From: Streptomyces sp. 11x1
Lineage (GTDB): Bacteria > Actinomycetota > Actinomycetes > Streptomycetales > Streptomycetaceae
Direction: 5' to 3'
Assembly (NCBI RefSeq): GCF_032598905.1
Contig: NZ_CP122458.1
Coordinates: 2,728,001 to 2,792,000, forward strand
Length of the DNA: 64,000 nucleotides
Below the pieces are notes generated by a model. That model was not told where the DNA came from. It saw nothing but the letters and a program-made list of their open reading frames with translations, and did no database searches. The translations under genes and the position numbers were made by a program. Within the stretch, counting starts at the first letter, position 1, and the number at the start of each line of letters is the position of its first letter. Shown here in pieces: positions 1 to 64,000 of this stretch.

Positions 1-683
1 TGACCCTCGATCTCCGGAACGCTTCCGTCCGCCCAGGTGCGGGCCTTCTTGAGGTGCCGCCACTGGGGCAGCGCATCAAGATACGCCCACGACAACCGGT
101 GGTACGGGGTGGGGCCCCGCTCCGCCAGCGCGGCCTTGTGGACAGGCGACGGATACCCGGCGTTGGCCGCGAAACCGAAGTCTGCATGGTCGACACCCAG
201 TTCGGCCATCATTTTGTCGCGCTGAACCTTGGCGATCACCGAGGCGGCCGCGACGGCGACACAGGACTGATCGCCCTTGATCACCGTCCGAACCCGCCAG
301 GGTGACCCCAGGTAGTCGTGCTTGCCGTCGAGGATGACCGCGTCGGGCCGCACCGGAAGGGCCTCCAGGGCCCGCACGGCGGCCAGCCGCAGCGCGGCCG
401 TCATACCCAGGTCGTCGATCTCCTCCGGAGAGGCGTGACCGAGGGCGTGCGAGGTGACCCACTTCAGCAGTTCCTCGGCGAGCGACTCGCGTCGCTTGAT
501 CGTCAGGAGCTTGGAGTCGGTGAGGCCCTCGGGCGGTCGACGCAGTCCGGTGACCGCCGCGCAGACGGTGACGGGACCGGCCCAGGCTCCGCGCCCCACC
601 TCGTCGACACCGGCGATGACCTTCGCTCCGGTCGTGGCACGCAGAGAGCGCTCGACGGTGTGGGTTGGTGGTTCGTACGGCAT
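1..683 (-). CDS. rnhB: Ribonuclease HII, C-terminus cut by window edge
   Basis: Endonuclease that cleaves the RNA strand of RNA/DNA hybrids and removes single misinserted ribonucleotides from DNA. The frame is open from an ATG at 683 to the left edge (227 codons seen); the family is usually about 230 residues, so only a few residues should be missing. The type 2 RNase H signature AGVDEVGRG starts near residue 24 and carries catalytic Asp27 and Glu28. Further acidic positions lie in LDGKHDYLG and in the [11 protein letters not shown] segment. The product is cytoplasmic. It leads leftward out of the window, so its operon partners cannot be seen. Identity is secure from the motifs and from its place at the edge of the known Streptomyces block. 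Confidence 0.95.
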
Positions 684-774
684 GGCACCCTTAGCCTACG
701 CCGCCCTCGTCCCCGCGCGACACCCAGGTTTCCCGGGGCAACCTGAGCCCCTTCGCCGTGCCCGCCCGGGCGCC

Positions 775-1389
775 TCACCGGCAGAGCAGCGGAACCATCA
801 ACTGGTCGATCATCTCCTCGATGTCCCGCTCACTCCATTCGCTCCCGCACATCTTCGAGCGATACATCATCATGGCCGGAATCACGTCGAAGACATAGCC
901 GTTGACCGCGTCGGGGCGCACCTCACCCCGCCTGATTCCACGCTCCACGACCTCGCGCAGCAGCTTGACCGTCGGCTCCACAACACCCTCAATGATCACA
1001 CCGTGGAAGCGTTCGGCCTGGATGGTGTCGCATTCGTGAATCACCGAACGCAGAGCGAACCCGGGACGCGAGAACATCGCCTCACGGGCCTGACGGCACA
1101 GCGCCAACAGATCCTCGCGCACGTTCCCGAGGTCGGGCGCCTCCTCGAAACGCGGCAGCCCCGCCTGCAGGGCATCGGCGACGAGGTCCTCCTTGGAGGG
1201 CCAGCGGCGATAGACCGCCGCCTTGCCCGTCTGTGCGCCCGCGGCGACCCCCTCCATGGTGAGGCCGCTCCAGCCGACCGTGCTGAGCTGCTCCAGCGCC
1301 GCGTCGAGGATGGCGCGCTCGAGCACGGCGCCGCGCCGGCGCGGGGAGACCGTCGGGGCAGGAGCGGCCGTCCAGCGCGAAGTGACCAT
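775..1389 (-). CDS. TetR/AcrR-family transcriptional regulator of adjacent efflux gene
   Basis: A 204-residue protein with an N-terminal TetR helix-turn-helix at about residues 24-70; the recognition region reads GKAAVYRRWPSKEDL. The C-terminal half is the variable ligand-binding and dimer domain. It is divergent from a DHA2-type drug exporter, and two palindromes fit for a TetR dimer lie between them, so it most likely represses both itself and the exporter until a drug-like ligand binds. The ATG start at 1389 has a GGAGA ribosome site about 8 nt upstream. The ligand cannot be read from sequence. Family assignment is firm; the regulatory target is inferred from context. Confidence 0.9.
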   Translation of the reverse strand: MVTSRWTAAPAPTVSPRRRGAVLERAILDAALEQLSTVGWSGLTMEGVAAGAQTGKAAVYRRWPSKEDLVADALQAGLPRFEEAPDLGNVREDLLALCRQAREAMFSRPGFALRSVIHECDTIQAERFHGVIIEGVVEPTVKLLREVVERGIRRGEVRPDAVNGYVFDVIPAMMMYRSKMCGSEWSERDIEEMIDQLMVPLLCR

Positions 1390-1471
1390 CTGTGTTTCTC
1401 CGTTGAGCCAGGGGGCGGGGGTGCCGAAAGCGGAAGCGGACGGACGACGCGCACCACGGCGGCGACTTCAA

Positions 1472-1487
1472 TGAACGCTTGCGTTCA
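1472..1487. promoter_or_regulatory. TetR operator 1 (7-2-7 palindrome)
   Basis: Inverted repeat TGAACGC-TT-GCGTTCA in the divergent TetR/MFS intergenic region, 83 bp upstream of the regulator's start codon. The half-site matches the second palindrome at 1518-1537. Inferred to be bound by the adjacent TetR protein. Confidence 0.8.
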
Positions 1488-1517
1488 CTAAGGGGGACTC
1501 ACTACCGTGGACGCGTC

Positions 1518-1537
1518 AGTGAACGCGAGCGTTCACT
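1518..1537. promoter_or_regulatory. TetR operator 2 (perfect 9-2-9 palindrome)
   Basis: Perfect inverted repeat AGTGAACGC-GA-GCGTTCACT, centred 48 bp to the right of operator 1 and 33 bp before the exporter's GTG. Each operator probably covers one of the divergent promoters. The shared half-site GTGAACGC / GCGTTCA is the typical TetR operator shape. Confidence 0.85.
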
Positions 1538-1560
1538 AAGGCACTTGTGGGGGACCCATA

Positions 1561-3111
1561 GTGACAACCTCTCCGTTGATTCAGGATCAGAAGCCGGGAG
1601 CCGCCCGCCGGGAGGGGCGTCCCGGCATCGCACTCACCGTCATCGCGGCCTGCCAACTCATGGTGGTACTCGACGCGACGATTGTGAACATCGCGCTCCC
1701 GCACATTCAAGACGCGCTCAAGTTCAGCACCACCGACCTGACATGGGTGGTCAGCGCCTACACGCTGACCTTCGGCGGTCTGCTCCTCCTGGGCGGCCGG
1801 GCCGGTGACATCCTCGGCCGCCGCCGGGTGTTCATGACCGGAATCCTCGTCTTCACCCTCGCCTCGCTGCTCGGCGGCCTCGCCCAGGAACCCTGGCAGC
1901 TGCTCGCGGCCCGCGCGCTGCAGGGCGTCGGCGGGGCGATCGCCTCGCCCACCTCGTTGGCGCTCATCACGACGACCTTCCCCGAAGGGCCCGAGCGGAA
2001 CCGGGCGTTCGGCGTCTTCGCAGCGGTCTCCGCCGGTGGCGGCGCCATCGGCCTGCTCGCGGGCGGCATGCTCACCGAGTGGCTCGACTGGAGGTGGGTA
2101 CTGTTCGTCAACGTGCCCATCGGTGTGCTGATCGCCGTCCTCACCCCGATGTACATCAGCGAGTCCGAGCGGCACCCGGGACGGTTCGACATCGCGGGCG
2201 CGCTCACCTCCACCGCAGGTATGGCCTCGCTGGTCTACGGATTCATCCGCGCGGCGGAGGACGGTTGGCGCGACGGCCTGACCATCGGTTCCTTCACGGC
2301 CGCGGTGGTCCTCCTGCTGCTGTTCGGCCTGATCGAGAGGCGCGCCAAGGAGCCCATCACCCCGCTGCGTATGTTCACCGACCGCAATCGCTCGGGCACG
2401 TACGTGATCATGCTGAGCCTCGCGGCGGCGATGTTCGGGATGTTCTTCTTCATCGTGCTGTTCGTGCAGAACGTGCTGCGCTACACCCCGATCGAGGCCG
2501 GTCTGGCCTTCCTCCCGGTGACCGTCGCGATCGTCACCGGTGCCGGTCTGTCCCAGCGGTTCCTGCCGGTGCTCGGCCCCAAGCCGTTCATGGTGGTCGG
2601 CTCCACGCTCGTGGTGCTCGGTCTGACCTGGCAGACTTTCATCAGCCCCGACAGTTCCTACGTCAGTGGCGTGCTCGGTCCGATGGTGGTGTTCGGCTTC
2701 GGCATGGGCCTGAACTTCGTGACCCTCACCCTGACCGCGGTCTCGGGGGTGGCCCCTCACGAGGCGGGCGCGGCGTCCGGGCTGCTCAACGTCACGCAGC
2801 AGGTGGGCGGTTCGCTCGGCCTGTCCATCCTCACGACGGTCTTCGGTACGGCCAGCCGCGACGAGGCGGAGAAGCAGGTCCAGCTCTTCATGTCCCAGGC
2901 AACGGACGCGCAGAAGGCCGAGTTCGCCAAGACCCAGCAGCTGCCGGCTCCCTGGAGCCACGAGGTGCTCTCGCAGGGCATCTCGACGGCTTTCATACCC
3001 GCTGTCGCGATGGCCGTCCTCGCCCTGGCCACCGCCCTCGTGGTGATCAGGGTCCGCAAGAGCGACCTGGAAGCCCTCTCCGGCGCGGCCGGACCCACCG
3101 CCGGAGGCTGA
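1561..3111 (+). CDS. DHA2-family (EmrB/QacA-like) drug:H+ antiporter
   Basis: A 516-residue, 14-helix major facilitator superfamily exporter. The first helix carries the DHA2 motif LDATIVNIALP. The motif A region GRAGDILGRRRVF follows helix 2, and a motif C-like stretch rich in glycine lies in helix 5. The protein sits in the cytoplasmic membrane and should expel lipophilic or cationic toxic compounds using the proton gradient. The start is GTG at 1561, set by GGGGGA about 7 nt upstream. It is divergent from its probable TetR repressor and ends before a perfect bidirectional hairpin. Substrate is unknown. Confidence 0.93.
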   Translation: MTTSPLIQDQKPGAARREGRPGIALTVIAACQLMVVLDATIVNIALPHIQDALKFSTTDLTWVVSAYTLTFGGLLLLGGRAGDILGRRRVFMTGILVFTLASLLGGLAQEPWQLLAARALQGVGGAIASPTSLALITTTFPEGPERNRAFGVFAAVSAGGGAIGLLAGGMLTEWLDWRWVLFVNVPIGVLIAVLTPMYISESERHPGRFDIAGALTSTAGMASLVYGFIRAAEDGWRDGLTIGSFTAAVVLLLLFGLIERRAKEPITPLRMFTDRNRSGTYVIMLSLAAAMFGMFFFIVLFVQNVLRYTPIEAGLAFLPVTVAIVTGAGLSQRFLPVLGPKPFMVVGSTLVVLGLTWQTFISPDSSYVSGVLGPMVVFGFGMGLNFVTLTLTAVSGVAPHEAGAASGLLNVTQQVGGSLGLSILTTVFGTASRDEAEKQVQLFMSQATDAQKAEFAKTQQLPAPWSHEVLSQGISTAFIPAVAMAVLALATALVVIRVRKSDLEALSGAAGPTAGG

Positions 3112-3230
3112 CGGGACGGTCAAGGAAGCGGCCGCACACCAGCCGGATACGCACGGGAGAGCGTGGAGCCGACCGCGCGCCAGCCGGACCACGCCGCCCG
3201 AGGGACCGTATCCCCGGAAGCTCACCAGCC

Positions 3231-3268
3231 GGACCACGCCCGGGGAACCGTAGACCCGGGCGTGGTCC
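3231..3268. terminator. Bidirectional hairpin terminator, 14-bp perfect stem
   Basis: GGACCACGCCCGGG at 3231-3244 pairs exactly with 3255-3268 around a 10-nt loop. It lies between the 3' ends of the convergent exporter and DUF4173-like genes, so it can stop both. The left arm sequence is also present as a direct copy (CAGCCGGACCACGCC) at 3181-3195. Confidence 0.8.
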
Positions 3269-3294
3269 AGCCGTGTGCGGGCCCGCGACGACTG

Positions 3295-4983
3295 TCAGCG
3301 GTAGTACTCCGGTCCCAGCTCATCGCACGCCGGTCCGCTCGCGCCCCCCGTCGGCGGACGCTCCTCCAGGATGCGCCTGGCCTCGGCCTCGCCCCAGCTC
3401 GTGGCGTACCAGGGAACGTGGCGCCGCTCGTCCAGTTCCTCCTTGATGCTCCACAGCGAGCACGACCTCATGGGCTCCTCCAGCCGGTCCAGGGCGGGCA
3501 CCGCGTCGGCGGACAGGCCTTTGGCGTAGGGGAGGTCGAAGCGACCCGTGGTCTCGTACCGCTCGACGTTGCGCTCGGCGATCAGCCCGTCCGGCGACAC
3601 CAGCCCGAACGCGAGCACCACCGCGACCGCACTGGCCGCGACGGCGCGCGGCAGCCATCGGGCGCCCCACACACCGGCGGCCATGATGAGCACGATGACC
3701 AGGCCGAGCCAGAGTTCCATGGTCAGCACCGAGATCCTCAGTCGCGTCAGCCCATACGCCTCCACGTACATGTCCATGCGCCGCACCGCGGAGGCCACGA
3801 CGACGAGGGCCAGGGCGCACAGCGTTCCCAGGACCCCGCGCACGAGCGTCCGGTCGCTCGGGCGGGTGCGCGGGGCCCAGCGCAGGGCGATCACGATGAC
3901 CAGCAGGGTGAGCAGCGTGGCCATGAGCAGCTGCCAGAAGCCCTGGCGCGCGTACTGCGCGTAGGTCTGGCCGGTCTCCTTCAGGACGGCGTCGTAGCCG
4001 CCGAAGAGCACGGCGAGCTGAACGGCGTTGAAGACGGCGAAGAGCCCGATCAGTCCGACCAGGGGCAGCGCCCACTCGACACGGCCGCGGGCGCGGCCGA
4101 CCGGCACCTGGAGGCGGTCCCATCGGGCGGGTGCGGCCGCCGTACGGGCCGCCGCGAGGGTGCCGAACAGGCCCAGCGCGAGAAGCAGGAACCTCCAGGG
4201 GCCGTCGGTCACGGAGACGTCGGGCACCAGGGCGCCGAGCAGATCGGCGAAGGCCGCGTCGGCACCGGCGAACAGCGCACCGAAGACGAAGAGGAGGATC
4301 GCGGCGACGACGAACGCCCTCAGCAGAGGCGCCAGGCGGCCGCGATTGCCGCCCATCCGCTCGCGCAGACCCTGCCAGGCCCAGGCCGGTCCGGTGACCA
4401 GCGAGGTGAACACTCCGACGGGTCCGAGCAGGACGGCCGGCCAGGTGCGGCCGCCGTGCAGGGCCAGTGAGCCCGCCGCGAACGCGGTGACGACGGCGAG
4501 GAACGAGGGCCACTCCGCGGCGCGCAGTGCGGGCACGGCCAGCAGCGCGAGTCCTCCGGCGCCCCAGACGAGGGCCCAGGGACGCGGACGTCGCCCCGCG
4601 CGACGGCCCGCGGCGTACACGGCGAGCGCGGCGGGCACGGCGACGAAGAGCAGGTTGATCGCCAGCCCGTCGCCCAGCAGCACCATGCTGAGCAGGCCGG
4701 TCGCCAGGGCCGCCCACAGGGTCGCGGTCCTGATCGGCGCGGGATCACCGGGGCCGAAGTCGATCAGTGGCGATGAGGGCGGTGGTCCGGGCGGTGAGGG
4801 CGCTGGTCGGGACGGTGTGCGCGCTGGTCCGCCCGGTATGGGTTCGGGCCTGTCCGCCTTGCCCTCCGGTGTGGCGTCCGCGGAGGCAGTCGGCCGGCCG
4901 CTGTCCTTCCCGGTCCCCGCGCGGGCCCTCGGCGGCGGGCCTTCGGGTTCTGGCGTGGCTGGTGCTGACGGTGTCTCGGACAT
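3295..4983 (-). CDS. DUF4173/DUF4153-like multi-pass membrane protein
   Basis: A 562-residue protein. The first ~95 residues are a Pro/Ala/Gly-rich, charged cytoplasmic tail, followed by about 12 hydrophobic segments and a soluble C-terminal tail of about 110 residues. That tail contains the conserved-looking ERYETTGRFDLPYAKGLS and a Cys near the end (GPACDELG). The overall plan matches the DUF4173/DUF4153 membrane proteins seen widely in actinobacteria, whose function is not established. It stands alone: convergent with the exporter on its left and 278 bp from the next co-oriented gene. I infer location only and propose no activity. Confidence 0.75.
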   Translation of the reverse strand: MSETPSAPATPEPEGPPPRARAGTGKDSGRPTASADATPEGKADRPEPIPGGPARTPSRPAPSPPGPPPSSPLIDFGPGDPAPIRTATLWAALATGLLSMVLLGDGLAINLLFVAVPAALAVYAAGRRAGRRPRPWALVWGAGGLALLAVPALRAAEWPSFLAVVTAFAAGSLALHGGRTWPAVLLGPVGVFTSLVTGPAWAWQGLRERMGGNRGRLAPLLRAFVVAAILLFVFGALFAGADAAFADLLGALVPDVSVTDGPWRFLLLALGLFGTLAAARTAAAPARWDRLQVPVGRARGRVEWALPLVGLIGLFAVFNAVQLAVLFGGYDAVLKETGQTYAQYARQGFWQLLMATLLTLLVIVIALRWAPRTRPSDRTLVRGVLGTLCALALVVVASAVRRMDMYVEAYGLTRLRISVLTMELWLGLVIVLIMAAGVWGARWLPRAVAASAVAVVLAFGLVSPDGLIAERNVERYETTGRFDLPYAKGLSADAVPALDRLEEPMRSCSLWSIKEELDERRHVPWYATSWGEAEARRILEERPPTGGASGPACDELGPEYYR

Positions 4984-5261
4984 GGGACCCCCTCCCCCGA
5001 CCGGCCCGCGTCGCCACCGTACGCAGCGCGCGGCTGCGGCAGAGGGCTCGTGACCGGTACCTCGTCGCCGCGTCTCGTCATGATCAACAGGCAGCGTGGC
5101 GGACAGGGTATGCCGCAGGTGAGCTCACGGGGTCGGCCCGGGAGCGCACTGTGTCACTCCTGTGACAGTCGAGGTGCTTGGGATCGAAGAGACCGGGGCA
5201 GCGCATCCGCTGCCTCCCGACGCCTCTCAGGCCGCGGTCGGCCCCTGTCGCCCCCGGTCGG

Positions 5262-6164
5262 TCATCCCACCTGGAGCCAGTCCGGGAACGCCTCCGTCCG
5301 CCGCGTCCAGGCCTCGGGGGGTGCCCCGGCCTTCCCGGAGGCGACCACTCCGCCGACGATGGCACAGGTCGTGTCGACGTCACCGCCCACCTGGGCCGTC
5401 GTCCAGAAGCCCCGCTCGTAGTCACCGAGGGCGCGTGCCGCCGACCAGAGCGCGAACGGCACGGTGTCGTGCGCCGTCGTACGCCGTCCGCAGCCCAGGA
5501 CGGCGGCGACGGTGCCCGCGTCGGCGTAGTCGAGCATGTCCCGCGCGCGCCGCAGGCCCGCGCCGACGGCGCTCTTCGGGACGAGGGCGATGACCCCGTC
5601 CAGCAGATCGCCGGGGCTCGGCGGTCCGGCGGGATCGGCCGCGAGGGCCGCGGCAGCGGCGACGGCCATGGCACCGACGACGGCCTCACGGTGCTGGTGC
5701 GTGGGGTAGGCAGAGATCTCCGCCTGGTGGGTGGCCTGCTCGGGGTCGTTGGCGTACCAGGCGCCCAGCGGAGCGATCCGCATGGCCGCGCCGTTGCCCC
5801 AGGATCCCTGCCCGTTGAAGAGCGCGGAGGCCAGCTCACGCCAGTCGCCGCCTTCGCGGACCAGCCGCAGCAGGCGGTTGACCGCGGGCCCGTAGCCCCG
5901 GTCGAAGTCATGGTGCACGGCGAAGGAGCGGGCGAGTTCGTCCTGGTCGATCCGGTGGTGGGCCGCGAGGACAGCCACCACGGAGCAGGCCATCTCGGTG
6001 TCGTCGGTCCACTGCCAGGGGCCGGGCGGGGTCTCGCGGTGCTTGAGCAGCGGGTAGTTCACGGGCACGAAGTACTGCGAGCCCAGCGCGTCCCCCACCG
6101 CGAGTCCACGCAGGCTGGAGAGGGCCCGTTCGAGGGGGCCGTGAGGAGAGGAGTCAGCGGTCAT
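5262..6164 (-). CDS. ADP-ribosylglycohydrolase family protein
   Basis: A 300-residue all-alpha hydrolase of the DraG/ARH family, which removes ADP-ribose from proteins or related substrates using two magnesium ions. Metal-binding motifs are intact: LAVGDALGSQ at 21-30, WTDDTEM at 52-58, and GGDVDTTCAI with Asp262 and Asp264 near the C-terminus. Cytoplasmic. It lies 12 bp downstream of a histidine phosphatase gene on the same strand, so the two are likely cotranscribed. The natural substrate is not evident; no ADP-ribosyltransferase gene is next to it. Confidence 0.9.
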   Translation of the reverse strand: MTADSSPHGPLERALSSLRGLAVGDALGSQYFVPVNYPLLKHRETPPGPWQWTDDTEMACSVVAVLAAHHRIDQDELARSFAVHHDFDRGYGPAVNRLLRLVREGGDWRELASALFNGQGSWGNGAAMRIAPLGAWYANDPEQATHQAEISAYPTHQHREAVVGAMAVAAAAALAADPAGPPSPGDLLDGVIALVPKSAVGAGLRRARDMLDYADAGTVAAVLGCGRRTTAHDTVPFALWSAARALGDYERGFWTTAQVGGDVDTTCAIVGGVVASGKAGAPPEAWTRRTEAFPDWLQVG

Positions 6165-6176
6165 CGCCCTGCCACT

Positions 6177-6836
6177 CTAACTGGTGGCCCCGTACGACTC
6201 CGGGTCCCGCCAGCGGTCGAACGGCCGGTCGAGCGCGTACTTGCCGTCCTCCCCGAGAACGAGCATCCGCATCTCCGCGTTCCCGGGGTTCGACAGCGAC
6301 TCGAACTCCGCGACCGTCCAGTGGAACCAGCGCATGCAGAAGAGACGCATGGCGAGCCCATGGGTGACCAGCAGGACGTTCGGCGGGTGGTCGGGGTCCT
6401 CGAAACTGCGGAAGAGGCTCTCCAGGAAGCCACCGACCCGGTCGTAGACGTCGGCGCCGGACTCCCCCTGCGCGAAGCGGTAGAAGAAGTGGCCGTAGGC
6501 GTCCCGGTAGGCCTTCTGGAGGCGGACGTCGTCCGGGTCCTGCCAGTTCCCCCAGTCCTGCTCGCGCAGCCGTGGCTCCTCGCGCACCCGCACCTGCTCG
6601 GGGTTCAGGTGAAACGCCTGGAACGTCTCGTGCGTTCGGCGATAAGGGGAGACGTAGACGCTGACGCGCTCGCGGCCGACGACGTCGCGGATGTGCTTGC
6701 CGGTCTCCTCCGCCTGCTGCCAGCCGAGGTCGGTGAGCGCGAGGGCGTGGTCGGGCTCGCGCTCGTACACGGTGTCATCAACATTGCCCGTTGACTCGCC
6801 GTGTCGGACAAGGATGATGCGCCGTGGTCGTGCCAT
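6177..6836 (-). CDS. Histidine phosphatase (phosphoglycerate mutase-like) family
   Basis: A 219-residue protein with the phosphohistidine motif LVRHGEST; His12 is the predicted phospho-acceptor and Arg11 and Glu14 are the usual partners. A second active-site histidine lies in LLVTHGLAMRLF. This architecture fits the branch-1 histidine phosphatases, which cover phosphatases of small molecules as well as mutases; the exact substrate cannot be assigned. It is the upstream member of a two-gene unit with the ADP-ribosylglycohydrolase. Confidence 0.9.
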   Translation of the reverse strand: MARPRRIILVRHGESTGNVDDTVYEREPDHALALTDLGWQQAEETGKHIRDVVGRERVSVYVSPYRRTHETFQAFHLNPEQVRVREEPRLREQDWGNWQDPDDVRLQKAYRDAYGHFFYRFAQGESGADVYDRVGGFLESLFRSFEDPDHPPNVLLVTHGLAMRLFCMRWFHWTVAEFESLSNPGNAEMRMLVLGEDGKYALDRPFDRWRDPESYGATS

Positions 6837-6960
6837 GCCAAGACCCTAAGGGGGACGAGGGCGGATCGAGCACTCGTCCGGGTGCCATACGGCGTAGGTC
6901 ACACGGCTCCCGCCCGCCGACCTTCAAGGTTTGAAGATCAAACTCGCCGGAGTTGGAATC

Positions 6961-7566
6961 TCAAACCGTCCAGCTCGGCTCCAGCTCCACAATGTCACCG
7001 GTCATGGCGGCGACATCGGCCTCGATCTGCGCCCGAAGGGCGAGGCGCTCGATGCGTTCGACGCGGTACTTGCCGTGCTCGGCCGCCGACTGCCACATGG
7101 AGAGGATCATGAACTCGTGAGCGGGGGCCTCACCGAAGAGGCCGCGCACCATGCCCGGGGAGCCGGCCATCGCGGGGTTCCAGACCTTCTCCTGCATCAG
7201 CGCGAAGTGCTCGGCCCGCTCCTCGTGGACACGGCAGTGCGCCACCCGCACCAGATCGGCATCCGTGAAGCGCGGCTCGAATCCGGTCTTCACGTCGAAC
7301 CGGTGGTCGAAGAGCTTCGCCTGCATGTCCTTGAAGGTGCCCGACTGCGACGCGGCGAGCCGGTCGTGGGAGCGCGCCATGAAGGAGTCGTAGAAGGCAC
7401 GGCTCTCCCAGAAGGAGAAGATGTGCGCCACACCGGCCCGCCCCCGGCTCCAACCCCCGCCCTGTCCACGGAATCCCGGCTCCCCCAGTAGCCCCGCCCA
7501 CTTTCGCTGCCCCCGTTCGAAACCGCGGCGGTCCACCACGGTGCAGCGAATCCACTTGACCAGCAC
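6961..7566 (-). CDS. YdbC/DUF4937-like protein of unknown function
   Basis: About 201 residues beginning VLVKWIRCTV. It looks like two ferredoxin-like (antibiotic monooxygenase/dimeric alpha-beta barrel type) halves: one around GVAHIFSFWESRAFYDSFM, and one around EFMILSMWQSAAEHGKYRVERI. This fits YdbC-family proteins, whose role is unknown. The frame is open upstream to 7692, but that would run into the divergent TerD gene region, and the conserved-looking sequence starts at the GTG at 7566, so I chose that. No strong ribosome site supports any start. Divergent from the TerD-type gene. Confidence 0.65.
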   Translation of the reverse strand: MLVKWIRCTVVDRRGFERGQRKWAGLLGEPGFRGQGGGWSRGRAGVAHIFSFWESRAFYDSFMARSHDRLAASQSGTFKDMQAKLFDHRFDVKTGFEPRFTDADLVRVAHCRVHEERAEHFALMQEKVWNPAMAGSPGMVRGLFGEAPAHEFMILSMWQSAAEHGKYRVERIERLALRAQIEADVAAMTGDIVELEPSWTV

Positions 7567-7718
7567 CGCGCCATGGTAAGGCCACGGAACGTGGCGGCGG
7601 TCACTCTCCGGCCGGTTGCACCCGGGCGAGCGCCCCGGCGCGCATGCGAGGATGGACAACTGGCCTGGACCGCCAGGCAGTTCGGCCCGCACGCACAGAA
7701 GAGGGGGAGGGAGTTCTG

Positions 7719-8252
7719 TTGAACGGCCTCAACAAGGGCATCCGCAAGGTAGAAGTGTCGCTCAAGTGGGACCCGAGTCCTGCCGGACAGCCGCCGACGG
7801 ATCTCGACATCGTCGCGGCCCCCTATCTGGCGACCGATCCGACCGGCAGCCCCGCCTACGTCGTGCACTTCGACAGCCGCTCACCCGACGGCACCATCAC
7901 CCTCAACCGTGACAGCAAGACCGGCCAGGGCTTCGGCTGGGACGAGGTCATGACGGTCGAACTGAACCGCCTCGACAGCCGGTACGGCCGGGTCGTGATC
8001 GGCGTCGCCATACAGCAGGGATCGGGCCCGAGGACCTTCGCCGAGGTCACCAGGCCCGCTCTGCGCATCCGTGAGGACTACACCGTCCTGGCGGAGGACG
8101 ACTTCGGCGGCGTCCTCGGCTCGACCGCCGCGACCGTCGCCGAGTTCGTCCGCGACACCACCGGCGAATGGACCTTCCACCCGGGCATCACCGGCTTCGA
8201 CGAGGACCCGGCGACCTTCGCCCGCGTCATGGGCGGCCCGCGAGAGGCCTGA
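7719..8252 (+). CDS. TerD-family (tellurium-resistance/stress) protein
   Basis: A 177-residue protein with a TerD-like beta-sandwich. It begins with the family-like sequence KVEVSLKWDPS and has acidic stretches (PPTDLDIVA, DSRSPDGTITLNRDSKTG) resembling the calcium-binding part of TerD proteins. TerD proteins are cytoplasmic and linked to tellurite, phage and calcium-related stress, but no other ter genes are present here. The start is TTG at 7719, chosen because GGAGG lies 8 nt upstream and nothing upstream looks conserved; a CTG or longer start is possible. Convergent with nrdJ. Confidence 0.75.
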   Translation: MNGLNKGIRKVEVSLKWDPSPAGQPPTDLDIVAAPYLATDPTGSPAYVVHFDSRSPDGTITLNRDSKTGQGFGWDEVMTVELNRLDSRYGRVVIGVAIQQGSGPRTFAEVTRPALRIREDYTVLAEDDFGGVLGSTAATVAEFVRDTTGEWTFHPGITGFDEDPATFARVMGGPREA

Positions 8253-8307
8253 CCCTCACTCCCACTCGGGCACCGGGGGCGACATGTCAGCTTGATCGCC
8301 ACGGCAG

Positions 8308-8349
8308 CGGAAGGGGGGGAGCCGGCCTGTCGCCGACTCCCCCCTTCCG
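8308..8349. terminator. Hairpin terminator between TerD-type gene and nrdJ
   Basis: CGGAAGGGGGGGAG (8308-8321) pairs with CTCCCCCCTTCCG (8337-8349), with one bulged G and a 15-nt loop. It sits between two convergent genes and can serve both; for nrdJ it starts 33 nt beyond the stop codon. Confidence 0.75.
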
Positions 8350-8381
8350 GCAGTCACTTCACGCCCGGAAGGCGCTCACGT

Positions 8382-11276
8382 TCAGCTGCAGCCGCTCGTC
8401 GAACCGCAGCCCTCGCAGATGTAGCAGGAGCCGGCCCGCTGCATCTTCGTACCGCAGGAGAAGCACAGCGGGGCGTCCGCATGGATGCCCAGCTGCATCT
8501 CCACCAGTTCGGCGCTGGTGTGGGCCTGCTTCGGGGCGGGCACGGCCACCTCGGCTCCGGCCTTCGGGGTGGCGACGGCCTTCAGGTCCGTCTGCCGCGG
8601 GGCCGACTGCGCCAGGCCCTCGACGTCGACGTCCTCCTCGGTGGGCTCGTACGAGCCGGTCTCCAGGTGGCGCTGGCGCTCCTCGGCGGAGTGGATGCCG
8701 AGCGCGGAGCGCGTCTCGAAGGGCAGGAAATCGAGCGCCAGGCGGCGGAAGATGTAGTCGACGATCGACTGCGCCATCCGCACGTCCGGGTCGTCCGTCA
8801 TGCCGGCCGGCTCGAAGCGCATATTGGTGAACTTCGAGACGTACGTCTCCAGCGGAACGCCGTACTGGAGGCCGACGGAGACCGCGATGGAGAAGGCGTC
8901 CATCATGCCCGCGAGGGTCGACCCCTGCTTCGACATCTTCAGGAAGACCTCGCCGAGACCGTCGTCAGGGTAGGAGTTGGCGGTCATGTAGCCCTCGGCG
9001 CCGCCGACCGTGAAGGAGGTCGTGATGCCGGGACGGCCCTTCGGGAGGCGCTTGCGGACCGGGCGGTACTCGACGACCTTCTCGACCGCGGTACGGATCG
9101 TCTCCTCGGCCTTCTCGGTGATCTCCGCCTTCTCCGTCTCCTTGGTCTTCGCGGAGAGCGGCTGGCCGACCTTGCAGTTGTCGCGGTAGATCGCCAGGGC
9201 TTTGACGCCCAGCTTCCAGGCCTCGAAGTAGATCTCCTCGACCTCCTCGACGGTCGCCGTCTCCGGCATGTTGACCGTCTTGGAGATGGCGCCGGAGATC
9301 CACGGCTGAATCGCGGCCATCATGCGGACGTGCCCCATCGGGGAGATGGCACGCTCGCCCATGGCGCAGTCGAAGACCTCGTAGTGCTCCTGCTTGAGAC
9401 CCGGGGCATCGATCACATTGCCGTGGTCGGCGATGTGGGCGACGATCGCCTCGATCTGCTCCTCCTGGTAGCCCAGGCGGCGCAGGGCCTGTGGGACCGT
9501 TCCGTTGACGATCTGCATCGAGCCGCCGCCGACCAGCTTCTTGAACTTGACCAGCGCCAGGTCGGGCTCGACACCGGTGGTGTCGCAGGACATGGCGAGG
9601 CCGATGGTGCCGGTCGGCGCGAGCACGGACGCCTGCGAGTTGCGGAAGCCGTTCTTCTCGCCGAGGCGGATCACGTCCTGCCATGCCTCGGTGGCGGCGG
9701 CCCACACCGGGGTGTCCAGATCGTCCATGCGGACGGCCGTGCCATTGGCGTCGGAGTGCTGCTTCATCACGCGGTTGTGGGCGTCCGCGTTGCGGGCGTA
9801 GCCGTCGTACGGGCCGACGACCGCGGCCAGTTCGGCGGAGCGCTTGTACGCCGTGCCGGTCATCAGCGAGGTGATGGCGCCGGCGAGGGCGCGGCCGCCG
9901 TCGGAGTCGTACGCGTGACCGGTCGCCATCAGCAGGGCGCCGAGGTTGGCGTAGCCGATGCCGAGCTGGCGGAAGGCGCGGGTGTTCTCGCCGATCTTCT
10001 GGGTCGGGAAGTCGGCGAAGCAGATGGAGATGTCCATCGCCGTGATGACCAGCTCGACGACCTTGGTGAAGCGCTCGACCTCGAAGGACTGGTGACCGAG
10101 GCCGTCGTCCTTGAGGAACTTCATCAGGTTCAGCGAGGCGAGGTTGCAGGACGTGTTGTCCAGGTGCATGTACTCGCTGCACGGGTTGGAGGCGGTGATG
10201 CGGCCGGACTCCGGGCAGGTGTGCCAGTTGTTGATCACACCGTCGTACTGGATGCCCGGGTCGGCGCATGCCCACGCGGCCTCGGCGAGCTTGCGGAACA
10301 GCGCCTTGGCGTCGACCTTCTCGATGACCTCGCCGGTCATACGGGCGCGGAGGCCGAACTCGGTGCCGTTCTCCACGGCCGTCATGAACTCGTCGTTCAC
10401 GCGGACCGAGTTGTTGGCGTTCTGGTACTGGACGGACGTGATGTCGTCGCCGCCCAGGTCCATGTCGAAGCCCGCGTCGCGCAGGGCGCGGATCTTCTCC
10501 TCCTCCTTCACCTTGGTGGCGATGAAGTCCTCGACGTCCGGGTGGTCCACGTCCAGGACGACCATCTTGGCGGCGCGACGGGTGGCACCGCCCGACTTGA
10601 TCGTTCCTGCGGAGGCGTCGGCACCGCGCATGAAGGAGACCGGACCGGAGGCGTTGCCGCCGGAGGAGAGCAGCTCCTTGGAGGAACGGATGCGGGAGAG
10701 GTTCAGGCCGGCGCCGGAGCCGCCCTTGAAGATCATGCCCTCTTCCTTGTACCAGTCGAGGATCGACTCCATGGAGTCGTCGACGGCCAGGATGAAACAG
10801 GCGGAGACCTGCTGGGGCTGCGGCGTGCCCACGTTGAACCACACGGGGCTGTTGAAGCTGAAGATCTGGTGCAGGAGGGCGTACGCCAGTTCGTGCTCGA
10901 AGATCTCGGCGTCGGCGGGCGAGGCGAAGTACTTGTTCTCCTCACCGGCCTTCGTGTACGTCTTCACGATGCGGTCGATCAGCTGCTTCAGGCCGGTCTC
11001 GCGCTGCGGGGTACCCACGGCACCGCGGAAGTACTTGCTGGTGACGATGTTGACCGCGTTCACCGACCAGAAGTCGGGGAACTCGACGCCGCGCTGCTCG
11101 AAGTTGACCGAGCCGTCGCGCCAGTTGGTCATGACGACGTCACGCCGCTCCCAGACCACCTCGTCGTACGGGTGCACGCCGGGGGTGGTGTGGATGCGCT
11201 CGATACGCAGGCCCTTGCTCGCCTTGGTGCCCTTGGCGCGGGAACTCCGTGCCGGACCGCTCGCCGTCTCTGTCAT
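8382..11276 (-). CDS. nrdJ: Class II (adenosylcobalamin-dependent) ribonucleotide reductase
   Basis: About 964 residues. It reduces ribonucleotides to deoxyribonucleotides using vitamin B12 as radical source, with or without oxygen, in the cytoplasm. Recognisable catalytic-barrel segments include NPCSEYMHLDNTSCNL and the glycyl/cysteine region CDTTGVEPDLALVKFKKL. The C-terminus carries the CFSCGTKM...CYICEGCG cysteine cluster of actinobacterial NrdJ (zinc and disulfide exchange). The start is ATG at 11276, with GGGAGG 7-8 nt upstream; the frame stays open further out but that part is not conserved-looking. It follows nrdR by 162 bp and should be cotranscribed with it. No cobalamin riboswitch is visible here, as expected for the B12-using enzyme. 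Confidence 0.95.
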   Translation of the reverse strand: MTETASGPARSSRAKGTKASKGLRIERIHTTPGVHPYDEVVWERRDVVMTNWRDGSVNFEQRGVEFPDFWSVNAVNIVTSKYFRGAVGTPQRETGLKQLIDRIVKTYTKAGEENKYFASPADAEIFEHELAYALLHQIFSFNSPVWFNVGTPQPQQVSACFILAVDDSMESILDWYKEEGMIFKGGSGAGLNLSRIRSSKELLSSGGNASGPVSFMRGADASAGTIKSGGATRRAAKMVVLDVDHPDVEDFIATKVKEEEKIRALRDAGFDMDLGGDDITSVQYQNANNSVRVNDEFMTAVENGTEFGLRARMTGEVIEKVDAKALFRKLAEAAWACADPGIQYDGVINNWHTCPESGRITASNPCSEYMHLDNTSCNLASLNLMKFLKDDGLGHQSFEVERFTKVVELVITAMDISICFADFPTQKIGENTRAFRQLGIGYANLGALLMATGHAYDSDGGRALAGAITSLMTGTAYKRSAELAAVVGPYDGYARNADAHNRVMKQHSDANGTAVRMDDLDTPVWAAATEAWQDVIRLGEKNGFRNSQASVLAPTGTIGLAMSCDTTGVEPDLALVKFKKLVGGGSMQIVNGTVPQALRRLGYQEEQIEAIVAHIADHGNVIDAPGLKQEHYEVFDCAMGERAISPMGHVRMMAAIQPWISGAISKTVNMPETATVEEVEEIYFEAWKLGVKALAIYRDNCKVGQPLSAKTKETEKAEITEKAEETIRTAVEKVVEYRPVRKRLPKGRPGITTSFTVGGAEGYMTANSYPDDGLGEVFLKMSKQGSTLAGMMDAFSIAVSVGLQYGVPLETYVSKFTNMRFEPAGMTDDPDVRMAQSIVDYIFRRLALDFLPFETRSALGIHSAEERQRHLETGSYEPTEEDVDVEGLAQSAPRQTDLKAVATPKAGAEVAVPAPKQAHTSAELVEMQLGIHADAPLCFSCGTKMQRAGSCYICEGCGSTSGCS

Positions 11277-11438
11277 GCCGCCTCCCTGTACGGGCGAAAA
11301 CGCCCTGAAGTGCCACGCTGTTCCCGTGACACGGTGTTCTGTCTTGTGTCGCGACCCGACTGACACAGCCGTTCGCGACAGGCCTGGATCGCCGCCGGTC
11401 GTCCGGACCACCCACTGGTCCGGCGGTGCGGCCCGCCG

Positions 11439-12002
11439 TCAGTCGGCGGCGTTGGCGGGCACCGGGACCTGAACAGTCCCTCCGGACCCGCGGTCGCTCT
11501 CCACCCGTCCCCCGGCCGCGCTCTCGACGTCCTCGTCGTGCGCGTCGGGGCGCTTCCCCTGCTCTTCCCTGAGTTCCGCGATCGCGGCCTCGAAGTCCTC
11601 CAGCGAGTCGAACGCCCGGTAGACGCTCGCGAACCGCAGGTAGGCGACGAGGTCGAGTTCCTGCAACGGGCCGAGTATGGCCAGCCCCACGTCATGGGTG
11701 GTCAGCTCGGCGCTTCCGGTCGCACGCACCGCCTCCTCGACCCGCTGGCCGAGCTGGGCGAGCGCGTCCTCGGTGACAGGCCTGCCCTGGCACGCCTTGC
11801 GGACGCCATTGATGACCTTGGTACGGCTGAAGGGCTCGGTCACGCCGGACCTCTTGACCACCATCAGCGAGCACGTCTCCACCGTCGTGAAACGACGGGA
11901 GCAGTCGGGACACTGGCGGCGCCTGCGGATCGACGTGCCGTCGTCCGTCGTACGACTGTCGACGACGCGGCTGTCGGGGTGCCTGCAGAAGGGACAGTGC
12001 AT
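11439..12002 (-). CDS. nrdR: Transcriptional repressor NrdR
   Basis: A 187-residue regulator. The N-terminal zinc ribbon has Cys3, Cys6, Cys31 and Cys34 (MHCPFC ... CPDC). It is followed by an ATP-cone domain at about residues 46-136 that senses ATP/dATP. NrdR binds paired NrdR boxes in front of ribonucleotide reductase operons. The acidic C-terminal tail (about 40 residues) is variable. The start ATG at 12002 is set by GGAGGG about 8 nt upstream. It is the first gene of the nrdRJ operon and has box-like elements 110-156 bp upstream, so autoregulation is expected. Confidence 0.96.
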
Positions 12003-12111
12003 AACTCCAACCCTCCTCACAGCACGACTCAATAAGCCCCACGAGCCACTTGGGCCCCGCGGAAGCAGCCCCAAGCATAGGGGATGACCATGAGCCCGAG
12101 GACCCGGGGGA

Positions 12112-12158
12112 CCACAACTTCTGGGCCGTTGCAGAAATCCAAGCACTAGATGTAGGGC
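12112..12158 (-). promoter_or_regulatory. Pair of NrdR-box-like elements 31 bp apart
   Basis: Two 16-bp elements, CCACAACTTCTGGGCC (12112-12127) and GCACTAGATGTAGGGC (12143-12158), agree at 10 of 16 positions and have centres 31 bp apart, about three helical turns. The second is embedded in a 24-bp imperfect palindrome (12139-12162). NrdR is known to need two boxes on one face of the helix, and this arrangement upstream of nrdR fits. Seen: similarity and spacing; inferred: NrdR binding. Confidence 0.65.
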
Positions 12159-12465
12159 TTGGCATGTAAATCCCCCCACGGCGCGCGTGTCGCGCACGTA
12201 TGGGCATGTGCCGGACGAGCAGTCCGTCGCGGAGCGCGTCCGCGCCGTCGCGGAGCGGACGCGGGCAGGGCGGGGCGCCATGAGAAAGGGGTCGGTACCC
12301 GGTCGACGGAGTACCGGATGGCAGACTGGGCCGTGCGGCGACAGCGGCCCACAAGGCCCCTCGCCCCGGCGGTGAAGAGTACAGCAATCAACGCTTTTGT
12401 CCGTCGGAGCCGCCCGCTCTACACCCGGACACATGGTCACGTCAGGTAATTCACGGTTTTTCACT

Positions 12466-12479
12466 CGAACGTGTGTTTG
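12466..12479 (+). promoter_or_regulatory. SOS box (LexA operator) of lexA
   Basis: CGAAC-GTGT-GTTTG matches the Gram-positive LexA consensus CGAACRNRYGTTYG at every position. It lies 61 bp before the lexA start codon and overlaps a plausible -35 (TTGGCG at 12476-12481, with TACCGT 18 nt further), so LexA binding would block its own promoter. Confidence 0.88.
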
Positions 12480-12540
12480 GCGCAACCTTTCGAAAGCAAC
12501 TACCGTTGTGCTGCACGGGAGACCATCGAGAGGGGCCGAC

Positions 12541-13317
12541 GTGACCACCACCGCTGACAGTGCCACCATCACTGCCCAGGACCGCTCCCAGAGCCGATTC
12601 GAGCCGGTGCATGCGATGAACGAAGCCACGAATCATGAAGGGCCCAAGCGCGCCCTGCCCGGCCGACCTCCAGGCATCAGGGCGGACAGCTCCGGGCTCA
12701 CCGACCGGCAGCGCCGGGTCATCGAGGTGATCAGGGACTCGGTGCAGCGGCGCGGATACCCGCCGTCGATGCGGGAGATCGGCCAGGCGGTCGGCCTGTC
12801 CAGCACGTCCTCCGTGGCGCACCAGCTGATGGCACTGGAGCGCAAGGGCTTCCTGCGCCGGGACCCGCACCGTCCGCGTGCGTACGAGGTCCGGGGCTCC
12901 GACCAGGCCTCGGCGCAGCCGACGGACACGGCAGGCAAGCCGGCCGCTTCGTACGTGCCGCTCGTCGGCCGCATCGCCGCCGGTGGCCCGATCCTCGCCG
13001 AGGAGTCCGTCGAGGACGTGTTCCCCCTTCCCCGCCAGCTGGTGGGCGACGGCGAGCTCTTCGTCCTGAAGGTCGTCGGCGACTCCATGATCGAGGCGGC
13101 GATCTGCGACGGCGACTGGGTGACGGTCCGCCGCCAGCCCGTCGCGGAGAACGGGGACATCGTGGCCGCCATGCTGGACGGCGAGGCCACCGTCAAGCGC
13201 TTCAAGCGCGAGGACGGCCATGTCTGGCTGCTCCCGCACAACGCCGCCTACGAGCCCATCCCGGGTGACGACGCGACCATCCTCGGCAAGGTGGTGGCCG
13301 TTCTGCGCCGCGTCTGA
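12541..13317 (+). CDS. lexA: SOS-response repressor and self-cleaving protease LexA
   Basis: A 258-residue repressor of the SOS regulon that cleaves itself when RecA is activated on single-stranded DNA. The winged-helix DNA-binding domain spans about residues 50-120 ([11 protein letters not shown] ... [14 protein letters not shown]). The autocleavage site is Ala147-Gly148 (RIAAGG); the catalytic dyad is Ser182 (VVGDSM) and Lys219 (EATVKRF). The first ~50 residues are an unstructured extension typical of Streptomyces LexA. GTG start at 12541, with AGAGGGG upstream. Its own SOS box is present upstream, and it converges on the DinG-type helicase across two strong hairpins. Confidence 0.97.
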
Positions 13318-13363
13318 CACCCAGCGGCGGACGGTTGCCCGTGCCCGTCCCCGCCCCTGATCC

Positions 13364-13398
13364 GGGCCCCGGAATCCACTGCGCCGGTTCCGGGGCCC
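13364..13398. terminator. Hairpin, 11-bp perfect stem, after lexA
   Basis: GGGCCCCGGAA (13364-13374) pairs exactly with 13388-13398 around a 13-nt loop, 47 nt past the lexA stop codon. The first of two hairpins in the convergent lexA/helicase gap. Confidence 0.7.
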
Positions 13399-13452
13399 TG
13401 GGCTGTCCAGGGCCCACCCGGACGCCACGGCCCGAGGCTTGGCCCGCGCGCG

Positions 13453-13499
13453 ACGGCCGGTGACCTGTCCCTTCGCCATGGGGACAGGTCACCGGCCGT
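13453..13499. terminator. Bidirectional hairpin terminator, 19-bp perfect stem
   Basis: The 19 bases at 13453-13471 are perfectly complementary to 13481-13499, with a 9-nt loop. It ends only 4 nt before the helicase stop codon, so it is positioned to end both the helicase transcript and read-through from lexA. One of the strongest hairpins in the window. Confidence 0.85.
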
Positions 13500-13502
13500 T
13501 CG

Positions 13503-15512
13503 TCATGCCTCCGCCTTCACCGCTTCTTCCCGCTGCTCCGCCTCTTCCCGGTCCTTCGCGGCGGTGTCGATCGCGGCGAGCGACCTGCGGACCTGGTTAC
13601 GGTCCGTCGTGTACCAGAAGTCGGGCAGTGAGGCCTTCAGATAGCTGCCGTACCGCGCGGTCGCGAGCCGTTGGTCCAGTACAGCGACCACACCACGGTC
13701 CCCCTGCGCCCTTACGAGACGGCCGGCGCCTTGCGCCATCAGCAGAGCCGCGTGTGTGGCGGCGACCGCCATGAAGCCGTTGCCGCCCGCCTCCTCGACG
13801 GCCTTCTGGCGAGCGCTCATCAGCGGGTCGTCGGGGCGAGGGAACGGGATCTTGTCCATCACGACCAGCTGGCAGCTGGGACCAGGCACGTCCACGCCCT
13901 GCCAGAGCGAGAGGGTGCCGAAGAGACAGGTCTTCGGGTCGGCCGCGAAGCCCTTGATCAGCTCCCCGAGCGTCTCCTCCCCCTGCAGCAGGATCGGGTA
14001 CTCGGGGATGCGGACGCGCAGCTCCTCCGCCGCCAGCTGGGCGGCCCGCATCGACGAGAACAGTCCGAGCGTCCGGCCGCCGGCCGCCTGGATCAGTTCC
14101 ATGAGCTCGTCCAGCATGTCCGCCCGGTCGCCGTCCCGCGCGGGACGTGAAAGATGCTTGGCGACGTAGAGGATGCCCTGCCTCGGGTAGTCGAACGGCG
14201 ATCCGACGTCCACGCCCTTCCACTGTGGAAGGGCGTCGCCCTGGGCGCCCTCGGGGGCCAGTCCCAGCGAAGCCCCGACCCCGTTGAAATCGCCGCCCAG
14301 CTTGAGTGTGGCGGAGGTCAGGGTGACGGAGCGGTCCGCGAAGAGCTTCTCCCGGAGCAGACCCGAGACGGACATCGGGGCGACGCGCAGGGACGCGCCG
14401 AAACGGTCATGGCGTTCGTACCAGACGACGTCCCACTCCGAGCCGTTGCTGATCCGCTCCGCCACGTCGTGCACGCTCTCCACGGCTGCCAGAGCCTGCT
14501 TGCGGACGGCGTCCTCGTCCTGGACGGACTTGTCGCGGGTGCTGCCGATTGCCGAGATCACCGCGCGAGCGGCATCGCGCAGCGCCATCAGGACGTACGC
14601 CAGATCCTCTGGGATCTCTTCCAGCCGGCCCGGAAGAGCAAGCTCCATGATCCGCTCGAACCCCTCGGCGGCGGTCTGGAGCTGGTCCGCGACCTTCTCG
14701 TTCACGAGCTTCGCCGCCCGTTTCACGGCGCGGTTGACCTGGCCCGGAGTGAGTTCGCCGGTCGCCACGCCGGTCACCCGGGAGACGAGTTCGTGCGCCT
14801 CGTCCACGATCAACACCTCGTGCTGCGGGAGAACCGGAGCACCCTCGATGGCGTCGATCGCGAGCAGCGCGTGGTTGGTGACGACGACCTCGGAGAGCTT
14901 GGCCCGCTCCCGGGCCATCTCGGCGAAGCACTCGGCGCCGTACGCGCACTTCGTGGCGCCCAGGCATTCTCTGGACGACACCGAGATCTGTGCCCAGGCG
15001 CGGTCGGACACTCCTGGGGTGAGGTCGTCCCGGTCGCCGGTCTCGGTCTCCTGCGACCAGTCCCGCAGCCTCAGCAGGTCCTGGCCCAGCTTGCTGCTGG
15101 GGGCGGCCGCCTCGAACTGGTCGAAGAGGCCCTCCTCCTCGTCCTGCGGTACGCCTTCGTTCAGCCGGTGCAGGCACAGATAGTTCGACCGGCCCTTGAG
15201 CATCGCGAACTCCGGGCGGCGGCGCAGGAGGGGGTGCAGCGCGTCGACCGTTCTCGGCAGGTCCCGCTCCACGAGCTGCCGCTGGAGGGCGAGGGTCGCC
15301 GTGGCGACGACGACACGCTCTCCCTGGGCGAGCGCGGGCACCAGATACCCGAGGGACTTGCCGGTGCCGGTGCCTGCTTGGACCAGCAGATGGGAGCCGT
15401 CGTCGATCGCCTCCGCGACGGCTTCGGCCATGGTCACCTGGCCGGGGCGCTCCGTGCCGCCGACAGCGGTGACGGCTGCGTGCAGGAGTTCGTGGAGTGA
15501 GGGCTTCGTCAT
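13503..15512 (-). CDS. dinG: DinG-type iron-sulfur DNA helicase
   Basis: A 669-residue superfamily 2 helicase of the XPD/DinG group that unwinds DNA with 5'-3' polarity. The Walker A motif GTGTGKS is at residues 47-53 and the DEAH box is in VLIVDEAHEL. Between them are cysteines (NYLCLHRL, RECLGATKCAYGAECF) expected to hold a 4Fe-4S cluster. The C-terminal helicase half includes LFGTLSLWQGVDVPG and AQGAGRLVRAQGDRG. It probably acts on R-loops, D-loops or other structures during repair. ATG at 15512. The promoter at 15522-15544 matches the RecA-NDp type, pointing to DNA-damage induction. Symbol given by family resemblance. Confidence 0.88.
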   Translation of the reverse strand: MTKPSLHELLHAAVTAVGGTERPGQVTMAEAVAEAIDDGSHLLVQAGTGTGKSLGYLVPALAQGERVVVATATLALQRQLVERDLPRTVDALHPLLRRRPEFAMLKGRSNYLCLHRLNEGVPQDEEEGLFDQFEAAAPSSKLGQDLLRLRDWSQETETGDRDDLTPGVSDRAWAQISVSSRECLGATKCAYGAECFAEMARERAKLSEVVVTNHALLAIDAIEGAPVLPQHEVLIVDEAHELVSRVTGVATGELTPGQVNRAVKRAAKLVNEKVADQLQTAAEGFERIMELALPGRLEEIPEDLAYVLMALRDAARAVISAIGSTRDKSVQDEDAVRKQALAAVESVHDVAERISNGSEWDVVWYERHDRFGASLRVAPMSVSGLLREKLFADRSVTLTSATLKLGGDFNGVGASLGLAPEGAQGDALPQWKGVDVGSPFDYPRQGILYVAKHLSRPARDGDRADMLDELMELIQAAGGRTLGLFSSMRAAQLAAEELRVRIPEYPILLQGEETLGELIKGFAADPKTCLFGTLSLWQGVDVPGPSCQLVVMDKIPFPRPDDPLMSARQKAVEEAGGNGFMAVAATHAALLMAQGAGRLVRAQGDRGVVAVLDQRLATARYGSYLKASLPDFWYTTDRNQVRRSLAAIDTAAKDREEAEQREEAVKAEA

Positions 15513-15521
15513 AGCGCGACC

Positions 15522-15544
15522 ACCCTACGGGCCACCACTGACAA
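15522..15544 (-). promoter_or_regulatory. RecA-NDp-type damage promoter of the DinG-like gene
   Basis: On the minus strand: TTGTCAGTGGT, 6 nt, TAGGGT. This is the actinobacterial RecA-NDp pattern (TTGTCAGTGGC-N6-TAGggT). The -10 ends only 9 nt before the ATG, so transcription would start within a few nucleotides of the start codon (leaderless or nearly so). The same motif precedes recA and lhr. Confidence 0.85.
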
Positions 15545-15739
15545 ACGGGTGATCGCGGCGGACGCGTGGGGCCTGGGAGGCGGGATCAAGGCGTCTTCTC
15601 TTCGACTGGACGGGACGGTCTCGGAGCCCGGACATCGAGTCGAGACGAGTCTGGGCGGGGCAGGGCGATCGGACCGGGAACCGGAGCGGCTCGTGCGGTG
15701 TACCAGAAATGACGGCGTCACAGCAGATCCACATCGGAT

Positions 15740-16534
15740 CTACATCAGATCGCGCAGCAGCCGGTCCCTGCACATGAGGGCGGCCCGCTTGTCGGGCAGG
15801 TCGACCTCGGTGGCGTACCGGAAGCCCGCGCTGAGGAAAGCGGAGACGGAGGGGAAGTTGCGCAGGTCGGGTTCCGCGACGACGCGGGCACAGGAAGGTC
15901 TTCTGTCGAGGACGAGATCGGCGACGGCGCGGAGCAGGGTGGAGCCGAGACCGCGCCCACGCTGGGCCACTGGTCCGATGAGCAGATGGATCCCGGTGTC
16001 GTGGGGACGGGCGGGGTAATGGCGGGCGAGGGGGTCGAGATCCGCCCGGTAGATCTCCCAATAGCTCACCGGGGCTCCGTTCAGCAGTCCGAGACAGGGC
16101 ATGCTGCGGCCGTCCCCGTCGAGCTGGGCACGTAGGTGGTTCGCGGTCACGTCCTCGGCTCCGCCGAGCTTCCAGTAGGAGTCCACGGCCGAGTCGTTCA
16201 TCCAGCGGGAGATCAGCGGGACGTCCCGTCCGAGGCGCACGGGGACGAGGTGCAGCGTGCCTGCCGGGGTGGCGACCGGCCCCCAGTCCGCGAGGTGGTC
16301 GAGCAACTCGCCGTCGGCCGGGCGTCCCCTCTGCCCCGCGTCGGTACCGCCGTCGCACGGGTCGGTGTCCTCGGAGTCGAAGGTGTCCTCGGATCCGGTG
16401 TCCTCGGACAGGAGCGCGAGGAAGTCGTCGGTCAGGCGCAGTTCGAGGGTGTCCTCGTTCCCGGGGGCCGAGGCGGTGCCGGTGTCGGTGTCGGTGTCGG
16501 TGGTCGCGTGGGTGCTCGCGTCGGTGGGAGGCAC
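15740..16534 (-). CDS. IucB/RhbD-like siderophore acyltransferase (GNAT)
   Basis: A 264-residue protein. The first ~85 residues are acidic and repetitive, with a short Asp-Thr repeat encoded by GGTGTC units. The rest is a GNAT acyltransferase of the MbtK/IucB type; the family-typical segment is SYWEIYRADLDPLARHY followed by GIHLLIGPVAQRGRGLG, the acetyl-CoA-binding loop. In hydroxamate siderophore pathways such enzymes acylate a (hydroxylated) amine. GTG start at 16534, set by GAGAGGAG 7 nt upstream. Last gene of a three-gene leftward set with the NIS synthetase and aminotransferase. No amine hydroxylase gene is nearby, so the acyl acceptor is unknown. Confidence 0.82.
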   Translation of the reverse strand: MPPTDASTHATTDTDTDTGTASAPGNEDTLELRLTDDFLALLSEDTGSEDTFDSEDTDPCDGGTDAGQRGRPADGELLDHLADWGPVATPAGTLHLVPVRLGRDVPLISRWMNDSAVDSYWKLGGAEDVTANHLRAQLDGDGRSMPCLGLLNGAPVSYWEIYRADLDPLARHYPARPHDTGIHLLIGPVAQRGRGLGSTLLRAVADLVLDRRPSCARVVAEPDLRNFPSVSAFLSAGFRYATEVDLPDKRAALMCRDRLLRDLM

Positions 16535-16642
16535 GGCGACGCTCCTCTCAGGAGATCGGGTGGGTCATGTTCCTCGGAACTGAAGGGAGTCGGACTACAC
16601 GGACGAGTGGGCTGGACCGCAGTACGGAGGAGGAGCGGCCGG

Positions 16643-18979
16643 TCATGGAAGGAGGGGGTTGGTGAGAGTGACGTAGACGGACTGGGTGTCGACAGGACCG
16701 ACGAGTTCATCGAGGCCGTGGAGGCGGGTCAGCAGGTTGGCCTTGCAGCGCAGGACGGGTGAGTCGAGCAGTCGGGCGGGCAGGGTGGTGTTCAGCCGGG
16801 CGGGACCGGTGGCCACATCCGCGAGGAAGCGGCGGAAGGCGGCGAGCAGGAGCCGCTCGTCGCCGAGGCGCTGGGAGCCGAAAGCACCGATGAGACCGAA
16901 CACGTTGTTGATGCCGAGGTAGTAGGCGAATCGTTCGTCGGTGACCTCGTCGGAGACGAACGTGTCGCTGCGCTCGCCGATGCCGGGCAGCCGGGATCGG
17001 AGGTCCGCACGGCGGGACTCACGGAAGTAGTAGCCCTGGTTGTCGCGGAACCTTCCGCCGATGGGCCAGCCGTCGGGGTCCAGTAGGACGAGCGTGTTCT
17101 GCTGGTGCGCTTCGAGGGCGATCCCGGCCTCACTGTCGAGCCACAGCACGGGCCGCACGACGTGTTCCAGGTAGCGCAGGAACCACTCGACGGCTACGGC
17201 TCCCCGGGAACGCCCGGTCCGCCCGGCGAGACGGTTGACGACCTCCTCAAGCCGCGACCGCATGAGGAGGCGCTCGTCGGGGTGGCCTTCGCCATCGGGG
17301 TACGGCCGGGGTGCCACGAGGCCCGCGACGCAGGACGCGTCGTCCGCCGGGCCGAACGGGTTGTGCCGGATGACCACGTCCAGGCCCACCAGGGGGTCGC
17401 CGTCCGGTGCGGTGCCCGCCAGCCAGGCCGGGTCGCGGACGATGTCGAACCCGGGATGGGCCGCCTGCCACCGCTCGGCCAGGCCGGTGCGCAGCAAGCG
17501 GTGCACCTCGACACCGCGATGGAGTTCCTTGCGGAGGTTCTCACGGCGGGAGTTGGTGATGCGCAGGCCCAGAGAGAGCTTCAGCATCGCGGGGGCACCG
17601 GTGCGGTGAACGGTGCGGACGGAGGAGGTGGGGTGCCAGGGAGCGCCGTGCGGGCCCAGGTCGCGCAGCAGGCCGGCGTCGAGCAGCGCGGCGACGGCCG
17701 GGCGGTGGCGGACCTCGCGGAGCTGCCAGGGGTGCAGGGGTAGGGCGGTGAAGCCGTCGGGGAGTGGCAGGTCCGGCCCGGCCAGCCGCGCGGTCAGACG
17801 GCCGGCGGGGACGACACGGCCGCGCTCGGTCCACGCCGAGTCGGTCGACAGGACGGAGGGTGCGACCGCCATCCAGTGCAGGGGGAAGGAGCCACGCAGT
17901 TCAGGTGAGTACAGGCGCGCTTCGGCCTCGGAAAGCCCTTCCCTGCTCTTCGGGGTGGGGTGGAGGGGATGGCCGAGGAGGAGGGCCTGCTCGGCGGCCA
18001 GGAACCGGGCGGGGTCGTCGGCGGGTTGAGCACGGCGCTCGGTGATGAACAGAGCGACCTGGCGGGCGGAGTCGGCGACACTCCCCACCAGGTCCAGTGG
18101 GTCGCGCTCGATGTGCGGGGTGGGCTGGATGTGCGGGGTGGGCGCGGCCCTGGGTCGGGGTCGGGGCCGGGGGGTTGTTCCCCGCGTGCCTCCTGCGGTC
18201 GCCTCGCGGGTCAGCAGGACCGCGAGCGTGACCGCGTCGACAGGGGGTGCGGTGTCGGGGGCGCCGGCGAGGTGGGGGCGGCCGAAGCGGTGCCAGCCGG
18301 TGGGAGACCAGTAGCGCACCGGCGCGAGGAGGGTCGTGCCGGTGGCGGGGAGAGGGATGTGGAGGACGCCGCCGTGGTCTTGGGGAGGGGTGAGGTCGTG
18401 TTCGCGTACCCAGCAGCGCAAGAGGTTCTCGGCCGCTGCCGCCTGTGCGGCGGTGTGCGGGTCGGGGTGGTGCAGGAGGTCGGCGTCGGTGCCGAGGTCG
18501 GGGTCGGGCGAGGTCGTAAGGGCCCGGCCGCTGTCCGTGTCCTGGCGTGGGGCCGGGCAGCCGCGCTCGTGGCTCGGCCCCGTCGGGTGGTCGGGAAGCA
18601 CGGGTCGGCGAGGGACTGGCTGGGCGGGGCACGGTACCTGCGCGGGCACGCCGGGGTGGGGGCCAGCTTGGTGCCGCGGTGGGTCCAGCAGGCTGGCCCC
18701 CGGTTCCGTCAGGCAGCTGTCCCGCTCGACTTGACTGGGCCCAAGTTCACCCGGCTCGACCTGGCTGGGCCCGTGCTGCCTCGGCTCGGCCTGGGTGGGC
18801 CCGGGCTCACTCGGCTCGACGTGCGCGGGTCGCCGCTGTCCCGGCTCGGTCTGGCCGGGCGATGGTTCGGAGCGGCCTGGCAGCGGTGGTTCAGCGCTCA
18901 AGGGGCCGGAGGGCTGAGGGACGTGGGCTTCCGGGGAGCGGTGGTGGGTGCGGGCCCCGGGGGCGGGCGGCGGGTTCAC
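16643..18979 (-). CDS. IucA/IucC-family (NRPS-independent) siderophore synthetase
   Basis: NIS synthetases adenylate citrate or similar carboxylates and join them to amines or alcohols. The frame has 778 codons, longer than the usual ~600, because the first ~170 residues are Pro/Glu/Gln-rich low complexity encoded partly by 30-bp DNA repeats. The catalytic part begins near residue 175. It has the ATP-binding motif HPTPKSREG (340-348, Lys344), then KLSLGLRITNSRREN and the carboxylate-site segment EAHQQNTLVLL. The GTG start at 18979 has a weak AGGA ahead; a start after the repeat region is possible. Middle gene of the aminotransferase-synthetase-acyltransferase set. Substrates are not deducible. 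Confidence 0.85.
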   Translation of the reverse strand: MNPPPAPGARTHHRSPEAHVPQPSGPLSAEPPLPGRSEPSPGQTEPGQRRPAHVEPSEPGPTQAEPRQHGPSQVEPGELGPSQVERDSCLTEPGASLLDPPRHQAGPHPGVPAQVPCPAQPVPRRPVLPDHPTGPSHERGCPAPRQDTDSGRALTTSPDPDLGTDADLLHHPDPHTAAQAAAAENLLRCWVREHDLTPPQDHGGVLHIPLPATGTTLLAPVRYWSPTGWHRFGRPHLAGAPDTAPPVDAVTLAVLLTREATAGGTRGTTPRPRPRPRAAPTPHIQPTPHIERDPLDLVGSVADSARQVALFITERRAQPADDPARFLAAEQALLLGHPLHPTPKSREGLSEAEARLYSPELRGSFPLHWMAVAPSVLSTDSAWTERGRVVPAGRLTARLAGPDLPLPDGFTALPLHPWQLREVRHRPAVAALLDAGLLRDLGPHGAPWHPTSSVRTVHRTGAPAMLKLSLGLRITNSRRENLRKELHRGVEVHRLLRTGLAERWQAAHPGFDIVRDPAWLAGTAPDGDPLVGLDVVIRHNPFGPADDASCVAGLVAPRPYPDGEGHPDERLLMRSRLEEVVNRLAGRTGRSRGAVAVEWFLRYLEHVVRPVLWLDSEAGIALEAHQQNTLVLLDPDGWPIGGRFRDNQGYYFRESRRADLRSRLPGIGERSDTFVSDEVTDERFAYYLGINNVFGLIGAFGSQRLGDERLLLAAFRRFLADVATGPARLNTTLPARLLDSPVLRCKANLLTRLHGLDELVGPVDTQSVYVTLTNPLLP
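18721..18870. repeat. Five imperfect 30-bp tandem repeats in the NIS synthetase N-terminus
   Basis: Units start at 18721, 18751, 18781, 18811 and 18841, each opening with a variant of YCSGCTCGRC and with a GGGC core. They encode degenerate decapeptides such as EPGPTQAEPR and HGPSQVEPGE at about residues 37-87 of the synthetase. The unit is a multiple of three, so copy changes would keep the frame. Confidence 0.85.
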
Positions 18980-19147
18980 GGCGGTTCCTGGGGTTGCTCG
19001 TGCGGGAGGGCAGTCGCGGGTTCGTACCGGCGAGCGGAGGTGAGGCGGGTGTTGGAGGGGAGCAGGCGTGGGGAGCGGTGGTGGGGCCGTGCCGTGGGTG
19101 GGTGGCTGGTTGGGGCGTGGCGGGGTGGGCGGTCGTGGGGGTGGTGT

Positions 19148-20650
19148 TCAGCCGCCCGGCGTGCGGGCGGGGACTCCGGCTCGCACGAGGGCCGGGTGCA
19201 CCGGGAATCGTGTCGCTGCGGTGGCCGCCACCGAGGCGATCGCGTCCGTCAGCCGGTCGAGCACTGCGTTCGTCTGATCGTCGGTGATCGTGAGGGGCGG
19301 CAGGAGGCGGACGACGCCGGCATGGCGGCCGCCGAGATCGACGATCAGCCCACGGCGGAGGCACTCACGCTGTACGGCGGTGGCGAGGGAAGGGGCGGGT
19401 GGGCGCGGACCGGTCTCGTCGGGTCCAGGGGGCGCGTCCGGGGTGACCATCTCGATGCCGATCATCAGCCCCCGTCCTCGTACGTCACCGACACAGGCGA
19501 ACCGCTCGGTGAGGGGGCGGAGTTGAGCGAGGATGCGGGCGCCCAGGGTGGCGGCGCGTTCAGCGAGGCCGTTCTCGCGGACGTGAGCGAGGGTGGCGGC
19601 GCCCGCGGCCATGGCGAGCTGGTTGCCGCGGAAGGGGGTGGCATGGGTGCCGGGCCGCCAGACGTCGAGGTCGTCGCGGTGGACCACGACGGCCAGCGGC
19701 AGGCTGCCGCCGATGGCCTGGGAGAGGACCATGACGTCGGGGACGACGCCGCTGTGCTCGACGGCCCAGAAGCGGCCGGTGCGGCCCACACCCGTCCGGA
19801 CCTCGTCGGCGATCAGCGGGATCGAGCGGGCGGCGGTGATCTCCCGCATGCGGCGCAGCCAGCCGTCCGGGGCGGGGAGGACTCCTCCCTCGCCCTGGAC
19901 GGGTTCGAGGAGCATGCCGGCGGGCAGCGGTGCTCCGGGATCGGCGTCGTCGAGGACGGACTCGGTCCAGCGGGCGGCGAGTTCGGCGCCGCGTTCGCCG
20001 CCGATACCGAACGGGCAGCGGTAGTCCTGCGGGTAGGGCAGGCGTGGCGCCCGGATGTCGCGGGCGGTCGCGGGTGCTTCGAGGGCCCCGGTGTTCAGGT
20101 CGGCGTGGGCACCGGTGAAGGCGAGCAGGCCGGAGCGTCCGGTGGCGGCCCGGACCAGTCTGCAGGCGACCTCGACCGCGTCCGTGCCGGAGGGGCCGCA
20201 GAACCGGACGCGGGCACGGTCCGCGAGCTCTGGTGGCAGGGTGCGGAGCAGTTCGGTGGTGAAGGCGTCCTTGGCGGGGGTGGCCAGGTCGAGGACGTGC
20301 AGCTGAGCACCCGAGGCGACCGCCTTGCGGATGGCTTCGAGGACGACCGGGTGGTTGTGGCCGAGGGCGAGGGTTCCGGCGCCGGACAGACAGTCGAGGT
20401 AGCGGCGACCGTCGGCGTCCTCGACGGTCAGCCCGCGCGCGCGTACGGGAACGACGGGCAGGGAGCGCGCGTAGGTGCGCGCCGCCGAGTCTCGGGCGGC
20501 CTGCGGCCACGGAATCCTTCCGTGCCCCGACCGCACGGCACGTGCCCCGTCGTGCTCCCGTCGTGGGCGGGCCGGTTCGCCCGCGGGTCTCGGACCCGCT
20601 CGCTCGGGGTCACGTCCCACCGGCGCCACCGCGGACTCGGTCACCGCCAC
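19148..20650 (-). CDS. Class III aminotransferase-like protein (diaminobutyrate-AT type) lacking the PLP lysine
   Basis: About 500 residues of the fold used by L-2,4-diaminobutyrate:2-oxoglutarate aminotransferases such as RhbA, Dat and PvdH. Family features are clear: LGHNHPVV near the N-terminus, the IADEVRTGVGRTGRFW block with the ring-binding Asp, and FRGNQLAMAAGA. However, the Schiff-base lysine of the usual LSKAIGG is Gln (LSQAIGG; CAG codon at 19718-19720, residue 311), and the phosphate-contacting Thr of the usual GTFRGNQ is Pro (TPFRGNQ, residue 339). Ordinary transamination is therefore doubtful. The start is taken as GTG at 20650, about 9 nt after GGGAGGA; an in-frame GTG at 20668 overlaps that site. 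First gene of the siderophore-like set. Confidence 0.82.
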   Translation of the reverse strand: MAVTESAVAPVGRDPERAGPRPAGEPARPRREHDGARAVRSGHGRIPWPQAARDSAARTYARSLPVVPVRARGLTVEDADGRRYLDCLSGAGTLALGHNHPVVLEAIRKAVASGAQLHVLDLATPAKDAFTTELLRTLPPELADRARVRFCGPSGTDAVEVACRLVRAATGRSGLLAFTGAHADLNTGALEAPATARDIRAPRLPYPQDYRCPFGIGGERGAELAARWTESVLDDADPGAPLPAGMLLEPVQGEGGVLPAPDGWLRRMREITAARSIPLIADEVRTGVGRTGRFWAVEHSGVVPDVMVLSQAIGGSLPLAVVVHRDDLDVWRPGTHATPFRGNQLAMAAGAATLAHVRENGLAERAATLGARILAQLRPLTERFACVGDVRGRGLMIGIEMVTPDAPPGPDETGPRPPAPSLATAVQRECLRRGLIVDLGGRHAGVVRLLPPLTITDDQTNAVLDRLTDAIASVAATAATRFPVHPALVRAGVPARTPGG

Positions 20651-20896
20651 TGCTGCACTTCCTCCCACGGTTCATCAGAGGCGAGTCGGCAGGGGTCACC
20701 GAACACCGGCGGGTCCCCCGCACGTACCAACGACGAGACCGGTACGGGGAAGCGGGTCGGACGAAAATATGTGCCGCGGCGGATGCTTGGCCGGTTCGGT
20801 CCGGTCCGCTCGGGTGCCGCCGACCGGACCTTCGGCCCGTGTCCCTACGGTCGGGCCCGGACGGCCGGAGCGGTGCGGCCGGATTCCGGTGGTGGG

Positions 20897-21715
20897 TTAC
20901 CGCTTCAGTCCGACGCCGCCGAAGTGGGTGACGTCGATGTCCTCGTCGTCGGCTCCGGGGCGCCAGCGGGAACAGGAGACGATGCCCGGGGGAAGGAGTT
21001 CGACGTCGCCGAAGAGGCGTACGAGGTCGGCATGGCTGCGCAGCGTCATCGCCGCCGAAGCCTGTCCGTTTCAGTACTCCACGGCCTGCGTCATCGCTTC
21101 GCCGTCGACCTCGGTGGTGGGATGGGAGATCACGAGGTGGCTGCCGGGCGGTACGGCAGCCACCAACCGCCGTACCACAGCGGCCGCTTCGTCGGTGTCC
21201 ATGCCGAAGTTCAGGACGCCCAGCATGGTGATCGCGATCGGCTGCCGGAAGTCCAGGGTGCCCGCGGCGCCCCTCAGGATCGTGTCGGGATCGTGGACGT
21301 CGGCGTCTATGTAGTCGGTGGCACCCTCGGCGGTGCTGTTGAGCAGTGCGTGGGCGTGCGCGAGGACGATGGGGTCGTTGTCGACGTAGACGATCTTGCA
21401 GGAGGGGTTGACGCGCTGGGCCACCTCGTGGGTGTTGTCCGCGGTGGGCAGGCCGGTGCCGATGTCCAGGAACTGCCGGACACCGGCTTCCTCGGTCAGA
21501 TAGCGGACGGTGCGGGCCAGGAAGCGGCGGTCGGCGACGGCGGAGCGGGGAAGCTCGGGTACGAAACCGAGGATCTGGTCGCCGACCTGCTCGTCGACCT
21601 CGTAGTGGTCCTTGCCGCCCAACCAGTAGTTCCAGATCCGCGCGGAGTGAGAGACGTTCGTCCGGAGCTGGTTGACGCGCGCGACACCCGCGTTGCTGTG
21701 GGAGTGGTCGGACAT
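20897..21715 (-). pseudogene. SAM-dependent methyltransferase (DUF574 type) with in-frame stop
   Basis: A Streptomyces-type methyltransferase of the DUF574/Methyltransf_19 group. The family signature IWNYWLGGKDHYEVDEQ and the SAM loop FLDIGTGLP are intact. The reading frame stops at TGA (21071-21073), after AMTQAVEY, where the family normally has Trp. In the same frame the sequence continues for 57 good codons (LRSHADLVRLFGD ... SRWRPGADDEDID ... FGGVGLKR) to a TAA at 20897-20899. A single TGG-to-TGA change explains everything. The ATG start at 21715 has AGGAG 9 nt ahead. The truncated product would be 214 of 272 residues. Either a young pseudogene, a read-through case or a base error. Confidence 0.85.
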
Positions 21716-21779
21716 ACGGTGCGGGCTCCTTCGGAACATGAGCGGCGAGTTCTTCCCCGACCTAGATTCACTCGCTCAA

Positions 21780-21878
21780 CTACCGCAAGGGAAGAGGCAT
21801 TTGGTCAGGGCGGTTGGTCGACTGCGCCTGGTTGATCGCCTGGTCGGGGGGCTCGTAGCCAAACCGTTGCCGTTCCAT
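21780..21878 (-). CDS. Possible 32-residue small protein upstream of methyltransferase
   Basis: A short frame, ATG at 21878 with GGGGGA 6 nt upstream, encoding a hydrophilic Gln/Pro/Arg-rich peptide that starts MERQRFGYEPPDQ. It lies 64 bp before the methyltransferase on the same strand. The ribosome site is good, but third-position GC is only moderate and I recognise no family. Could be a real small protein, a leader, or chance. The rest of the 21716-22118 gap shows nothing further. Confidence 0.35.
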   Translation of the reverse strand: MERQRFGYEPPDQAINQAQSTNRPDQMPLPLR

Positions 21879-22118
21879 CGGATGTCCCCCACACCGACCG
21901 CATAGTGTGTGGTGCCGTTCCGAAGGACGCGGGTCGGTGGATCTCACCGAGCCACGCGGACGAGGACTACGTACGTAGTAGGTACGAAGAAACAAGTGTG
22001 CGGAGCCGCGCGAAATGTCGTGTCGGCCACGTACAAGAAGGCGGCCGGCGCGCGGAGGAGTCGTGCGCTGTCCGTCTCGGCACCACAGATTCTCAACGCC
22101 CCAGGGGGAGTTCAGACC

Positions 22119-23351
22119 ATGCGACCCATACGACCGCTCTTCGCCGCCCGTCGTGGGAGGAGCACGCGCCGCAGAACCTCCCCCGTTCTGGCCGTGGTCG
22201 GCCTCGCCACGGTTATGTCGTTGACGGCCACCGCATGCGGCTCGGGGGACACCACGGCGAACGCCGAGGCGTCGGCCTCCGCGCAGGACAGCGGAAGCGG
22301 GGGCGACGGCAAGATCCGGATCCCGGACGACATCAAGGACAAGCTGAAGGAACACGGGATCGACCTCGACAAGTGGCGGGGCGGGGCGTGGAAGAACTGG
22401 GACAAGGACGACTGGCTGCGCGAGGCCGAGGACTACGTCAACCCGATCATCAAGGACCTGTGGGACCCGGACCGGATGCGGGACGCCGAGGAGCCGGAGA
22501 AGGAGGTCGACGAGGGCGACATCACCGGTGACCAGGGTGTGACCGACCCGACGCCGGAGTCCGTCGACGCGAAGGCGGTGGCGGCTCAGTACCACGCGAA
22601 CGTGCCCGAGGCGGGCAAGGTCTTCTTCGACGCGCCCGAGGGCACGATGGTCTGCTCGGCGACGGTGGTGCAGGACCCGGCCAACCCGGGCAAGTCCAAC
22701 CTCGTGTGGACGGCCGGTCACTGTGTGCACGCCGGTAAGGCGGGCGGCTGGTACCGGAACATCGCCTTCGTTCCCTCGTACAACGACAGTGCCATGGCGG
22801 CCTCGGAACTGAAGACCGCGACGAAGGAGGAGGTCGCTCCGTTCGGCGTCTGGTGGGGCGACTGGGCGCAGACCTCGGACCAGTGGATCGAGCAGGGCGG
22901 TCAGACGGGCGGTGACGGGGCGCCGTACGACTTCGCGGTGATCCATGTGACGCCGGAGGAGGGCAGCGGGGGCAAGTCGCTGGAGGAGATGGTCGGTTCG
23001 GCGCTGCCGGTGGACTTCGACGCGCCTGCCGTGCCGCAGGTGCAGAGCATCACCGCGACCGGCTACCCGGCGGGGGCTCCGTACGACGGCGAGACGATGT
23101 ACCAGTGCACGGACAAGCCGGGGCGGCTCTCGCTCGTCGAGGCCGACCCGACGATGTACCGCATCGGCTGCTCGATGACCGGCGGCTCGTCCGGTGGGGG
23201 CTGGGTGGCGACTGGTTCGGACGGTGAGCCCGCGCTGGTGTCCAACACCTCCATCGGTCCGGTGAGCGCCGGCTGGCTGGCGGGGCCGCGGTTGGGCAAG
23301 GAGGCCGAGGGCGTGTACAAGGCGGTGAGCGGCAAGTTCGCTTCGCAGTGA
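22119..23351 (+). CDS. Lipoprotein trypsin-like serine protease
   Basis: 410 residues, exported and lipid-anchored. The N-terminus has a basic, twin-arginine-containing stretch, then a hydrophobic segment ending in the lipobox-like TATAC-GSG. Next comes a conserved helical propeptide-like domain (DKLKEHGIDLDKWRGGAW ... NPIIKDLWDPDRMR), then a chymotrypsin-fold domain with the triad: His in WTAGHCVH, Asp in YDFAVIHV, Ser in GGSSGGGW. The active-site Ser sits in a wider glycine-rich loop than the classic GDSGGP. Start ATG at 22119, GGGGGAG 8 nt ahead. A paralogue follows immediately in tandem. Substrate unknown; extracytoplasmic. Confidence 0.88.
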   Translation: MRPIRPLFAARRGRSTRRRTSPVLAVVGLATVMSLTATACGSGDTTANAEASASAQDSGSGGDGKIRIPDDIKDKLKEHGIDLDKWRGGAWKNWDKDDWLREAEDYVNPIIKDLWDPDRMRDAEEPEKEVDEGDITGDQGVTDPTPESVDAKAVAAQYHANVPEAGKVFFDAPEGTMVCSATVVQDPANPGKSNLVWTAGHCVHAGKAGGWYRNIAFVPSYNDSAMAASELKTATKEEVAPFGVWWGDWAQTSDQWIEQGGQTGGDGAPYDFAVIHVTPEEGSGGKSLEEMVGSALPVDFDAPAVPQVQSITATGYPAGAPYDGETMYQCTDKPGRLSLVEADPTMYRIGCSMTGGSSGGGWVATGSDGEPALVSNTSIGPVSAGWLAGPRLGKEAEGVYKAVSGKFASQ

Positions 23352-23583
23352 CACCGGGCCGTCCATATGACACCCGGCTGGCCTGAGGAGACCGGCCGAC
23401 CAGGTGGTGCTCGGCGCACTGGCCGCCGCATCAAGAGGCCGGGCTGACCAGGTGGCGCCGCCCCGAGGAGGGGCAGAAGTGGGGCGGCGCGCGGGAATCT
23501 CGCTCGCGCGCCCTCCGCCCGTCCCCCAGCGCCCCCGCACAGTGGGCGTGACACACGGATAGTTCCGACGGGGGTCGAGAACC

Positions 23584-24766
23584 ATGCGTTTCTCATCTGG
23601 GCGGTACCACCTGCTCGCCGCCACCGGTCTCGTCGCGGCTCTGGCGCTGGCCTCGACCGCCTGTGGGTCGGGCGAGGGCGGCGCGGACGACAAACCCGGC
23701 GCCGCCGCGTCCCGCACCGCCGACAGGGACGGTGACGGTGTCCCCGACGTCCTCGCCGACAAGCTCGCGGAGCACGGTGTGGATGTCGACGGCTGGAAGG
23801 GCGGGGGCTGGAAGGACTGGGGCCGGGACAAGTGGCTCGGTGAGGCACAGGACTTCCTCAATCCCGTGATCGAGGACCTCTGGGACGCGGAGCGGATGCG
23901 CGAGGCCGGGGATCCGGGGAAGACCGTCGCGGCGCGGGACGCCTCCGCCGAAAGAGGGCGTCAGCGATCCGGTCCCGGCGCCCGTCGAGGCCAGGGCGGA
24001 GAAGACGCCGTACCACGAGCACGCCGGTCCGGTCGGGAAGATCTTCTTCGACTCCCCCGAGGGCGCGATGGTCTGTTCGGGGACGGTCGTCTCGGATGTG
24101 AACCATCCCGGCAAATCCAACCTCGTGTGGACCGCCGGTCACTGTGTCCACGCCGGGAGCGGGGGCGGCTGGTACCGGAACATCGTCTTCGTCCCGGCCT
24201 ACATCGACCTCGGCAGGTCCGAGGAGGAGCTGGCCGGGGGCGCGGCCGCCGAGGAGATCACCCCGTTCGGACAGTGGTGGGCGGACTGGGCCGCGACCTC
24301 GGACGAGTGGATCGCGGGCGGGTCCGAGGAAGGGGGTGCCGGTGCCCCGTACGACTACGCGGTGCTGCATGTGCGGCCGGAGGCGGGCGGCACGTCCTTG
24401 GAGGAGACGGTCGGGGCGGCCCTGGATGTGGACTTCTCCGCGCCGTCCGCGTCCGAGGCCGCGACAGTGGGCGCCTGGGGCTACCCGGCCGCACCGCCGT
24501 ACAACGGTCTGACCATGTTCCGGTGCGTCGACAGGCCTGGACGGTTGTCCCTGGATCCGTCGCTGCCGACGATGTACCGGATCGGCTGCACCATGACCGG
24601 GGGTTCGTCCGGCGGCGGCTGGTTCCGGATGGTCGGTGGCGAGCCCCGGCTCGTGTCGAACACGTCGATCGGTCCGTCCGACAACACCTGGCTCGCGGGA
24701 CCTCAACTGGGCGAGGGGTCACGGACGTTGTACGACGAGATGAGTGACACGTACGGCGGCCGGTGA
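23584..24766 (+). pseudogene. Paralogous lipoprotein serine protease broken by a +1 frameshift
   Basis: A second copy of the preceding protease: lipobox TACGSG, the same propeptide-like segment (DKLAEHGVDVDGWKGGGW ... NPVIEDLWDAERMR), and a complete protease domain with WTAGHCVH, YDYAVLHV and GGSSGGGW. The N-terminal part is in one frame, the protease domain in another. Removing one A from the AAA at 23951-23953 restores a smooth frame (DASAEEGVSDP) that aligns with the first copy. No stop separates the parts, so the shifted frame makes a long nonsense tail. Start ATG 23584. Either a recent pseudogene or a base-calling insertion. Confidence 0.87.
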
Positions 24767-24836
24767 GCGCGGGCCGGGCGGTGATTGCGGTCCGGGAGGG
24801 CTGACAGGCCGCCGTCGTGGTCGGTCCGGCGGCCCA

Positions 24837-25166
24837 GCCACGCAGTCGACCCGCGTGGCGGGCGAGCCGGTCGAGCGCCAGGGACAGGTGTTCCTCGACG
24901 CCGGGGCGGAGCATCGCCGTGTGCGGGATGACCACGGAGGTCTCGTGGAGGCGGGCGCAGTGCGGCAGTCGGGCCCGGCGGGGGTCGAGGGCCTGCCAGT
25001 ACTCCGGGGAGAGGCGGTGCCGAGGTTTGCTGTGCTGCAGATAGGCGGGTGAGGAGTCGAGAGGGCGGTAGCAGGCCTCGACGGGGACGCGGAGTTCGGC
25101 GGCGAGGGCAGCACGGACGGTTGCCCCGGGTACCTCGTGCAGTGGCGTCGAGTCGGGCAGGTACGA
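24837..25166 (-). pseudogene. C-terminal remnant of a DegT/DnrJ/EryC1-type aminotransferase
   Basis: About 110 codons resembling the C-terminal domain of DegT/StrS-family sugar or cyclitol aminotransferases: VPVEACYRPLDSSPAYLQ, HSKPRHRLSPEYWQALDP, and LHETSVVIPHTAML. There is no N-terminal catalytic part, no start codon with a ribosome site, and no stop at the expected end; the frame runs on antisense to the protease pseudogene. It is an orphan fragment, probably left by a deletion. The remainder of the 24767-25293 gap holds only the hflX terminator. Confidence 0.7.
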
Positions 25167-25221
25167 CAGAGCCAGGGCGTGTCCCGGTGGTCGGCTGCGG
25201 ACGTATCGCCTCCGCCGCATA

Positions 25222-25261
25222 CCGAAGGCCCGCCCCTCGGCGGAGGGGGGCGGGCCTTCGG
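25222..25261 (-). terminator. Terminator hairpin of hflX, 15-bp perfect stem
   Basis: CCGAAGGCCCGCCCC (25222-25236) pairs exactly with 25247-25261, loop 10 nt. It begins 32 nt beyond the hflX stop codon on the minus strand. Confidence 0.85.
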
Positions 25262-25293
25262 GCATGCCTGGACGGGCGAGCGCTGCCGGACGG

Positions 25294-26793
25294 TCAGGCA
25301 GTCGTGGCCGACGGGACGTACGGCGCCAGGTCGGACGCCAGTTCCTCGTGCACCCGGGCCTTGAGCAGGGTGCCCTCCGGGGTGTGCTCCTCGGAGATCA
25401 CCTCGCCCTCGGTGTGGGCGCGGGCGACGAGCTTGCCGTGGGTGTACGGCACGAGCGCCTCGATCTCGACCGAGGGGCGCGGCAGTTCGTCGTCGATGAG
25501 AGCGAGCAGTTCCTCGATGCCCTGGCCGGAGCGGGCCGAGACCGCGATGGAGCGCTTCTCGATCCGCAGCAGCCGCTGGAGCGTCAGCGGGTCGGCCGCG
25601 TCCGCCTTGTTGATCACCACGATCTCGGGGACGTTCGTCGCGCCCACGTCACGGATGACCTCGCGCACGGCGGCCAGCTGCTCCTCCGGGTCGGGGTGCG
25701 AACCGTCGACCACGTGCAGGATCAGGTCGGAGTCGCCGACCTCCTCCATCGTGGAGCGGAACGCCTCGACCAGGTGGTGCGGCAGGTGGCGCACGAAGCC
25801 GACGGTGTCGGCCAGCGTGTACAGCCGCCCGCTCGGGGTCTCGGCCCGGCGCACGGTCGGGTCGAGGGTCGCGAACAGGGCGTTCTCGACCAGGACGCCC
25901 GCGCCCGTGAGCCGGTTGAGCAGGGAGGACTTGCCCGCGTTGGTGTAGCCGGCGATGGCGACCGAGGGCACCTTGTTCCTGCGGCGCTCCTGGCGCTTGA
26001 TCTCGCGGCCGGTCTTCATCTCCGCGATCTCCCGGCGCATCTTCGCCATCTTCTCGCGGATCCGACGCCGGTCCGTCTCGATCTTGGTCTCACCGGGACC
26101 ACGGGTGGCGAGGCCGCCGCCCTTGCCGCCGCCCATCTGGCGGGACAGCGACTGACCCCAGCCTCGCAGCCTCGGCAGCATGTACTGCATCTGCGCGAGC
26201 GCGACCTGCGCCTTGCCCTCACGGGACTTGGCGTGCTGAGCGAAGATGTCGAGGATCAGGGCCGTACGGTCGATGACCTTGACCTTGACGACGTCTTCGA
26301 GGTGGATGAGCTGCCCCGGGCTCAGCTCACCGTCGCAGATGACCGTGTCGGCGCCCGAGTCGAGGACGATGTCCCGCAGCTCGTTGGCCTTGCCGGAGCC
26401 GATGTAGGTGGCCGCGTCCGGCTTGTCGCGGCGCTGGATCACTCCGTCGAGCACGAGCGCGCCCGCGGTCTCCGCGAGGGCGGCCAGCTCGGCCAGGGAG
26501 TTCTCCGCGTCCCGCGAGGTTCCCGTGGTCCAGACACCGACGAGTACGACGCGCTCCAGGCGGAGCTGTCGGTACTCGACCTCGGTGACGTCCTCGAGCT
26601 CGGTGGAGAGGCCCGCTACACGGCGCAGGGCCGCGCGGTCGGAGCGGTCGAACTGGTCGCCGTCCCGCTCACCGTCGATCTCGAAGCTCCAGGCGACGTC
26701 CTCTTCCATCAGGGCATCGGCCCGAAGACCTTCGGGGTTGTTCTGCGCGAAGGCGCGCTGCGCGGCCTGGGAAGGGGAAGAAGAGGAGGTCAT
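25294..26793 (-). CDS. hflX: GTPase HflX
   Basis: A 499-residue ribosome-associated GTPase that splits or rescues stalled ribosomes under stress. The N-terminal HflX domain includes TYIGSGKANEL; the middle coiled region carries the glycine-rich MGGGKGGGLATRGPGE signature; the G domain has GYTNAGKSSLLN (G1), DTVGFVRHLP (G3) and NKAD (G4). The ATG at 26793 has AAGGA a few nt upstream. The N-terminal ~75 residues are longer and more acidic than in E. coli HflX. Cytoplasmic. It reads leftward after the M1 peptidase, but a hairpin separates them. Confidence 0.95.
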   Translation of the reverse strand: MTSSSSPSQAAQRAFAQNNPEGLRADALMEEDVAWSFEIDGERDGDQFDRSDRAALRRVAGLSTELEDVTEVEYRQLRLERVVLVGVWTTGTSRDAENSLAELAALAETAGALVLDGVIQRRDKPDAATYIGSGKANELRDIVLDSGADTVICDGELSPGQLIHLEDVVKVKVIDRTALILDIFAQHAKSREGKAQVALAQMQYMLPRLRGWGQSLSRQMGGGKGGGLATRGPGETKIETDRRRIREKMAKMRREIAEMKTGREIKRQERRRNKVPSVAIAGYTNAGKSSLLNRLTGAGVLVENALFATLDPTVRRAETPSGRLYTLADTVGFVRHLPHHLVEAFRSTMEEVGDSDLILHVVDGSHPDPEEQLAAVREVIRDVGATNVPEIVVINKADAADPLTLQRLLRIEKRSIAVSARSGQGIEELLALIDDELPRPSVEIEALVPYTHGKLVARAHTEGEVISEEHTPEGTLLKARVHEELASDLAPYVPSATTA

Positions 26794-26972
26794 TGGGTCC
26801 TTACGTCGATGGGGATGTCGATAGGGATACCGAAGGGCGACGGATCTTCACGGATGCCGACCCCTCACTGGTCACAACGTCCGGGGTGTCCCGGGGATTC
26901 CCGGGGCGTCCCGTCGTCGACCCGAAGATGGTCGCACGGCACGCCCCGTCTCGTCACTCGGGTTATTTCCCG

Positions 26973-26999
26973 TCCGCGCGGGGGTCACACCCGCGCGGA
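26973..26999 (-). terminator. Hairpin after the M1 peptidase gene
   Basis: TCCGCGCGGG (26973-26982) pairs exactly with CCCGCGCGGA (26990-26999), loop 7 nt. It begins 17 nt after the peptidase stop on the minus strand, so hflX probably has its own promoter in the 26794-26972 gap. Confidence 0.75.
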
Positions 27000-27015
27000 A
27001 CCCGGTCGATCCCAC

Positions 27016-28497
27016 TCACCGCCGAGCGGAGGCCTCCACCGGTGCCGAAGTCCAGTCGGGGTGCCCCGGCATGGGGGGTGTCCGCACCTCGTACAGCCAG
27101 GCGTGGAAGAAGTCTCCCAGGTCCCGTCCGGCGATCTTGGAGGCGAGCTCCCGGAAGTCGGCGGTGGACGCGACGCCGTCCCGGTGGACGGTGACCCAGG
27201 CCCGCTGCAGCAGGGCGAAGGCGGGGGCGCCGATCTCCTGGCGCAGGGCGTAGAGGAAGAGCGCGGCGCCGTCGTAGACGTTGGCCCGGAAGATGCCGAT
27301 CTTCTGGCCGTCCTTGGGCTTCTTGGGCGCCGCCGGCGGGCCTCCCGCGGCGCGCCAGCGGTCGGACGCGCCGTACGCGGCCTTCATGCGGGCCGCCACC
27401 GACCGGCCGGCGGTCTCCTCGGCGTACAGGGCCTCGTACCAGGTGGCGTGGCCCTCGTTCAGCCACAGGTCGGACCAGGTGCGGGGGCTGACGCTGTTGC
27501 CGAACCACTGGTGGGCCAGCTCATGGACCATGATCGACTCGACGTACCACTTGGGGTACTCGGGCCGGACGAACAGCGCCCTCTCGAAGAGCGAGAGCGT
27601 CTGGGTCTCCAGCTCGAACCCGGTCTGCGCCTCCGCGATCAGCACCCCGTACGTCTCGAAGGGGTAGCGGCCGACCTTGTCCTCCATCCACTCGATCTGG
27701 CCGGGGGTCTTCGCGAGCCACGGTTCGAGCTTCTCGCGGTCCTTGGCGGGGACCACGTCGCGTACCGGCAGGCGGTGCGGTCCGGTGCGGTGCAGGACGG
27801 CGGAGCGGCCGATGGAGATCTGGGCCAGTTCGGTGGCCATGGGGTGCTCGGTGCGGTAGGTCCAGGTGGTGGTGCCGGGGGCCCGGTCCGTGCCGGTGGC
27901 GAGGCCGTTGGAGACGGCCGTGTAGCCGTCGGGGACGGTGACGCGGACGGTGAACATGGCCTTGTCGGACGGGTGGTCGTTGCAGGGGAAGACGACGTGC
28001 GCCGCGTCCGCCTGGTTGGCCATCGCGAGTCCGTCGGCGGTCCGTACCCAGCCGCCCTCCACGTCGCCCGTGTACACCGGGTCGCTGGTGTGACGCACGG
28101 TGATCCGGGTCCGGCTGCCCTCGGTGAGCGGCGCCTCGGGTGTGACCACCAGGTCCTCGCCCGCGCTGGTGAAGGCGGCGGGCACCCCGTCGACCTCGAC
28201 GGAGTCGACCTTGCCGTGGGTGAAGTCGAGATTGATCCGCTCCAGCCGGGAGGTCGTCCGAGCGTCGATGGTGGTGACGGCGGTGAGCGGCTCGCGGTTG
28301 CTGCCGGGGTAGGTGAAGTCGAGGTCGTACGACCGCACGTCGTATCCGGGGTTGCCGAGGTGCGGGAAGAGCCGGTCGCCGACGCCGAGCGGGGCGGCGG
28401 GTGACGGAGCGCTCGCGGCGATCAGGCAGATGGAGACGGCGGAGGCGAGCAGCGCGGCCTGGACGCGGCGGCTCCTGAGGCGTGAGGTGAGCGGCAT
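27016..28497 (-). CDS. Secreted M1-family zinc metallopeptidase
   Basis: 493 residues. An N-terminal signal peptide (basic MPLTSRLRSRR, then a hydrophobic run ending near Ala-Ala-Pro) indicates export. The catalytic zinc motif HELAH is at 325-329 (VHELAHQWFGN), followed by the third ligand in NEGHATWYE. This is the core of aminopeptidase N-like (gluzincin) enzymes, shorter than PepN because the C-terminal helical domain is missing. Expected to trim peptides outside the cell. The GAMEN substrate-binding motif is not obvious; instead the region reads ELETQTLSLF, as in other secreted M1 forms. Downstream of rshA by 109 bp. Confidence 0.9.
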   Translation of the reverse strand: MPLTSRLRSRRVQAALLASAVSICLIAASAPSPAAPLGVGDRLFPHLGNPGYDVRSYDLDFTYPGSNREPLTAVTTIDARTTSRLERINLDFTHGKVDSVEVDGVPAAFTSAGEDLVVTPEAPLTEGSRTRITVRHTSDPVYTGDVEGGWVRTADGLAMANQADAAHVVFPCNDHPSDKAMFTVRVTVPDGYTAVSNGLATGTDRAPGTTTWTYRTEHPMATELAQISIGRSAVLHRTGPHRLPVRDVVPAKDREKLEPWLAKTPGQIEWMEDKVGRYPFETYGVLIAEAQTGFELETQTLSLFERALFVRPEYPKWYVESIMVHELAHQWFGNSVSPRTWSDLWLNEGHATWYEALYAEETAGRSVAARMKAAYGASDRWRAAGGPPAAPKKPKDGQKIGIFRANVYDGAALFLYALRQEIGAPAFALLQRAWVTVHRDGVASTADFRELASKIAGRDLGDFFHAWLYEVRTPPMPGHPDWTSAPVEASARR

Positions 28498-28606
28498 GGA
28501 CCACCGCTACCAGCGCGCTCCCGCTCCGCGCCGCCGACGCGCAGCGGTCCCACCCGAACGAGCGGCCCGGCCGTCCGCCGAGCCGCCCCTGCCTCTCCCG
28601 GTCCGC

Positions 28607-30766
28607 TCAGTACGCGGCCACCTTCTGGTGCTGGGCGCGGCCCACGTCGTACACGCCCGGTACGTTCCGCATGGCGCGCATCAGGGCCGGGAGGTGGGCG
28701 GCGTCCGGGAGTTGCAGCGTGTAGGTGTGGCGGACGCGCTGCTGGGTCGGCGGTTCGACGGTGGCTGTGACGATGTCGACGCCTTCGAGGGCGATGGCCT
28801 CGGTGAGGTCGGCCAGCAGATGGGGGCGCTGGAAGGACTCGGCGACGAGGGTGACCCGGAACTCGGTGGTGTCGCCCCAGCGCACGTCGATCTCGGGGCG
28901 CCCCAGCCCCTTCATGCGTGTCACGGCGGCGCATTCGACGCGGTGCACGGTCACCACTCCCCCGCGCACGGCGAACCCGGTGACCTCGTCGGGTGGTACG
29001 GGCGTGCAGCAGCGGGCGAGGCGGACGGTCGCCTCGGGCCTGTCGACGACGACCACTGCGCCGACGGTGTCGGAGGTGGCGGCGGGCTCGTCGAGGGCGG
29101 GGCGCCGGGCGGAGGTCTCGCCCTTGCGGTCGCCGTCGCGCTCGTCCCGCTCGTCGGTGGCGGGTGACGGGTGGGTGGCGAGCCAGCGCTGGATGGCGAT
29201 GCGTGCGGCGGGTGTGTGGGCGTGCTCCAGCCACTCCCTGGAGGGCTCGGAGGCCGGGTCCTGGCCCATGAGGAGCTGGACGGTGTCGCCGTCCTTCAGG
29301 ACCGTGCTGAGCGTCGCCAGACGGCCGTTGACGCGGGCGCCGATACAGGCGTGGGCGTCCTCACCGTACTGCGCGTACGCCGCGTCCACACAACTGGCGC
29401 CCTCGGGAAGCCCCAATGTGCCCCCGTCGGGGCGGAACACAGTGATCTCCCGGTCCTGGGCGAGGTCCTCGCGCAGGGTCGACCAGAACATGTCGGCGTC
29501 CGGGGCCGCCTCCTGCCAGTCGAGGAGCCGGGAGAGCCAGCCGGGGCGGGTGGGGTCGACGCGCTCGCCCTCGGCACGCCGTCCGTCGGGCTGTTCCTCG
29601 GTGGGGGCGGCGTACGGGTTGCCGAGCGCCACGACGCCGGCCTCGGCGGCCTTGTGCATCTGGTGGGTGCGGATGAGGACTTCGGCGACCTGGCCGTCGC
29701 CGCGCGCGACGGCGGTGTGCAGCGACTGGTACAGGTTGAACTTCGGTACGGCGATGAAGTCCTTGAACTCCGAGACCACGGGCGTGAGGCAGGTGTGCAG
29801 CTCCCCGAGGACGGCGTAGCAGTCGGCGTCCTCGCCGACGAGGACCAGGATCCGGCCGAAGTCGGTGCCGCGCAGCCGTCCGCGTTTTCGGGAGACGCGG
29901 TGCAGGGAGACGAAGTGGCGGGGCCTGATGAGGACTTCGGCCTGGATGCCCGCCTCGCGCAGCACGCCGCGTACCTCGTCGGCGATCTCGGCGAGCGGGT
30001 CGCCCTCCTGTGCGGCGTTGTCCGCGATGAGGCCGCGGGTGTGGGCGTACTCCTCGGGGTGGAGGATCGCGAAGACGAGGTCCTCCAGCTCCGTCTTGAG
30101 CGCCTGCACGCCGAGTCGTTCGGCGAGGGGGATCAGGACGTCCCGGGTGACCTTGGCGATGCGTTCCTGCTTCTCGGGGCGCATCACGCCGAGGGTGCGC
30201 ATGTTGTGCAGCCGATCGGCGAGTTTGATCGACATCACGCGGACGTCGTTGCCGGTGGCGACGAGCATCTTACGGAAGGTCTCGGGTTCGGCGGCGGCGC
30301 CGTAGTCGACCTTCTCCAGCTTGGTGACGCCGTCGACGATGAAGCACACCTCGGCGCCGAACTCCTCGCGCACCTGATCGAGGGTCACATCGGTGTCCTC
30401 GACGGTGTCGTGGAGCAGAGAGGCCGTCAGGGTCGTGGTCTCCGCGCCGAGTTCGGCGAGGATCAGCGTCACGGCGAGCGGGTGGGTGATGTACGGCTCA
30501 CCGCTCTTGCGCATCTGACCGCGGTGCGAGGACTCGGCGAGGACGTACGCCCGGCGCAACGGTTCCAGGTCGGCGTCGGGATGGTGGGCGCGGTGCGCCT
30601 CGGCGACATGGCTGATCGCGTCGGGCAACCGGTCGCGGGTCGTCGGGCCCAGGAGTGCGGCGCGGCCCAGACGGCGCAGGTCGATACGAGGTCGGCCCTT
30701 CCTGCGGTGCGCTGGTGGCGGCGCAGGGGCGGGCGATACGGCGGGGTTCGTGGCCTCCGCGCTCAT
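28607..30766 (-). CDS. rshA: RelA/SpoT homologue RshA
   Basis: A 719-residue long RSH protein controlling (p)ppGpp. Domain order: HD hydrolase (PYITHPLAV ... HDTVEDTD near residue 119, KLADRLHNMRTL), synthetase-like domain (residues ~240-350), TGS (ITVFRPDGGTLGLPEG), a Cys-containing linker (RCCTPVPPDEV) and C-terminal ACT. The hydrolase motifs look complete. In the synthetase the usual RVLV/Asp segment reads DFGRILVLVGED and the ExQIRT motif reads EVLIRTHQ, so synthetase activity may be weak or lost. S. coelicolor has a second RSH gene named rshA in this same place, which I take this to be. ATG start at 30766 (GGAGG 5 nt ahead) rather than the GTG at 30772. Confidence 0.88.
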   Translation of the reverse strand: MSAEATNPAVSPAPAPPPAHRRKGRPRIDLRRLGRAALLGPTTRDRLPDAISHVAEAHRAHHPDADLEPLRRAYVLAESSHRGQMRKSGEPYITHPLAVTLILAELGAETTTLTASLLHDTVEDTDVTLDQVREEFGAEVCFIVDGVTKLEKVDYGAAAEPETFRKMLVATGNDVRVMSIKLADRLHNMRTLGVMRPEKQERIAKVTRDVLIPLAERLGVQALKTELEDLVFAILHPEEYAHTRGLIADNAAQEGDPLAEIADEVRGVLREAGIQAEVLIRPRHFVSLHRVSRKRGRLRGTDFGRILVLVGEDADCYAVLGELHTCLTPVVSEFKDFIAVPKFNLYQSLHTAVARGDGQVAEVLIRTHQMHKAAEAGVVALGNPYAAPTEEQPDGRRAEGERVDPTRPGWLSRLLDWQEAAPDADMFWSTLREDLAQDREITVFRPDGGTLGLPEGASCVDAAYAQYGEDAHACIGARVNGRLATLSTVLKDGDTVQLLMGQDPASEPSREWLEHAHTPAARIAIQRWLATHPSPATDERDERDGDRKGETSARRPALDEPAATSDTVGAVVVVDRPEATVRLARCCTPVPPDEVTGFAVRGGVVTVHRVECAAVTRMKGLGRPEIDVRWGDTTEFRVTLVAESFQRPHLLADLTEAIALEGVDIVTATVEPPTQQRVRHTYTLQLPDAAHLPALMRAMRNVPGVYDVGRAQHQKVAAY

Positions 30767-31063
30767 GGGCACCTCCGGCTGCGTGGACCGGCGGACGGGT
30801 GCCCCAGGGCGTGCGGCGGCTCAGGGGATCGTGTCGTTCCCCCGTCCGTGCCGGTGCTTGATGCTACCGAGCCCATCACGCCCGTCCGACCGCCTGTCGC
30901 CGAGCGTGAAACGGATCACCCATTCGAGCGATGGTTCCGAGGTTTGCGTTTTCGGGCCACCCCACCGGAGTGGGCCATGGATTCGTACCCCTGAACACGT
31001 GACGGGCTTGGATCTTTACGGTGTTTGCGCCGCGAGCACCGTCATACCAAGCCCTACCACACT

Positions 31064-31933
31064 TCAACGTGCCGCGTTTTCCAGCCAGTTGGCATAGATC
31101 TCACCCTCGGCCACGATCACGGCGGGGCCGGTCATCTCGATCTCGCCGTCGGGCCGTTCGGTGATCACCAGGGTGCCGCCGGGCACGTCGACGGTGTAGG
31201 TCGCCGGGGTGCCCGTGACCGCCGGGTCGGCGCCGTCGCGCCGGGCGGTGGCCACGGCGACGGCGCACGCGCCGGTGCCGCAGGAGCGGGTCTCGCCGGA
31301 GCCGCGCTCGTGCACCCGCATCGCCACGTGCCCAGGGCCGCGGTCGACGACGAACTCGACGTTCACGCCGTCCGGGTAGGCGGAGGCGGGGCTGAAGGGC
31401 GGCGGGGCGTGCAGGTCGCCGGCGTCCGCGAGGTCGCCGACGAACGCCACGGCGTGCGGGTTGCCCATGTTGACGTTGCGCGCGGGCCAGCTGTGCTCGC
31501 CGACGCTCACGGTCACGTCCCCCTCGGGGAGGCGGGCGCGACCCATGCCGACGGTGACGTCACCGTCCTTGTCGATGTGGACCTCCTTCACGCCCCCGCG
31601 CGTGGCGACGGTGAGGTCGCCCTCGGTGACGTGCCCGGCGTGCAGGAGATAGCGCGCGAAGACGCGGACGCCGTTTCCGCACATCTCGGCGATCGACCCG
31701 TCGCCGTTGCGGTAGTCCATGAACCACTCCGCCTCGGCGGCCAGTTCCTTCGCCTCGGGGTGCGCGGCGGAGCGGACGACGTGCAGCACGCCGTCACCAC
31801 CGATGCCCGCGCGGCGGTCGCACAGGGCGGCGACTGCGGCCGGGGGGAGATCGATGGCGTTCTCGGGGTCCGGGACGATCACGAAGTCGTTCTCGGTCCC
31901 GTGACCCTTGAGGAAGGCGATCCGCGTGCTCAT
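31064..31933 (-). CDS. dapF: Diaminopimelate epimerase
   Basis: A 289-residue enzyme converting LL- to meso-diaminopimelate for lysine synthesis (Streptomyces cell walls themselves use LL-DAP). The two catalytic cysteines are present in EMCGNGVRVFARY and RSCGTGACAVA, each in one of the two mirror-image domains; the N-terminal KGHGTENDFVI is typical of actinobacterial DapF. Cytoplasmic. ATG at 31933. Part of a leftward run miaA - membrane protein - dapF - rshA, each separated by 100-300 bp. Confidence 0.96.
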   Translation of the reverse strand: MSTRIAFLKGHGTENDFVIVPDPENAIDLPPAAVAALCDRRAGIGGDGVLHVVRSAAHPEAKELAAEAEWFMDYRNGDGSIAEMCGNGVRVFARYLLHAGHVTEGDLTVATRGGVKEVHIDKDGDVTVGMGRARLPEGDVTVSVGEHSWPARNVNMGNPHAVAFVGDLADAGDLHAPPPFSPASAYPDGVNVEFVVDRGPGHVAMRVHERGSGETRSCGTGACAVAVATARRDGADPAVTGTPATYTVDVPGGTLVITERPDGEIEMTGPAVIVAEGEIYANWLENAAR

Positions 31934-32020
31934 TCCTCGATCGTACGGGAGCGCTCCGCCGGGTGGGCCGACTGGAGGGCTTGCCGTTCGAGGGTCTCGC
32001 GCGGGGTCGATCGTGGCTGG

Positions 32021-32041
32021 TCGCGCAGTTCCCCGCGCCCC
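32021..32041 (-). repeat. Dispersed intergenic repeat, copy 1
   Basis: Core GGGGCGCGGGGAACTGCGCG (minus strand), preceded by a small CCCC...GGGG hairpin, just downstream of the membrane protein gene's stop codon. An identical core is at 39972-39992 and a variant at 35219-35241. Confidence 0.75.
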
Positions 32042-32055
32042 TTACGGGGCGCTCT

Positions 32056-32580
32056 CTAACGGAGCCGGGCCACTCGCCAGACGGCCAGGAAGGCCACCGC
32101 GGCCACGACCAGGGCGTAGGCGAGGACGATGCGCCAGTCCGGGCGACGGCCGGAGCCTCGGGCGGGCAGGCCGGGCCACGTGTAACCGACCCGGCGGGCG
32201 GCCATCATGCCCCAGCCGGCCGCGGTGGCGCAGATCAGCAGGCCGAGCATGGCGACCACGGCGCCGCCGTCCCCGAACTCGAAGGCGAGGGGGAAGGCGA
32301 ACATCAGGGAGCCCACCGCGGCGAGGCCCACGATCGGGGCAAGCTGCCAGAGGCGCAGCCTGCGCTGGGGGCGCAGCTCGACCTCCACCTCCGGACCGGA
32401 CATCTCGTCCGGTTCCGGTCCGTCGTCGCTGACGCCGTCGGGGGTCTGGTCCTCCGGACCGTCGGGGCTCAGCGGATCACCTTCGGAATCCAGTGCGTAC
32501 CCCTCGGTAACCAGCTGGTCCGCTTCCTGCGCGGTGCCCTGCTCCGTGCTTTGTGCGGTGTCGCGAGGGCCGGCCTCCAT
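32056..32580 (-). CDS. Small membrane protein of unknown function
   Basis: About 174 residues: an acidic, Asp/Glu/Pro-rich cytoplasmic N-terminal half (to about residue 75), then RPQRRLRLWQLAP and three hydrophobic segments, ending in a basic tail (WRVARLR). I recognise no family beyond a Streptomyces hypothetical membrane protein in this position between dapF and miaA. The ATG at 32580 is chosen because GGGAGGG sits 8 nt upstream; the longer frame to 32610 puts the ribosome site inside the gene. Confidence 0.7.
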   Translation of the reverse strand: MEAGPRDTAQSTEQGTAQEADQLVTEGYALDSEGDPLSPDGPEDQTPDGVSDDGPEPDEMSGPEVEVELRPQRRLRLWQLAPIVGLAAVGSLMFAFPLAFEFGDGGAVVAMLGLLICATAAGWGMMAARRVGYTWPGLPARGSGRRPDWRIVLAYALVVAAVAFLAVWRVARLR

Positions 32581-32688
32581 CGCCACGCGCCCTCCCAACT
32601 CGGACTCCACTTGGTCGATCGAAGCTCGATGATGGCACGCCCCCGGAGGCCGGGATGACCGCCGGGGCGACCCGATGCCATGACGTGA

Positions 32689-33627
32689 TCAGGCTGTGAC
32701 CGGTCGTTCGACCAACGCCAGTGCGAGCTGCGGGAGTTCCGTCAGGTCGGCGAGCCCCCCCTTGAGCCAATGCACCCGCGGGTCGCGCCTGAACCATGAA
32801 TCCTGGCGGCGCGCGAAGCGCTTGGTGGCCCGTACGGTCTCCGCGCGCGCCTCGTCCAGGGTGCACTGCCCGGCGAGTGCCGCGAGGACCTGCTGGTAGC
32901 CGAGCGCACGCGACGCCGTACGCCCCTCGCGCAACCCCTGCGCCTCCAGTGCGCTCACTTCTTCGACCAGTCCGGCGTCCCACATGCGGTCGACCCGGCG
33001 GGCGATGCGCTCGTCGAGTTCGGGCCGCGCCACGTCGACGCCGATCTGGACGGTGTCATAGACCGCGTCATGGCCCGGCAGGTTCGCCGTGAACGGCTTT
33101 CCGGTGATCTCGATCACTTCGAGGGCGCGGACGATGCGGCGGCCGTTGCTGGGCAGGATCGCCTCGGCGGCCTCGGGGTCGGCGGCGGCGAGCCGGGCGT
33201 GCAGCGCGCCGGAGCCGCGCAACGTCAGCTCCTCCTCCAGGCGGGCCCGGACCTTGGGGTCGGTGCCGGGGAACTCCAGGTTGTCGACGGCTCCCCGGAC
33301 GTACAGCCCGGAGCCGCCCACCAGGATCGGCCAGCGGCCGTCGGCGAGCAGGGCGTCGATCCGGGCGCGGGCGAGCCGCTGGTACTCGGCGACGCTGGCG
33401 GCGGCCGTCACCTCCCAGATGTCCAGGAGGTGGTGCGGGACTCCGTCGCGCTCCTCGGGGGTCAGCTTGGCGGTGCCGATGTCCATCCCCCGGTAGAGCT
33501 GCATGGAATCGGCGTTGACGACCTCGCCGCCGAGGCGCTGGGCCAGATAGACGCCCAGATCGGACTTGCCGGCCGCGGTCGGTCCGACGACGGCGATGAC
33601 CCGTGGGGAGGGAACTGCGTTGCTCAC
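32689..33627 (-). CDS. miaA: tRNA dimethylallyltransferase MiaA
   Basis: A 312-residue enzyme that adds a dimethylallyl group to A37 of tRNAs reading U-starting codons. The P-loop VVGPTAAGKSDL is at the N-terminus, followed by NADSMQLYRGMDIGTAK and GGSGLYVRG; the C-terminal WFRRDPRVHWL is typical. Its product is further modified by MiaB, whose gene lies 1.6 kb upstream. GTG start at 33627 with no strong ribosome site; the longer upstream frame to 34029 overlaps a divergent gene and is not conserved-looking. Cytoplasmic. Confidence 0.95.
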   Translation of the reverse strand: MSNAVPSPRVIAVVGPTAAGKSDLGVYLAQRLGGEVVNADSMQLYRGMDIGTAKLTPEERDGVPHHLLDIWEVTAAASVAEYQRLARARIDALLADGRWPILVGGSGLYVRGAVDNLEFPGTDPKVRARLEEELTLRGSGALHARLAAADPEAAEAILPSNGRRIVRALEVIEITGKPFTANLPGHDAVYDTVQIGVDVARPELDERIARRVDRMWDAGLVEEVSALEAQGLREGRTASRALGYQQVLAALAGQCTLDEARAETVRATKRFARRQDSWFRRDPRVHWLKGGLADLTELPQLALALVERPVTA

Positions 33628-33808
33628 CGACCCAGTCTCGCAAATGTCGGGGCCCGTTCTCGAACGAGCTACGTGACGCGGGGGAGCCGGAGTCGTTGCG
33701 TGTTGCGTGTTCGCAGCGCCGGTTTCGAGTGCCGGCGACCCGGATGACGCAATCGGACGCTCCGGGAGAGAGCGGGAATTAACCCGCATGATTAGCATTG
33801 AGGTTGAT

Positions 33809-34087
33809 ATGGGCGTTTTTTCACTGTTCCGTCGTAAGGCAAAGGACGCGGAAGAGGCCGCCGTGACGGCGCCCGAGCCGGACGCCGAGACGGAGGCGGA
33901 GGAGGCGAAGGGAGCCACCGAGGCCGCTCGGCCGGAGGCCGGGAGCACGACCGCGGCCGAGCCGAAGGGCGACGCGGCCGAGCCGGCGGCGGAGGCCGTC
34001 GACGCGGCGGACGACGTGGAGATCCCCAAGCAGCAGACGGCCGATCAGGCGGCGGACAACGAGTCCAGTGAGAACGCCCGCAAGTGA
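33809..34087 (+). CDS. Small acidic Ala/Glu-rich protein
   Basis: 92 residues: a short hydrophobic/basic N-terminus (MGVFSLFRRKAKDAEE), then a long disordered-looking Ala/Glu/Thr/Pro tail. No enzymatic motif. Streptomyces genomes often have such a protein beside miaA, but I know no function. ATG at 33809 with GAGG 5 nt upstream. The coding frame is distinct from neighbours and GC3 is high. It lies 23 bp before the MT0933-like gene on the same strand, so the two are probably cotranscribed. Confidence 0.65.
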   Translation: MGVFSLFRRKAKDAEEAAVTAPEPDAETEAEEAKGATEAARPEAGSTTAAEPKGDAAEPAAEAVDAADDVEIPKQQTADQAADNESSENARK

Positions 34088-34110
34088 CCGCCCGCGCGGG
34101 AAGGTGAATC

Positions 34111-34407
34111 ATGGGCCTGCTGGATAATTTGAAAACCAAACTCTCCCCGGCCAAGGACAAGGTCTCGCACCTCGCCCAGAAGCACGAGGGCAAGATCCAC
34201 CACGGTCTCGACAGGGCCGCTCACACGGTCGACAGGAAGACCAAGGGCAAGTACAGCAACAAGATCCAGTCGGGCACGGGCAGGGCCAAGCACGCCATGG
34301 ACCGACTCGCGCACCACGAGGGCGGTCACACGCCCCCGCCTCCGGGCGGCGGCGCCACACCTCCGCCTCCGGGCGGCGGCGCCACTCCCCCGCCTCCGGC
34401 TTCCTGA
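34111..34407 (+). CDS. MT0933-like antitoxin-family small protein
   Basis: 98 residues, Lys/His-rich helical first part (MGLLDNLKTKLSPAKDKVSHLAQ ..., GKYSNKIQSGTGRAKHAMDRL) matching the MT0933-like antitoxin family, then three copies of a TPPPPGGGA-type repeat at the C-terminus. The family name comes from a mycobacterial toxin-antitoxin prediction; no toxin gene is evident next to it, so antitoxin activity is not implied here. Start ATG at 34111, with GGAAGG about 6 nt upstream. Ends before a hairpin. Confidence 0.75.
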   Translation: MGLLDNLKTKLSPAKDKVSHLAQKHEGKIHHGLDRAAHTVDRKTKGKYSNKIQSGTGRAKHAMDRLAHHEGGHTPPPPGGGATPPPPGGGATPPPPAS

Positions 34408-34420
34408 ACACGCATCTCGT

Positions 34421-34456
34421 CGGACGGCCGCGGAGCCTCGCACTCCCGGCCGTCCG
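34421..34456. terminator. Bidirectional hairpin between convergent genes
   Basis: CGGACGGCCG (34421-34430) pairs exactly with 34447-34456; after one bulged C the stem continues with GGAG/CTCC, loop 7 nt. It lies in the 61-bp gap between the MT0933-like gene and the dioxygenase-like gene. Confidence 0.8.
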
Positions 34457-34468
34457 CCGTGTCCGGTT

Positions 34469-35176
34469 CTACGACCAGGCGGCGACCAGGTAACCCACGC
34501 CGTACGGCGCCTCGTCGTAGAGCAGGCTGCCGGCCAGGCCCGCGCCCTCGGCGGCGCCCGCGAGGATCTGCCAGGGGGCCCGCCCGGAGGCCCTCAGCTC
34601 GCGGGCCACCCCGGTGTCCAGCGTCTTCAGCCCCTCGACGTCGGCGTCGGCGAGCGCGCGCGCGACCCCCGCGTCGAAGCCGGCCGCGCGCTCGTCCAGG
34701 TACCCGGGGGCCTTGAGCGTGCGGCACGCGCTGGCGTCGCCCATCACCAGCAGAGCCACCCGCTCGGCCGCCCCGGCGACCTGTCTTCCTACCTGGGTAC
34801 ACCGCTCGACGGCGGTCGGTTCCGCCACCCCGAGCCCTTCCAGCGGGGCGTCGGCCCAGCCGGTGCGGTCGAGCAGCCAGGCGGCGACGGCGAGCGAGGC
34901 GGGCAGCCGGGCCGTCGTGTCGCCGTTCCCCCCGCGCCCGAGGCGGACGTCGAGGTCCACGCCGAAGCCCCGGAACGAGCCGCCCGAGCCTTCCGGATAC
35001 GACGCGTCGCGCCCGGCGGGGCCCACGACCACCAGCCGGTCCGGGCGGGCGGCAGCGAGCACTCCGAGCGCGTCCGCGCACGCGTCCCGCGCCGCGTCCA
35101 GCTCGGGCGCGGCCCCGGCGGCCACCTCGGGCACGAGCAGAGGCGGACAGGGGCAGACGGCGGCGGCGACAAGCAT
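34469..35176 (-). CDS. Class III extradiol dioxygenase-like protein (subunit B fold)
   Basis: A 235-residue protein beginning MLVAAAVCPCPPLLVPE, which fits the conserved actinobacterial group annotated as class III extradiol ring-cleavage dioxygenase subunit B-like. The N-terminal VVVGPAGRD and later LLVMGDASACRT resemble the fold's strand-loop positions, but the usual iron-binding His pair is not evident, so enzymatic activity is uncertain. It lies directly downstream of miaB (74 bp gap) on the same strand. The role is unknown. Confidence 0.7.
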   Translation of the reverse strand: MLVAAAVCPCPPLLVPEVAAGAAPELDAARDACADALGVLAAARPDRLVVVGPAGRDASYPEGSGGSFRGFGVDLDVRLGRGGNGDTTARLPASLAVAAWLLDRTGWADAPLEGLGVAEPTAVERCTQVGRQVAGAAERVALLVMGDASACRTLKAPGYLDERAAGFDAGVARALADADVEGLKTLDTGVARELRASGRAPWQILAGAAEGAGLAGSLLYDEAPYGVGYLVAAWS

Positions 35177-35218
35177 GAGACGCAGGGTAACTTCCGCAGC
35201 CCAGGGGCGGCCCCTTCA

Positions 35219-35241
35219 GGGGCGCGGGAACTGCGTCGCGA
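35219..35241 (+). repeat. Dispersed intergenic repeat, copy 2 (variant)
   Basis: GGGGCGCGGG-AACTGCG-TC-GCGA, a variant of the copies at 32021-32041 and 39972-39992, one G shorter and with a TC insertion, in the gap between miaB and the dioxygenase-like gene. Confidence 0.65.
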
Positions 35242-35250
35242 ACAACCCTG

Positions 35251-36777
35251 CTACTGGGGAACCCCGCACCCACCGGTGGTAGCCGCCGACAGCGGCTCCG
35301 GAGCCCCGATCTTCGGTAGCCCCAGCAGCACCCCGCCCGGCTTCTCCGCCGGAAGGGCCTGACGCTTCTCCCAGGCGTCGCCCGACCGGGTCCGCCGTAC
35401 GTCCAGGACCGCGCCCTCGGCCAGCAGGTGGTGAGGCGCGGCGTACGTGATCTCGACGGTCACCACGTCGCCGGGGCGGACCTCCTGGTCCGGCTTGGTG
35501 AAGTGGACCAGGCGGTTGTCGGGGGCGCGGCCGGAGAGCCGGTGCGTGGCGCCGTCCTTGCGGCCCTCGCCCTCGGCGACCATCAGCTCCAGGGTGCGGC
35601 CGACCTGCTTCTTGTTCTCCTCCCAGGAGATCTCCTCCTGGAGGGCGACGAGGCGCTCGTAGCGCTTCTGGACGACCTCCTTGGGGATCTGGCCCTCCAT
35701 GGTGGCGGCCGGGGTGCCGGGGCGCTTGGAGTACTGGAAGGTGAACGCCTGGGTGAAGCGGGCCTCGCGGACCACGTGCATGGTCTGCTCGAAGTCCTCC
35801 TCGGTCTCGCCGGGGAAGCCCACGATGATGTCGGTGGTGATGGCCGCGTGCGGGATGGACGCGCGGACCTTCTCGATGATCCCGAGGTAGCGCTCCTGGC
35901 GGTACGAGCGGCGCATGGCCTTGAGGACCGTGTCCGAGCCGGACTGGAGCGGCATGTGCAGCTGCGGCATCACGTTCGGCGTCTCGGCCATGGCCGCGAT
36001 GACGTCGTCGGTGAAGTCGCGGGGATGCGGGGAGGTGAAGCGGACGCGCTCCAGGCCCTCGACCCGCCCGCAGGCCCGCAGCAGCTTGCTGAACGCCTCG
36101 CGGTCGCCGATGTCGGAGCCGTACGCGTTCACGTTCTGGCCGAGCAGGGTGATCTCGGAGACGCCCTCGCCGACCAGGGCCTCGATCTCGGCGAGGATGT
36201 CGCCGGTGCGGCGGTCCTTCTCCTTGCCGCGCAGGGCCGGGACGATACAGAACGTGCAGGTGTTGTTGCAGCCGACGGAGATCGAGACCCAGGCGGCGTA
36301 GGCGCTCTCGCGGCGGGTCGGCAGCGTGGAGGGGAAGGCCTCCAGGGACTCGGCGATCTCGACCTGGGCCTCGTCCTGGACGCGGGCGCGCTCCAGCAGG
36401 ACGGGCAGCTTGCCGATGTTGTGCGTGCCGAAGACGACGTCGACCCAGGGCGCCTTCCTGACGATGGTGTCCCGGTCCTTCTGGGCCAGGCAGCCGCCGA
36501 CGGCGATCTGCATGCCGGGGCGGGCGGTCTTCATCGGGGCGAGGCGGCCGAGGTTGCCGTAGAGGCGGTTGTCGGCGTTCTCGCGGACGGCGCAGGTGTT
36601 GAAGACGACGACGTCGGCGTTGCCCTCCCCCGCGTCCTCGGGCGCGCGGACGTATCCGGCCTCCTCCAGCAGACCGGACAGGCGTTCGGAGTCATGGACG
36701 TTCATCTGACATCCATAAGTACGCACTTCGTATGTCTTGACGCCCACTGCCTGACTCCGGTCGCTGCTGTTGGTCAC
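35251..36777 (-). CDS. miaB: tRNA-2-methylthio-N6-dimethylallyladenosine synthase MiaB
   Basis: A 508-residue radical-SAM methylthiotransferase acting on i6A37 of tRNA after MiaA. The N-terminal MTTase domain has TYGCQMN and further cysteines ([18 protein letters not shown]) for the auxiliary 4Fe-4S cluster; the radical-SAM triad is in [18 protein letters not shown]; a C-terminal TRAM domain ([10 protein letters not shown] ... [11 protein letters not shown]) binds tRNA. The first residues are Ser/Gln-rich and the ATG at 36777 is the only sensible start. Upstream of it lies degraded DNA, so its promoter must lie in the 50 bp before it or within the remnant. Confidence 0.96.
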
Positions 36778-36830
36778 TCCGTAAGCCTAAGGCAGCGCCC
36801 GGGGAGCCCTCGTCCCCAGGCACCGCGGAC

Positions 36831-37840
36831 TCAGTGCTCCGTGTCGAGGACGGTCTCCGGGATCTGCACGTTGATCAGTTCGCCGGCGCGCTGGTCGACG
36901 GTGGACCCGGCCGGGCTTGCGGCCGCGCAGGTGGGCGTGGGCGAGGCGGGCCCCGACAAAGTCGCCCTCCAGGATGCTCTGCGGCCCGAGGAGGACGCCC
37001 TTGCGGTGCCGTTTCAGGGCGCTGAGCCAGCCCGTCGCGCCGGTCATGGTCTCGGCGGTGGCCGCGACGACGATGCCGATGCCGTGGTCCCGGCCGGACT
37101 GCGCCAGGGAGCGCAGGTTCTGGTCGATGTCCGGTGGGACGAACAGGTCGGCGTCGTCCACCATGACCACCCGGGGTCCGCCGCCGGCCTCCAGGGCCTC
37201 GGTGAACTCCTCGACCGTGGGTTCGGTCGCGGTGATCAGCCGTACGCCGGGATGTGTGCCCAGCGTGCGCACGGGAGACTCGCGCGGGGCGAGGATCACC
37301 GAACGGGTGCCGGAGCAGTTCCTGACGGCACTGCAGATCCGTGTCGAGCCTGGCGAACAGCCGCTCCAGGCGCTCGATGTCACCACGGGGGACCACGGAT
37401 CCGGTGTTCGGGAGCACGCCCAGCGCGGTGAGGGCGTCACCGGCGAAGTCGATGCCGTAGAGGTGGACGCCGACGCTGGAGTGGGCGCGGGCCAGGGCAC
37501 CGGCCATGGTGCGCAGCACCTGGGAGCGGCCGAAGCGCGGGACACCGACGACGTACAGGTGTCCGAATTCGGCGAGGTCCAGCCGGACCGGCAGCTGCGC
37601 CTGAGCCTCGGGGACGTCCGACAGGGCCCAGGAGACCGGGGCCAGGTGGGCGCCGCCGGGCTCGTCCGGCTGGGGCAGGTCGTCGATCAGGACCTGCCGG
37701 CCGAGCGCGGGCAGCCAGGGGCTGGGCTGTGGCACGCAGTCGGCGAGCCGAGCCGCCTCGGACAGGGCCTCCACCAGGGCGTTGAGGTCGGTGGGGGCTT
37801 CATCGGCCATCGGGTCCGCCGGGTCCGTGTCCTGCTGCCC
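36831..37840 (-). pseudogene. Degraded FtsK/SpoIIIE (EccC-like) ATPase fragment
   Basis: Three pieces in three different frames. Piece A (about 37840-37320): DLNALVEALSEAARL ... SPWLPALGRQVLIDDLP ... LYVVGVPRFGRSQVLRTMAGALARAH, the start of an FtsK-type ATPase domain with a degenerate P-loop (GVPRFGRSQ). Piece B (about 37315-36910): VILAPRESPVRTL ... VVMVDDADLF ... RKGVLLGPQSILEGDFVGARL, typical of the last ATPase domain. Piece C: VDQRAGELINVQIPETVLD to a stop at 36831. A frameshift plus loss of the sequence normally between the two domains separates A and B, and a second frameshift separates B and C. The N-terminal three-quarters of such a protein is missing. Confidence 0.8.
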
Positions 37841-37888
37841 CTCGGGGGTTCCGGGCCGGGTGACGGTATGGTCCGCGGCCGCGAGGTG

Positions 37889-38092
37889 ATGGGCCTGGCC
37901 CCGCCACCGCTCAGCCGCCACCTCGTCTGCACCGGCAACCCGGGCACCGACAGGACCACCGTCGCCCGCCTGTACGGCCGGACCCTCGCCGCCGTCGGGC
38001 TGCTGGAGCGCGGCCACCTGGTCGAGGCGGACCGCTCCGCCCTGGTGGGCGAGTACGCCGGCCACACCGGGCCGAGAACCACCCGCGTCAGG
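37889..38092 (+). pseudogene. Fragment of a CbbX/SpoVK-type AAA ATPase
   Basis: About 68 codons, GLAPPPLSRHLVCTGNPG then TTVARLYGRTLAAVGLLERG and LVEADRSALVGEYAGHTGP. These match the Walker A region of CbxX/CfqX/SpoVK AAA proteins. The P-loop reads GNPGTDRTTV where GNPGTGKTTV is expected, so the catalytic Lys is gone. Nothing before or after continues the protein. It lies head-to-head with the FtsK remnant; the two are probably what is left of one ATPase locus. Confidence 0.75.
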
Positions 38093-38199
38093 CCGCTTCT
38101 GGCCATCCGCACAGCCGTCTCCCAGCGTCCGACGGCCGTGTCCGAGCGTCCGACGGCCATGTCCGAGCATCGCCGGCTGAGGGCGTCCGGCCGGCGGGC

Positions 38200-38595
38200 T
38201 CAGCCGGCCCAGCCCTGCTTCCGCAGCACCGAGGACACGTCGGGTGCCTGGTAGTGGTCCCCCTTGAGCACCTTGCCGTCGGCCCGGCGGGCGACCCGAC
38301 CGTCGGGGCCCAGCTTGGTCATGTTCGAGCGGTGGATCTCGGCGATCACCTCGTCCAGGTCGATGCCGTGGACCAGGGCGGTGCCGTATGCCACGTACAC
38401 CACGTCGGCCAGTTCGTGGGCCAGCCGGTCGAGCGGCCCGTCGACCGCCACCTCGGCGACCTCGGCGGCCTCCTCGGCCAACAACTCCCCCCGGTGGGCG
38501 GCCAGCTCGGGCGAGACCTCGGCGGGGGCGGTACGGGCGTCGAGACCGAAGGCCCGGTGGAACTCACGGACCAGTCGAGCGGGAGAGGAACTCAT
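38200..38595 (-). CDS. MazG-like nucleotide pyrophosphohydrolase family protein
   Basis: 131 residues with the all-alpha NTP-pyrophosphatase pattern: LLAEEAAEVAEVAV (ExxE) followed by LAHELADVVYVAYG (ExxD), which bind magnesium. Such enzymes clean up or hydrolyse nucleoside triphosphates; the C-terminal extension (GRVARRADGKVLKGDHYQAPDVSSVL) is typical of the phage/actinobacterial HisE-MazG-like group. Start ATG at 38595. It stands alone between the ATPase remnants and a divergent amidase gene. The exact substrate is unknown. Confidence 0.82.
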   Translation of the reverse strand: MSSSPARLVREFHRAFGLDARTAPAEVSPELAAHRGELLAEEAAEVAEVAVDGPLDRLAHELADVVYVAYGTALVHGIDLDEVIAEIHRSNMTKLGPDGRVARRADGKVLKGDHYQAPDVSSVLRKQGWAG

Positions 38596-38788
38596 CCGCC
38601 GACCCTACCGACCGCCCGCCCCACACCGACAGTTCTGTCCGACTCCTACGGCCATGACGCCCAAGTCCCTGTGCGTGATGGACCTTTGACGTTACGTCAG
38701 CACAGGGGGGCGGTGGCGGAACGGGTGACTCCACTCCGTACCCTCCGTTGTGTCTTCACGTACCACCCCGAGCGATTGAGGACCCATC

Positions 38789-39940
38789 GTGAGCGTTCCC
38801 CCCACTTCCTCCAGCCACCGGGCCAGGTCCCGGGTGACCCGCCGTACGGTGATCGGCGCGGTCGGCGCGGTCGCGGCCGGCGCCGTGATCACGCCGACCG
38901 TGATGGCCACGACCGGCGACTCCGACGGCGCGGACACCGGTGCGGACACCGGAGCGGAGGACACCAAGGCCGGCACCACGACCGAGACCTTCCCGAAGAC
39001 CCGCAGCGAGGCCGCCACCGGTGAGGCGCCCGTCGAGGCGGCCTTTCCCATCGGATACGTGGGCGTGCGCTGGGGCGGCACCGACGAGACCACCGGCGGC
39101 GGCATCCGGCTGACGGACGCCGACGGCGGGCAGGGCGCGTGGCGCTCGCTCGGCGACGGTGGCTGCTCGGTCGCCAACGGCGGCGGTGTGCTGATCGCGG
39201 CCGGCCAGGCCGCCGGATACGAGCTGAGAGCCCCCAACGGTGCCACGGGGCTGCGCTCGCTCGCGCTCGACACCCTGCACGGCCCGGACCGCAAGGTCGC
39301 CGTGCCGTCCGACCCCACCCGCGTCCGGGGCGTGCAGTACCTCACGCGGGCCGCCTGGGGCGCCGACGAGTCGCTGCGGTTCAAGGCGGACGGCACGGAG
39401 AACTCACCCACCGCGTTCTACCCGTTCCAGACGATCACCGTGCACCACACGGCCATGGCCAACGACGACCCGGACCCCGCCGCCACGGTCCGCGCGATCT
39501 ACCAGCTGCACGCCGTCACCAACGACTGGGGCGACATCGGCTACCACTTCCTCATCGACGAGGAGGGCCGTATCTACGAGGGCCGCTACTCCGGCGACGA
39601 CGGCCTGCCCGCGCACGACGCCGACGGCAAGGTGGTGACCGCCTTCCACGTCGGCGGCTTCAACTCCGGCAACCTCGGCATCGCCCTGCTGGGCACCTTC
39701 ACCGAGCAGGGCCCCAAGGAGGCCGCCCGCGCCGCGCTGACCCGCCTCGTGAAGGTCCTGGTCCGCCACCACGGCGTCGACCCGCAGGCCCGCGTGACCT
39801 ACACCAACCCGGTCAACGGCACCCAGAAGGAGGTCGCGGAGATCAGCGGCCACCGGGACTGGATGGCGACGGAGTGCCCGGGCGAGGTGATGTACGCAGA
39901 GCTGGAGCGCCTGCGCACGGCGGTGGCAACAGGCCGATGA
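38789..39940 (+). CDS. Tat-exported N-acetylmuramoyl-L-alanine amidase (PGRP domain)
   Basis: 383 residues. The N-terminus carries a twin-arginine signal (VTRRTVIGAVGAVAAGAV), so the protein is exported folded. After a spacer domain, the amidase_2/PGRP domain starts near RAAWGADESL, with zinc ligands in ITVHHTAM and a later His (ISGHRDW), and the typical GDIGYHFLIDEEGRIYEGR. It cleaves the bond between muramic acid and the peptide in peptidoglycan, so it acts in wall remodelling. GTG start at 38789, with GAGGA-like sequence 10 nt upstream. It ends in a perfect 14-bp hairpin that begins inside its stop codon. Confidence 0.92.
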   Translation: MSVPPTSSSHRARSRVTRRTVIGAVGAVAAGAVITPTVMATTGDSDGADTGADTGAEDTKAGTTTETFPKTRSEAATGEAPVEAAFPIGYVGVRWGGTDETTGGGIRLTDADGGQGAWRSLGDGGCSVANGGGVLIAAGQAAGYELRAPNGATGLRSLALDTLHGPDRKVAVPSDPTRVRGVQYLTRAAWGADESLRFKADGTENSPTAFYPFQTITVHHTAMANDDPDPAATVRAIYQLHAVTNDWGDIGYHFLIDEEGRIYEGRYSGDDGLPAHDADGKVVTAFHVGGFNSGNLGIALLGTFTEQGPKEAARAALTRLVKVLVRHHGVDPQARVTYTNPVNGTQKEVAEISGHRDWMATECPGEVMYAELERLRTAVATGR

Positions 39941-39971
39941 AAGCACAGGGGGCGCAGCCCCTGTGCTTTCA
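39938..39971 (+). terminator. Terminator hairpin of the amidase gene
   Basis: TGAAAGCACAGGGG (39938-39951, starting with the stop codon itself) pairs exactly with 39958-39971, loop 6 nt. It is followed directly by dispersed repeat copy 3. Confidence 0.88.
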
Positions 39972-39992
39972 GGGGCGCGGGGAACTGCGCGA
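39972..39992 (+). repeat. Dispersed intergenic repeat, copy 3
   Basis: Core GGGGCGCGGGGAACTGCGCG, identical to the copy at 32021-32041, directly after the amidase terminator. Confidence 0.75.
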
Positions 39993-40104
39993 GAAGCCCC
40001 ACGCGCCCGCGCCCGAAGACAGGGTCAGCGCCGAGGTCACGAGCTAGCACCGGATGGGTCCGACCCTGGCCTGCCCGCCCGGTGACCTGGCAGGATCTCG
40101 TCGC

Positions 40105-41103
40105 ATGGTCCAGGTACTCCCACGCATCGGCAGGCGGCACGCGCTGCTGGGCTCGGTGGCTTCGTTGGTGGTCCTCGGGCTGCTCGCGTGGTGGCTGTGG
40201 CCGCGCGAGGAGCCCCCGAGCGGGACGATCACGGTGACCACGGGAGCCGAGCGGGGCGTCTACCAGGAGTACGGCAGTCGGCTGCGGAACGCGATCGCCG
40301 GGGACATGCCGGCGCTGCAGGTCCAGCTCATGCCGAGCAACGGCTCCCAGACGAACGTCCGCCGGGTCGCCACCGGGCAGGCCGACTTCGCCATCGCCGC
40401 GGCCGACGCCGTCCAGACGTACATCGACGAGGACCAGCCCGGCGCCGACAAGCTGCGCGGGGTGGCACGGCTGTACGACGACTACGTGCAGCTGGTGGTC
40501 CCGGCCGACTCGACCATCCAGAACGTGTCGGAGCTGAAGGGCAAGCGGGTCGCCGTGGGTCCCGAGGGCTCCGGCGTACGGCTGATCACCGAACGTCTGC
40601 TGAAGGCGGACGGGCTGGACATCGACAAGGACATAGACGCGCGGCGCGACACGATCGGCACCAGCCCCGAAGCCCTGCGCACCGGAAAGATCGACGCGTT
40701 CTTCTGGTCGGGCGGCCTGCCCACGAAGGGGCTGACGGACCTCGTGGAGAAGGAGAAGTACGACTTCCGGTTCGTCCCGATCCGCAGCGACCTGGTGACC
40801 GAGCTGCACGACCAGGGCGGCGTCTTCAGCCACTACCGGGCGTCCGTGATGCCCGCCGACGCCTACCCGACCATCCTCCCGGACGCGGTGCCCACCCTCA
40901 CGGTGGCGAACCTGCTCATCACCCGTGCCGACATGGACCCCCGGCTCACCGAGTGGCTGACGCGCGTCGTCCTGAAGAGCCGGGACAACATCGGCCAGCA
41001 CGTCCACGCGGCCCAGGTGGTGGATCTGCGCACCGCGATCTACACCGACCCCCTACGACTGCACCAGGGCGCGAGAGCGTACTACCGCTCGGTGAAGCCG
41101 TAG
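40105..41103 (+). CDS. TAXI-family solute-binding protein
   Basis: 332 residues: a basic N-terminus, one hydrophobic segment (LLGSVASLVVLGLLAWWLW) acting as membrane anchor or signal, then a TAXI-type binding domain. Typical stretches are ITVTTGAERGVYQEYG, QTNVRRVATGQADFAIAAAD, LKGKRVAVGPEGSGVRLITERLL and DAFFWSGGLPTKG. TAXI proteins normally serve TRAP transporters, but no TRAP permease is nearby. Structurally studied TAXI proteins include glutamate binders, and here the gene converges on the glutamate sensor kinase gene gluK. ATG 40105 with AGGA upstream. Confidence 0.85.
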   Translation: MVQVLPRIGRRHALLGSVASLVVLGLLAWWLWPREEPPSGTITVTTGAERGVYQEYGSRLRNAIAGDMPALQVQLMPSNGSQTNVRRVATGQADFAIAAADAVQTYIDEDQPGADKLRGVARLYDDYVQLVVPADSTIQNVSELKGKRVAVGPEGSGVRLITERLLKADGLDIDKDIDARRDTIGTSPEALRTGKIDAFFWSGGLPTKGLTDLVEKEKYDFRFVPIRSDLVTELHDQGGVFSHYRASVMPADAYPTILPDAVPTLTVANLLITRADMDPRLTEWLTRVVLKSRDNIGQHVHAAQVVDLRTAIYTDPLRLHQGARAYYRSVKP

Positions 41104-41148
41104 CCCTCCGGGGGTCCGACCTGCCTGGCTCCGTTCCTGCCCGGTCTC

Positions 41149-42561
41149 TCAGGCCGGCGGGCGCGACCGGGGCACCGTCACCGTGACCCGCAGCCCGTGC
41201 GGCTCGTGGTGGGCGTAGGCGATGGAGCCACCGCCCGCCGCGATCAGCGCCCGGGAGATGGAGAGCCCGAGGCCCGATCCCTTGATGTTCTGGTGCGCGG
41301 TGCTGCGCCAGAAACGGTCGCCGACGCGTTCCAGTTCCTCGTCGCTGAGGCCGGGCCCGCCGTCGGTGACCACGACCGTGGACGTCTCGCCGTTGGAGGC
41401 GACCCGGACCTCGACCCGCTCCCCGGCGGGCGTGAACTTCAGCGCGTTGTCGATCACCGCGTCCAGGGCGCTGGACAGGGCGATGGGATCGGCCCAGGCA
41501 GTGGTGGCCGGGCAGGTGCCGATCAACGACACCCCCTTGTCGTCGGCCAGCGGCGACCAGGATGCGACACGCTCGGCGGTCAGCTCACCCACGTCGATGA
41601 GCCGCAGATCGGAATCCGCGTGCTCGGCGAGCGCCAGGTCGAGCAGATCGTCGAGGACCGAGGCGAGCCGTTTGCCCTCGGTGCGGACGGAGGCGACCTC
41701 CTCGTTGCCCTCGGGCAGTTCGAGCGCGAGCAGGTCGATGCGGAGCAGCAACGCGGCCAGCGGGTTGCGGAGTTGGTGCGAGGCGTCGGCGACGAAGGCG
41801 CGTTGTTGCTCCAACACGTCCTCGACGTTGTCGGCCATCTCGTTGAACGACCGTGCCAGGCGCCGGAGTTCGGGCGGACCGCTGGCCACCGCGACCCGTG
41901 ACTTGAGACGCCCGGAGGCTATGGCGTGGGTGGTGACGTCGAGGACGCGTACGGGCTTGAGCACCCAGCCCGTCAGCCGCAGCGCGGCACCGACGGCGAG
42001 GAGCATCGCGGCGATCTCGCCCGCGCCGATGATCAGCCAGCCGCGCAGGATCTTGGAGCGCATCTGATCGGTGGGCGAGTCGGTGACGACGGCCGCGACG
42101 ACGTCACCGTCGTGGATGACAGGGGACGCGACGACGAGCCGACCCTCCTGCCAGGGCCACACCTGTTGCGGGTCGTGCGGGCGGCGCCCCAGCAGCGCCT
42201 CCTCGAAGGCGGCAAGCCCCTCCCCGTCGGTGGGCCGGCCCCACTCCACGGGGGCGTTGGCCATGGCCGGCTGGCTCTTCTCCCGGTAGAAGACGCCGGC
42301 CTTGATGCCGTACACGCGGTAGTACTGCTCCAACTCCCGCTGGAGGGTCTCGCCGCGGCCGTCCGTGGTGTCCACCCGGGATCCGCTCGGGCGCTCGGTG
42401 ACGAACTGGGCGAGGGCCGCGAACCGCGCCGTGTCGTCGATGCGGTCGACGACCACCTCCTGCTGCCGCGCCGCCGCGAGGCTCACCGCCAGCGGAATGC
42501 CGAGGGCCAGCAGCACGGCGGCCATCAGGACGATGAGCAGCGGAAGAAGACGAGTGCGCAC
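41149..42561 (-). CDS. gluK: Sensor histidine kinase GluK
   Basis: A 470-residue membrane kinase. It has two transmembrane helices (about residues 5-30 and 173-198) bracketing a ~140-residue extracytoplasmic sensor domain. Then come HAMP, a dimerisation domain with phospho-acceptor His262 (VADASHQLRNPL), and the ATP-binding domain (DNALKFTP, VVTDGGPGLSDEEL, GSGLGLSISRAL). It lies 9 bp after gluR on the same strand, and the pair is divergent from gluABCD. In S. coelicolor the pair at this position is GluR-GluK, which senses external glutamate and controls its uptake. The name rests on this position and family resemblance. Confidence 0.85.
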   Translation of the reverse strand: MRTRLLPLLIVLMAAVLLALGIPLAVSLAAARQQEVVVDRIDDTARFAALAQFVTERPSGSRVDTTDGRGETLQRELEQYYRVYGIKAGVFYREKSQPAMANAPVEWGRPTDGEGLAAFEEALLGRRPHDPQQVWPWQEGRLVVASPVIHDGDVVAAVVTDSPTDQMRSKILRGWLIIGAGEIAAMLLAVGAALRLTGWVLKPVRVLDVTTHAIASGRLKSRVAVASGPPELRRLARSFNEMADNVEDVLEQQRAFVADASHQLRNPLAALLLRIDLLALELPEGNEEVASVRTEGKRLASVLDDLLDLALAEHADSDLRLIDVGELTAERVASWSPLADDKGVSLIGTCPATTAWADPIALSSALDAVIDNALKFTPAGERVEVRVASNGETSTVVVTDGGPGLSDEELERVGDRFWRSTAHQNIKGSGLGLSISRALIAAGGGSIAYAHHEPHGLRVTVTVPRSRPPA

Positions 42562-42570
42562 GCGGGCACG

Positions 42571-43257
42571 CTACGGCGTCGGGGCGACCAGCCGGTAGCC
42601 GACCCCGCGCACCGTCTCGATGAGGGCAGGCATCCGCAGCTTGGACCGCAGGGAGGCGACATGCACTTCGAGGGTGCGGCCGGTCCCTTCCCAACTGGTC
42701 CGCCACACCTCGCTGATGATCTGTTCCCGGCGGAAGACGACCCCGGGCCGCTGGGCCAGCAGCGCGAGCAGATCGAACTCCTTGCGGGTCAGCTGCACGA
42801 CCGAGCCGTCCACGCTGACCTGCCGGGTGGGCAGCTCGATGAGCACGGACCCGAGCCGCAGCCCGCTGTCGCCGGACGACGCGGCCTCGTCGGGGGCCCG
42901 GCGGCGGGCGACGGCGTGGATCCGGGCGAGCAGTTCGCCGGTGTCGTACGGCTTGACCACGTAGTCGTCGGCGCCGAGGTTGAGGCCGTGGATCCGGGAC
43001 CGTACGTCGGAGCGGGCCGTCACCATGATCACCGGCGTGCTGGTGCGCTTGCGGATCTTGCCGCAGACCTCGTAGCCGTCCTGGTCGGGCAGGCCGAGGT
43101 CGAGCAGGACGACCCCGAAGCCGTTGCCCTCGGGGACGAGCGCCTGGAGCGCCTCCTCGCCGCTGCGGGCGTGCGTGACGTCGAAGCCGTGCCGGGCCAG
43201 GACCGCGGACAGGGCGGCGGCGACGTGGTTGTCGTCCTCGACGAGGAGCAGCCTCAT
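42571..43257 (-). CDS. gluR: OmpR-family response regulator GluR
   Basis: 228 residues: receiver domain with acidic pocket (EDD at 7-9), phospho-acceptor Asp53 (VVLLDLGLPD) and switch Thr/Lys positions (MVTARSD, VVKPYDT), then a winged-helix DNA-binding domain (LTRKEFDLLALLAQRPG ... RTLEVHVASLRSKL). Transcribed first, then gluK. It should activate the divergent gluABCD promoter when phosphorylated; known from the S. coelicolor counterpart. The start is the ATG at 43257. Confidence 0.87.
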   Translation of the reverse strand: MRLLLVEDDNHVAAALSAVLARHGFDVTHARSGEEALQALVPEGNGFGVVLLDLGLPDQDGYEVCGKIRKRTSTPVIMVTARSDVRSRIHGLNLGADDYVVKPYDTGELLARIHAVARRRAPDEAASSGDSGLRLGSVLIELPTRQVSVDGSVVQLTRKEFDLLALLAQRPGVVFRREQIISEVWRTSWEGTGRTLEVHVASLRSKLRMPALIETVRGVGYRLVAPTP

Positions 43258-43575
43258 TCCGGCCCCTTTCCTGTTCGGTGGTCATGCGTTTCGGTCATGT
43301 GTGCGTCTCGGCTGGCACACATTACGCGCACGCGCATCCCGGGCACGCGCGTATCGGCTTCCTGGCAGTCACACTGATGGGTGAGGACGCCGTCAAGGCC
43401 GGAGGGGTTCCGCGCGGGTTCCGTTATCCAGCCGAAACGCCCCGCTCGGGCTCGTCACGTGCAGTGCCCGTCCGGCTACCAGATCGTTATGCTCAATTCT
43501 CGCTCAGATGTAATGACGCTGGTCGTCGCCGGTCACTACTGTCCTCCGAAACCGAGGAAGACGGAGCCCAAAGCG
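43258..43575. promoter_or_regulatory. Divergent gluR/gluA control region
   Basis: 318 bp without a gene. It must carry both promoters and, by analogy with S. coelicolor, the GluR binding site. I see a G+C-rich imperfect inverted repeat around 43326-43352 (ACGCGCACGC ... GCACGCGCGT) near the gluR side, and a relatively AT-rich stretch at 43488-43520 near the gluA side that could hold a -10. Neither is a firm site. Confidence 0.5.
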
Positions 43576-44352
43576 ATGACCGAAGTTTCGGTGGTCAAGG
43601 ACGCGGTGCCCGCGGCCGACGACCTGGTCGTCCTGAAGAGCGTCAACAAGCACTTCGGCGCGTTGCACGTACTCCAGGACATCGATCTGACGATCACCAG
43701 GGGCGAGGTCGTCGTGGTGATCGGACCCTCCGGGTCCGGCAAGTCCACCCTGTGCCGCACCATCAACCGGCTGGAGTCGATCGACTCCGGCGACATCACG
43801 ATCGACGGCAAGCCGCTGCCCGCGGAGGGCAAGGCGCTCGCCCGCCTTCGGGCGGACGTCGGCATGGTGTTCCAGTCGTTCAATCTCTTCGCGCACAAGA
43901 CCGTGCTCGAGAACGTGATGCTGGGACAGCTCAAGGTCCGCAAGGCCGACAGGAAGCAGGCCGAGGAGAAGGCGCGGAACCTGCTCGACCGGGTCGGCGT
44001 GGGAACCCAGGCCGACAAGTACCCCGCGCAGCTCTCGGGTGGTCAGCAGCAGCGCGTCGCGATCGCACGGGCGCTTGCCATGGACCCCAAGGTCATGCTC
44101 TTCGACGAGCCGACCTCGGCGCTCGACCCCGAGATGATCAACGAGGTCCTGGAGGTCATGCAGCAGCTGGCCCGGGACGGCATGACGATGGTCGTGGTCA
44201 CCCACGAGATGGGCTTCGCCCGTTCAGCCGCCAACCGGGTGGTGTTCATGGCGGACGGCCGCATCGTCGAAGAGGCCGTGCCGGACCAGTTCTTCAGCAA
44301 CCCCCGCAGCGACCGGGCCAAGGACTTCCTGTCGAAGATCCTGCACCACTGA
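43576..44352 (+). CDS. gluA: Glutamate ABC transporter ATPase GluA
   Basis: A 258-residue ATP-binding subunit of the polar amino acid uptake family. It has Walker [11 protein letters not shown]-loop [11 protein letters not shown], signature LSGGQQQR, Walker [13 protein letters not shown] and switch His in VVTHEMGF. Powers glutamate import with GluB, GluC and GluD. ATG at 43576, GGAG 9-10 nt ahead; the frame is open upstream to 43381 but without conservation. First gene of gluABCD, divergent from gluRK. Confidence 0.93.
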
Positions 44353-44434
44353 CGGCCCAGCCGACGCCCCTTCCGGCCCCCGGCACCCGCACCATGACGG
44401 TCCGCATCTCTTCACCACAAAAAGGATGTTCACC

Positions 44435-45286
44435 ATGAAGTTCCGCAAGGCCTCCGCCGCTGCAGCCACCGCCCTCGTCCTCGCCCTGACGGCCACGGCC
44501 TGCGGCGGCGACGACAGCAACGGCAGCGACAACGGCTCCGACTCCGGTTCCAGCGGCGGCGGCAAGATCAAGATCGGCATCAAGTACGACCAGCCGGGCC
44601 TCGGTCTGAAGAACCCCGACGGTTCCTTCTCCGGCTTCGACGTCGACGTGGCGACGTACGTGGCCAAGGAGCTCGGCTACGACGCCAAGCAGATCGAGTT
44701 CGTCGAGACCAAGAGCGCCGACCGTGAGAACGCGCTGGCCCGCGGCGACGTGAAGTTCATCGCGGCCACGTACTCGATCAACGACGAGCGCAAGAAGCTC
44801 GTCGACTTCGCCGGCCCGTACCTGCTGGCCCACCAGGACCTGCTGGTCAAGGCCGACTCGGACATCAGCAAGGGTACGGACCTCAACGGCAAGACCCTCT
44901 GCTCGGTGACTGGTTCCACCTCGGCGGAGAACGTCAAGAAGGACATCGCTCCGAAGGCCCAGCTGAAGGAGTACGGCGGCTACTCGGAGTGCATCGCCGG
45001 CCTGCAGAGCGGCGCCGTGGACGCGGTCACCACCGACGACTCGATCCTCGCGGGCTTCGCCGCGCAGGAGAACTACAAGGGCCAGTTCAAGCTCGCGGGC
45101 CTGAAGCTCAGCAATGAGAACTACGGCATCGGCGTCAAGAAGGGCGACACGGCGACCGTGGACAAGATCAACGCCGCCCTCGAGAAGATGGTCAGCGACG
45201 GCGCCTGGGAGACCGCGGTCAAGGAGAACTTCGGCCCGGCCGAGTACAAGAACGAGCCCGCCCCGAAGATCGGCGTCATCGCCTAG
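44435..45286 (+). CDS. gluB: Glutamate-binding lipoprotein GluB
   Basis: 283 residues. Signal peptide with lipobox LTATAC-GGD, so lipid-anchored outside the membrane, then a Ser/Asn/Gly linker and a periplasmic-binding fold (IKIGIKYDQPGLGLKNPDG, GFDVDVATYVAKELG, LNGKTLCSVTGSTSAENVK). ATG at 44435 chosen because AAAAGGA lies 8 nt ahead; an in-frame ATG at 44426 overlaps that site. Delivers glutamate to GluC-GluD. Separated from gluC by a 123-bp gap with a strong hairpin. Confidence 0.92.
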   Translation: MKFRKASAAAATALVLALTATACGGDDSNGSDNGSDSGSSGGGKIKIGIKYDQPGLGLKNPDGSFSGFDVDVATYVAKELGYDAKQIEFVETKSADRENALARGDVKFIAATYSINDERKKLVDFAGPYLLAHQDLLVKADSDISKGTDLNGKTLCSVTGSTSAENVKKDIAPKAQLKEYGGYSECIAGLQSGAVDAVTTDDSILAGFAAQENYKGQFKLAGLKLSNENYGIGVKKGDTATVDKINAALEKMVSDGAWETAVKENFGPAEYKNEPAPKIGVIA

Positions 45287-45323
45287 TCAGCGAATATCCG
45301 CCACCAGCGCGGTTCTCGTTGTC

Positions 45324-45364
45324 GCGCCGCCGCCCGCCGCAAGGCGCGGTAAGGGCGGCGGCGC
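45324..45364 (+). terminator. Intercistronic hairpin between gluB and gluC, 12-bp perfect stem
   Basis: GCGCCGCCGCCC (45324-45335) pairs exactly with GGGCGGCGGCGC (45353-45364), loop 17 nt. Inside the operon such a hairpin usually lowers or processes downstream mRNA so that the binding protein is made in excess over the permeases; here that is an inference from position. Confidence 0.75.
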
Positions 45365-45409
45365 TCTGCGCCTGCCACGTATGCCACACACCCGGAAGCG
45401 CGGGAGACA

Positions 45410-46087
45410 GTGTTCGACTTCCTTTCGACTTACAACGACCCAACCTTCTTGGGTGCGTTCTGGATGACGGTCAAGCTCACCGTCTTCTCAGCCATCGGCT
45501 CCCTGATCTGGGGAACCCTGCTGGCCGCCATGCGCGTCAGCCCCGTGCCCCTCATGCGCGGCTTCGGCACCGTCTATGTGAACGTCGTGCGGAACATCCC
45601 GCTGACCGTCATCATCGTCTTCACCTCGCTCGGCCTCGCCGACATCTTCCGGGTGACGATGGGCGCGGGCAACGACGTCAAACTCACGGCGTTCCGACTC
45701 GCCGTTCTCGGTTTCGTGGCCTACACCGCGGCATTCGTCTGCGAGGCGCTGCGCTCCGGCATCAACACCGTGCCCGTCGGTCAGGCCGAGGCGGCACGCG
45801 CCATCGGACTGAGCTTCACCCAGGTCCTCGGCCTCATCGTGCTGCCGCAGGCGTTCCGGGCCGTCATCGGACCGCTGGCCAACGTGCTGATCGCGCTGAC
45901 CAAGAACACGACCGTGGCCGCGGCGATCGGTGTGTGGGAAGCCGCCTACCTCATGAAGGGCATGATCGAGAAGGAGGCGCAGACCCTGCTCATCGGCGCG
46001 ATCTTCGCCTTCGGATTCGTGGTTCTGACCCTTCCCACCGGCCTGATCCTGGGCTGGCTGAGCAAGCGACTGGCGGTGAAGCGATGA
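45410..46087 (+). CDS. gluC: Glutamate ABC transporter permease GluC
   Basis: 225 residues, about five membrane helices, with the polar-amino-acid permease EAA motif EALRSGINTVPVGQAEAARAIGLSF contacting GluA. GTG start at 45410 right after GGGAG (short spacing). Its stop overlaps the gluD start as ATGA, indicating translational coupling. Confidence 0.92.
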   Translation: MFDFLSTYNDPTFLGAFWMTVKLTVFSAIGSLIWGTLLAAMRVSPVPLMRGFGTVYVNVVRNIPLTVIIVFTSLGLADIFRVTMGAGNDVKLTAFRLAVLGFVAYTAAFVCEALRSGINTVPVGQAEAARAIGLSFTQVLGLIVLPQAFRAVIGPLANVLIALTKNTTVAAAIGVWEAAYLMKGMIEKEAQTLLIGAIFAFGFVVLTLPTGLILGWLSKRLAVKR

Positions 46088-47007
46088 GTTCCGTTCTCTA
46101 CGACGCCCCCGGCCCCCGGGCCAAACGGCGCAACGTGATCCTCACGGTGGTCTTCGTCGTCCTGCTGGCCCTCCTCGCGTGGTGGCTCTGGGGAGCGCTA
46201 GACAGCAGGAACCAGCTGGAGTGGAAGCTCTGGAAGCCGTTCTTCACCTCCGAGGCCTGGACGACGTATCTGCTGCCCGGTCTCGTCAACACGCTCAAGG
46301 CCATGGCGCTCTCCATCGTGATCGCCCTGCCACTGGGTGCGCTCTTCGGCATCGCGCGCCTCTCCGACCACCTGTGGGTCCGCATCCCGGCCGGTGCGGT
46401 GGTCGAGTTCTTCCGGGCCATCCCGGTCCTGCTGCTGATGCTGTTCGCCAACGAGGTCATCGCCCGCTCGATGAACGTCACCACCGAGCAACGGCAGCTC
46501 TGGGCGGTCGTCACCGGTCTGGTGCTGTACAACGCCTCGGTCCTCGCCGAGGTCGTGCGCGCCGGTATCCTCGCCCTCCCCAAGGGCCAGACGGAGGCCG
46601 CCCAGGCGATCGGCCTGCGCAAGGGCCAGACGATGTCCTCCATCCTGCTGCCGCAGGCCGTCACGGTGATGCTGCCGGCCATCGTCAGCCAGCTCGTGGT
46701 CATCGTGAAGGACACCGCGCTCGGCGGCGTGATGATCGGGTTCACCGAACTGCTCAGCGGACGCGCGACGCTGGCGGCGGTGTACGCCAACGTCGTACCC
46801 AGCTTCGTCGTCGTCGCGATCATCTACATCGTCCTGAACTTCATCATCACCAGCTTCGCGAGCTGGCTGGAGCAGCGGCTGCGGCGGGGCAAGAAGTCGA
46901 CCGGAGCGGTCATCCCGGCCGCGGCTGTCGGGGGCACGACGGCCACCGGTGGGGAGGGCGGCGGTCTGCCCGGCCTCGGCACCTACGTCGAGAAGAAGGA
47001 CACCTGA
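46084..47007 (+). CDS. gluD: Glutamate ABC transporter permease GluD
   Basis: 307 residues, five to six membrane helices; EAA loop EVVRAGILALPKGQTEAAQAIGLRK. It has an N-terminal cytoplasmic stretch (GPRAKRRN) and a Gly/Ala-rich C-terminal tail longer than in GluC. It overlaps gluC by 4 bp. Last gene of the operon, ended by a perfect hairpin 47 nt downstream. Confidence 0.92.
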   Translation: MSSVLYDAPGPRAKRRNVILTVVFVVLLALLAWWLWGALDSRNQLEWKLWKPFFTSEAWTTYLLPGLVNTLKAMALSIVIALPLGALFGIARLSDHLWVRIPAGAVVEFFRAIPVLLLMLFANEVIARSMNVTTEQRQLWAVVTGLVLYNASVLAEVVRAGILALPKGQTEAAQAIGLRKGQTMSSILLPQAVTVMLPAIVSQLVVIVKDTALGGVMIGFTELLSGRATLAAVYANVVPSFVVVAIIYIVLNFIITSFASWLEQRLRRGKKSTGAVIPAAAVGGTTATGGEGGGLPGLGTYVEKKDT

Positions 47008-47054
47008 CGATCGATCAGGTGACATCCGCCCAGGATGTCCCCCGATTCGCTCCC

Positions 47055-47088
47055 CGGAGGGCAGTGGCATGATCGCCACTGCCCTCCG
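47055..47088 (+). terminator. Terminator hairpin of gluABCD, 14-bp perfect stem
   Basis: CGGAGGGCAGTGGC (47055-47068) pairs exactly with GCCACTGCCCTCCG (47075-47088), loop 6 nt. It lies before the next gene on the same strand, whose own promoter would follow (a TTGACG stands at 47093). Confidence 0.85.
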
Positions 47089-47205
47089 TCACTTGACGCA
47101 AGCACCGGCAATGGGTTGCATACGTTCTGTGATCGTGCACCCTGCTCCAACTTCCTGTTCACCCACGTCCGCCGGGACGTCACGTCGGGCAGGGGGCGCC
47201 GCGCC

Positions 47206-48897
47206 GTGGATCCGGTGATCGTCGTCGGCGCGGGGCCCGTGGGGCTCACGCTCGCCCTCGCGCTGGCGCGCCAGGGCGTGCCGTCCGTGGTCCTCGACGA
47301 GGGACCGGGAAAGGACGAGCAGCGGCCGGCACGGACGGTGGTCCTGAACGAGGACACGGCCGCACTGCTGGAACGGTTGTCCGGCGCCCCCCTCTCCCGA
47401 CTCGGCTTCCGCTGGGCCGGATGGCGGTCGATGCGGCGCAAGCAGGTGATGCGTCAGGTCCGATTCGGTGAGCCCGACGTCGAGGAGACGGGCATCCCGC
47501 CCCGTGAGGTCGCGAAGGCTGGGCGCGGCGGCCACGACGCCGTCGTTGAGGGTTCCGCCGACCTCCCCCCGCTCCACATCGCCCAGCACGTCCTGACCGC
47601 GGCCCTGCGCGAGGCCATCGCCGGTGAGCGGCTCGTCAAGGTCGTCGTGGAGAGCCGCCTCGACGCGCTCGAACAGGAGAAGTCCGGCGTCACGGCCCAC
47701 ACCCGTGGCCCCAAGAGCACCTGGTGGCGCGGCAGTTACCTGGTGGGGTGCGACGGCCCCCGCTCGACGGTCCGCAAGCTCCAGGACATCCGTTTTCCCG
47801 GCCGTACGGCGGTGGAACGGCACGCGGTGGCGGCACTGCGCGCGGAACTCCCCTGGCCGGGCGAAGCGTTGCTGCACCGCATGCCGCCCTGGCGCACGGC
47901 GGGCCCGTCCGGCGGGGAGATCACCGCGCGGCCCCTCGCCGAAGGTCTCTGGCGCCTCGACTGGCTCCTGCCACCGGGCAAGGAGCTCGTGACGCCCGAA
48001 CTGCTCGTGGCCCGCGTCCGCGAGACCCTCGCCGGCTGGACGGGCGGCTCGACACCGCCGTACGACCTGCTCGACACCGGTGTCCACACCGTGCACCACC
48101 GGCTCGCCCGGCGCTGGCGGGTGGGCCGGGTCTTCCTCGCCGGCGACGCCGCGCACCTGCTCGGGGCCCTCGGCACCCAGGGTCTCGACGAGGGACTGCG
48201 GGACGCCGACAACCTCGCCTGGAAACTGGCCCTCGCCTGGCACCACGGCCCGCACGAGTCCCTGCTCGACAGCTACCAGACGGAGCGGCGCGCGGTCGTC
48301 GCCGCCCGGCTGCGCGCCGCCGACCAGGTGCTGCCGCTGCTGCGCGGCGGCAAGGGGCTGCGGTCGTACGTCCCCGGCTCGGCCCGGGGCCACGACGCAC
48401 TGCTGGCCGACGGCCACCTGGGGCGCGGGGCACTGGGTGCGCCGGGGGCGTACTCCGATTCACCGCTCATGCCTCCGCCCGCCGACGGGGAGACACCGGT
48501 CGACACGCTGCCGGGCACCCAGGTCGTGGATGTGGAGGTGACGGCGGAGGACGGCACCTTCGTCCCGCTGCGGGACCGGCTCGGACGCGGGGCGCTGCTG
48601 GTCGTACTGATCGCGCCCGGCACCGGGGTGTGGGAGCGCAAGCACTGGATGAGCGCCGGGATCATGCCCCGGCTCGCCGCCGCCGTCTCCGCCCTGCCGC
48701 GGCCCGCCGAGTTGCTGGTCGCCGAGGCCTACCCGGGCGCGGCCGCCCACACCGTCCTCCTCGTCCGCCCCGACGGCTACCTCGTCACCGCCCTGAGCGG
48801 CGTGCGCCCGGCCGACCTGTACGCGGCCGCGGAGGCGACGCTGGGCGGGGCGAGGCAACAGCCTCAGACCAGCGACGCGGCGACGAGCGCACGTTGA
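47206..48897 (+). CDS. FAD-dependent aromatic hydroxylase-like monooxygenase
   Basis: 563 residues, PHBH/TetX-like fold. The dinucleotide-binding motif PVIVVGAGPVGLTLALALARQG is right at the N-terminus; the second FAD motif VFLAGDAAHLLGALGTQGLDEGLRDADNLAWKLA is clear, as is YLVGCDGPRSTVRK. A thioredoxin-like C-terminal domain is typical of the longer group of phenol/polyketide hydroxylases. GTG start at 47206, AGGGGG 9 nt ahead; a longer upstream frame has no conservation. It stands alone; substrate unknown. Confidence 0.88.
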   Translation: MDPVIVVGAGPVGLTLALALARQGVPSVVLDEGPGKDEQRPARTVVLNEDTAALLERLSGAPLSRLGFRWAGWRSMRRKQVMRQVRFGEPDVEETGIPPREVAKAGRGGHDAVVEGSADLPPLHIAQHVLTAALREAIAGERLVKVVVESRLDALEQEKSGVTAHTRGPKSTWWRGSYLVGCDGPRSTVRKLQDIRFPGRTAVERHAVAALRAELPWPGEALLHRMPPWRTAGPSGGEITARPLAEGLWRLDWLLPPGKELVTPELLVARVRETLAGWTGGSTPPYDLLDTGVHTVHHRLARRWRVGRVFLAGDAAHLLGALGTQGLDEGLRDADNLAWKLALAWHHGPHESLLDSYQTERRAVVAARLRAADQVLPLLRGGKGLRSYVPGSARGHDALLADGHLGRGALGAPGAYSDSPLMPPPADGETPVDTLPGTQVVDVEVTAEDGTFVPLRDRLGRGALLVVLIAPGTGVWERKHWMSAGIMPRLAAAVSALPRPAELLVAEAYPGAAAHTVLLVRPDGYLVTALSGVRPADLYAAAEATLGGARQQPQTSDAATSAR

Positions 48898-49039
48898 GAC
48901 GCCCTCGTGAGCCCCGGCCCCGTCGCCGACATCCGTAACCCTGTGTCCACATAGTGACGGTGAGTTGACCGTCCCGCCCGGTCATGGTCTACTCCGGTCC
49001 GTGACCGACACCTCTACGCGCCTGTGGCGGAGGGTCCAT

Positions 49040-49087
49040 ATGGACCTCGTCCGCTATGCGGGCTGCGTGTGTCGTCCGTCCTGCTGA
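49040..49087 (+). CDS. Cysteine-containing leader peptide upstream of cysteine dioxygenase
   Basis: A 15-residue frame, MDLVRYAGCVCRPSC, ATG at 49040 with a very good GGAGGG 5 nt upstream. Three of its last seven codons are Cys, the last directly before the stop. It lies 80 bp before the cysteine dioxygenase gene and is followed by a hairpin (49108-49136). Actinobacteria are known to place Cys-rich leader peptides in front of sulfur genes, where slow translation of Cys codons regulates the gene downstream. Regulation here is inferred. Confidence 0.65.
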   Translation: MDLVRYAGCVCRPSC

Positions 49088-49107
49088 CTTCGCATCCCTC
49101 TTCTTTC

Positions 49108-49136
49108 GCGCGCGCCGGTCATATGAGGCCGCGCGC
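49108..49136 (+). promoter_or_regulatory. Hairpin between leader peptide and cysteine dioxygenase
   Basis: GCGCGCG (49108-49114) pairs with CGCGCGC (49130-49136), continued by CC/GG with one bulged C; loop 10 nt. It lies between the leader's stop and the dioxygenase ribosome site, so it may act as an attenuator or occlude translation. Confidence 0.45.
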
Positions 49137-49167
49137 TCGCGAGCGAACGCACCTCAGGACGGTACCC

Positions 49168-49707
49168 GTGTCTGTGTCCCCCGTTGTTCCCCCCACTTCC
49201 ACTTCCGCCGTCTCCGCCCCCACGCAGGCGGAACTGCTCGGCTTCGCGCGCCGGACCGCCGCCGACGCCGAGCTGATCGCGTCCCTTCCGCTCGACCCCG
49301 AGGGCCGTACCTGGGTACGGCTCGAAGGCCCCGGCGGCAGCGAGGCCTGGCTCATCGGCTGGCCGCCCGGCACGGGAACCGGCTGGCACGACCACGCCGA
49401 CTCGGTGGGCGCCTTCGTCGCCGCGGCGGGCGAACTCAAGGAGTACTCGCTCGCCGTCCGGCTGCCCAGCGACGGCTGGAAGACCCTCGAGCTCACCGAA
49501 GGCGTCGACCGCGAGCGGCAGTTGTCCGCCGGCAAGGGGCGCTCCTTCGGACGTCACCACGTCCACGAGGTGCTCAACGAGTCCCGCGAGGAGCACGCGA
49601 TCTCCGTCCACGCCTACTACCCGCCCCTCCCCCGCATCCGCCGCTTCAGCCGCACGGGCCAGGTGCTGCGCCTGGAACACGTCGAGCGCCCGTCCGACTG
49701 GCAGTGA
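49168..49707 (+). CDS. Cysteine dioxygenase (type I)
   Basis: A 179-residue cupin that oxidises L-cysteine to cysteine sulfinate with non-heme iron and oxygen. Iron-binding His74 and His76 (GWHDHADSVGAF) and a third in GRHHVHEVLN (His131 or His133); the SVHAYYPPLPRI segment supplies the active-site Tyr. Cytoplasmic; lowers free cysteine. GTG at 49168, AGGA 9 nt ahead. Preceded by the Cys leader peptide. Converges on recX. Confidence 0.92.
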   Translation: MSVSPVVPPTSTSAVSAPTQAELLGFARRTAADAELIASLPLDPEGRTWVRLEGPGGSEAWLIGWPPGTGTGWHDHADSVGAFVAAAGELKEYSLAVRLPSDGWKTLELTEGVDRERQLSAGKGRSFGRHHVHEVLNESREEHAISVHAYYPPLPRIRRFSRTGQVLRLEHVERPSDWQ

Positions 49708-49774
49708 GTCCGGGGCCCCCAGCGGCCCCAGCTCGTTCCCCCTTCCCCTGCACGCGGAGGCGGCATCCCTCGCC

Positions 49775-50653
49775 TCAGTACCCCTCGTCCTCCAGCCCCT
49801 CCGTCTCCTCCCCCTCCTCCTCCAGCGCCTGCCGGACCACGCGCAGGGCCATGCCCTCGGCGTAGCCCTTGCGGGCGAGCATGCCGGCGAGGCGGCGGAG
49901 GCGCTTGTCGCGGTCGAGGCCACGGGTGGAGCGCAGTTTGCGGGCGACCAGTTCGCGCGCGGTGGTCTCCTCCTGCTCCGAGTCGAGCTGGGAGACGGCC
50001 TCGTCGATCAGCGCCGAGTCGACGCCCTTGGTGCGCAGCTCCCTGGCGAGGGCTCTGCGTGCCAGGCCTCGACCGTGGTGCCGGGACTCGACCCAGGCGT
50101 CGGCGAACGCGCTGTCGTTGATCAGTCCGACCTCCTCGAACCTCGACAGCACCTCCTGCGCCACGTCCTCCGGGATCTCCCGTTTCTGCAGGGCGTCCGC
50201 CAGTTGTTTCCGAGTGCGTGGGGTCCCGGTGAGCAGGCGCAGACAGATCGCGCGCGCCCGCTCAGCCGGGTCCCCTGAGGACTCGCCTTTCTCGGCCCTC
50301 GACGAGAAAGACGAGCCCTCGTCCTGCGGCCCCCCGTCGTCCGGGCCGTCCCCCTGTTCCCTGAAGCCACGCCGCCGACCGCCCCGACCGCCGCGTCTGC
50401 CACGCGCGTCGCCGCCCGCACCGCGCGAGGGGCCGCCTCCGCGCCGACGGCTGCCGACGGCCGGACCCTCGGAGCGCGGGCCGTCCTCCCGCCGTACGAC
50501 GTCGCCGTCACCGCCGTCGTCGTACGGTCGGAACTCCTCGTCCCCGTGCCGGTCCGCGCCGAATCCCCCGGTACCCCCGCCGGTACCCCCGCGCCCCCGG
50601 GTCTCGGGAGCACTGGGATACGCGTACTCGCCCCAGTCCGTTCTGCGCGTCAC
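49775..50653 (-). CDS. recX: Regulatory protein RecX with long Arg/Gly-rich N-terminus
   Basis: A 292-residue modulator that inhibits RecA filament growth. The RecX three-helix repeats occupy about residues 130-280 (AICLRLLTGTPRTRKQLADAL, RFEEVGLINDSAFADAWV, ...). The first ~130 residues are Gly/Arg/Asp-rich and disordered-looking, making it nearly twice the usual length of ~150-190. GTG at 50653, only 3 nt after the recA stop, so it is cotranscribed and probably coupled to recA. Confidence 0.94.
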   Translation of the reverse strand: MTRRTDWGEYAYPSAPETRGRGGTGGGTGGFGADRHGDEEFRPYDDGGDGDVVRREDGPRSEGPAVGSRRRGGGPSRGAGGDARGRRGGRGGRRRGFREQGDGPDDGGPQDEGSSFSSRAEKGESSGDPAERARAICLRLLTGTPRTRKQLADALQKREIPEDVAQEVLSRFEEVGLINDSAFADAWVESRHHGRGLARRALARELRTKGVDSALIDEAVSQLDSEQEETTARELVARKLRSTRGLDRDKRLRRLAGMLARKGYAEGMALRVVRQALEEEGEETEGLEDEGY

Positions 50654-50656
50654 GGA

Positions 50657-51787
50657 CTAGCTCTTCGCCGCCGTGGCCTTGGTCTTGGTGGCCTTGGCAG
50701 CCGGAGCGGACACCGCCTTCGCGGCGTCGTCAGCGGTGGCCGGGGCCGCGCCCGCCGCGTCCGTGCCCGGTTCGCCGGTGGGCTCCTCGGGCCGGACGCC
50801 GACGCCCAGCTTCTCCTTGATCTTCTTCTCGATCTCGTTGGCGAGATCGGGGTTGTCCTTCAGGAAGTTGCGGGCGTTCTCCTTGCCCTGGCCGAGCTGG
50901 TCGCCCTCGTACGTGTACCAGGCGCCGGCCTTGCGGACGAAGCCGTGCTCCACGCCCATGTCGATCAGGCCGCCCTCACGGCTGATGCCCTGGCCGTAGA
51001 GGATGTCGAACTCGGCCTGCTTGAAGGGCGGCGCGACCTTGTTCTTGACGACCTTGACGCGGGTGCGGTTGCCGACCGCGTCCGTGCCGTCCTTGAGGGT
51101 CTCGATGCGGCGGATGTCGAGTCGTACCGAGGCATAGAACTTCAGCGCCCGGCCACCGGTAGTGGTCTCCGGGGAGCCGAACATCACGCCGATCTTCTCG
51201 CGGAGCTGGTTGATGAAGATGGCGGTGGTCTTGGACTGGTTGAGCGCGCTGGTGATCTTCCGCAGGGCCTGGCTCATCAGCCGGGCCTGCAGACCGACGT
51301 GGCTGTCGCCCATCTCGCCCTCGATCTCCGCGCGCGGGACGAGGGCTGCGACGGAGTCGATGACGATGAGGTCCAGGGCACCGGAGCGGACCAGCATGTC
51401 CACGATCTCCAGGGCCTGCTCGCCGTTGTCCGGCTGGGACAGGATGAGGTTGTCGATGTCGACGCCGAGCTTCTTCGCGTACTCGGGGTCGAGGGCGTGC
51501 TCGGCGTCCACGAAGGCGACCTGGCCGCCGGCCTTCTGGGCGTTCGCCACCGCGTGCAGCGTCAGGGTCGTCTTACCGGAGGACTCCGGTCCGTACACCT
51601 CCACCACTCGGCCACGCGGCAGGCCGCCGACGCCGAGGGCCACGTCGAGTGCGGTCGAACCGGTCGGGATGACCTCGATGGGCTCCTTGGACCGGTCGCC
51701 CATGCGCATGACCGCGCCCTTGCCGAATTGTCGTTCAATCTGTGCGAGCGCGGCGTCGAGCGCCTTCTCGCGGTCGGTTCCTGCCAT
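50657..51787 (-). CDS. recA: Recombinase RecA
   Basis: A 376-residue strand-exchange protein and LexA co-protease. It has Walker A GPESSGKT at 66-73, Walker [12 protein letters not shown]1 and L2 loops ([21 protein letters not shown]) and a C-terminal Lys/Ala-rich tail typical of Streptomyces. The long frame upstream is spurious; ATG at 51787. Promoter of the RecA-NDp type at 51831-51853 and a LexA-box-like element at 51951-51962. First gene of recA-recX. Confidence 0.98.
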
Positions 51788-51830
51788 GGGTTCCACCCGG
51801 TTTGCTTGAGTCGATCGCTTCACGTGAAAG

Positions 51831-51853
51831 ACGCTAACGCCTGCCACTGACAA
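51831..51853 (-). promoter_or_regulatory. RecA-NDp-type promoter of recA
   Basis: Minus strand: TTGTCAGTGGC, 6 nt, TAGCGT. The first 11 bases equal the RecA-NDp consensus and the -10 differs at one or two less conserved positions. The -10 is 43 nt before the start codon. In mycobacteria this promoter type depends on PafBC. Confidence 0.92.
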
Positions 51854-51950
51854 TGGGCCCCGACGCCCGCCCGGCCTGTGGATAACTCGGGCACTTCTCC
51901 ACGAAAACCCTGCCGAACTCCCGTCGACAGCCACGCCGGAGGCTCCATAA

Positions 51951-51962
51951 GAATGGATGTTC
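51951..51962 (-). promoter_or_regulatory. LexA-box-like element upstream of recA
   Basis: Minus strand GAACATCCATTC, with a preceding C; it resembles the CGAAC-N4-GTTCG LexA site, with one half imperfect, about 98 bp upstream of the RecA-NDp -35-like element. Likely the SOS-controlled second promoter. Confidence 0.6.
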
Positions 51963-52068
51963 GAATTTAGTGTCAAGCGACACCACGGGCCGTCCGGAGG
52001 ACTTCCACAGAACCTCGGACCGCTTCGACGGGCCTTCCTGTGCGGCCGCGACGCCCGGAGGCCACACC

Positions 52069-53421
52069 CTACGGAGCGCTGCGTTCCGGCTGGGCGCCGC
52101 CCTTGGCCCCGGCGTCGGGCTCGGACCCGGCGTCGGGCTCGGACCCGGCCTGGGCCTCGGGGTCGTCCGTCGGGCGGTTCGTCGGGGGCAGCCGGTTCGC
52201 CTTCTCCTCCAGGAATCTGCGCAGTCGCCTGAGGAGGTTGCGGGAGCCGGATCTGCGGTGCCCGTGCACCCGGGGGTCGTCCGTGACGTCGTACCGCTTC
52301 ACGTACGCCCCGAGGAAGGCCTGCAGGGTGGCGATGGCGGGAATGGCGATGAGCGCGCCGACCGCCCCGAGGAGGGCGGTGCCCGCGATGACCGACCCGA
52401 AGGCGACGGCCGGGTGGATGTCCACGGTCTTGGCGGTCAGCTTGGGCTGCAGCACATAGTTCTCGAACTGCTGGTATATGACCACGAAGACGAGGACCCA
52501 CAGCGCGTACCACGGGTTGATCGTGAAGGCGATCAGCATCGGCAGCGCGCCCGCGAGATAGGTGCCGATGGTCGGGATGAACTGCGAGACCAGGCCGACC
52601 CAGACCGCGAGCGCGGGCGCGTAGGGCACGTCGAGGTACTCCAGCAGGACGTAGTGCGCCGCGCCGGAGATCAGCGCCATCAAGCCGCGTGAGTAGAGAT
52701 AGCCGCCGGTCTTGTCCACGGCTATCTCCCACGCGCGCAGCACCTCGGCCTGCTTCGCGGGCGGCAGCACGGAGCACAGCGCACGCCGCAGCCGTGGTCC
52801 GTCGGCGGCGAAGTAGAACGAGAACAGCGCGATCGTCAGCAGTTGGAAGAGACCGCCCAGGACCTGCGCCGAGACGTCGAGGACGCCCGTCGCGCTGTTC
52901 TGCACGTACTTCTGGAGCCAGTCGGAGCGCAGCAGCCCCTCCTGGATGTCGACCCGCTTGAGCTCGGTGTGGAAGGTGGTGTTGATCCAGCTGATGACGG
53001 AGTCGAGGTACGCCGGGAAGTCCTCGACCATCTTGATGATCTGGCCGGCCAGCATCGAGCCGAGCAGGGTGACGAACCCCGCGGCCCCGATCAGGGTGAT
53101 CAGGAAGACCAGGAAGGTGGCGAAGCCCCTGCGCAGCCCCTTCGAGGCCATCCAGCTCACGGCGGGCTCGATCGCGAGCGCCAGGAAGAACGCGATGAGG
53201 ATGTTGACCAGCAGTCCGATCAGCTGGTGGAACGCCCAACTGCCCAGTTGGAAGACGGCTACGAGGGAGAGCGCGAGCACCATCGCGCGCGGCAGCCAGC
53301 GCGGCATACGGCCGCTGGGCACGGCACCGGGACCCGGGTCGGCCGGCGTGCCGACGGGAGGTGTCGTACCTGGCGGAGGTGCCTGCTGCTGGGACCTCGC
53401 GGTCTCGTCTGTGGGAGCCAC
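52069..53421 (-). CDS. AI-2E family (PerM/UPF0118) membrane protein
   Basis: About 450 residues. A Gln/Pro-rich N-terminal tail, then eight hydrophobic segments in the AI-2E transporter layout, including [18 protein letters not shown], the Pro/Gly-rich [20 protein letters not shown] and [15 protein letters not shown]. The C-terminal cytoplasmic tail ends in a short repeat ([14 protein letters not shown]). The family contains TqsA-like exporters and sodium/proton antiporters; substrate unknown. GTG at 53421 chosen where the sequence becomes protein-like (APTDET); no strong ribosome site. Confidence 0.85.
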
Positions 53422-53515
53422 GCACCAAGTTTCGCCCACGCCACCGACAATCAGTCGCCGCCCCCTGATCCTCCGGTGCAACGACCGACGTCCGCGTGGT
53501 GAAGTCCCGGGCTTT

Positions 53516-53710
53516 TCAGCGGTTTTCGGCGGGAACGCCCATGGTCGCGCACACCACGCGCCACACCTCCTTGGCCTCCCAGCCCGCGTCCAGCGCCTCG
53601 TGGACCGTGCGTCCGCCGAGGTCGGACATCACATGATCGCGCGCGAAGGTGTCGGCGTACCCCGCACCGAAGTGCTCCGCCATCCGCTGCCAGAAGACCG
53701 TCAACCGCAT
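53516..53710 (-). CDS. DUF3046 small protein
   Basis: 64 residues, MRLTVFWQRMAEHFG start and LGGRTVHEALDAGWEAKEVWRVVCATMGVP, the DUF3046 pattern found next to recA in many actinobacteria. Function unknown; its position suggests some link with DNA repair or growth. ATG at 53710 chosen; the frame is open to 53866 but without conservation. Confidence 0.82.
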   Translation of the reverse strand: MRLTVFWQRMAEHFGAGYADTFARDHVMSDLGGRTVHEALDAGWEAKEVWRVVCATMGVPAENR

Positions 53711-53789
53711 GACTCCAGTATCCCGCCCCAGGGGGTGGGCCTGCCCGGGACGGCTTTCCGATACCGCTTTCCGCTCTACGGTCGGAACC

Positions 53790-54734
53790 ATGGCCGAAAC
53801 CGGAGCATCCCCACTCCCCTCGTCGTCCCCGGCGCACACCCCGCTGGCTCGCGCCGAGCAGTTCATCTGGCTGACCGCGCGCGTGCTGGAGCAGCGCCGC
53901 TTCGCCTACCACTTCCTGGAGGGGAGCGCCGACGCGGTGGAGACCGCGCTGGCCGCCTACCGCAACGCCGACGAGGGCTACGGGCACGCGCTCGAACCCG
54001 ATCTGCGCGGCCCCGTGAGCCAGCCGCTGCACACCGGGCACGCGCTGCGCGTCCTGGACTCGATCGGGCGCTGCGGCGGACAGCGGGTGGAGCGCGTGTG
54101 CCGCTATCTGACGTCGGTGTCGACGCCGGACGGCGCGCTCCCCGCGGTGCACCCCAGCCAGCGCGGCTATCCGGCGGCCCCGTTCGTGCCGATCGTCGAC
54201 GACCCGCCCAGTGATCTGCTGGCCACCGGGCCCGTGGTCGGCCTGCTGCACCGCAACCAGGTGTGGCACGCGTGGTTGTTCCGGGCCACCGACTTCTGCT
54301 GGCAGGCGGTCGAGTCCCTGGAGAAGTCGCACCCCTACGAGGTGCACGCCGCGGTGGCGTTCCTGGAATCGGTGCCGGACCGCCCGCGCGCGCGGGCCGC
54401 CGCCGACCGGCTCGGCCGCCTGGTCCGCGAGCACCGGCTCGCCGCGCTGGATCCGGAGCGGCCCGGCGACTTCCCGGTGTCGGCCGGTTACGCACCTGGC
54501 GAGCACCACTACCCGCACGACTTCGCGCCCACCCCGGAGTCCCTCGCGCGCGCGTGGTTCACCGACGAGGAGATGTCCCGTTCCCTCGACTTCCTGGCGA
54601 GCGAGCAGACGGACGACGGCGGCTGGCCGATCCGCTGGCGCCAGTGGGCACCGAGCACGGCCATGGAGAGCCGCCCGATCGTGACGATCGAGGCACTGCG
54701 TACGCTGCGCGCGTACGGACGTCCGATCGGCTGA
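53790..54734 (+). CDS. Prenyltransferase/terpene cyclase-like alpha-alpha barrel protein
   Basis: 314 residues with several repeats of the squalene cyclase/prenyltransferase type helical pairs: RNADEGYGHALEPD, RVCRYLTSVSTPDGALPA and SLDFLASEQTDDGGWPIRW (the last is a QW-like motif). No DxDD or DDxxD catalytic motif is evident, so it may be a non-catalytic or differently acting relative. ATG at 53790. Divergent from DUF3046. No terpene genes nearby. Function not assigned. Confidence 0.75.
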   Translation: MAETGASPLPSSSPAHTPLARAEQFIWLTARVLEQRRFAYHFLEGSADAVETALAAYRNADEGYGHALEPDLRGPVSQPLHTGHALRVLDSIGRCGGQRVERVCRYLTSVSTPDGALPAVHPSQRGYPAAPFVPIVDDPPSDLLATGPVVGLLHRNQVWHAWLFRATDFCWQAVESLEKSHPYEVHAAVAFLESVPDRPRARAAADRLGRLVREHRLAALDPERPGDFPVSAGYAPGEHHYPHDFAPTPESLARAWFTDEEMSRSLDFLASEQTDDGGWPIRWRQWAPSTAMESRPIVTIEALRTLRAYGRPIG

Positions 54735-54794
54735 GGCCCGCTGCCGCAGGGCCGCCCGGTGCGTCATGCGGTCGTACGACAGTCGTGGCGGGCG

Positions 54795-55103
54795 TCAGCC
54801 CGTGATCGCCCGCACCCCCGCCGTCACGAGCACGGCTGCGCCCACGACGATCAGGAAGGGCGCGCGCCAGAGGAGCGCCAGGGCGGTCGCGGCGAGCCCC
54901 GCGGCCCTCGCGTCCACCACCAGGTCGTGGCCGACGGCGAAGGTCTGCTGGGCCGTGAGTGCGGCGAGAAGGGCCACGGGCACCAGGGCGGCGAGGCGGC
55001 GCGCGGAGGGGCGTTCCAGGACGCCCTCGGGCACCATCAGGCCGATCAGCTTGACCGCGTAGCAGCCGACGGCGGTGGCGACGACCGCGGTCCAGACGTT
55101 CAC
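54795..55103 (-). CDS. azlD: AzlD-family branched-chain amino acid export subunit
   Basis: 102 residues, four hydrophobic segments; AzlD partner of AzlC. GTG start overlaps the azlC stop by 4 bp (GTGA), so translation is coupled. Together AzlCD-type pairs export branched-chain amino acids or analogues. Confidence 0.88.
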   Translation of the reverse strand: MNVWTAVVATAVGCYAVKLIGLMVPEGVLERPSARRLAALVPVALLAALTAQQTFAVGHDLVVDARAAGLAATALALLWRAPFLIVVGAAVLVTAGVRAITG

Positions 55104-55942
55104 CGGGCGTCCCCCTGCCTGTCACCGCGCAGGCCGTCCTCGCCCTGCGGGTCGGGCCCGCCGTCGTCCTGCCCGTCCTCCGGCCGACCGCCTCCCTTCC
55201 GGCGGGCCACCCGCGCACCGGCGGCCCCGCGTCGACGCCCCTCCGCCCAGAGCACGACCGGGGCTGCCGTCGCGGCGACCAGGACCGGGACTCCGGCCGG
55301 CAGGACTGGCAGCAGCCCAAGCCCCAGGACGACGGCGATGCCCGCGACGGCGCGCTCCCCGGCGGTCTTCAGCATCGGCGCGAGGAGGGCCAGGAATACG
55401 GCGGGTCCCGCCGCGTCTAGCCCCCAGGCGCCGGTGTCGCCGATGGCCTCGGCGCCGAGCGCGCCGAGCAGCGTGCTGAGGTTCCACAGCACGTACAGGG
55501 TGAGACCGGTGACGGTGAAGCCGATACGGCCGGCCCGGCGCGTGGGCTGGGCAAGGGCGACGGCCGTGGTCTCGTCGATGACCCACTGGGCCGCGAACGG
55601 CCGCACCGCGCGCGGGAGGGCGAGCATCTGGGACAGGCGCAGCCCGTAGAACGCGTTGCGCACGCCCAGGAAGAAGGCCCCGGCGGCAGCCGTGAAGGGG
55701 CTGCCCCCGGCCGCGAGCGCGCCCACCAGGGCGAACTGGGAGGCCCCGGTGAACACCAGGAGGCTCAGCGAGCAGGTCTGGATCAGGCTGAGCCCGCTGC
55801 CGGCCGAGGTCACCCCGAAGGCGAACCCGGACAGGCCGACGGCCACCCCGACTCCGAGCGAGTCCCGGACGACCGCTCCGTCGGACTTCGTACCGCCACC
55901 GTCGTCTTGTGTCTCGGCGAGACGTGTCTGTTCATTCACCAC
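55100..55942 (-). CDS. azlC: AzlC-family branched-chain amino acid permease
   Basis: 280 residues. Family core ALVGALAAGGSPFTAAAGAFFLGVRNAFYGLRLSQML, plus several other helices. The C-terminal ~50 residues are charged and Arg/Gly-rich, longer than usual. It lies 26 bp after an AraC-type regulator gene and overlaps azlD; the three form one leftward operon in which the regulator probably controls export. Confidence 0.9.
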   Translation of the reverse strand: MVNEQTRLAETQDDGGGTKSDGAVVRDSLGVGVAVGLSGFAFGVTSAGSGLSLIQTCSLSLLVFTGASQFALVGALAAGGSPFTAAAGAFFLGVRNAFYGLRLSQMLALPRAVRPFAAQWVIDETTAVALAQPTRRAGRIGFTVTGLTLYVLWNLSTLLGALGAEAIGDTGAWGLDAAGPAVFLALLAPMLKTAGERAVAGIAVVLGLGLLPVLPAGVPVLVAATAAPVVLWAEGRRRGAAGARVARRKGGGRPEDGQDDGGPDPQGEDGLRGDRQGDAR

Positions 55943-55968
55943 GCACCGGACGGTACGAGCCGTCGGCG

Positions 55969-56877
55969 CTATCGGTCTTGTACGTTCTTGCGCCCCCGAG
56001 CGCCGCCCGTGCCTCCTTGCGCGTCCTCCGCCCCCTCACGCCCGCCTCCGGGACCGCCCACGCGTTCGCGCTGGTAGGCCCCCGGAGGCACGCCGACGAT
56101 CCGGCTGAAGTGGCGGTTGAGGTGCGGCTGGTCCGTGAAGCCGACGGCGACGGCGGCATCGACCGGAGCCGTGCCCGCGTCGAGCAGGCTCCGCGCCCGC
56201 CGGACGCGGGCGTCGGTCAGCCAGGCGTGCGGCGGCATGCCGTAGGCCGCCCGAAAGGCGCGCAGCAACGCGAAGGGACTGGTGCCGAGGTCGGCGGCGA
56301 GCCGTTCCAGGGTCGGCGGGTCGACCATCCGCTCCGACAGCACGGCACGCGCGCGTGCCGCGACGGAGGCGCCTGCCGTGCGGACGGGGCGTCGGGGCAG
56401 CGGCCCGCCGTTCAGGCGCAGCAACCGCGTCACGGCGACCCGCAGCAGGGTGTCCGCGGCCAGCGCGTTGCCCTCGTCGACGGCCCGCAGCACCTGGTGG
56501 ACGAGACCGGCGGCGTACGGGTCGTCGAGCACCGGACTGACGAAACCGGGGGTGCCGCGGATCGTGGTGGTATCGGCGGCGATCGCGGCCACCACGTCCG
56601 CCGACGGGTAGACCACGCCGTACCGCCAGCCCTCGGGCACACCCGCGCGACCGGTGTGCGGGGTGTCCGGGTTGACGAGGGCCAGGCTGCCCGGACCCGC
56701 GTACCGGTCGGCGCCGCCGTGGTGGAACACGTCGACGCCGTCGGCGATGGCCGCGATCACGAAGCTCTCGTGGGTGTGCCGCACGAATTTCTTCTCGACG
56801 TAGGTCGCCCGCAGCAGGTCGACCCCGGGCAGTTCCGCGTACCGCCAGTGCCTCGCCTGTTCCACCCGACCTGCCAT
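55969..56877 (-). CDS. AraC-family transcriptional regulator of azlCD
   Basis: 302 residues: N-terminal cupin-like effector domain (HTHESFVIAAIADGVDVFHHGG, PGSLALVNPDTPHTGR) and a C-terminal AraC double helix-turn-helix (LERLAADLGTSPFALLRAFRAAYGMPPHAWL and AVGFTDQPHLNRHFSRIVGVPPGAYQ). First gene of the unit with azlC and azlD, which is a common arrangement. ATG 56877. The effector is probably an amino acid, but not deducible. Confidence 0.88.
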   Translation of the reverse strand: MAGRVEQARHWRYAELPGVDLLRATYVEKKFVRHTHESFVIAAIADGVDVFHHGGADRYAGPGSLALVNPDTPHTGRAGVPEGWRYGVVYPSADVVAAIAADTTTIRGTPGFVSPVLDDPYAAGLVHQVLRAVDEGNALAADTLLRVAVTRLLRLNGGPLPRRPVRTAGASVAARARAVLSERMVDPPTLERLAADLGTSPFALLRAFRAAYGMPPHAWLTDARVRRARSLLDAGTAPVDAAVAVGFTDQPHLNRHFSRIVGVPPGAYQRERVGGPGGGREGAEDAQGGTGGARGRKNVQDR

Positions 56878-56985
56878 ACCCCCATTCTGCGACCGGGCCG
56901 AACGACGAACCCCACGGGCCCCGGCCCTCGGCCCCTCCCCCGACCGCAGTCCTCCGCCCCGGTCCCCGCGTCCCCGCCCCCTCAC

Positions 56986-57024
56986 CCCGCCCCGCCCCGC
57001 CCCGCCCCGCCCCGCCCCGCCCCG
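56986..57024. repeat. Pentanucleotide tract (CCCGC)n, 7 full copies plus a partial
   Basis: Seven exact CCCGC units from 56986 to 57020, then CCCG to 57024. It lies between the divergent AraC-type gene and lhr, ending 25 bp before the lhr promoter's upstream element. Confidence 0.95.
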
Positions 57025-57048
57025 AACCATTTGCCCAGGTCCGAGCCG

Positions 57049-57071
57049 TTGTCAGTGGTCGGGTGCAGGAT
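57049..57071 (+). promoter_or_regulatory. RecA-NDp-type promoter of lhr
   Basis: TTGTCAGTGGT, 6 nt, CAGGAT. The upstream element matches the recA promoter at the first 10 bases, and the -10 keeps the AGG and final T of TAGGGT. The -10 ends 6 nt before the ATG at 57078, so a leaderless lhr mRNA is predicted. Confidence 0.78.
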
Positions 57072-57077
57072 GGGGGC

Positions 57078-60000
57078 ATGGTCAGCTCCGCAGATCGAGC
57101 CCTCGACGGCTTCTCACCCGCGACCCGCGGCTGGTTCACGGGGGCCTTCTCCGCGCCCACCGCGGCCCAGGCGGGGGCGTGGCGGGCGATCGGCGAGGGC
57201 TCGGACGTGCTGGTGGTCGCCCCGACCGGCTCCGGCAAGACGCTGGCCGCGTTCCTGGCCGCGCTGGACCAGCTGACGTCCAGCCCGCCCCCGGCCGACC
57301 CCCGGAAGCGCTGCCGGGTGCTGTACGTGTCACCGCTGAAGGCCCTCGCGGTGGACGTCGAGCGGAACCTGCGCAGTCCGCTGACCGGCATCCGTCAGGA
57401 GTCGGTGCGCCTGGGGCTGCCCGAGCCCGAGGTGAAGGTCGGCATCCGCTCCGGGGACACACCGGCCGCCGAGCGGCGGGCCCTGGCGACCCGTCCGCCG
57501 GACATCCTGATCACCACCCCCGAGTCGCTGTTCCTGATGCTGACGTCGGCCACGCGCGACGCCCTCACGGGCGTGGAGACCGTGATCCTGGACGAGGTGC
57601 ACGCCGTCGCGGGCACCAAACGCGGCGCCCACCTGGCCCTGTCCCTGGAGCGGCTCGACGAGCTGTTGCCCCGGCCGGCCCGTCGCATCGGGCTGTCGGC
57701 CACCGTGCGTCCCGTCGACGAGGTCGCGCGCTATCTCTCGCCGCGCCGCAGGGTGGAGATCGTCCAGCCGCCGTCCGGCAAGGAGTTCGACCTGTCGGTG
57801 GTCGTTCCGGTGGAGGACCTGGGCGAGCTGGGCGGCTCGCCGGTCGCGGATGCCAACGAGGGCGCGGAACGGCCGTCGATCTGGCCGCACGTGGAGGAGC
57901 GGATCGCCGACCTCGTCCAGGCCCACCGCTCCACGATCGTCTTCGCCAACTCCCGCCGCCTCGCGGAGCGGCTGTGCAACCGGCTCAACGAGATCGCGTA
58001 CGAGCGTGCCACCGGCGAACCGCTGGACGAGCACCACGCCCCGGCGGAGCTGATGGGCGGCTCGGGCGCGGCTCAGGGAGCGTCCCCGGTCCTCGCCCGC
58101 GCCCACCACGGCTCGGTCTCCAAGGAGCAGCGCGCCCTGGTCGAGGAGGATCTGAAAGCGGGTCGGCTGCCGGCCGTGGTCGCCACCTCCAGCCTCGAAC
58201 TGGGCATCGACATGGGCGCGGTGGATCTCGTCGTGCAGGTGGAGTCGCCCCCGTCGGTCGCCTCGGGCCTGCAGCGCGTGGGCCGCGCGGGACACCAGGT
58301 GGGCGCGGTCTCCACGGGTGTGGTCTTCCCCAAGTACCGAGGCGATCTGGTCCAGTCGGCCGTGGTCACCGAGCGGATGCGCAGCGGCTCCATCGAGTCC
58401 ATGAGGATCCCGGGCAACCCCCTGGACGTCCTGGCGCAGCAGGTCGTCGCCATGACCTCGATGGACACCTGGCAGTTCGACGACCTCCTCGCCACGGTCC
58501 GCCGCGCGGCCCCCTTCGCGTCGCTGCCCGAGTCCGCGTTCACCGCCGTCCTCGACATGCTCGCGGGCCGCTACCCGTCCGACGCCTTCGCCGAGTTGCG
58601 CCCGCGCGTGGTGTGGGACCGGGTCGCCGGCACGATCACGGGCCGCCCGGGAGCCCAGCGGCTCGCCGTCACCTCCGGGGGCACGATCCCGGACCGGGGC
58701 CTCTTCGGAGTCTTCCTCGCGGGCTCCGACCCCAAGAAGGGCGGCGGCCGGGTCGGTGAGCTGGACGAGGAGATGGTGTACGAGTCCCGGGTCGGGGACG
58801 TGTTCACCCTCGGCACCAGCTCCTGGCGCATCGAGGACATCACGCGGGACCGGGTGCTGGTCTCCCCAGCCCCGGGTGTCCCGGGCCGGCTGCCTTTCTG
58901 GAAGGGGGACCAGCTCGGCCGCCCGCTCGAACTGGGCCGCGCCGTCGGCGCGTTCCTGCGCGAGGTGGGCTCCCTGTCCGAGGAGGACGCCCGGCTGCGT
59001 CTGCTGACCGCGGGGTTGGACGCCTGGGCCGCGGACAACGTGCTCTCCTACCTGACCGAGCAGCGCGAGGCCTGCGGCCATGTGCCGGACGACCGCACCA
59101 TCGTCGTCGAACGCTTCCGCGACGAGCTGGGCGACTGGCGGGTCGTCGTCCACTCGCCCTTCGGCGCCCAGGTCCACGCCCCCTGGGCCCTCGCCCTCGG
59201 CGCCAAGCTCTCCGAGCGGTACGGCATGGACGCCCAGGTGATGCACGCCGACGACGGCATCGTGCTGCGTCTGCCCGACGCCGACCTGATGGGCCTGGAC
59301 CTGCTCGACATGGAGCCCATGAAGGCGGGCACACCCTTGAACACGGCGGCCGACGCCGAGCAGGCCCCGCTCGGCGCCGCGGACGTCGCCTTCGACAAGG
59401 GCGAGGTCGACCAGATCGTCACCGACCAGGTGGGCGGCTCGGCCCTGTTCGCCTCCCGCTTCCGCGAGTGCGCCGCCCGTGCGCTCCTGCTGCCCCGCCG
59501 CAATCCCGGCAAGCGCACGCCGTTGTGGCAGCAGCGCCAGCGCGCGGCCCAGCTGCTGCAGGTGGCCAGCGAGTTCGGTTCGTTCCCGATCGTCCTGGAG
59601 GCGGTCCGCGAATGCCTCCAGGACGTCTTCGACGTCCCCGGACTGACCGAGCTGATGGGCGACATCGAGTCCCGCAAGGTCCGCCTCGTCGAGGTCACCA
59701 CCCCGGAGCCCTCCCCCTTCGCCCGCTCCCTCCTCTTCGGCTACGTCGCCCAGTTCCTGTACGAGGGCGACTCCCCGCTCGCCGAGCGCCGCGCGGCCGC
59801 CCTGTCCCTGGACTCCCGGCTGCTCGCCGAGCTGTTGGGCCAGGCGGAGCTGCGGGAGCTGCTCGACGCCGAGGTGCTGACCGAGCTGGAGCGGGAGCTC
59901 CAGTGGCTCACCGAGGACCGCCGCGTCAAGGACGCCGAAGGCGTCGCGGACCTGCTCCGCCTCCTCGGCCCCCTCACGGACGCCGAGTTGGCCGAGCGGG

Positions 60001-61997
60001 GCGCCGAACCGCAGTGGGCACCGGAGCTCGCCGGGTCCCGCCGCGCCATCCGGGCCCGCGTCGCCGGCACCGACCACTGGGCGGCGATCGAGGACGCGGG
60101 CCGCCTGCGGGACGCGCTCGGCACCGCCCTGCCGGTCGGCGTGCCGGAGGCCTTCACCGAGCCGGTCAAGGACCCCCTCGGCGACCTGCTGGCCAGGTTC
60201 GCGCGCACCCACGGCCCGTTCACCTCGGCCATGGCCGCCGCCCGCTTCGGCCTCGGCGTGGCCGTCACGGACGGCGCCCTGCACCGCCTGGCGGCGAACG
60301 GCCGTGTCGTGCAGGGCGAGTTCCACCCGGCGGGCATCGGCCAGGAATGGTGCGACGCGGCCGTGCTGCGCCGGCTGCGGCGCCGCTCGCTGGCGGCCCT
60401 GCGCCATGAGCTGGAGCCGGTTCCGCCCGCCGCGCTCGCCCAGTTCCTGCCCCAGTGGCAGCACGTGGGCGGCGGCCACGGACTGCGCGGCGTCGACGGC
60501 CTGGTCCGCGCGATCGAACAGCTCCAGGGCGCCTCCGTGCCCGCCTCCGCCCTCGAGAAGCTGGTCCTGCCGTCCCGGGTGGCCAACTACAGCCCGGCGA
60601 TGCTCGACGAACTCACCGCGTCCGGAGAGATCGTCTGGGCCGGGGCCGGAGCCCTCCCCGGCAAGGACGGCTGGGTCTCGCTGTACGTGGCGGACGCGGC
60701 CCCGCTCCTCCTCCCACCGCCGCACCCCCTGGAGCTGACCGCTCTCCACGAGTCGGTCCTGAGCGCGCTCTCCGGCGGCTACGGCCTCTTCTTCCGCCAG
60801 ATCGCCGACCAGGTCCGCGCGACCACCCACCCCGACAGCACCGATCCCCAACTGGCCGACGCCGTCTGGGACCTGGCCTGGTCCGGCCGACTGACCAACG
60901 ACACCCTCACCCCCATGCGCTCCCTCCTCGGCTCGGGCCGCACGGCGGGTTCCACCGCCCACCGCGCCAAGCGCATGGTCCCCCGCGGTCGATACGGCTC
61001 GCTGACCGCCGCCGCGCGCCCCCAGTCCCGTACGGGCCCGCCCACGGTCGCCGGCCGGTGGTCCCTCCTCCCCGCCCACGAACCCGACCCCACCGTCCGC
61101 GCCCACGCATTGGCCCGCACCCTCCTCGACCGCCACGGCGTGGTGACCCGGGGAGCCGTGGGCGCCGAGGGCGTCGAGGGCGGCTTCTCCGCGGTCTACC
61201 GGGTCCTCTCCGTCTTCGAGGAGAGCGGCCAGGCCCGCCGTGGCTACGTCGTCGAGGGCCTGGGCGCCGCCCAGTTCGCGATGGACGGCGCCGTGGACCG
61301 CCTCCGCGCGGTGTCCAACGCCCGCGAACGCAACGAGCCCGTTCCGAGCCAGACCCCGTACCCCTTCGCCGACGACGCCCACCCCGCGACACAGCCCCGG
61401 GACCAGGCCCAGGACCCGTGGGACACCTTCTCCGACGCCTCCGGCACCCCCTTCCCCGCCGTTGGCGCCGACCTTCCCGACCTCGACCCCGGTCTCGACT
61501 CCCCGTACGCCCCGGACGGCATCCCCGACGGCCACCACACGTCCGCCCAAGCCGGCCCGTACGCCCGCACCGGCCGCCCCCCGCACCGCACCCGCCCCAC
61601 GCCTTCCCCGCGAGCCGTCGTCCTGGCCGCCGCCGACCCCGCGAACGCCTACGGGGCCGCCCTCCCGTGGCCCGACCCGCCCACCGAGGCCGGACACAAA
61701 CCGGGCCGCAAGGCGGGTTCCCTGGTCGTCCTGGTCGACGGCGAGCTGACCCTCTACATGGAGCGCGGCGGCAAGACCCTCCTGGCCTGGCCCGCCGATC
61801 CCGACGCCAGACCGCTCGACGACCCCCGGCTGCGCCCGGCCGCCGAGGCCCTCTCCGCGGCGGCCCGCGCGGGCTCCCTGGGCACGGTCACGGTGGAACG
61901 CGTGAACGGCACCTCCGCCCTCACCTCCCCCCACGGCCCCCTCCTGGAAGGAGCAGGCTTCATCGCGACCCCCCGCGGCCTGCGCATCCGCGCGTGA
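57078..61997 (+). CDS. lhr: Large helicase-related protein Lhr
   Basis: A 1639-residue superfamily 2 3'-5' DNA/RNA-DNA helicase. The core has Walker A APTGSGKT (49-56), the DEVH box (VILDEVHAV, about 170) and motif VI-like GLQRVGRAGHQ. It is followed by a winged helix and beta-barrel, then the ~700-residue Lhr C-terminal domain. A Pro-rich, poorly conserved linker lies at about residues 1430-1520. In mycobacteria Lhr is DNA-damage induced. ATG at 57078; the RecA-NDp-type promoter would start the mRNA here. Cytoplasmic. Followed by nei2, 123 bp downstream. Confidence 0.95.
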   Translation: MVSSADRALDGFSPATRGWFTGAFSAPTAAQAGAWRAIGEGSDVLVVAPTGSGKTLAAFLAALDQLTSSPPPADPRKRCRVLYVSPLKALAVDVERNLRSPLTGIRQESVRLGLPEPEVKVGIRSGDTPAAERRALATRPPDILITTPESLFLMLTSATRDALTGVETVILDEVHAVAGTKRGAHLALSLERLDELLPRPARRIGLSATVRPVDEVARYLSPRRRVEIVQPPSGKEFDLSVVVPVEDLGELGGSPVADANEGAERPSIWPHVEERIADLVQAHRSTIVFANSRRLAERLCNRLNEIAYERATGEPLDEHHAPAELMGGSGAAQGASPVLARAHHGSVSKEQRALVEEDLKAGRLPAVVATSSLELGIDMGAVDLVVQVESPPSVASGLQRVGRAGHQVGAVSTGVVFPKYRGDLVQSAVVTERMRSGSIESMRIPGNPLDVLAQQVVAMTSMDTWQFDDLLATVRRAAPFASLPESAFTAVLDMLAGRYPSDAFAELRPRVVWDRVAGTITGRPGAQRLAVTSGGTIPDRGLFGVFLAGSDPKKGGGRVGELDEEMVYESRVGDVFTLGTSSWRIEDITRDRVLVSPAPGVPGRLPFWKGDQLGRPLELGRAVGAFLREVGSLSEEDARLRLLTAGLDAWAADNVLSYLTEQREACGHVPDDRTIVVERFRDELGDWRVVVHSPFGAQVHAPWALALGAKLSERYGMDAQVMHADDGIVLRLPDADLMGLDLLDMEPMKAGTPLNTAADAEQAPLGAADVAFDKGEVDQIVTDQVGGSALFASRFRECAARALLLPRRNPGKRTPLWQQRQRAAQLLQVASEFGSFPIVLEAVRECLQDVFDVPGLTELMGDIESRKVRLVEVTTPEPSPFARSLLFGYVAQFLYEGDSPLAERRAAALSLDSRLLAELLGQAELRELLDAEVLTELERELQWLTEDRRVKDAEGVADLLRLLGPLTDAELAERGAEPQWAPELAGSRRAIRARVAGTDHWAAIEDAGRLRDALGTALPVGVPEAFTEPVKDPLGDLLARFARTHGPFTSAMAAARFGLGVAVTDGALHRLAANGRVVQGEFHPAGIGQEWCDAAVLRRLRRRSLAALRHELEPVPPAALAQFLPQWQHVGGGHGLRGVDGLVRAIEQLQGASVPASALEKLVLPSRVANYSPAMLDELTASGEIVWAGAGALPGKDGWVSLYVADAAPLLLPPPHPLELTALHESVLSALSGGYGLFFRQIADQVRATTHPDSTDPQLADAVWDLAWSGRLTNDTLTPMRSLLGSGRTAGSTAHRAKRMVPRGRYGSLTAAARPQSRTGPPTVAGRWSLLPAHEPDPTVRAHALARTLLDRHGVVTRGAVGAEGVEGGFSAVYRVLSVFEESGQARRGYVVEGLGAAQFAMDGAVDRLRAVSNARERNEPVPSQTPYPFADDAHPATQPRDQAQDPWDTFSDASGTPFPAVGADLPDLDPGLDSPYAPDGIPDGHHTSAQAGPYARTGRPPHRTRPTPSPRAVVLAAADPANAYGAALPWPDPPTEAGHKPGRKAGSLVVLVDGELTLYMERGGKTLLAWPADPDARPLDDPRLRPAAEALSAAARAGSLGTVTVERVNGTSALTSPHGPLLEGAGFIATPRGLRIRA

Positions 61998-62120
61998 ACC
62001 GCACGACCCCGCCCTCAGGGAGGCGGGACCGTCTCGCCACACGCGGCGGCATGCCCCACCGGACACCCGATCCCATCCGCCACCACGCACGCGATCCCAC
62101 CGACATGCCACCCTTGACCC

Positions 62121-62984
62121 ATGCCCGAAGGTGACACCGTCTGGCAGACGGCGAGACGACTCCACACCGCCCTCGTCGGCAAGGTCCTGTCCCGCTCCGA
62201 CCTGAGGGTCCCGAGGTTCGCCACGGCCGACCTCACCGGCCGCACCATCCTGGACGTCACCCCCCGGGGCAAGCACCTCCTCACCCGTATCGAAGGGGAC
62301 CTGACCCTCCACTCCCACCTGCGGATGGACGGCTCCTGGAAGGTGTACGCCAACGACGAGCGCTGGCGCGGCGGCCCGGCGCACCAGATCCGCGCCATCC
62401 TGGGCACCGTCGACCGCACGGCCGTCGGCTACCGCCTCCCCGTGCTGGAGCTGATGCGCACCGCCGACGAGCAGCGCGTCGTGGGCCACCTCGGCCCCGA
62501 CCTGCTCGGCCCTGACTGGGACCCCGACCGCGCCCTCACCAACCTCCTGAGCGATCCCGCGCGCCCCCTCGGCGAGGCGCTACTGGACCAGCGCAATCTC
62601 GCCGGCATCGGCAACGTCTACAAGAGCGAGCTCTGCTTCCTGCTCCGGGTCACCCCCTGGCTCCCGGTCGGCGCCCTCCCGGAGGAGCTCGCCGCCCGGT
62701 TGCCCGGCGTCGCCAAGAAGCTCCTCGAAGCCAACCGCGAACGCCCGATCCGCAGCACCACCGGCCACCGCCGCCACGACCTGTTCGTCTACGGCCGTGC
62801 CCCCCGCCCATGCCTGCGCTGCCAGACCCCCGTCCGCGCGACCGACCAGGGCGACGGCTCCCGGGAACGTCCCACGTACTGGTGCCCCACCTGCCAGTCG
62901 GGGCCGGCCCCGGCCCCCGGTACTGCCAGAACGCCCCGCCCGAGCCCCCGTGGCCGCACGTCGAACCCGAGGTCGTACCCGTAG
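62121..62984 (+). CDS. nei2: Endonuclease VIII-type DNA glycosylase/AP lyase (Nei2-like)
   Basis: 287 residues of the Fpg/Nei family. It removes oxidised bases and cleaves the abasic site. The catalytic N-terminus PEGDTVW (Pro2, Glu3 after Met removal) is intact; RGKHLL carries the usual Lys; the helix-two-turn-helix reads ALLDQRNLAGIGNVYKSELCF; the zinc finger has CLRC and CPTC. The C-terminal ~25 residues after the finger are an Arg/Pro-rich extension. Repair function fits with lhr upstream. Confidence 0.93.
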   Translation: MPEGDTVWQTARRLHTALVGKVLSRSDLRVPRFATADLTGRTILDVTPRGKHLLTRIEGDLTLHSHLRMDGSWKVYANDERWRGGPAHQIRAILGTVDRTAVGYRLPVLELMRTADEQRVVGHLGPDLLGPDWDPDRALTNLLSDPARPLGEALLDQRNLAGIGNVYKSELCFLLRVTPWLPVGALPEELAARLPGVAKKLLEANRERPIRSTTGHRRHDLFVYGRAPRPCLRCQTPVRATDQGDGSRERPTYWCPTCQSGPAPAPGTARTPRPSPRGRTSNPRSYP

Positions 62985-63014
62985 GCCCGTAACGCCCGAG
63001 GCGCCACCACTAAT

Positions 63015-63027
63015 TGACGGACCGTCA
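63015..63027. promoter_or_regulatory. 6-1-6 palindrome upstream of the SDR gene
   Basis: TGACGG-A-CCGTCA, overlapping a TTGACG that could serve as -35, 23 bp before the start codon. Shape and place fit a TetR- or other dimer-repressor site controlling the SDR gene. No regulator gene is visible in the 950 bp to the window end. Confidence 0.6.
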
Positions 63028-63049
63028 GAAACACTCGTACCGTCGCCTC

Positions 63050-63814
63050 ATGCCCATCCCGGCGTACGACCTCACCGGCCGCACCGCGTTCGTCACCGGC
63101 GCCGGCAGCGGTATCGGCCGTGCCTCGGCGGTACTGCTCGCCGAGGCGGGCGCATCGGTGCACTGCGCGGACCGTGACGCGCAGGGCCTGCACGAGACGG
63201 CGACCCTGATCAAGGCCAGGAGCGGCACCGCCCATGTCCACCACCTCGACGTCACCGACCGCGCCCAGCTCGCGCGGGCGGTGGCCGCCTGCGAGCGTCT
63301 CCATGTGATGGCGGCGATCGCCGGGATCATGCACAGCAGCCCGGTACTGGAGACCCGCGACGAGGACCTGGAGCGGGTGTGGAGCGTCAACTTCAAGGGA
63401 GTGCTGCACGCCTGCCAGGAAGCGGCCCGCCGAATGATCACCGACGGGACTCGGGGCAGCATCGTCACCATGGCCTCCGGCGCCGTCGACACCGGCGGTC
63501 CGGGACTCCTCTGCTACGGCGTGACCAAGGCGGCGGTGGTCCAGCTGACGAGGACCCTGGCGACCGAGGTCGGCCCGCACGGCATCCGCGTCAACGCCGT
63601 GGCCCCGGGCTGGATCCGCACACCCATGACCGACCGCCACGACAGCGAAGCACAGGCGCGGACCGAGTCCCGCATGGCCCGGCTGTCACCGCTGAGCCGG
63701 GTCGGCGAACCCGACGACATCGCCCACGCCGTGCTGCACCTCGCCTCCGACGCCTCGGCGTTCACGACGGGTCAGATCCTCCGCCCGAACGGCGGGGTGG
63801 CCATGCCCTGGTGA
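63050..63814 (+). CDS. Short-chain dehydrogenase/reductase (SDR)
   Basis: 254 residues, classical SDR with NAD(P)-binding TGAGSGIG (16-23) and the catalytic YxxxK as Tyr156 and Lys160 (CYGVTKAAVVQ). The acidic residue in ADRD at the end of strand 2 favours NAD over NADP. The usual NAG motif reads IAGI. The C-terminal PNGGVAMPW is typical. Substrate unknown. ATG at 63050; no strong ribosome site, and a palindromic operator-like site lies just upstream. It stands alone at the right end. Confidence 0.88.
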   Translation: MPIPAYDLTGRTAFVTGAGSGIGRASAVLLAEAGASVHCADRDAQGLHETATLIKARSGTAHVHHLDVTDRAQLARAVAACERLHVMAAIAGIMHSSPVLETRDEDLERVWSVNFKGVLHACQEAARRMITDGTRGSIVTMASGAVDTGGPGLLCYGVTKAAVVQLTRTLATEVGPHGIRVNAVAPGWIRTPMTDRHDSEAQARTESRMARLSPLSRVGEPDDIAHAVLHLASDASAFTTGQILRPNGGVAMPW

Positions 63815-64000
63815 CCACGGCCCCCACCGCGCCCCCCAGAACAGGACCACCCCCCGCGCCCCCTGACGCGCCCCCCGACCGTTCGCGAGCCCGCCCCTTC
63901 GGCACGCAGTGGACAGGCAGGAGACTCAGCCCCCACCCCCCGGCCGCGACCGCCCCCTCCACCGCGCCGGCGTCCGGCACCAGCGCGAGTCGCAGCACAC

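What the first reader, a model, noticed from the sequence alone, without database searches (positions are those of the whole stretch)
19637..19720. Siderophore-type aminotransferase with its PLP lysine replaced by Gln and a phosphate-contact Thr replaced by Pro
The diaminobutyrate-aminotransferase-like protein reads LSQAIGG where the family has LSKAIGG (catalytic Schiff-base Lys), and TPFRGNQ where the family has GTFRGNQ. The codons are clean (CAG and CCC) in an intact 500-codon frame. Two active-site losses in an otherwise well-kept protein suggest a re-purposed, non-catalytic or differently acting fold, or an early stage of decay. If it still works, the siderophore-like cluster cannot rely on ordinary transamination.
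Basis: partly seen in the sequence, partly recalled or inferred. Interest (0 to 1): 0.78.

Follow-up and report, generated by a model that had tools for sequence, protein, structure and literature searches.

The report
Lysine-less siderophore aminotransferase kept by selection
In one branch of Streptomyces, a protein annotated as a transaminase in a siderophore-type gene cluster has lost the one lysine that its chemistry needs, yet the gene is conserved about as strictly as in relatives that kept the lysine, so it likely does a different, non-transaminase job.

Summary
In detail: the codon at 19718-19720 (minus strand) is CAG (Gln317) where 126 of 126 compared Lys-type relatives have Lys, and 345 is Pro. 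It is neither a strain quirk nor a likely sequencing error: eight sequences carry Gln317, and the seven of them placed in a 68-row tree form one clade (support 100/100). All eight also carry S160, H188, a changed H189 and a changed Q291. Position 345 is not diagnostic. One clade member (P0005) has no lysine at all, so another lysine as PLP anchor is unlikely. A codon model gives omega 0.264 on the stem where the lysine was lost, but 0.053 inside the clade against 0.044 in Lys-bearing relatives (no significant difference; two clade members with DNA). That fits re-purposing better than decay. Elsewhere in Streptomyces the same lysine was lost again (six state changes on the tree), mostly with looser constraint, and 11 of 17 fetched loci keep synthetase and acetyltransferase with no aminotransferase detected. 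The catalytic step therefore looks dispensable; a Lys-bearing EctB elsewhere in the genome could supply diaminobutyrate. Best reading: a selected pseudoenzyme. Its actual role is inferred and untested. No structure prediction could be run.

The parts
19148..20668 (-). Aminotransferase-fold gene (class III, diaminobutyrate transaminase family), 506 aa, lysine-less active site
   Evidence: PF00202, 257 bits; TIGR00709 429.1 bits, cut-off 401.6
19718..19720 (-). Codon 317, CAG = Gln in place of the PLP Schiff-base Lys
19634..19636 (-). Codon 345, CCC = Pro in place of the phosphate-contact Thr; variable in the family
19796..19798 (-). Codon 291, CGG = Arg in place of the conserved Gln next to PLP
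   Evidence: equated with Gln274 of YgjG in PMC4244111
20102..20107 (-). Codons 188-189, His-Ala in place of the Tyr-His motif (ring-stacking position)
   Evidence: 188 equated with Phe180 of YgjG
20189..20191 (-). Codon 160, TCC = Ser in place of Ala in the phosphate-binding GPAGT loop
16643..18979 (-). NIS siderophore synthetase (IucA_IucC + FhuF domains), same strand, downstream; true start uncertain
   Evidence: omega 0.081 against the same gene in L048
15740..16534 (-). GNAT acetyltransferase (Acetyltransf_8), last gene of the presumed operon
21071..21739 (-). SAM methyltransferase gene (PF04672) upstream of the aminotransferase; found only at loci of the Gln clade among the loci held; shorter in the window because of a stop codon where L048 and L051 read on

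Best explanation
The protein is a diaminobutyrate-aminotransferase homologue whose PLP-anchoring lysine is replaced by glutamine throughout one Streptomyces clade and which purifying selection still conserves, so it is likely a pseudoenzyme that would act as a non-catalytic partner (structural or ligand-sensing) of the neighbouring siderophore synthetase rather than as a transaminase. Shown by computation: the replacement, its fixation in one clade, the companion changes around the PLP site, a burst of amino-acid change on the stem branch, restored constraint inside the clade, and no lysine shared by all members. Inferred: absence of transaminase activity. Inferred and untested: the partner role and any residual ligand. 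Asp288, the residue that would hold the pyridine nitrogen, is kept in every lysine-less locus examined that reaches it, so non-covalent binding of a cofactor-like ligand is possible. Diaminobutyrate for the cluster would come from EctB, encoded elsewhere in the genome.
For: Gln317 in 8 of 8 clade rows against Lys in 126 of 126 Lys-type rows. The seven clade rows in the 68-row tree form one clade, support 100/100. Codon branch model, 11 taxa (2 Gln), 423 codons: omega 0.044 background, 0.264 stem, 0.053 inside the clade; stem versus one ratio 2dlnL 29.1; extra ratio inside the clade 2dlnL 0.65. Window versus L048: omega 0.057, LRT against omega = 1 is 210, 73% of differences at third codon positions; 18 Lys-type pairs gave omega 0.025-0.179. 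For window versus L048 the synthetase has omega 0.081 and the acetyltransferase 0.078, so this gene is as constrained as its neighbours over that distance. P0005 has no Lys in 462 aa; the window protein has only K115 and K133, neither shared by all clade members. Asp288 is kept in 11 of 11 lysine-less loci that reach it. EctB at G000:C1:8387692-8388924, 674 bits, cut-off 552, open frame, with its lysine motif SKSISG.
Against: No experiment or structure. The nearest pair (window versus L051) has 22 differences, only 45% at third positions, omega 0.22, higher than the synthetase (0.035), acetyltransferase (0.145) and DinG (0.006) of the same pair; L051 also has frameshifts in this gene and in the synthetase, possibly assembly errors. 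This could mean recent relaxation. In 11 of 17 fetched synthetase-bearing loci no aminotransferase was detected, so the synthetase does not generally need it. No true fusion with the synthetase in 156 loci (some are repeat fetches of one genome); the single apparent one (L112) runs through a stretch of N. Only two clade members had usable DNA for the branch test, and its topology was set by me from the tree.
Confidence: 0.55

Rival explanations
1. Decay: the transaminase became dispensable because EctB makes diaminobutyrate, and the gene is an early pseudogene whose active site goes first.
For: Six state changes Lys to non-Lys on the tree, to Q, R, E, G, A; 11 of 17 fetched synthetase-bearing loci have no detectable aminotransferase and others have in-frame deletions of active-site loops; five other lysine-less pairs are looser, omega 0.105-0.334; window versus L051 omega 0.22.
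Against: Inside the Gln clade omega is 0.053 against 0.044 in Lys-bearing relatives, with omega = 1 rejected for window versus L048. Even the other lysine-less genes show no stop inside the aligned core and frame-keeping gaps.
Confidence: 0.25
2. Altered catalysis: PMP or PLP is held non-covalently and His188, Arg291 or another residue does acid-base chemistry, as His does in ColD/E1 sugar 3-dehydratases.
For: Asp288, Glu255 and Arg454 kept; His at 188 and 330 and Arg at 291 in the clade. ColD, E1 and SpnQ are aminotransferase relatives that work with His in place of Lys (PMC8987622, passages).
Against: The replacing residue is Gln, not His, and the ring-stacking Tyr and the neighbouring His are lost too, so PLP binding itself should be weak. 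His188 and His330 also occur in 11 and 6 of 126 Lys-type rows, so they are not special to the clade. No substrate can be named.
Confidence: 0.12
3. The frame is kept only for operon expression: translation through the gene prevents polarity on the synthetase, and the protein itself does nothing.
For: Same-strand order in the presumed operon; in 53 of 156 loci the first possible synthetase start lies within 20 nt of, or before, the aminotransferase stop; frame-keeping deletions in eroded copies.
Against: It predicts omega near 1, which is not seen. The eroded gene also keeps its frame in L185 and L190, where the synthetase is mostly or wholly gone, though that loss could be recent.
Confidence: 0.06
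4. It stays an ordinary transaminase, with another lysine or a catalytic paralogue supplying the anchor.
For: Above the TIGR00709 cut-off.
Against: P0005 has no lysine and no lysine is shared by all clade members. The own genome has a single copy at E 1e-100, so there is no close Lys-bearing partner for an LCB1/LCB2-like pair.
Confidence: 0.02

Closest known systems
Diaminobutyrate--2-oxoglutarate transaminase family (TIGR00709), class III aminotransferases
   Same: Whole-length homology above the TIGR00709 cut-off, next to an NIS synthetase, Asp288, Glu255 and Arg454 kept
   Different: Schiff-base Lys, ring-stacking Tyr, following His and the Gln next to PLP replaced as a set; scores below the cut-offs of the narrower PRK06938 and PRK06931 models
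Sugar 3-dehydratases ColD / E1 / SpnQ
   Same: Aminotransferase relatives that lost the Lys and kept a function (PMC8987622, passages)
   Different: They have His at that place and belong to the sugar aminotransferase group, not class III (group assignment partly recalled)
SPTLC1/LCB1 subunit of serine palmitoyltransferase
   Same: Lacks the PLP Lys and is kept as a partner subunit (PMC3794620, passages)
   Different: It pairs with a Lys-bearing homologue; no close paralogue was found in this genome
EctB of ectoine synthesis
   Same: Same reaction class by family name; the best solved-structure matches include diaminobutyrate transaminases 6rl5 and 9s1q
   Different: The window protein scores 294 bits against the EctB cut-off of 552; a separate EctB with its lysine is present

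Membership tests
Diaminobutyrate transaminase family (TIGR00709) | Family HMM score above curated cut-off | tested here: met
   429.1 bits, cut-off 401.6
Diaminobutyrate transaminase family (TIGR00709) | Schiff-base lysine in LSKAIGG | tested here: not met
   Gln in 8 of 8 clade rows
Diaminobutyrate transaminase family (TIGR00709) | Remaining PLP-site residues as named for class III enzyme YgjG (PMC4244111) | tested here: not met
   Positions equated by motif, not by structure: kept Gly161, Thr162, Glu255, Asp288, Val290, Arg454; replaced 188, 291, 317, 345 in the window
Diaminobutyrate transaminase family (TIGR00709) | Transaminase activity with PLP | not testable with these tools
   needs purified protein
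Pseudoenzyme (catalytic motif lost, protein kept by selection) | Loss of an essential catalytic residue with no substitute lysine | tested here: met
Pseudoenzyme (catalytic motif lost, protein kept by selection) | Continued purifying selection after the loss | tested here: met
   omega 0.053 inside the clade, from two members with DNA; window versus L051 is looser, 0.22
ColD/E1-type lysine-less PMP enzymes | His in place of the Lys | tested here: not met
   Gln317
LCB1-type non-catalytic subunit of a heterodimer | Close Lys-bearing paralogue in the same genome | tested here: not met
   one match at E 1e-100 in G000; 17 class III matches in all, none of the others that close
EctB (TIGR02407) | HMM score above 552.2 bits | tested here: not met
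   294.4 bits

The most novel reading that the evidence does not exclude
A family of class III pseudo-aminotransferases in which a whole Streptomyces clade swapped the PLP lysine and its surroundings for a new conserved pocket (S160, H188, Q317, mostly A189 and R291) and put the fold to a new selected use in siderophore biosynthesis, in a gene family that loses the same lysine again and again.
Probability: 0.45. Interest if true: 0.72.

Novelty: new variant of a known kind. Interest (0 to 1): 0.58.

Why it matters
The three clade members that carry a source name (P0003-P0005) are called diaminobutyrate transaminases, and pathway predictions built on that would assume a reaction that this protein likely cannot do. 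If it is a selected pseudoenzyme, the locus gives a natural series (Lys-bearing, lysine-less but constrained, eroded, absent) at one syntenic place in one genus, which makes the question 'what does an enzyme fold do once its chemistry is gone?' directly testable. It also suggests that the synthetase and acetyltransferase of this widespread cluster do not depend on a dedicated transaminase.

Tried and rejected
Sequencing or assembly error: rejected, because eight sequences from several sources carry Gln317. Strain-specific loss: rejected by the clade. Thr345Pro as a second decisive loss: rejected, because 345 also varies among Lys-bearing rows. Natural fusion with the synthetase: one apparent case (L112) runs through N, so none is real. 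Sigma-70 promoter or terminator-like sites in 15500-22200: none found, 0.2 and 1.2 expected by chance. PADLOC: no hit. Antisense coding as the source of constraint: a 1291-aa + strand ORF overlaps the gene, but differences fall mainly at the gene's third positions, which are that ORF's first positions, so it does not explain the pattern.

Analyses dropped: IQ-TREE codon runs yielded no omega to my script. Some star-tree fits look unconverged (for example the three-member Gln set), so one search replaces that table. The first NG86 estimate ignores base composition; its residue column was mis-indexed and not used. The pocket enrichment test (5 of 11 conserved pocket sites changed versus 36 of 245 others, Fisher p 0.018) uses a partly recalled, after-the-fact site list and is only suggestive. 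The list of matches was cut by the tool, so no rate of Lys loss is given. In one search row L037 (R) and the gap in L112 were artefacts of my trimming: both have Lys. Of the 32 synthetase-bearing genomes without a good aminotransferase match, 14 were not looked at.

Full report
What is there. The gene at 19148-20668 (minus strand) is an open frame of 506 codons, a class III aminotransferase by Pfam (PF00202) and a diaminobutyrate--2-oxoglutarate transaminase family member by TIGR00709 (429.1 bits, cut-off 401.6). It is followed on the same strand by an IucA/IucC-type NIS siderophore synthetase (16643-18979) and a GNAT acetyltransferase (15740-16534). The codon at 19718-19720 reads CAG, Gln317, and 19634-19636 reads CCC, Pro345. 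The window lies in a genome of 10.67 Mb in 2 contigs, at C1:2728001-2792000, whose close relatives are Streptomyces. I did not test that the window gene is its orthologue.

Is it a clade or a strain? Among the best 120 database relatives, P0001 to P0005 carry LSQAIGG. In the 252-row alignment, position 317 is Lys in 241, Gln in 7, Arg in 3 (L057 and P0037, S. adelaidensis, and L037, an artefact) and a gap in 1 (L112, an artefact; both artefact rows have Lys). Two named loci carry Gln: L048, S. caniscabiei NE06-02D, and L051, Streptomyces sp. MNU76. In an alignment of 8 Gln rows (window, L048, L051, P0001-P0005; P0003 and L048 are nearly the same protein) and 126 Lys-type rows (12 loci and 114 database proteins; the Arg row P0037 was left out), Lys317 and His189 are each 126/126 in the latter and absent from the former. 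The Gln rows also share S160 and H188 (8/8), A189 (7, Thr in one) and R291 (7, Gly in one). Ser160 is in none of the 126, His188 in 11 and Arg291 in 1. Position 345 is P 4, T 3, A 1 in the Gln rows and T 112, S 5, A 4, P 4, I 1 in the Lys-type rows. A careful tree of 68 rows with the pocket columns masked puts the seven Gln rows included in it into one clade with support 100/100; the window's neighbours are P0001 and then P0005.

What the changed positions do. In the class III enzyme YgjG (PMC4244111, passages), Lys300 forms the Schiff base, Gly150, Thr151 and Thr332* of the other subunit hold the phosphate, Asp271 the pyridine nitrogen, Phe180 and Val273 sandwich the ring, and Glu243, Gln274 and Arg426 are strictly conserved. 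By motif alignment these are 317, 161, 162, 345, 288, 188, 290, 255, 291 and 454 here. The window has replaced 317, 188, 291 and 345 and kept the other six. This equation of positions is mine, by motif and spacing, not by a structure.

No substitute lysine. The window protein has two lysines, K115 and K133. P0004 has one, and P0005 (Streptomyces sp. MB09-02B) has none in 462 residues. No lysine is common to all members, so another lysine as anchor is unlikely for the clade as a whole.

Decay or re-use? A codon model (GY94, F3x4, my own implementation) on 11 taxa, two of them Gln, and 423 codons gave omega 0.044 for Lys-bearing branches, 0.264 for the stem of the Gln clade and 0.053 inside the clade. 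Allowing the stem its own omega improves the fit by 2dlnL 29.1; allowing the clade its own omega as well adds only 0.65. Window versus L048: differences at codon positions 1, 2, 3 are 22, 14, 95, omega 0.057, omega = 1 rejected with 2dlnL 210; 18 Lys-type pairs gave omega 0.025 to 0.179. The same pair gives omega 0.081 for the synthetase, 0.078 for the acetyltransferase and 0.011 for the DinG-like neighbour. So after a burst of change the gene is about as constrained as its operon partners. Against this, window versus L051 has few differences (5, 7, 10) with omega 0.22, above the synthetase (0.035), acetyltransferase (0.145) and DinG (0.006) of that pair, and L051 carries frameshifts in this gene and in the synthetase. 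Its record title suggests a polished long-read assembly, so error is possible.

The wider family. At one place that is syntenic in most loci compared (S1-type protease, aminotransferase, synthetase, acetyltransferase, DinG-like helicase) other Streptomyces lost the same lysine: L181 (Gln), L057 and L187 (Arg), L185, L188 and L197 (Glu), L186 and L189 (Gly), L190 (Ala). The 68-row tree, which left out L188, L203 and L051, needs 6 Lys/non-Lys changes, at least 5 of them forced by well-supported branches. In these copies the aligned core has no stop (L057 has one at residue 491, in the tail) and gaps keep the frame. Constraint is mostly looser: omega 0.105 to 0.334 for five lysine-less pairs outside the Gln clade; against their Lys-bearing neighbours L181 gave 0.108, L057 0.104 and L187 0.037. 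In the same sample of 199 genomes the aminotransferase was found in 160 (E 1e-100) and the synthetase in 189 (E 1e-60). By comparing the two lists by hand, 32 genomes have the synthetase without a good aminotransferase match. I fetched 17 of these whose place was listed (L188/G196 had been fetched before; 14 were not looked at): 11 show no aminotransferase match at E 1e-4, with synthetase and acetyltransferase in place, and 6 show an eroded one. The cluster therefore does not generally need this transaminase. The own genome has an EctB gene (674 bits, cut-off 552) with its lysine motif. EctB makes diaminobutyrate in ectoine synthesis (PMC5924519, passages) and may supply the precursor (inference).

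How it most likely works. The data fit an enzyme fold released from catalysis and then re-fixed for another purpose. The partner role for the synthetase is the simplest guess for a constrained non-catalytic gene at the head of this gene set, but nothing here shows contact: there is no true fusion in 156 loci, and the synthetase survives without it elsewhere. Asp288, Glu289 and Thr292 are kept in 11 of 11 lysine-less loci that reach them, so a cofactor-like ligand bound without a Schiff base remains possible. Precedents for lysine-less relatives with a function are ColD/E1/SpnQ (His in place of Lys; PMC8987622, passages) and the LCB1 subunit of serine palmitoyltransferase (PMC3794620, passages).

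Novelty. The listed results show no paper, by title and abstract start, on a lysine-less class III aminotransferase or on the function of this cluster; several of these lists were capped (15 of 2844, 12 of 390, 10 of 38). A pseudoenzyme review holds none of the words aminotransferase, PLP, pyridoxal or transaminase in its main text (PMC10211241). The library holds open-licence papers only, so this is weak evidence. I file it as a new variant of a known kind: a pseudoenzyme, in a family where I know of none.

Limits. No structure prediction ran, no biochemistry, two DNA members for the key test, and a truncated list so that no frequency of loss is given.

Noticed in passing
window 21071-21739 (-): A SAM methyltransferase gene (PF04672) sits between the aminotransferase and the S1-type protease; among the loci held it was found only at loci of the Gln clade (window genome, S. 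caniscabiei loci, L051). In the window it ends early at a stop codon where L048 has a full-length 280-residue frame.
   Followed up: partly
window 23584-24766 (+): A second protease-like gene follows the first (21909-23351); its frame appears split in the window (ORFs 23584-24747 and 24068-24766 in different frames), while L048 has a single-frame match to the first protease at the corresponding place.
   Followed up: no
L199, L200, L202: Eroded aminotransferases that keep Lys317 but have lost all or part of the Tyr-His-Gly loop: active-site erosion does not always begin with the lysine.
   Followed up: partly
L185 and L190: Loci where the synthetase is mostly (L185) or wholly (L190, acetyltransferase too) gone but the lysine-less aminotransferase frame is still open.
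   Followed up: no
L051: Frameshifts in the aminotransferase and several in the synthetase of Streptomyces sp. MNU76; assembly error or decay not resolved.
   Followed up: no
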